Shown here: one piece after another, positions 1-15,775 of the stretch | Position numbering within the stretch: the stretch's first letter is position 1 | Layout: the number at the start of each line of letters is the position of its first letter | Source: Candidatus Thorarchaeota archaeon MP11T_1 | GTDB taxonomy: Archaea; Asgardarchaeota; Thorarchaeia; Thorarchaeales; Thorarchaeaceae | Length of the DNA: 15,775 bases | Reading direction: 5' to 3' | Assembly (NCBI GenBank): GCA_002825515.1 | Contig: PJET01000140.1 | Coordinates: 1 to 15,775, forward strand | The notes under the pieces: model-generated | What the model saw: the letters and a program-made list of their open reading frames with translations, nothing else | Told to the model about the DNA's origin: nothing | Database searches by the model: none | Position numbers and translations under genes: made by a program

Positions 1-1837
1 CGAATTTAACACCCCTTGTTTGAACATTATGACTAGTTGTACCAAAGCCACAGACCATGTGAATTCCCTGCATCGTCGCTGCCCATCGCTCAAATACATT
101 GTGTCCAGTCTTGTTCTCCCAAGCTAAAGGACTGCACGCATCGATAGCTATGGTGTCAAGATCGCCATCACCCCATCTACATTCCCTAAACAGGAGTGAT
201 TTGTCATCATTGTTTCCTCTGAATGTCACGCCATCAGGACCTCCATGGTCTTGATAATAGACAAAGTCTACTGCGTCAACCCATTCACTATCAGTCCCAC
301 CAAAGGCTTCGTCTTTGAAGTCCTCTTCCCAAGCGCTATATTCACCCCAGTTGAACTCCTTGCTGTAGCCTCCGATTCCGCCCATCCAATTATAGAAACC
401 TTCTATGTTTTTCTCGGTATTCCAAAGAGGTTTCCAAACTGACACGCCACACCATTCGATACCTACCTCCTTAACTCCATCATCATAGGCACCTGTTGGT
501 GCACTTAGCCTTAAACTCCTGAAATCATTAACGTCACTACTCGCAGAAACAAATGGTATAATTGTAAAGGCTGATACAAGCATGGAAAACATGAGAAGTA
601 ACAAAAGCAACCCCATAGCTCCGCGACGTCTCAATAAAAGAGCTGCTGCACCGACTATTACGATTAATCCTCCGGCTGCAATTGCAATTGTTAGGGTTGT
701 CGGAAAGGTTGCTATCGTTCCAGGTTCGATGAAAACGGCGATATAATCAAGACACCATCTATCTATGGAGTCCTTAACTCGGACATGTATTGTGTGAGGT
801 ACTGGAACACCCTTTTTGTCAACTACAGTAAGAGAACTAGTGGAAAAATTCTGAGAATTCGATATCAACCCATCGAAGTCTGAATACCAAGAGTATGTAA
901 AAGGTCCGAGCCCATTCGTCACAACACACTCGAATGTTATATCCTCATACTGTGTAAAGGTCAGATAATGACCTGGTGAAACTATTTCGACCTCTGGGTC
1001 AAGAAAAGCAGCATTAACCACGAATATACTAAAGATATCCTCATCGTCATCAGCCTCATTAAGTGTAATTTCATAAACGGGCTTTAGTAGATTGGTTTCC
1101 TCAGATGAATCAGCACGGTATACTAGTCTATGGTCAACCACGTCATCTGGCGAAATCCCATAATATTCAAGAATCGATTCGTACACAATGATTGGAGAGG
1201 TGGCATAAGGCTCTTCTTTGATCTCTCGGTGATTCCAGTTGAACCCAACAATCTCCCCTCCTTCACCAATCATGACAGTTATTTGTTCCCCAGGTCCTGT
1301 TACCTGAATGTCACCAATAAACATCTCGTAGTTGACATGCCACTGTAAAACCTTTTTTTGTGAAGCCCCAGCATCGATATTCCAAGCAGTGACATTTGTT
1401 GATCCAAACTTGGCAAAGACATAGTTGGGCGGAAGTAATCCCTTTTCATCAAGCCAAGCGTCTGCATCAGCTTTGCAGTCTAGCGGAGTTGGCACTTCAA
1501 TTCCAAGAGCTACATTCCATAGAAGATCATAATCAGCAAACCACATTGACCCATCACGTGCATCCATTTCAAAGGTCTTATTTCCAGAATTCACCACATA
1601 GCGGCCTTCAATCTCTTGAGCGGATGAATCCCTAAATCCGAAGAGTGAATATGCCATATTCTCAGCAAAAGTCAGATTCACCTCCGGAGGTATAATCTCA
1701 TATATCGGCATCTCTACATCAGAAAGAACAAAGTCAGGTCTATCAAACATCATAGCGTTTGTTGGTTCTATAGATACGTCAGTAACTGAAACAACCAACA
1801 AGAACATCACCAATAATAGAATTGCATCCCGCTTCAA
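1..1837 (-). CDS. Membrane-anchored DUF6345-like protein with caspase-like motifs (3' end cut off by window)
   Basis: Open on the minus strand from a TTG at 1837 to the window edge (612 codons, no stop). The TTG is chosen because a stop lies two codons upstream and AGGGAG precedes it at good spacing. Residues 1-28 are a signal peptide (MKRDAILLLVMFLLVVSV). A long ectodomain follows; its part around residues 300-370 has an Ig/PKD-like look (FTYSWYSDFDG). Residues 378-430 hold two hydrophobic helices separated by a short RRRG turn, so both flanking parts should lie outside the cell. The C-terminal part begins near EWCGVSVWKPL and NTEKNIEGFYNWMGG and continues with YYQDHGG (His531) and AIDACSPL (Cys568), then GIHMVCGFGT. 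From memory this matches the DUF6345 family. The His/Cys motifs resemble the dyad of caspase-fold peptidases (gingipain, clostripain, CHAT), which is inference. No substrate can be named. It lies 79 bases downstream of another exported protein on the same strand. Confidence 0.8.
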   Translation of the reverse strand, partial: MKRDAILLLVMFLLVVSVTDVSIEPTNAMMFDRPDFVLSDVEMPIYEIIPPEVNLTFAENMAYSLFGFRDSSAQEIEGRYVVNSGNKTFEMDARDGSMWFADYDLLWNVALGIEVPTPLDCKADADAWLDEKGLLPPNYVFAKFGSTNVTAWNIDAGASQKKVLQWHVNYEMFIGDIQVTGPGEQITVMIGEGGEIVGFNWNHREIKEEPYATSPIIVYESILEYYGISPDDVVDHRLVYRADSSEETNLLKPVYEITLNEADDDEDIFSIFVVNAAFLDPEVEIVSPGHYLTFTQYEDITFECVVTNGLGPFTYSWYSDFDGLISNSQNFSTSSLTVVDKKGVPVPHTIHVRVKDSIDRWCLDYIAVFIEPGTIATFPTTLTIAIAAGGLIVIVGAAALLLRRRGAMGLLLLLLMFSMLVSAFTIIPFVSASSDVNDFRSLRLSAPTGAYDDGVKEVGIEWCGVSVWKPLWNTEKNIEGFYNWMGGIGGYSKEFNWGEYSAWEEDFKDEAFGGTDSEWVDAVDFVYYQDHGGPDGVTFRGNNDDKSLLFRECRWGDGDLDTIAIDACSPLAWENKTGHNVFERWAATMQGIHMVCGFGTTSHNVQTRGVKF

Positions 1838-1916
1838 GTGTCAAACTCCCTTTGTTGACTAGAGATAATCAGGATTTTCATTACACGTATTGCACCATAA
1901 AAAGACTCTCGAATTA
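1838..1916 (-). promoter_or_regulatory. Short gap with possible TATA box and T-rich stop signal
   Basis: The 79-base gap between the two exported-protein genes contains, on the minus strand, CTTTTTATGG at 1904-1895. It could be a TATA-like box for the downstream TTG-start gene (about 60 bases before the start), or the T-rich end of the upstream transcript. AGGGAG just before the TTG is the ribosome binding site. The assignment is weak, and co-transcription of both genes is equally possible. Confidence 0.35.
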
Positions 1917-3689
1917 TTATCCTCGATTGAGATTTCCCCTCAATCTTCGTAAAATCACAATATAGCCAACAGATACTGACAGAATTATCAACTCAATTAC
2001 AAGAACTGGTGTCCAAGGGCTATCGAAGATGCTACCATCGCTAGAAGTTGTTGGAATTGTGGAGTCCGTAGGAGAAGTAATAGTTGTGGTGGTCATGGAA
2101 AGCTCCAAGAAACTGATTATGTTTTGGATGTTAATCTTGAGCCATCTGACAGGACAAGAAACAGCAATATGGGTTTCAATTCTCTCACTCGCAATTAGAA
2201 GTTGAGCGATTGCATCTGTTTCATTCCCGGCAACAATGGAATTTCTCGCAAATAGTAATGCATCATTGATTAATGCTTTGAGAGTAGATGGTGTTCCTCC
2301 ATCTAGATAGGAGTCAGGAATCGCTATGACTGACGATCTACAGTCGTCAATCACATCAAGAATGTTTGGTGAAGTAATAGGAAACGCATCCTCAACGTAT
2401 TCAGCAAATACTTCGACCACACTGACTGAGGTGAAGTCCTGCCTGTTTCTCGTGTCTGGGGAATAGATTCGTTCAAAATTGGTTATTGAGAAGTTTGCAC
2501 TTGCAACTGTATACCATGTGGAAGGGTCGAAAGATGTAATTCCAGTGACTGCATAGTTACTTCCAATTATTGCTGTAACATCATCTCCCTTCAATTCAAT
2601 TGTTGCTACGAAATTGAAGAATGGCTCCATTTTGTATATATCTCGATACGTGACAAATCCACTATCAATCGATGCACGAATTCCACCAAAATTGTATGTT
2701 CCCACGTCAGCACTAGAGAATTGGTAGATTGATTCAGCTAGTAGAGTACCCAATTCGCTGATACTATGCTCTTCACCAAAATACCCAACAGATGTATCAA
2801 ATTCAGCCGCAAAAGGTTCATTCCATTCGTCAATAATTGACACAATGGTTTCGTCGGGTCTTATTGATGAACCAAGAGAGTGGGAGGAGAAGCTATAGCT
2901 GTCGATGGTTCCGTCTGCTGTTTCTAAAGTCAAATCAAGGACACCTATGTGACTAGCATCAGCTCCGATAGATGGAAGCACAAGTGTGTTGCCAATAGTT
3001 TCCAGCGAGCCACCTTTGACAATCAGATCTAGCCCAGATACACTAGAAGCCAATGAGGAAGATACACAACCTAAGAGGATGATAAACTCAATACCCAATC
3101 CCTGTAATTCAGCTACTGCATTATTGGCAGCTGTCACCAAATTATCAAAAACAACCTCAGGTGGAGAATACCAAAATAATGGAGTAAGTCCAATTATCCC
3201 GATATCATAACCAGCAATTGTTTCAATTGAATAGGGAAGAGGTTTGGGGTCACCAGGCCAGTCGACATTCGCGCTAAGGATCTCAAAATTGGCTATACTA
3301 ATCATATCTTTGAGAGCTGAAACTCCTGGATCAAATTCATGGTTGTCAAGAGCCATTGCATCATAGCCAATTGCATTCATCACTTCAATCATAGGAATAC
3401 CATTATTGTGGTCATTTACAGGAGCTCCTGTCATAGCATCACCACAATCTAGAAGTAGTACAGGTCTAAGAGCTCGTAATTCTTGAACCTTCGTCGATAG
3501 AACACTCATCCCACCGCTACAGGATGAGCCGGTCCATTCACTATAGAGATGACTATGAAGATCGTGAGTATAAGCAATTGTGATATCTATTGTAGTACTT
3601 TGAAAGGAATAACCATAGGCTGTAAATGCAGATAACATCCAACTGCATAAAATGAATGTCACAGCAATTGAGATCCGCTGATGATTCAT
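1917..3689 (-). CDS. UshA/5'-nucleotidase-fold surface protein, probably with a degenerate metal site
   Basis: 590 residues. Residues 1-26 form a signal peptide. Residues 35-260 match the calcineurin-like metallophosphatase domain of UshA-type 5'-nucleotidases: THDLHSH (Asp43, His45), CGDAMTG (Asp84) and DNHEFD (Asn116, His117, Asp120; usually GNHEFD). Residues 300-435 match the 5'-nucleotidase C-terminal domain (YNFGGIRAS, KMEPFFNF, WYTVASANF). A helical region (about 465-530), a Ser/Thr-rich linker (532-550), a membrane helix (559-580) and a basic tail (RRLRGNLNRG) follow, so the protein should sit on the outer face of the membrane. Two further metal-ligand motifs are missing. The LSHLG-type histidine is replaced by LLGCVSS near 205-211, and the GGHSHT-type histidine by KGGSLET at 225-231. 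The family normally removes phosphate from nucleotides and related esters outside the cell. This copy may be weakly active, use altered metals, or serve only for binding. It diverges from the GH3 gene. Confidence 0.88.
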   Translation of the reverse strand: MNHQRISIAVTFILCSWMLSAFTAYGYSFQSTTIDITIAYTHDLHSHLYSEWTGSSCSGGMSVLSTKVQELRALRPVLLLDCGDAMTGAPVNDHNNGIPMIEVMNAIGYDAMALDNHEFDPGVSALKDMISIANFEILSANVDWPGDPKPLPYSIETIAGYDIGIIGLTPLFWYSPPEVVFDNLVTAANNAVAELQGLGIEFIILLGCVSSSLASSVSGLDLIVKGGSLETIGNTLVLPSIGADASHIGVLDLTLETADGTIDSYSFSSHSLGSSIRPDETIVSIIDEWNEPFAAEFDTSVGYFGEEHSISELGTLLAESIYQFSSADVGTYNFGGIRASIDSGFVTYRDIYKMEPFFNFVATIELKGDDVTAIIGSNYAVTGITSFDPSTWYTVASANFSITNFERIYSPDTRNRQDFTSVSVVEVFAEYVEDAFPITSPNILDVIDDCRSSVIAIPDSYLDGGTPSTLKALINDALLFARNSIVAGNETDAIAQLLIASERIETHIAVSCPVRWLKINIQNIISFLELSMTTTTITSPTDSTIPTTSSDGSIFDSPWTPVLVIELIILSVSVGYIVILRRLRGNLNRG

Positions 3690-3762
3690 CTCTACATCTA
3701 TAAAACCGACTCATATTCTTGTCTTAAAACTATATGCCGGGGATTTCGAAAGACAATAAAGG
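3690..3762. promoter_or_regulatory. Divergent promoter region between the nucleotidase-like and GH3 genes
   Basis: On the plus strand, CTTAAAACTATAT at 3722-3734 lies about 30-36 bases before the GH3 ATG with no convincing Shine-Dalgarno, which fits a TATA box with a leaderless or very short-leader transcript. On the minus strand, AGAATATGA (about 3720-3712) lies about 25 bases before the nucleotidase-like ATG, and TTTTATAG (3705-3698) is nearer. These are pattern matches only. Confidence 0.45.
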
Positions 3763-5820
3763 ATGTCAGTTTTGAAATACTTTACAATGACCGAGGACCC
3801 ATCGTATCTTGATGAAAAAACTGAGATAGAGAAAAGAGTGGAGGACCTCCTGTCAAGATTGACCTTGAAAGAGAAATTCATGCTTCTAGCAAGTCATGGA
3901 AGATTAAGGCTCTACTCTACTAGACCAATCAAGAGATTAAATATTCCATCTTTCAAAATGACTGATGGTCCTCTAGGAGTTGCGATGCATTCCAGTGGAT
4001 TCAAGAAGAATACGAGATTTCCAGCACCAGTTGGACTCGCAGCCTCTTGGAACAGGGAATTAATGCATGAAATTGGAGCTGCGATGGGGAAAGAGGTCCG
4101 AGCGGTGAATCGGCACGTTCTCCTAGCACCTGGGATGAACATCTGTCGGACTCCATTAAATGGTCGAACATTCGAGTATTTCAGTGAGGATCCATTCCTG
4201 ACTAAGGAATTGGCTATTCCTTTTGTAAAAGGTGTGCAGAGCCAGAGGATTGCAGCATGTCTGAAGCATTATGCAGCTAACAATCAGGAGATAGATCGAA
4301 GAAGTTCTAGCTCAGAAATCGATGAACGAACATTGCACGAGATATATCTTCGTGCTTTCAGGGGAGTTGTAAAAGAATCTGCACCATGGGCTATAATGTC
4401 ATCTTACAACATGGTTAATGGTGTCTATGCCAGTGAAAACAAGTATCTTCTCCAAAACACTTTGATAGACAAATGGGGATTCGAGGGGCTTATTATGACG
4501 GACTGGTTTGCGTCTAGGCCCATCAAAACCACGGAAGGTTGTATCAATGCAGGATTGACTCTAGAGATGCCTTGGCCTAGCAAGTACAAGGTAAAATCAC
4601 TTGAGAATGCTTACAATGGCGGTAAATTCACTGATGATACGTTAAATGATCGTGTTCGAAGAAACATTCGCGTGATGATACTCACAGGACTCTTTGATAA
4701 GCCTGAATCACTCCCAAAAGGTTCTCGCATCACTGCAGAACATAAGAATCTTGTTCGCCATGCAGCTGAAGAAGGAATAGTTCTTCTAAAGAACAAGGAG
4801 AATACTCTGCCACTACATATTGATAATATAGAGAGAATTGGTCTATATGGCAGCAATCTGCGTAAGAAATTTGGCGGACTCCTACGTGGTGGATCATCTG
4901 GTGTGTCTCCACCATATCAGGTAACTCCCTTGGAAGGATTGAGAGCGAAGGCTAAAGGCAAAATTGAACTTGCCACCAATGACGCACCAGCAGATCTAGC
5001 TATTGTTTTTGCAGGATTGAATCATAGTCGTGGAGGTGACTCAGAATTCATGGACAGGAGTTCTTTGCACCTTGATAACAAACAGGTTATGGAAATTAAG
5101 AGAGTTGCGAGTAACAATCAGATTACAATAGTATGTTTGATCGCAGGTAGTCCGATTGGGATGGATGAATGGATTGATGATGTTGAAGCTGTCCTGATGT
5201 GCTGGTATGGCGGAATAGAAGCAGGTAATGCTATTGCCAATATTCTCTTTGGAGATGTGAATCCATCAGGAAAACTACCTCTGACATTTCCAAAGCGAAT
5301 GGAGGATTCTCCAGCTCACAGTACTGGACTCTCGAGGAATTATCCAGGTGACGAAGATAAGAGAGTGTTTTATGAAGAGGGCGTTTTTGTAGGATATCGT
5401 TGGTTTGATGACAAGTCGATTGAGCCTTTATTCCCATTTGGGTTTGGACTTTCTTATACGGATTTTGAATATGGAGAAATCAATCTGAATCGACAGTCTA
5501 TTGAAAGACCGGATGATGAACTTGTAGTTAGTGTTGATGTAACAAATATTGGAGAATCTGAAGGTTCTGAAGTTATTCAAGTCTATGTTAGAGATCTTGA
5601 AGCTTCAGTAATTCGCCCACCAAAAGAACTAGTAGGTTTTGAGAAATTAAGTTTGAAGAAAGGAGAGAAAGGAACAGCATCTATCAATGTGAAGGCTGGT
5701 GATTTGGCTTTTTATGATGAATCCTCACATGATTGGAAGATTGAATCAGGAGATTTCAAAATCCTAGTTGGAAAATCTTCGAGAGAAATCATTGCAGATG
5801 ATGAGTTTTCCTATGGATGA
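3763..5820 (+). CDS. Glycoside hydrolase family 3 beta-glucosidase, cytoplasmic
   Basis: 685 residues with the full GH3 architecture. The N-terminal (alpha/beta)8 barrel carries TDGPLG (67-72), LKHYAANNQE (167-176) and MTDWF (245-249), whose Asp247 aligns with the catalytic nucleophile. The alpha/beta sandwich domain (about 330-510) carries EEGIVLLKN and GGDSEFMDR, where Glu428 is the likely acid/base. A fibronectin-III-like C-terminal domain (about 580-680) has VDVTNIGESEGSEVIQVYV and PPKELVGF. There is no signal peptide and no PA14 insert between the first two domains, so the enzyme probably works in the cytoplasm on imported beta-linked oligosaccharides or glycosides. The exact sugar cannot be read from sequence. 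ATG 3763 fits a leaderless start; ATG 3787 (MTEDPSYL) is an alternative. It ends 17 bases from the convergent next gene. No transporter or other sugar gene is adjacent. Confidence 0.93.
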   Translation: MSVLKYFTMTEDPSYLDEKTEIEKRVEDLLSRLTLKEKFMLLASHGRLRLYSTRPIKRLNIPSFKMTDGPLGVAMHSSGFKKNTRFPAPVGLAASWNRELMHEIGAAMGKEVRAVNRHVLLAPGMNICRTPLNGRTFEYFSEDPFLTKELAIPFVKGVQSQRIAACLKHYAANNQEIDRRSSSSEIDERTLHEIYLRAFRGVVKESAPWAIMSSYNMVNGVYASENKYLLQNTLIDKWGFEGLIMTDWFASRPIKTTEGCINAGLTLEMPWPSKYKVKSLENAYNGGKFTDDTLNDRVRRNIRVMILTGLFDKPESLPKGSRITAEHKNLVRHAAEEGIVLLKNKENTLPLHIDNIERIGLYGSNLRKKFGGLLRGGSSGVSPPYQVTPLEGLRAKAKGKIELATNDAPADLAIVFAGLNHSRGGDSEFMDRSSLHLDNKQVMEIKRVASNNQITIVCLIAGSPIGMDEWIDDVEAVLMCWYGGIEAGNAIANILFGDVNPSGKLPLTFPKRMEDSPAHSTGLSRNYPGDEDKRVFYEEGVFVGYRWFDDKSIEPLFPFGFGLSYTDFEYGEINLNRQSIERPDDELVVSVDVTNIGESEGSEVIQVYVRDLEASVIRPPKELVGFEKLSLKKGEKGTASINVKAGDLAFYDESSHDWKIESGDFKILVGKSSREIIADDEFSYG

Positions 5821-5837
5821 GAGAAAGACTTTGAAAT

Positions 5838-6314
5838 CTAGTCATTCTTCCTGAACTTAGTCGCTTGTCTATAGAGGGTGTCCTTCACATAGTCATAAGA
5901 TGCAATCTTCTTAGGTGTAACAACAACAGCAACCCAAGTAGTCAGCTGGAAGAGGCCTTCACGGTATTCAACAGCACGTTGACTATCCATTCTTCGATTG
6001 AAAACCTTCAAGGCTACTTCATCCATATTATCATAGGATATTTCAGCTTCTCCATAGATGAGAACACCCCGTGTGGGAGGACCCTCATCATCTACGAGAA
6101 TAGTTACACGATTGTCGCGTCTTATGTTCTTAGCCTTTATACTTCCATCTGGAGTTCCAAAAACCAACTTCCCGCTTTCATAGTAGAACCAGACTGGAGC
6201 TGCGTGGATTGAACCATCCTTATTATGAGTGCAAACACGTGCCACGGTCACATGATTTAGGAACTCAAGGACTTCATCTGGGGAAAGAGGGGGAGATTGA
6301 ATATATGGCACCAT
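5838..6314 (-). CDS. Pyridoxamine 5'-phosphate oxidase-like split-barrel protein (FMN or F420 type)
   Basis: 158 residues from ATG 6314; a GTG two codons earlier (6320) is an alternative. The sequence has the order of the PPOX-like FMN-binding split barrel: an N-terminal helix (LSPDEVLEFLNHVTVA), then VCTHNKDGSIHAAPVWFYYESGK (written as strand-turn-strand), then FGTPDGSIKAKNIRRDNRVTILV, where the K-A-x-N-I-x-x-D-x-R-V pattern is typical of flavin/F420-phosphate binding. GVLIYGEAEI follows, and a C-terminal YREGLFQLTTWVAVVVTPKKI strand-helix. Family members are flavin- or F420-dependent oxidoreductases, or haem/biliverdin-type reductases; substrate and cofactor cannot be fixed here. A TATA-like CTATTAAAG lies about 30 bases upstream on the minus strand. 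It shares a strand with the downstream-coded GNAT gene but is likely transcribed alone. Confidence 0.82.
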   Translation of the reverse strand: MVPYIQSPPLSPDEVLEFLNHVTVARVCTHNKDGSIHAAPVWFYYESGKLVFGTPDGSIKAKNIRRDNRVTILVDDEGPPTRGVLIYGEAEISYDNMDEVALKVFNRRMDSQRAVEYREGLFQLTTWVAVVVTPKKIASYDYVKDTLYRQATKFRKND

Positions 6315-6390
6315 CTTCACACACTTCTCAAAATGCTACTTTAATAGATTACATCGTGAAGTATATGCGTTTTGGATTTTGTAATTACTA

Positions 6391-7395
6391 TTATAACTCT
6401 TTAACAAGACTGATGATTCTGCATGCTATTTTGAAACCAGCTTTTTCATACAGTCTTATTGCGCTTACATTTGCCGCAGGAGTCCCTACTACAGCATATT
6501 CGCATCCAGATTCCTTCAATGTGTTCAAGAGATCATTAACAAGAATAAGCGCGAGTCCTCTCCTACGGTAACCTGGTAAGACAGCCATGGGTCCAAGAAC
6601 TCCAGTACATGGTTTGTGTTTCGATTCCAGTATAAACGCTCCAAGAAAACCAGCAGACACTCCGTCAACAATAGCAATCTTCCAAAACTTTTCAGTAAAG
6701 TAACCATAATAGCCTTCAGCCATCCGTTGTAGTAAAGCTGTTGCTTGAATGTGCTCTGTAACAGTTTTGTCAAAACCATGAATCGCTCTTTCTTCGGGCG
6801 TTGACGTGAAGGACTTCACAACGATGGATGCAAGATCTTCAAATGTATAGTTCTCACCTGTCTCCAGATGAACATTCTTTATAGCAATAGGGAGGTTCTT
6901 CATATTATCAAGTGCCATTATCATGTCGATTGAATCTGGACGATCACGCTCAAATCCAGCTTGTGTGTATAGACGAAGATAGCTTTCGACTAGTTCAGGA
7001 AATTTAATGGGATACTTGATGAGATAACCAACACGTTTTACGCCCATAGCAGATAGATACTCCAGAGCTTTTCTCAGCAATGCTGCAGCTATATCAGTTT
7101 TAGAAAACTGTCGAATTATTGCTGGTTCCCATCTTCTAATCCAAGCTATGAGGTCTTTGTATCGAAGACCGAGTACCCCAGTTAGTTCAGCCTGTCCTTT
7201 AACCCGCGCAATCAGGAATAAATTTCCTGGTTTACCAAAGTCTGAATGAATCTCATCGATTTCTTCATGTTTATTGAAATCAAAAACCGGGTTTTCATGA
7301 TACCAGTAAAGATGCTTCATAGCACTGGTCCAAGCTTCTGAATATGAATCCCAATTATCTGCAGGCTCAACAATAATTTTGTCTTCGACTTCCAT
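6391..7395 (-). CDS. Tandem GNAT-family N-acetyltransferase
   Basis: 334 residues from ATG 7395 (MEVEDKIIVEP). The open frame extends to 7653, but the extra 86 residues are low-complexity, basic and unlike the family, and they overlap an opposite-strand ORF, so the shorter start is chosen. Residues 1-165 form a first, degenerate GNAT-like half with LIARVKGQAELTGVLGLRY. Residues 175-334 form the catalytic-looking half: EKFWKIAIVDGVSAGF, then motif A GPMAVLPGYRRRGLALILV (about 268-286; the RRRGLA turn is the acetyl-CoA pyrophosphate loop), then AVVGTPAANVSAIRLYEKAGF (motif B). This layout is common to archaeal and bacterial two-GNAT proteins. It presumably transfers an acetyl group from acetyl-CoA to an amine; the acceptor is unknown. 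Confidence 0.85.
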   Translation of the reverse strand: MEVEDKIIVEPADNWDSYSEAWTSAMKHLYWYHENPVFDFNKHEEIDEIHSDFGKPGNLFLIARVKGQAELTGVLGLRYKDLIAWIRRWEPAIIRQFSKTDIAAALLRKALEYLSAMGVKRVGYLIKYPIKFPELVESYLRLYTQAGFERDRPDSIDMIMALDNMKNLPIAIKNVHLETGENYTFEDLASIVVKSFTSTPEERAIHGFDKTVTEHIQATALLQRMAEGYYGYFTEKFWKIAIVDGVSAGFLGAFILESKHKPCTGVLGPMAVLPGYRRRGLALILVNDLLNTLKESGCEYAVVGTPAANVSAIRLYEKAGFKIACRIISLVKEL

Positions 7396-7492
7396 ATGAG
7401 CTCGCCTCGAATAATGAATGTGCGTAAATAGAGATTGTGTACATCTACGGTCATGCTTATTTTGTTGTCCTCCGTTATTAGGTTGAATCAGA

Positions 7493-7771
7493 ATGAGAAT
7501 CAAAGCAGTGCTTCGTGATACTGACATCTTGCAATTGGAACCGGGATCAAAAGATAGGATAGCTGCAACCGCGAAGAAAAATATTGACAGAGTAGTTAAT
7601 TTACCAAGTCTACTCAAAGTCATGGGTCTTAGTATTGAAGAAAGATGCGTCATGCTTGATGCCTTGAAAGATTCGAAACTTCATATTTGGCTATTGAACG
7701 ACTCGCAACAACATCTAGCCTACTTAAGCGAGAAAAAAGAATCTGATTTTGATGGATATATGTGGCAATAA
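7493..7771 (+). CDS. Small unknown protein, 92 residues
   Basis: An ORF from ATG 7493 with a natural amino-acid mix (NIDRVVNLPSLLKVMGL, SIEERCVMLDALKDSK, SEKKESDFDGYMWQ). It diverges from the GNAT gene and converges on the TPR gene with a 26-base gap. Without it, a gap of about 400 bases would remain. A TATA-like GCTTATTTTG at about 7457-7466 lies about 30 bases upstream, which fits a short-leader transcript. It is probably helical and soluble, with no signal peptide or membrane helix. I recognise no family. It may be real, but evidence is limited to position and composition. Confidence 0.5.
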   Translation: MRIKAVLRDTDILQLEPGSKDRIAATAKKNIDRVVNLPSLLKVMGLSIEERCVMLDALKDSKLHIWLLNDSQQHLAYLSEKKESDFDGYMWQ

Positions 7772-7797
7772 AAGACGCCTAGCCAATGGTATAATCC

Positions 7798-8562
7798 TCA
7801 GGCTAAGTTCCGATTTTTTGATTTAGTTTGATTAATTCGACTAATAATCTCAGATGAAATTGATATCTGACGACCTGGAGCACTGTCAACCAACTGCTCT
7901 ATTTCTCCGAAAAGGCGGGTTCTATCATCCTCTAGCTCAGCATTCATATTTTCAGGAAGTTTAACATTTCGTTCCATAGAATTGGCAATTTCAATCTGTT
8001 CGAGCAGGTTATCCATGAGTTTAGAAAAAATATATTCGTTCTCACGATCATCATATAGTTCATCTTCCAATTGATCCTCGAGAATATGGAGTATGTATCT
8101 TATTGCATTATATGCTTGAAGATGACCCCTATAGTTTTCAATATGGCTCCTTGCGAGGAATAATGCTTCATCAGTTCGGTTCTCAGTGAGAAGCAATCGG
8201 CATAAATCCTCAAGTACATAATGACCTGCGGGGTTTTTGCCAAGAAATTCTCTATAGAGTTCTTCTGCGTCTCCAATTCTTAAAGATTGATCTAACAATC
8301 TGCCTAAACCACAGATTGCATCTTCATAGGTAGGATTGAGCACCAGCACTGATCTGAATGTTGTTTCAGCTTTCTGGTCTTTGCAGAGTCGAGTTTGAAT
8401 TACTCCAAGATATGTCATAAGTTCCAGATTATCTGGGTCAATTTCCAGTTGTTTCTTAACGAGGTCTTCAGCCTCAGAGTCACGCTCATCTTCGCAGAGT
8501 TTAATTGCGTCTTCTAGCACTTTATAGGATTTGGATTTCACAACAGCAGCCTTCTTTGACAC
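7798..8562 (-). CDS. Tetratricopeptide-repeat (TPR) protein
   Basis: 254 residues from GTG 8562. Residues 12-160 form about four TPR-like helical pairs: AEDLVKKQLEIDPDNLELMTYLGV, KAETTFRSVLVLNPTYEDAICGLGRL, DAEELYREFLGKNPAGHYVLEDL and EALFLARSHIENYRGHLQAYNAI all show the A/L/Y...P spacing of TPR units. The C-terminal 90 residues are acidic and probably helical (EQIEIANSMERN and onward), with a basic tail. Such proteins are scaffolds for protein-protein contacts; no partner is visible. There is no signal peptide. Its start faces cysS across a short shared promoter region. Confidence 0.75.
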   Translation of the reverse strand: MSKKAAVVKSKSYKVLEDAIKLCEDERDSEAEDLVKKQLEIDPDNLELMTYLGVIQTRLCKDQKAETTFRSVLVLNPTYEDAICGLGRLLDQSLRIGDAEELYREFLGKNPAGHYVLEDLCRLLLTENRTDEALFLARSHIENYRGHLQAYNAIRYILHILEDQLEDELYDDRENEYIFSKLMDNLLEQIEIANSMERNVKLPENMNAELEDDRTRLFGEIEQLVDSAPGRQISISSEIISRINQTKSKNRNLA

Positions 8563-8630
8563 ACCAATGTGGGCAATTATTGCAAGTGCCTTTTTAAACA
8601 GAATCTCTGAGCAGTATGTGGGTAGTGACC
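8563..8630. promoter_or_regulatory. Compact bidirectional promoter with a shared TTTTTAAA core
   Basis: TTTTTAAA at 8591-8598 lies about 33 bases before the GTG of the TPR gene (minus strand) and about 36 bases before the cysS ATG at 8631 (plus strand). Its centre TTTAAA is its own reverse complement, so one TATA-like element could position transcription both ways, with leaderless or near-leaderless transcripts. No Shine-Dalgarno precedes either start. Confidence 0.5.
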
Positions 8631-10070
8631 ATGCTTAAAGTATACAATACGCGGACCCGAGCAAAGGAAGATTTTGCACCAATTGAAGGAAACAATGTAA
8701 GAATGTATGTCTGTGGTCCGACTGTATATGATTATCCTCACATCGGCAACGCTAGGTCCTTTGCGGTCTTTGATACGATACGAAGATATCTCGAATACAA
8801 GGGCTATCGAGTAACCTACATCACTAATTTCACAGACATTGATGATAAGATGATCAATAGGGCTAATGAATCGGGTATTGAAGTGTCTGAGCTTGCAGCC
8901 AAATTCATTGCTGAATATTACACAATTGCACAGCAGCTCAACCTTAAACAAGCGACTGTCAATCCTCGTGCGACAGAACACATGGATGACATCATTGAGA
9001 TGGTAAGTCTAATCATCAAGAATGGAATTGGGTATGATGTTGATGGTGATGTCTACTTCAATGTCCCTGCGTTTGAAGCATACGGAAGTCTATCCAGAAT
9101 TCCTATGGATGAACTTTCTTCTGGAGCAAGAGTTGAGGTGGATGCGAAGAAGAGGGACCCACGTGACTTTGCACTATGGAAAGCTGAGAAACCTGGAGAG
9201 CCTTCATGGGACAGTCCTTGGGGCAAAGGTCGGCCAGGCTGGCATGCTGAATGTTCAGTGATGGGGAAGCACTACCTGGGACTACCATTTGATATTCATG
9301 GTGGAGGGCAAGACCTAATATTTCCACATCATGAGAATGAAGTTGCTCAATCAGCGGCTGCATATGGAATCGAAATCCCTGTCAAATATTGGCTTCATAA
9401 TGGCTTTCTGACACTTGACTCTGAAAAGATGTCTAAGTCTGAGGGGAATTTCTCAACAGCAAGAGAAGTACTCGACCATTACGACCATCAAGCAGTTCGT
9501 CTGTATCTTGTTACAGGCCAATATCGGCAACCACTAGACTATAATGACAGTGCCATGCAACAAGCGATTCAATCACTTGAACGGATCAAGAATGTTGTAG
9601 ACACCATAAAGGGACGTATCTCCATCCTTGAAAGAATTGGAAGTCGAGAGTCAGATGCAGACAAGAAGCTTGCTGAAGCCTCAAAGAAGCTTAGAGAAGC
9701 TTTTGAGAAAGAAATGGACGAAGACTTCAACACACCAGGTGCTCTCGCTGAGATCTTTACATTTGTGAGAGAAGCCAACTCTCTTACAGCAGATGTTGGA
9801 GGTGCTGCAGTACTTCGGGAGTCGCTCGCGGTCCTAACTGAATTGGTTGGGATTCTTGGACTTGACCTTAGTGATGACGCGCAAACCCGCGAAGGAGTTG
9901 ACCAGTCTTTAGAAACACTGAAAGGGGTTATAGAATTCCTACTCGAGCTTCGGGAAGATGCGAGAAAAGTGAAAGACTTTGCAAAAGCTGACTTGATACG
10001 TGACCGCCTGAAACAACTCGGGATAGAAGTTGCTGACTCAAAAGACGGTCCAACGTGGAAGATGAGCTAG
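8631..10070 (+). CDS. cysS: Cysteinyl-tRNA synthetase
   Basis: 479 residues from ATG 8631 (MLKVYNTRTRAKEDF), the standard N-terminus of the family; an in-frame ATG at 8616 would add five atypical residues. The class I signatures are present: the HIGH-type motif PHIGNARS at 36-43 and KMSKS at 266-270. The zinc ligands are also in place: Cys28 (MYVCGPTVYD), Cys208 (GWHAECS), His233 and Glu237 (FPHHENEVAQS), matching the bacterial enzyme's Cys28, Cys209, His234 and Glu238. The C-terminal helical DALR-like domain (from about 310) ends with DRLKQLGIEVADSKDGPTW. It charges tRNA-Cys with cysteine in the cytoplasm, so this archaeon has the direct route and need not depend on SepRS/SepCysS. It is likely transcribed alone. 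Confidence 0.97.
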   Translation: MLKVYNTRTRAKEDFAPIEGNNVRMYVCGPTVYDYPHIGNARSFAVFDTIRRYLEYKGYRVTYITNFTDIDDKMINRANESGIEVSELAAKFIAEYYTIAQQLNLKQATVNPRATEHMDDIIEMVSLIIKNGIGYDVDGDVYFNVPAFEAYGSLSRIPMDELSSGARVEVDAKKRDPRDFALWKAEKPGEPSWDSPWGKGRPGWHAECSVMGKHYLGLPFDIHGGGQDLIFPHHENEVAQSAAAYGIEIPVKYWLHNGFLTLDSEKMSKSEGNFSTAREVLDHYDHQAVRLYLVTGQYRQPLDYNDSAMQQAIQSLERIKNVVDTIKGRISILERIGSRESDADKKLAEASKKLREAFEKEMDEDFNTPGALAEIFTFVREANSLTADVGGAAVLRESLAVLTELVGILGLDLSDDAQTREGVDQSLETLKGVIEFLLELREDARKVKDFAKADLIRDRLKQLGIEVADSKDGPTWKMS

Positions 10071-10099
10071 CCAGGCCAAACCACGTTAAAAAAATCTTC

Positions 10100-10121
10100 A
10101 CTGGAGGGTTAACCCTCCAGT
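10100..10121. repeat. Perfect 22-base palindrome between convergent genes
   Basis: ACTGGAGGGTT is followed directly by its exact reverse complement, with no loop. It sits between the cysS stop (10070) and the stop of the LarA-like gene (10137). A T-rich stretch on the minus strand (AAAAAAA on plus at 10088-10094) lies to its left. A transcript stem read from either side could act as a bidirectional terminator or 3'-end stabiliser; a dimeric DNA-binding protein site is the alternative. Confidence 0.6.
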
Positions 10122-10136
10122 ACTAAACCTTCGATA

Positions 10137-11519
10137 TTAGTGAATCTGATTCTTAACATTAACCAAGAGACCTGAATCTTCAAGAACATAGACTTTAGGA
10201 CTCGGGTTTTCTTTCAAGAATCTATCAACGAGGGTTCTAAGTGCTGCTTGTACTTCAGATGAATCTTTTACGGAACAGCCCTCCATACGATAGACACTAC
10301 GCAACTCATCAGGATCTAGCCCGCTCACGAGTTTGATATTACCCTCTGCAACATCTAGAAGGATTCTGAAAAGATCAACGGGTTTTTGATTACCAATTTT
10401 GAATGTCTTCTCTGACCCATAATTTTCGATTACAGAGCGAAGTGCGTCTGCAACCTCAAGATCTTTTACAGCATGTATAGCTTCCTCGTACCCAGCACTG
10501 CCGATACCATCTTCGCAAGGTGCAAGGAGAACAATCCAACCGTTTCGGTCGTGACGCACAGCATTCCATGCTGCATGGATTCCTTTTCCTGCTTGGTAGA
10601 GATTCACACCAAGTTCTCCAACAGACACGAAGACGATGTCTCCGGGATCATCAACATCTACAACTCTGAGCTTTTTCAAAGGAGAAGCAGCCGCATTATG
10701 GCATTCAATTATATCACCAGCTTGGATGTAGACTATCGTACCATGGTTTACAATTGTATCCACACAGAATATGGGTATTCTCTTCTTCATGATAGATGTA
10801 ATCTCAATCATATCTTCAATTACTGGATTCCCTTCACAATTCCCTAGCCGACAATCTTCATTGAATCCTTTCTCAAGATCAAACATCCGAGGGTGGTTAA
10901 CGCGTATGGTTTCTCGGCCAGCCACTCCAGGACAAAACAACTTTACAGTTCCAGCTTGACCAGCGAAGTAATGGTACTCACTATCGCTTAGTGGAATCAA
11001 CATACAGGAGTCTAAAACATGTTGGTCGATGAGAATGGGCGTTCCTCTCAATGTTTCCCCGACATGTGTGTTTCCATGGTCACAATCATGACTTAGAACA
11101 TTGTTGCCCCATTCCTTGTATAACTTTGACCCTAAAATTCGGGATTCAACATCTTTTGGTGTAGCAGGGACATGAGAACCATTCGATATCATAATCCAGA
11201 TATCTTCCTTTCGAACTCCTAGGTTAATGAGGCGGTCTGCAATGGGTGGAAGGAGAACTTTCGTGTGAATATTCGGACGTGTCTTATCATCTACCATGAA
11301 TAGAATTCTACTGTCTTTTTTATAGGCAGCCTTAACAAATTCATCGAATGGCTTCGAGCCAAGAGGCGAATTAAGCACATCATCGAGTTTTTTATTGAAA
11401 TCGGTAAAATCGGGAATGTACTCATCAACTTGGAGTATCGATACATCTTCTATGCTCTTAGGGATGAACTCATCAACTTCATCGCCACCATAATTCAACG
11501 GAGTATTGTAATAGGACAT
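10137..11519 (-). CDS. LarA-like nickel-pincer racemase/epimerase homologue (DUF2088)
   Basis: 460 residues from ATG 11519, chosen because AGGTGG (11533-11528) sits 8 bases upstream; a GTG at 11531 is also in frame. The sequence contains DDKTRPNIH (77-85), SNGSHVPAT (His116), YHYFAGQAGTVKLF (His183, Lys193) and PGVAGRETIRVNHP (His209). It also has LYQAGKG (Tyr308, Gln309, Lys312). By spacing these align with Arg75, His108, His174, Lys184, His200 and Tyr294/Gln295/Lys298 of Lactobacillus LarA (recalled from memory), where the lysine anchors the pincer cofactor and a histidine also binds nickel. The active site looks intact. The family racemises or epimerises alpha-hydroxy acids such as lactate; the substrate here is unknown. 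LarB, LarC and LarE, which make the cofactor, are not in the window and must be elsewhere. It diverges from the feo operon. Confidence 0.88.
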   Translation of the reverse strand: MSYYNTPLNYGGDEVDEFIPKSIEDVSILQVDEYIPDFTDFNKKLDDVLNSPLGSKPFDEFVKAAYKKDSRILFMVDDKTRPNIHTKVLLPPIADRLINLGVRKEDIWIMISNGSHVPATPKDVESRILGSKLYKEWGNNVLSHDCDHGNTHVGETLRGTPILIDQHVLDSCMLIPLSDSEYHYFAGQAGTVKLFCPGVAGRETIRVNHPRMFDLEKGFNEDCRLGNCEGNPVIEDMIEITSIMKKRIPIFCVDTIVNHGTIVYIQAGDIIECHNAAASPLKKLRVVDVDDPGDIVFVSVGELGVNLYQAGKGIHAAWNAVRHDRNGWIVLLAPCEDGIGSAGYEEAIHAVKDLEVADALRSVIENYGSEKTFKIGNQKPVDLFRILLDVAEGNIKLVSGLDPDELRSVYRMEGCSVKDSSEVQAALRTLVDRFLKENPSPKVYVLEDSGLLVNVKNQIH

Positions 11520-11549
11520 GATGGTCGCCACCTGATTATTGTGAATGCG

Positions 11550-11557
11550 TATATGTA
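11550..11557 (-). promoter_or_regulatory. Possible TATA box of the LarA-like gene
   Basis: On the minus strand CATTACATATACGC is centred about 35 bases before ATG 11519. It would put the transcript start near the AGGTGG ribosome binding site, so the fit is only fair. Confidence 0.35.
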
Positions 11558-11590
11558 ATGCTTACGGTTTGTCCACAAACAACAAGATTA

Positions 11591-11604
11591 TTAGACGAGC
11601 CTAA
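11591..11604. promoter_or_regulatory. DtxR-type operator copy 1 (TTAG-N6-CTAA)
   Basis: TTAGACGAGCCTAA is an inverted repeat with TTAG/CTAA arms and a six-base centre. This is the arm pattern expected for DtxR/IdeR-family iron regulators. It is the first of three copies in the interval between the LarA-like gene and feoA. Confidence 0.7.
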
Positions 11605-11609
11605 CTTTT

Positions 11610-11623
11610 TTAGACTAGACTAA
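11610..11623. promoter_or_regulatory. DtxR-type operator copy 2 (TTAG-N6-CTAA)
   Basis: TTAGACTAGACTAA has the same arms and spacing and starts exactly 19 bases after copy 1. The T-rich stretch just before it (CTTTTTTAG) is the best TATA-like candidate for the feo operon, so occupancy would block the promoter. Confidence 0.7.
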
Positions 11624-11628
11624 GTTTC

Positions 11629-11642
11629 TTAGTTTCATCTAA
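11629..11642. promoter_or_regulatory. DtxR-type operator copy 3 (TTAG-N6-CTAA)
   Basis: TTAGTTTCATCTAA keeps both arms with a different centre and starts exactly 19 bases after copy 2. It lies about 58 bases before the feoA start. The fixed spacing with varied centres suggests cooperative binding of repressor dimers. Confidence 0.68.
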
Positions 11643-11699
11643 GAGTTGAATCACTGGCGTCAGTCACACGCTAGTCCTTGAGGCAAGAGAGGCTTGGCA

Positions 11700-12095
11700 A
11701 TGGACGAAAAAGGGACCTATACAGACCAAAATAATCACCGACTACTTATTTCAGTTAGACCTGGTAATATTTGTAAATTGGTTGGGGTTTCTAATACAAG
11801 AATGGGATTTGGGCGTCATAGACATCAAAAACATCACAGATCAATTGGTTGGTTTGGTCGATTTTTCAGACACCACGAAAATTGGGAGCAGAAGAAAAGG
11901 GAGTGGCACATGAAAGGTGAGCGCCAGATTACAAAACGTCTACTTGATCTTGGGCTCACAAAGGGTTGTACTTTCAAGGTTGTTCATGGAAGCGAAAGAG
12001 GACCTATACTTGTGGAAGTAAGGGGGACTAGAATAGCATTGGGTCATGGACTTGCTAGTAAAGTCCTTGTTGAGGTTCTGGAGGAGCATGAATGA
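11700..12095 (+). CDS. feoA: FeoA-domain protein with a His-rich insertion
   Basis: 131 residues from ATG 11700, with GAGAGG at 11687-11692 as ribosome binding site; a TTG at 11694 is too close to it. Both ends match FeoA, the small SH3-like partner of FeoB: LLISVRPGNICKLVGV (15-30), then GERQITKRLLDLGLTKGCTFKVV (73-95) and GPILVEVRGTRIALGHGLASKVLVEV (101-126). Between the first strand and the helix lies an unusual insertion of about 40 residues (35-72), rich in His, Arg and Trp (GFGRHRHQKHHR, FFRHHENW). Ordinary FeoA is about 75-90 residues, so the insertion explains the length. It may bind Fe(II) or help contact the membrane protein; this is inference. The gene opens the operon and overlaps the next by ATGA. 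Confidence 0.9.
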   Translation: MDEKGTYTDQNNHRLLISVRPGNICKLVGVSNTRMGFGRHRHQKHHRSIGWFGRFFRHHENWEQKKREWHMKGERQITKRLLDLGLTKGCTFKVVHGSERGPILVEVRGTRIALGHGLASKVLVEVLEEHE

Positions 12096-12910
12096 AAATT
12101 AGAGTTGCGTTAATAGGGAACCCCAATGTTGGCAAGTCAGTCATTTTCAACAACCTAACAGGACTTAGGCAGCATACTGGAAACTGGCCAGGAAAAACTG
12201 TTGAAATGAAACAGGGATACTTCAAGCATCATGGTGTTGAATTCGAGGTTATAGACTTACCAGGCGTGTACAGTCTTAGCGCTGTTTCGGAAGATGAGAA
12301 AATTGCTCGTTCCTTTATCGTGGACCATCGACCAGATGTAGTTGTTGACATTATCAATGCTTCTCAATTAGAGAGGAATCTCTATTTGACACTCCTTCTT
12401 ATCGAACTTCAGGTTAACCTGGTAATCGCACTCAACATGTATGATGTTGTTGAAGCAAGAGGAGACAGAATTGACATCGAAGGTCTCTCTAAATACCTTG
12501 GAGCAAATATAGTTGCAACAACAGCTACCCGGAAGGAAGGGATTGAAGAACTTAAAGACACAATTTTTGCAGCTGTGCCCCGACACTATTTTGATACTAC
12601 TGAGGAAAATGATAAAGCTGTAGATATTCATCCTGCGGGGGATATTGATGGTGGAGACCACCTGCACTATCATCCAATACATCACCATCATGGTGAATTT
12701 GAGCGTTTAGAACCTCCAAAAATCAAGTATAGTCCACGAATTGAATTGAAACTCAAACAACTTGTAACTATACTCCAAGAGGAGAAAGAGCTCCTTGATA
12801 GATTTCCACCTAGATGGTTGGCTCTCAAGGTTCTTGAGAGGGACCCAGAGATACTCACTCTGTTTGAAAATTCGCCAATCAAGGAACGTGTCTTGGAGGT
12901 TACGCTGTGA
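12092..12910 (+). CDS. feoB: FeoB G-protein domain, encoded as a separate subunit
   Basis: 272 residues. The GTPase motifs are complete: G1 GNPNVGKS (9-16), G2 near Thr36 (HTGNWPGKTVE), G3 DLPG (55-58), G4 NMYD (115-118) and G5 TATRKEG (144-150). A His-rich segment at 180-200 (HLHYHPIHHHH) links it to a helical part (210-270) resembling the GDI/helical domain of FeoB (LVTILQEEKELLDRFPPRWLALKVLE). It ends there, with no membrane segments. FeoB uses GTP binding and hydrolysis to control Fe(II) entry. The ATGA overlap with feoA and GGAGGAG before the ATG show translational coupling. The membrane half is encoded by the next gene in another frame. Confidence 0.93.
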   Translation: MKIRVALIGNPNVGKSVIFNNLTGLRQHTGNWPGKTVEMKQGYFKHHGVEFEVIDLPGVYSLSAVSEDEKIARSFIVDHRPDVVVDIINASQLERNLYLTLLLIELQVNLVIALNMYDVVEARGDRIDIEGLSKYLGANIVATTATRKEGIEELKDTIFAAVPRHYFDTTEENDKAVDIHPAGDIDGGDHLHYHPIHHHHGEFERLEPPKIKYSPRIELKLKQLVTILQEEKELLDRFPPRWLALKVLERDPEILTLFENSPIKERVLEVTL

Positions 12911-14229
12911 AGTACCTCTCAGATTCAGACTTAGAGCCTGAATTAGATGAGGAGGAGGAGCCAATCGATCCACAGATTATTCTTGCAGATGAAAGGTATG
13001 AGGTGATAGGTCAGATACTTTGTGAAATCTATGAACCTGGGAAAGGAAAATGGATTTTAAGTGACATGCTTGATAGAGTCCTGCTTCACCGATACCTTGG
13101 TCTACCAATATTCTTAGTTATAATGTGGGCTATGTTTCATTTCACATTTGAAATATCTCTAGTATTCATGGAGATGATTACGCAGTTCTTTGCCTGGATT
13201 GGAACTTATACGACTCAAATTCCTAATCCTCTATTGGCATCATTGTTGACTGATGGAATTTTAGGTGGCGTTGGATTTATTCTTACATTTATTCCGCCAA
13301 TCTTTTTCCTTTATCTGGCAATTTCCATTCTTGAAGACACAGGATACCTCTCAAGAGCCGCTTTTGTAATGGATCGGTTCATGATGAAGATGGGACTTCA
13401 TGGAAGGTCATTCATTCCACTACTCCTTGGTTTTGGATGCAGTGTGGCTGCGGTGATGGCTGCGAGAACAGTAGATGGAGAATCTAATAGACTGACAACA
13501 ATCCTTGTGAGTCCACTAATGTCATGTGCTGGCAGACTCCCAATCTATATTCTGATAGCAGGTGTCTTCTTTCCAGCGATTGCGGGGACTGTTCTATTTC
13601 TCATGTACATGCTTGGTATTGTAATGGCTATAGTCGCAGCTATTATCTTCAAGAAAACTATTCTGCGAGAAGAATCATCCTCTATGCTTATGGAACTATC
13701 ACAATATCAGATTCCAACAGCTCATGGTTCATTCAGGCATATGTGGGATAGAGGCATCTTGTTTGTACGAACTGCAGGGACGTACCTGTTGGCTGGTAGC
13801 ATCATAATGTGGGTGCTATCAACCTTTGGTCCTTCGGGATTAGGAGTACCAATCGATGAATCTTTTGCAGCGATCCTTGGTCGTTTCTTTGAGCCAGTCT
13901 TTATACCATTAGGCTTTAGTTGGCAGGTAGTCACTGGACTAATCTTTGGATTTCTTGCCAAAGAAGCAGTCATCCAATCACTGGCAATAGTCTATGCAGT
14001 TGGTGGTCTGACTCTTGAAACTGCACTCATTGCAAGTATAAACCCATTGACTGCTGTTGCTTTGATGGTTTTCGTGTTGATCTATATCCCATGTCTTGCC
14101 ACAGTTGGTGCAATAAGGAAAGAAACTGGGTCTTGGAAATGGACGGGGTTTTCCATCACATACCAACTTGTCCTTGGATACTTAGTTGCATTACTAATTG
14201 TAATCATTGGAGGGGTGTTCTTTGTATAG
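12907..14229 (+). CDS. feoB: FeoB membrane (Gate) domain, encoded as a separate subunit
   Basis: 440 residues starting at GTG 12907, which overlaps the previous TGA by four bases. GGAGGT at 12895-12900 gives it its own ribosome binding site, so this is a true start and not a frameshift scar. An acidic N-terminus (ELDEEEEP) precedes about nine hydrophobic segments with the two Gate regions and FeoB_C signatures: LGFGCSVAAVMAARTVDGE (Cys178; usually GCNVPA), LVSPLMSCAGRLPIY (Cys207), FGFLAKEAVIQSL and LIYIPCLATVGAIRKETGSWKW (Cys396). These cysteines match positions proposed to line the iron pore in FeoB. It should form the Fe(II) permease together with the separate G-protein subunit. Confidence 0.93.
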   Translation: MKYLSDSDLEPELDEEEEPIDPQIILADERYEVIGQILCEIYEPGKGKWILSDMLDRVLLHRYLGLPIFLVIMWAMFHFTFEISLVFMEMITQFFAWIGTYTTQIPNPLLASLLTDGILGGVGFILTFIPPIFFLYLAISILEDTGYLSRAAFVMDRFMMKMGLHGRSFIPLLLGFGCSVAAVMAARTVDGESNRLTTILVSPLMSCAGRLPIYILIAGVFFPAIAGTVLFLMYMLGIVMAIVAAIIFKKTILREESSSMLMELSQYQIPTAHGSFRHMWDRGILFVRTAGTYLLAGSIIMWVLSTFGPSGLGVPIDESFAAILGRFFEPVFIPLGFSWQVVTGLIFGFLAKEAVIQSLAIVYAVGGLTLETALIASINPLTAVALMVFVLIYIPCLATVGAIRKETGSWKWTGFSITYQLVLGYLVALLIVIIGGVFFV

Positions 14230-14701
14230 AAATGAAATCGACCTCCCGGAAGATGGCAGATGGCCCTCTCTACTAACGTTATTGATTGGAATCGCATACC
14301 TTAGTGTTGGAATAGTGCAACTTCTCTCAAGTCTTCATGTGATAATTCCAATTGCTGGATTCTCGAATATTGTTGGAGGATTTCTCCTAATGATTGTGGC
14401 ATCGGTCTTCTTGACTGGAGTCAAACCGCTTTCAGAGAATAATCAAGAAGGTTATGCCTTTATTGCTGTAGGCTTCATCCTCGCAGCAGTCTTATTTTGT
14501 CTTCAAATCTTAGTCATCTTAACAAATAGTCTTGGTTGGGTTCTTCGTTTTGAAGATTGGATAACGTGGAACATCTGGAACGATATAACACCATCACTCT
14601 GGATGTTCGTCTTACTGATTACTGGAACTGGTTCACTTTGGGTCGTTGGTAACATGAAAGAAAAAATCATAGGTGTAAAGAGGGAGGATTCCCAAGAATG
14701 A
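14222..14701 (+). CDS. Four-helix membrane protein of the feo operon, unknown function
   Basis: 159 residues from TTG 14222, placed by GGAGGGG at 14209-14215; it overlaps the end of the FeoB membrane gene by eight bases. Four hydrophobic helices lie at about 16-38, 41-66, 77-104 and 121-143, with a charged start (MYRNEIDLPEDGRW) and a basic/acidic tail (KEKIIGVKREDSQE). There are no clusters of His, Cys or acidic residues within the helices that would suggest a metal path. I recognise no family. Its position between feoB and the FeoC-like gene, overlapping on both sides, suggests an accessory subunit of the Feo complex, perhaps a FeoB-stabilising partner. Confidence 0.82.
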   Translation: MYRNEIDLPEDGRWPSLLTLLIGIAYLSVGIVQLLSSLHVIIPIAGFSNIVGGFLLMIVASVFLTGVKPLSENNQEGYAFIAVGFILAAVLFCLQILVILTNSLGWVLRFEDWITWNIWNDITPSLWMFVLLITGTGSLWVVGNMKEKIIGVKREDSQE

Positions 14702-14982
14702 TCAAGAGAGTGTTACAACTAATTTTGAAAGAGGGCATTCTAGACAAGAAACAGATTGCTCATCGTTTGGGTATTCAAGTTGAAACACTTGATGATATAG
14801 TTCGATTACTTGTCGAAAGAGGATTCCTTAGAACAGAAGAGAATGGTTGTGATATTGAAGCCTCCTGTTCTGGATGTCACAGTACCTCAGATTGCGAAAT
14901 GATTTCTAATACAGATCTGGTTTTCTATGTGACAGGTAAAGGGAGAGCATATGCAAACAGGGTTGGAGGTGAAAGTAGTTGA
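14698..14982 (+). CDS. FeoC-like winged-helix protein with four cysteines
   Basis: 94 residues, overlapping the previous gene by ATGA. Residues 1-46 form a winged-helix fold (VLQLILKEGILDKKQIAHRLG, VETLDDIVRLLVERGFL), as in the FeoC-like regulator family. A wing holds four cysteines, Cys51, Cys57, Cys60 and Cys66, spaced C-x5-C-x2-C-x5-C. FeoC proteins of enterobacteria bind an oxygen-sensitive iron-sulfur cluster through a similar cysteine loop and interact with FeoB. Here the cluster may report oxygen or iron state to the transporter; that is inference. Assignment as FeoC-like rests on fold pattern, cysteines and operon position. Confidence 0.8.
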   Translation: MIKRVLQLILKEGILDKKQIAHRLGIQVETLDDIVRLLVERGFLRTEENGCDIEASCSGCHSTSDCEMISNTDLVFYVTGKGRAYANRVGGESS

Positions 14983-15377
14983 GTCTACCAGAGATGGATG
15001 ATATTGAACTTACGAAAGCTCTTGAAATGTATGTGAAAGTAGCTTATGAACTAGAGGAGGAATTAGGGATTGCTACTGTTTCAGAAATGGCAGAACGGCT
15101 AGGTGTCAAAGCACCAAGCGTGACTGCAGCACTCCAGAAGCTTGATTCAATGGGTGTAGTAAAGTATCGTCGTTATCAGAATGTAAAACTTACAAAACTT
15201 GGAAAATTCGTAGCAAAGAAACTCCTCAACCGAAACAAGACTTTGATGGACTTCCTTCTTATGATTGGGGTGGATGAGGAAACTGCAACTATTGATGCTT
15301 GCGAAATTGAACATGTTGTTAATCCAATAACAATTGAGAAGCTAACAGAGTATATGAAGAAACTCTCACATGATTGA
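14979..15377 (+). CDS. DtxR-family iron-dependent repressor
   Basis: 132 residues from TTG 14979 (GGAGGT at 14965-14970, spacing 8), overlapping the previous stop by TTGA. The helix-turn-helix is TVSEMAERLGVKAPSVTAALQKLDSMG (33-59) and the dimerisation part is about 75-130; there is no SH3-like third domain. Metal site: EMYVKVAYELEEE puts Met17 where DtxR has Met10 (MntR has Asp), and DACEIEHV puts Cys108, Glu111 and His112 where DtxR has Cys102, Glu105 and His106 (MntR has Glu at the Cys position). This points to iron rather than manganese. Ligands of the second, ancillary site (His79, Glu83, His98 in DtxR) align with Asn86, Met90 and Thr104. It is the last gene of the operon and probably binds the three sites at 11591-11642. 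Confidence 0.9.
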   Translation: MSLPEMDDIELTKALEMYVKVAYELEEELGIATVSEMAERLGVKAPSVTAALQKLDSMGVVKYRRYQNVKLTKLGKFVAKKLLNRNKTLMDFLLMIGVDEETATIDACEIEHVVNPITIEKLTEYMKKLSHD

Positions 15378-15412
15378 TAAATAGCCGTTGTCAAATGTTA
15401 AATGTGGAAGAT

Positions 15413-15452
15413 TAGTATATCTGTCAAGTATACGTTCACAAGTCGGAGGAGG
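15413..15452 (+). promoter_or_regulatory. TATA-like box and strong ribosome binding site for the last gene
   Basis: TTAGTATATC (15413-15422) is a TATA-like box, and GGAGGAGG (15445-15452) lies eight bases before ATG 15461. The predicted start of transcription (about 15440) leaves a short leader holding the ribosome binding site, so the gene has its own promoter separate from the feo operon. Confidence 0.6.
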
Positions 15453-15460
15453 CGACGCGT

Positions 15461-15775
15461 ATGAGTTCGCGACCTGATGTTCATAGAATCCTGGTAGCAG
15501 GGGATGAAGAACTAGGATTCAGTTTTTGCGCAAAGGCTCTTGATAGGACACTCGATGATCCAAGGACCAAAGCAAGAGAATCTTTGGAGGAAACTTGGCC
15601 CGAGGATGAATGGACAAAGCTTGTCACTGTTTCAGAAGATGGAGTTATCACAACCTATGAGTTAGACCTAGAACTTCATGGCCCCTGGGTATGGGAGCTC
15701 TATAGTACTTTAGAACCGAAGGATTACTTTAGAAGATTCTCTGGTGTTGTCCTTTGTGCAAATCCATTTAGAGAA
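15461..15775 (+). CDS. GTPase-fold-like protein with a degenerate P-loop (3' end cut off by window)
   Basis: 105 codons are visible. The order of elements resembles a Ras-like GTPase: a first strand and loop, HRILVAGDEELGFSF (8-22), where G-x4-G-F-S stands in place of GxxxxGKS; a middle strand (TTYELDLEL) followed by HGPWVWE, in the place of strand 3 and switch II; then FSGVVLCANPF (93-103), like the hydrophobic strand 4 of small GTPases (V-I-L-V-F-D). The P-loop lysine is replaced by Phe20, so nucleotide binding would be altered or lost. No signal peptide or membrane segment is seen. It could be a pseudo-GTPase of the kind abundant near GTPase systems in Asgard archaea, or an unrelated alpha/beta protein. 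Confidence 0.55.
   Translation, partial: MSSRPDVHRILVAGDEELGFSFCAKALDRTLDDPRTKARESLEETWPEDEWTKLVTVSEDGVITTYELDLELHGPWVWELYSTLEPKDYFRRFSGVVLCANPFRE

What the first reader, a model, noticed from the sequence alone, without database searches (positions are those of the whole stretch)
11591..11642. Three TTAG-N6-CTAA inverted repeats at exact 19-base spacing upstream of feoA
Copies start at 11591, 11610 and 11629. The arms are identical in all three while the six-base centres differ, which argues for protein binding and not recent duplication. The match to DtxR-type palindromes and a DtxR gene at the end of the operon suggest an autoregulatory iron switch. The 19-base period (just under two helical turns) suggests repressor dimers stacked along almost the same DNA face, giving cooperative, possibly graded repression. 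The array also sits upstream of the divergent LarA-like gene, so it might affect both.
Basis: partly seen in the sequence, partly recalled or inferred. Interest (0 to 1): 0.72.

Follow-up and report, generated by a model that had tools for sequence, protein, structure and literature searches.

The report
Iron-repressor operators plus a leader RNA
In a Thorarchaeon, an Asgard archaeon, the promoter of the iron-uptake genes carries a row of likely binding sites for a DtxR-type iron repressor, an ordinary kind of switch, and the start of the same message holds a conserved RNA-like element that may add a second level of control.

Summary
Confirmed: three exact TTAG-N6-CTAA palindromes start at 11591, 11610 and 11629, upstream of feoA. 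The window is Thorarchaeal. An exact site lies upstream of 35 of 36 Thorarchaeal feoA genes examined, in one to three copies. The 19-bp period is the commonest (6 of 17 arrays) but not a rule: spacings run 15-26 bp. At feoA the first site sits on or just downstream of the TATA box. A two-domain DtxR gene usually ends the operon; in 3 of 5 genomes where it lies elsewhere it has its own site. Its metal ligands look like DtxR's. I conclude an Fe(II)-DtxR repressor array blocking the feo promoter: a known kind. The same site ends exactly 7 nt upstream of the TATA box at 21 of 30 rubrerythrin genes, an activator-like position. New: 12 nt below the array a conserved element begins: hairpin with loop CWGUCAC, then GUCC that can pair with GGAC at the start codon, then AAAGGGAC in codons 4-6. 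Codons AAA and GGG are invariant in 13 of 13 feoA genes, whereas rubrerythrin, with a similar KGT peptide, uses GGG in 1 of 30. No Rfam match. This leader RNA is the most novel part; its function is inferred.

The parts
11587..11594 (+). weak TATA-like element (ATTATTAG) overlapping operator 1 (inferred)
   Evidence: relatives have CTTATTAG or CTTATAAG at the same place. The window's own version was not caught by the TATA scan.
11591..11604 (.). operator 1, TTAGACGAGCCTAA
11610..11623 (.). operator 2, TTAGACTAGACTAA; the transcription start is expected near here (inferred)
11629..11642 (.). operator 3, TTAGTTTCATCTAA
11655..11673 (+). P1 hairpin of the leader RNA: arms 11655-11660 and 11668-11673, loop CAGTCAC 11661-11667
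   Evidence: alignment A1 of 14 leaders
11674..11677 (+). GTCC, 5' strand of proposed helix P2
11684..11696 (+). small hairpin P3 (CAAG/CTTG) holding the Shine-Dalgarno-like GAGAGG
   Evidence: register differs between species
11702..11705 (+). GGAC (last base of ATG plus codon 2), 3' strand of proposed P2
11709..11716 (+). AAAGGGAC of codons 4-6, invariant in 14 of 14; GAC 11714-11716 could pair with GTC 11663-11665 of the P1 loop
11700..12095 (+). feoA, start taken at ATG 11700
   Evidence: Pfam FeoA, conserved M-D-x-K-G-T start
12092..12910 (+). feoB, GTPase part (split gene)
12907..14229 (+). feoB, membrane gate part
14207..14701 (+). conserved protein of 164 aa without Pfam match, part of the operon in relatives
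14698..14982 (+). feoC-like winged-helix gene
14979..15377 (+). two-domain DtxR-family repressor gene

Best explanation
The array is the operator of the feo operon. When iron is plentiful, the two-domain DtxR protein encoded at the operon's end binds Fe(II), and one dimer sits on each 14-bp TTAG-N6-CTAA palindrome. The first site overlaps the TATA element and the others cover the expected start of transcription, so bound repressor keeps TBP/TFB or RNA polymerase off the promoter and lowers its own synthesis as well. Extra copies tighten or grade repression; no fixed helical period is needed. In this clade the mRNA then begins with a conserved folded leader that can bury the ribosome site and start codon of feoA, a likely second, translational checkpoint. 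Shown: sites, their conservation, their place relative to TATA-like elements, operon structure, DtxR-like metal ligands, conserved leader element. Inferred: binding by this protein, Fe(II) as the signal, repression, autoregulation, and the role of the RNA.
For: Exact sites in 35 of 36 feoA leaders of the class; TTAG-Ng-CTAA counts in those leaders: 55 for g=6, 6 in all for every other g from 0 to 14. A TATA-like hexamer lies upstream of or overlapping the start of the first site in 30 of 34 leaders scanned: 21 begin 4-10 nt before the site and 9 begin 21-31 nt before. One DtxR relative per genome at E<=1e-5 in 8 of 8 genomes checked; the gene follows feoC in 17 of 21 Thorarchaeal loci that reach beyond feoC; 3 of 5 copies not beside a feo gene have an exact site upstream. 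Met17 and Cys108 are invariant, and Glu111 and His112 conserved in at least 114, of 120 listed relatives, at the places of MntR D8, E99, E102 and H103. An IdeR dimer binds repeats 1 and 3 of TTAGGTTAGSCTAACCTAA, which has this arm spacing, and a half site binding one dimer is accepted (PMC8464063, passages). Archaeal MDR1 is a precedent for blocking RNAP recruitment (PMC2995911, passage). In 66 non-Thorarchaeal feoB loci (852 kb) 23 exact sites occur, 19 of them in 16 loci at 1.1-1.6 kb upstream of the FeoB gate, where by distance the operon begins.
Against: No binding or expression data. The window's own TATA element is weak. Two of 5 dtxR genes away from feo have no site within 200 nt. Fifty of the 66 non-Thorarchaeal loci have no exact site at the operon start (9 of the 66 do not reach 1.6 kb upstream). 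Thorarchaeia also have a longer IdeR-like DtxR whose leaders carry TTAGG-type sites, so cross-binding is possible. One feoA (G014) has no site; it is not first in its operon, and the sites there precede feoB. The protein's closest solved relatives are MntR, a Mn sensor, and some databases call relatives Mn-dependent.
Confidence: 0.85

Rival explanations
1. The array is bound by the longer, three-domain IdeR-like DtxR of the same organisms, not by the operon's two-domain protein.
For: Both site types share TTAG-N6-CTAA; IdeR-like genes have exact sites in their own leaders (3 of 3 examined).
Against: IdeR-like leaders have G at position 5 in 4 of 4 sites; feoA sites have A there in 45 of 56 and G in 3. 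The two-domain gene is usually in the feo operon (17 of 21 loci), and copies away from feo in three genomes carry the site.
Confidence: 0.1
2. The array is a Mn(II)-MntR type switch rather than an iron switch.
For: Best PDB sequence matches are MntR (E 6.7e-19); no C-terminal SH3-like domain.
Against: Met and Cys replace MntR Asp8 and Glu99, and Asn and Lys stand at His77 and Glu11, leaving a single DtxR-like site. The regulated operon is ferrous transport.
Confidence: 0.1
3. Cooperative stacking at a 19-bp period is the functional design.
For: Triple arrays at 19,19 in the window, G001, G003 and G006; 19 also in G005 and G015, and with one-mismatch partners in G012, G017 and G032, so 19 recurs outside the window's clade. 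SloR, a DtxR relative, binds three palindromes cooperatively (PMC12096823, abstract and passages).
Against: Spacing is 15, 17, 20, 22 or 26 bp in 11 of 17 arrays and many leaders have one site; the exact triple array is confined to the window's clade.
Confidence: 0.2
4. The conserved block downstream of the array is a DNA site for another regulator, or a conserved peptide, and not an RNA element.
For: The hairpin is also a DNA dyad; P2 and the loop-tail pairs hardly vary, so they show little covariation. Counting pairs changed on both sides gives 2 against 1.5 in shuffles (226 of 500), not significant.
Against: AAA 13/13 and GGG 13/13 at codons 4-5 while no other invariant Gly or Lys column of feoA uses one codon only, and GGG is 1 of 30 in the similar peptide of rubrerythrin. 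The loop-to-AUG distance is nearly fixed (s.d. 1.8 nt) while operator-to-loop varies (s.d. 6.0 nt). Covariation score 0.208 against 0.116 (0 of 500).
Confidence: 0.2

Closest known systems
DtxR/IdeR box (TTAGGTTAGSCTAACCTAA) and its half site
   Same: TTAG-N6-CTAA is the unit contacted by one dimer; iron genes; metal-dependent family of repressors (PMC8464063, passages).
   Different: Here separate non-overlapping units 15-26 bp apart, inner bases AC..GT rather than GG..CC, and a two-domain protein.
Archaeoglobus fulgidus MDR1
   Same: Archaeal metal-dependent repressor acting at the core promoter by blocking RNAP recruitment (PMC2995911 and PMC5569661, one passage each). That it autoregulates a transporter operon through several operators is recalled.
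   Different: Other lineage; operator sequence and spacing not compared here because the original paper was not seen.
SloR at S. mutans sloABC and mntH
   Same: DtxR-family regulator, three palindromes, cooperative repression of metal uptake (PMC12096823, abstract and passages).
   Different: Mn sensor with FeoA-like C-terminal domain; 6-6-6 palindromes of other sequence.
C. glutamicum DtxR as dual regulator
   Same: One DtxR described as a dual regulator (PMC1382209, title and abstract start in a search listing only); parallels the upstream site at rubrerythrin.
   Different: Bacterial; activation at Thorarchaeal rubrerythrin is only inferred from position.
Compact start-codon riboswitches such as preQ1-I and SAM-II (recalled)
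   Same: Small hairpin with a loop that may pair with a 3' tail after an A-rich stretch, near the ribosome site.
   Different: No Rfam match; ligand unknown; element reaches into codons 4-6 and carries an inserted P2/P3.

Membership tests
DtxR-family operator | palindrome with TTAG/CTAA arms spaced for one dimer (N6) | tested here: met
   gap-length control
DtxR-family operator | located in the promoter of metal-uptake genes | tested here: met
   35 of 36 feoA leaders; first site at or downstream of a TATA-like hexamer in 30 of 34
DtxR-family operator | metal-dependent binding by a DtxR protein | not testable with these tools
   needs gel shift or footprint
canonical 19-bp DtxR/IdeR box | two overlapping dimer sites offset by 5 bp | tested here: not met
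   sites are separate, 15-26 bp apart
DtxR/MntR regulator | N-terminal winged helix and metal-binding dimerisation domain | tested here: met
   PF01325 and PF02742; PDB matches to MntR, IdeR, DtxR
DtxR/MntR regulator | Fe-type primary site Met, Cys, Glu, His | tested here: met
   Met17 and Cys108 120/120; Glu111 and His112 in at least 114 of 120. Ligand identities in DtxR are recalled.
three-domain DtxR/IdeR | C-terminal SH3/FeoA-like domain | tested here: not met
   132 aa, no such domain matched
known Rfam RNA families | score above a family's gathering threshold | tested here: not met
   window 11560-11800 and 7 relative loci: none
eukaryotic iron-responsive element | CAGUGN loop and bulged C (recalled) | tested here: not met
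   loop is CWGUCAC in 14 of 14, without the G; no IRE match in the permissive Rfam scan of the window
riboswitch | specific ligand changes the fold and expression | not testable with these tools
   needs in-line probing and reporters

The most novel reading that the evidence does not exclude
The feoA leader (window 11651-11719) is a new cis-regulatory RNA of Asgard archaea: hairpin P1, helix P2 between GUCC and GGAC at the start codon, and a pseudoknot between the P1 loop and AAAGGGAC in codons 4-6. It controls FeoA translation as a riboswitch or protein-bound switch, stacked on transcriptional repression by Fe(II)-DtxR, which may itself repress feo and activate rubrerythrin by site position.
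Probability: 0.5. Interest if true: 0.8.

Novelty: new variant of a known kind. Interest (0 to 1): 0.6.

Why it matters
I found no tested iron regulator of an Asgard archaeon in the listings of my paper searches. The array gives a concrete regulator-operator pair, a motif that can be scanned in other genomes, and a clear prediction that site position (at or below TATA at feo, 7 nt above TATA at rubrerythrin) sets repression or activation. The leader RNA, if confirmed, would be a new RNA regulator in the archaeal group closest to eukaryotes, and would explain an odd conserved FeoA N-terminus as an RNA constraint rather than a protein one. The array alone would be ordinary.

Tried and rejected
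Rejected: the 19-bp period as a strict rule (spacings 15-26 bp), though 19 is the commonest value. Rejected: the array as a larA operator. Rejected, by eye only: an upstream reading frame through the leader; feoA's own frame is closed by a stop just before 11682. Rejected: the IRE as the leader hairpin (loop differs). Led nowhere: Rfam at permissive E-value gave three sub-threshold hits of no evident relevance; the first MDR1/DtxR paper search gave nothing. Searches for Asgard with riboswitch, feoB with riboswitch, leader and archaea and Thorarchaeota with iron uptake and promoter showed no report of this element in their listings. Of these I read listings only, plus passages of PMC11227280 (SECIS elements of Asgard archaea); one search listed 12 of 2,117 papers and none of the 12 held the word Thorarchaeota; subscription papers and preprints are not held. 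Another lead, TTAGACNNGTCTAA with up to one mismatch elsewhere in seven genomes, is noisy: the reversed control pattern is commoner than the pattern in every genome, so a genome hit alone means little. Of those hits I looked at the surroundings of ten loci and pursued only the rubrerythrin position. The covariance model was trained on the window and the 13 genomes it recovers, so the information lies in the absence of other strong hits, and both searches used the stricter filters. Matches at E 0.0017-0.0092 (five genomes) were not inspected and are treated as noise; one weak match in G040 (E 0.04) overlaps the start of its rubrerythrin gene. L087 is misaligned by one base in A1 and was re-registered in the script. 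Rows dropped before counts: L084 (FeoA piece at a contig edge, no leader) and L095, L096, L122, L123 (second fetches of genes already counted); L097 (cut-off gene) was left out of the codon count; L101's site crosses the start codon taken for it and so is missing.

Full report
What is there. The window encodes, left to right near the site, a LarA-like protein on the minus strand and then feoA, a feoB split in two reading frames, a 164-aa protein without Pfam match, a FeoC-like winged helix and a two-domain DtxR. The FeoB gate is up to 87% identical to Thorarchaeota loci, so the window is Thorarchaeal. No genome is held for it, and the comparisons are with relatives.

Chance. Exact TTAG-N6-CTAA is rare: in 300 shuffles of the window none had two within 30 bp, and 5000 shuffles of the intergenic region never gave two. 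Allowing one mismatch removes the signal at window level (5 seen, 6.7 expected).

Relatives. FeoA was searched in 47 genomes of the class; 36 had a match. I examined 39 leaders including the window: 36 in front of feoA (35 genes of 34 genomes, plus the window) and 3 in front of IdeR-like genes that contain a FeoA-type domain; one FeoA piece at a contig edge (L084) was dropped. Of the 39, 38 have an exact site, that is 35 of 36 feoA leaders; the exception, G014, has its sites before feoB. Sixteen of the 36 feoA leaders have two or more exact sites within 30 bp of each other (L113 has two that are 95 bp apart). With G014 that makes 17 feo arrays: 19 bp in 6 (window, G001, G003, G006, G005, G015), 15 in 3 (G007, G010, G014), 17 in 2 (G002, G004), 20 in 2 (G026, G027), 22 in 1 (G011) and 26 in 3 (G041, G043, G047). 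Counting one-mismatch partners adds 19 in G012, G017 and G032 and 17 in G008. So 19 is the commonest spacing and recurs outside the window's clade, but it is not kept. Exact triple arrays occur only in the window, G001, G003 and G006. In leaders of feoA the gap-length control gives 55 sites for N6 and 6 in total for all other gaps of 0-14. Outside Thorarchaeota, 23 exact sites fall in 66 feoB loci, 19 of them (in 16 loci) 1.1-1.6 kb upstream of the FeoB gate, where by distance the operon begins; 50 loci have none there, and 57 of the 66 reach 1.6 kb upstream.

Geometry. A list of TATA-like hexamers was sought from 40 nt before to 45 nt after the first site in 34 feoA leaders. In 30 one lies upstream of, or overlapping the start of, the site: 21 start 4-10 nt before it and 9 start 21-31 nt before it; L090 and L091 also have a hexamer downstream, and L103 a second one upstream. 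The window, L089, L098 (truncated) and L114 had none by that scan; the window reads ATTATTAG at the place where relatives read CTTATTAG. Operators thus cover TATA to the expected start site, the place where archaeal repressors act (PMC5569661, passage).

The regulator. The 132-aa protein matches PF01325 and PF02742 and, among solved structures, MntR best, then IdeR and DtxR. In 120 listed relatives of 218 found (the window's own copy included), Met17 and Cys108 are invariant and Glu111 and His112 are in at least 114. They align with MntR Asp8, Glu99, Glu102 and His103, while MntR His77 and Glu11 are replaced by Asn86 and Lys20. The remaining set is that of the DtxR primary site (recalled), which favours iron. 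One match per genome at E<=1e-5 was found in 8 of 8 genomes checked. The gene follows feoC in 17 of 21 Thorarchaeal loci that reach beyond feoC. Six matches were looked at further: the one in G012 lies beside feoC; five (G013, G019, G035, G036, G038) have no feo gene within the fetched 1.5 kb. Three of these five (G013, G019, G038) have an exact site just upstream and two (G035, G036) none within 200 nt.

A second target. Some genome-wide hits fell between a flavodiiron-like gene and a rubrerythrin-like gene in G001, G003, G006 and G008 (names by sequence likeness, recalled, not by a family search). I then searched rubrerythrin in the class: 39 of 47 genomes have it at E<=1e-40, the best 30 loci were returned and all 30 examined. 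Twenty-one have exactly one TTAG-N6-CTAA in the 250 nt before the start (17 of 26 without the four that led me there), against 3 in all for gaps 2-5 and 7-12, and in 21 of 21 it ends exactly 7 nt before CTTATTA. That is upstream of the BRE, an activator-like and fixed position, unlike feoA. The simplest reading is that iron-bound DtxR represses uptake and activates an iron protein; repression by TFB exclusion, or action of the IdeR-like paralogue, is not excluded. Nine of 30 lack the site. The window's own rubrerythrin could not be seen.

The leader RNA. Between the array and feoA 14 leaders (window plus 13 genomes) share an element whose loop lies 35-44 nt before the start codon (39 in 8 of 14), while its distance from the last operator ranges from 10 to 34 nt. 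P1 is a 6-bp hairpin with loop CWGUCAC: 78 of 84 cells pair (73 Watson-Crick, 5 G-U; 2 A-C, 3 other, 1 gap, after re-registering L087). On alignment A1, 93.6% of 140 cells of P1+P2 pair against 88.6% in shuffles and 24-40% when slid; the covariation score is 0.208 against 0.116, 0 of 500. Against: only 2 pairs change on both sides (shuffles average 1.5), P2 never does, and such shuffles do not allow for relatedness. RNAalifold does not pick P1; it picks P2 and a loop-to-tail helix between GUC and GAC of AAAGGGAC, which exclude P1 only in a pseudoknot-free fold. Single-sequence folds show P1 in 10 of 14 by my reading. The segment between, which holds the Shine-Dalgarno-like sequence, has a negative z in 14 of 14 (mean -1.4, from -0.06 to -4.7), weak support for P3.

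The strongest argument is codon choice. In 13 feoA genes codon 4 is AAA 13/13 and codon 5 GGG 13/13, whereas no other invariant or nearly invariant glycine or lysine column of the same alignment uses one codon only. Rubrerythrin in the same class begins with a similar peptide (M-x-L-K-G-T in most) and uses GGG in 1 of 30 and AAA in 9 of 30, and its 30 loci hold the loop motif in none. Among 120 listed FeoA proteins of 144 found, 111 start [M/L/V]-[D/N]-x-x-G-[T/I], with Lys4 replaced by Asn, Ile or Glu in 16, which looks like constraint on nucleotides. A covariance model found no further strong match in 47 class or 227 phylum genomes, and Rfam none. On a FeoB tree of 27 rows the element needs three gains or losses, with G019 and the G026/G027 pair apart from the main group, so it is probably old within the class and was lost, or gained, more than once.

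Interpretation. The array is a DtxR-type operator, a known kind, in a setting (Asgard, arrays of single-dimer sites with loose spacing, possible position coding) that makes it a variant. The RNA is the most novel part. It could be a riboswitch, a protein-bound element or a stability element; that it acts at translation is inferred from burial of the start codon.

Noticed in passing
L191-L220 (rubrerythrin leaders): 21 of 30 carry one TTAG-N6-CTAA ending exactly 7 nt upstream of a CTTATTA TATA box, an activator-like position.
   Followed up: partly
window 11651-11719: Conserved leader RNA reaching into feoA codons 4-6.
   Followed up: yes
window 12092-14229: feoB is split into a GTPase gene and a gate gene in overlapping frames; in L001, L005, L006 and L014 the two parts also match in different frames.
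   Followed up: partly
window 14207-14701: Conserved 164-aa protein without Pfam match between feoB and feoC in Thorarchaeota, and more weakly in Bathyarchaeota loci L016 and L017.
   Followed up: no
window 11548-11575, larA side of the intergenic region: A block like ATATGTAATG-TT-CGGTTTG recurs upstream of larA in many relatives (seen by eye), perhaps the larA promoter or another regulator's site.
   Followed up: no
L119, L120, L121: IdeR-like DtxR genes have TTAGG-type sites in their own leaders, a second operator class.
   Followed up: no
window 11700-11730 and L191-L220: FeoA's N-terminus (M-D-E-K-G-T, in several relatives followed by R-T-E) resembles that of rubrerythrin (M-x-L-K-G-T-x-T-E); shared origin or chance is open.
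   Followed up: partly
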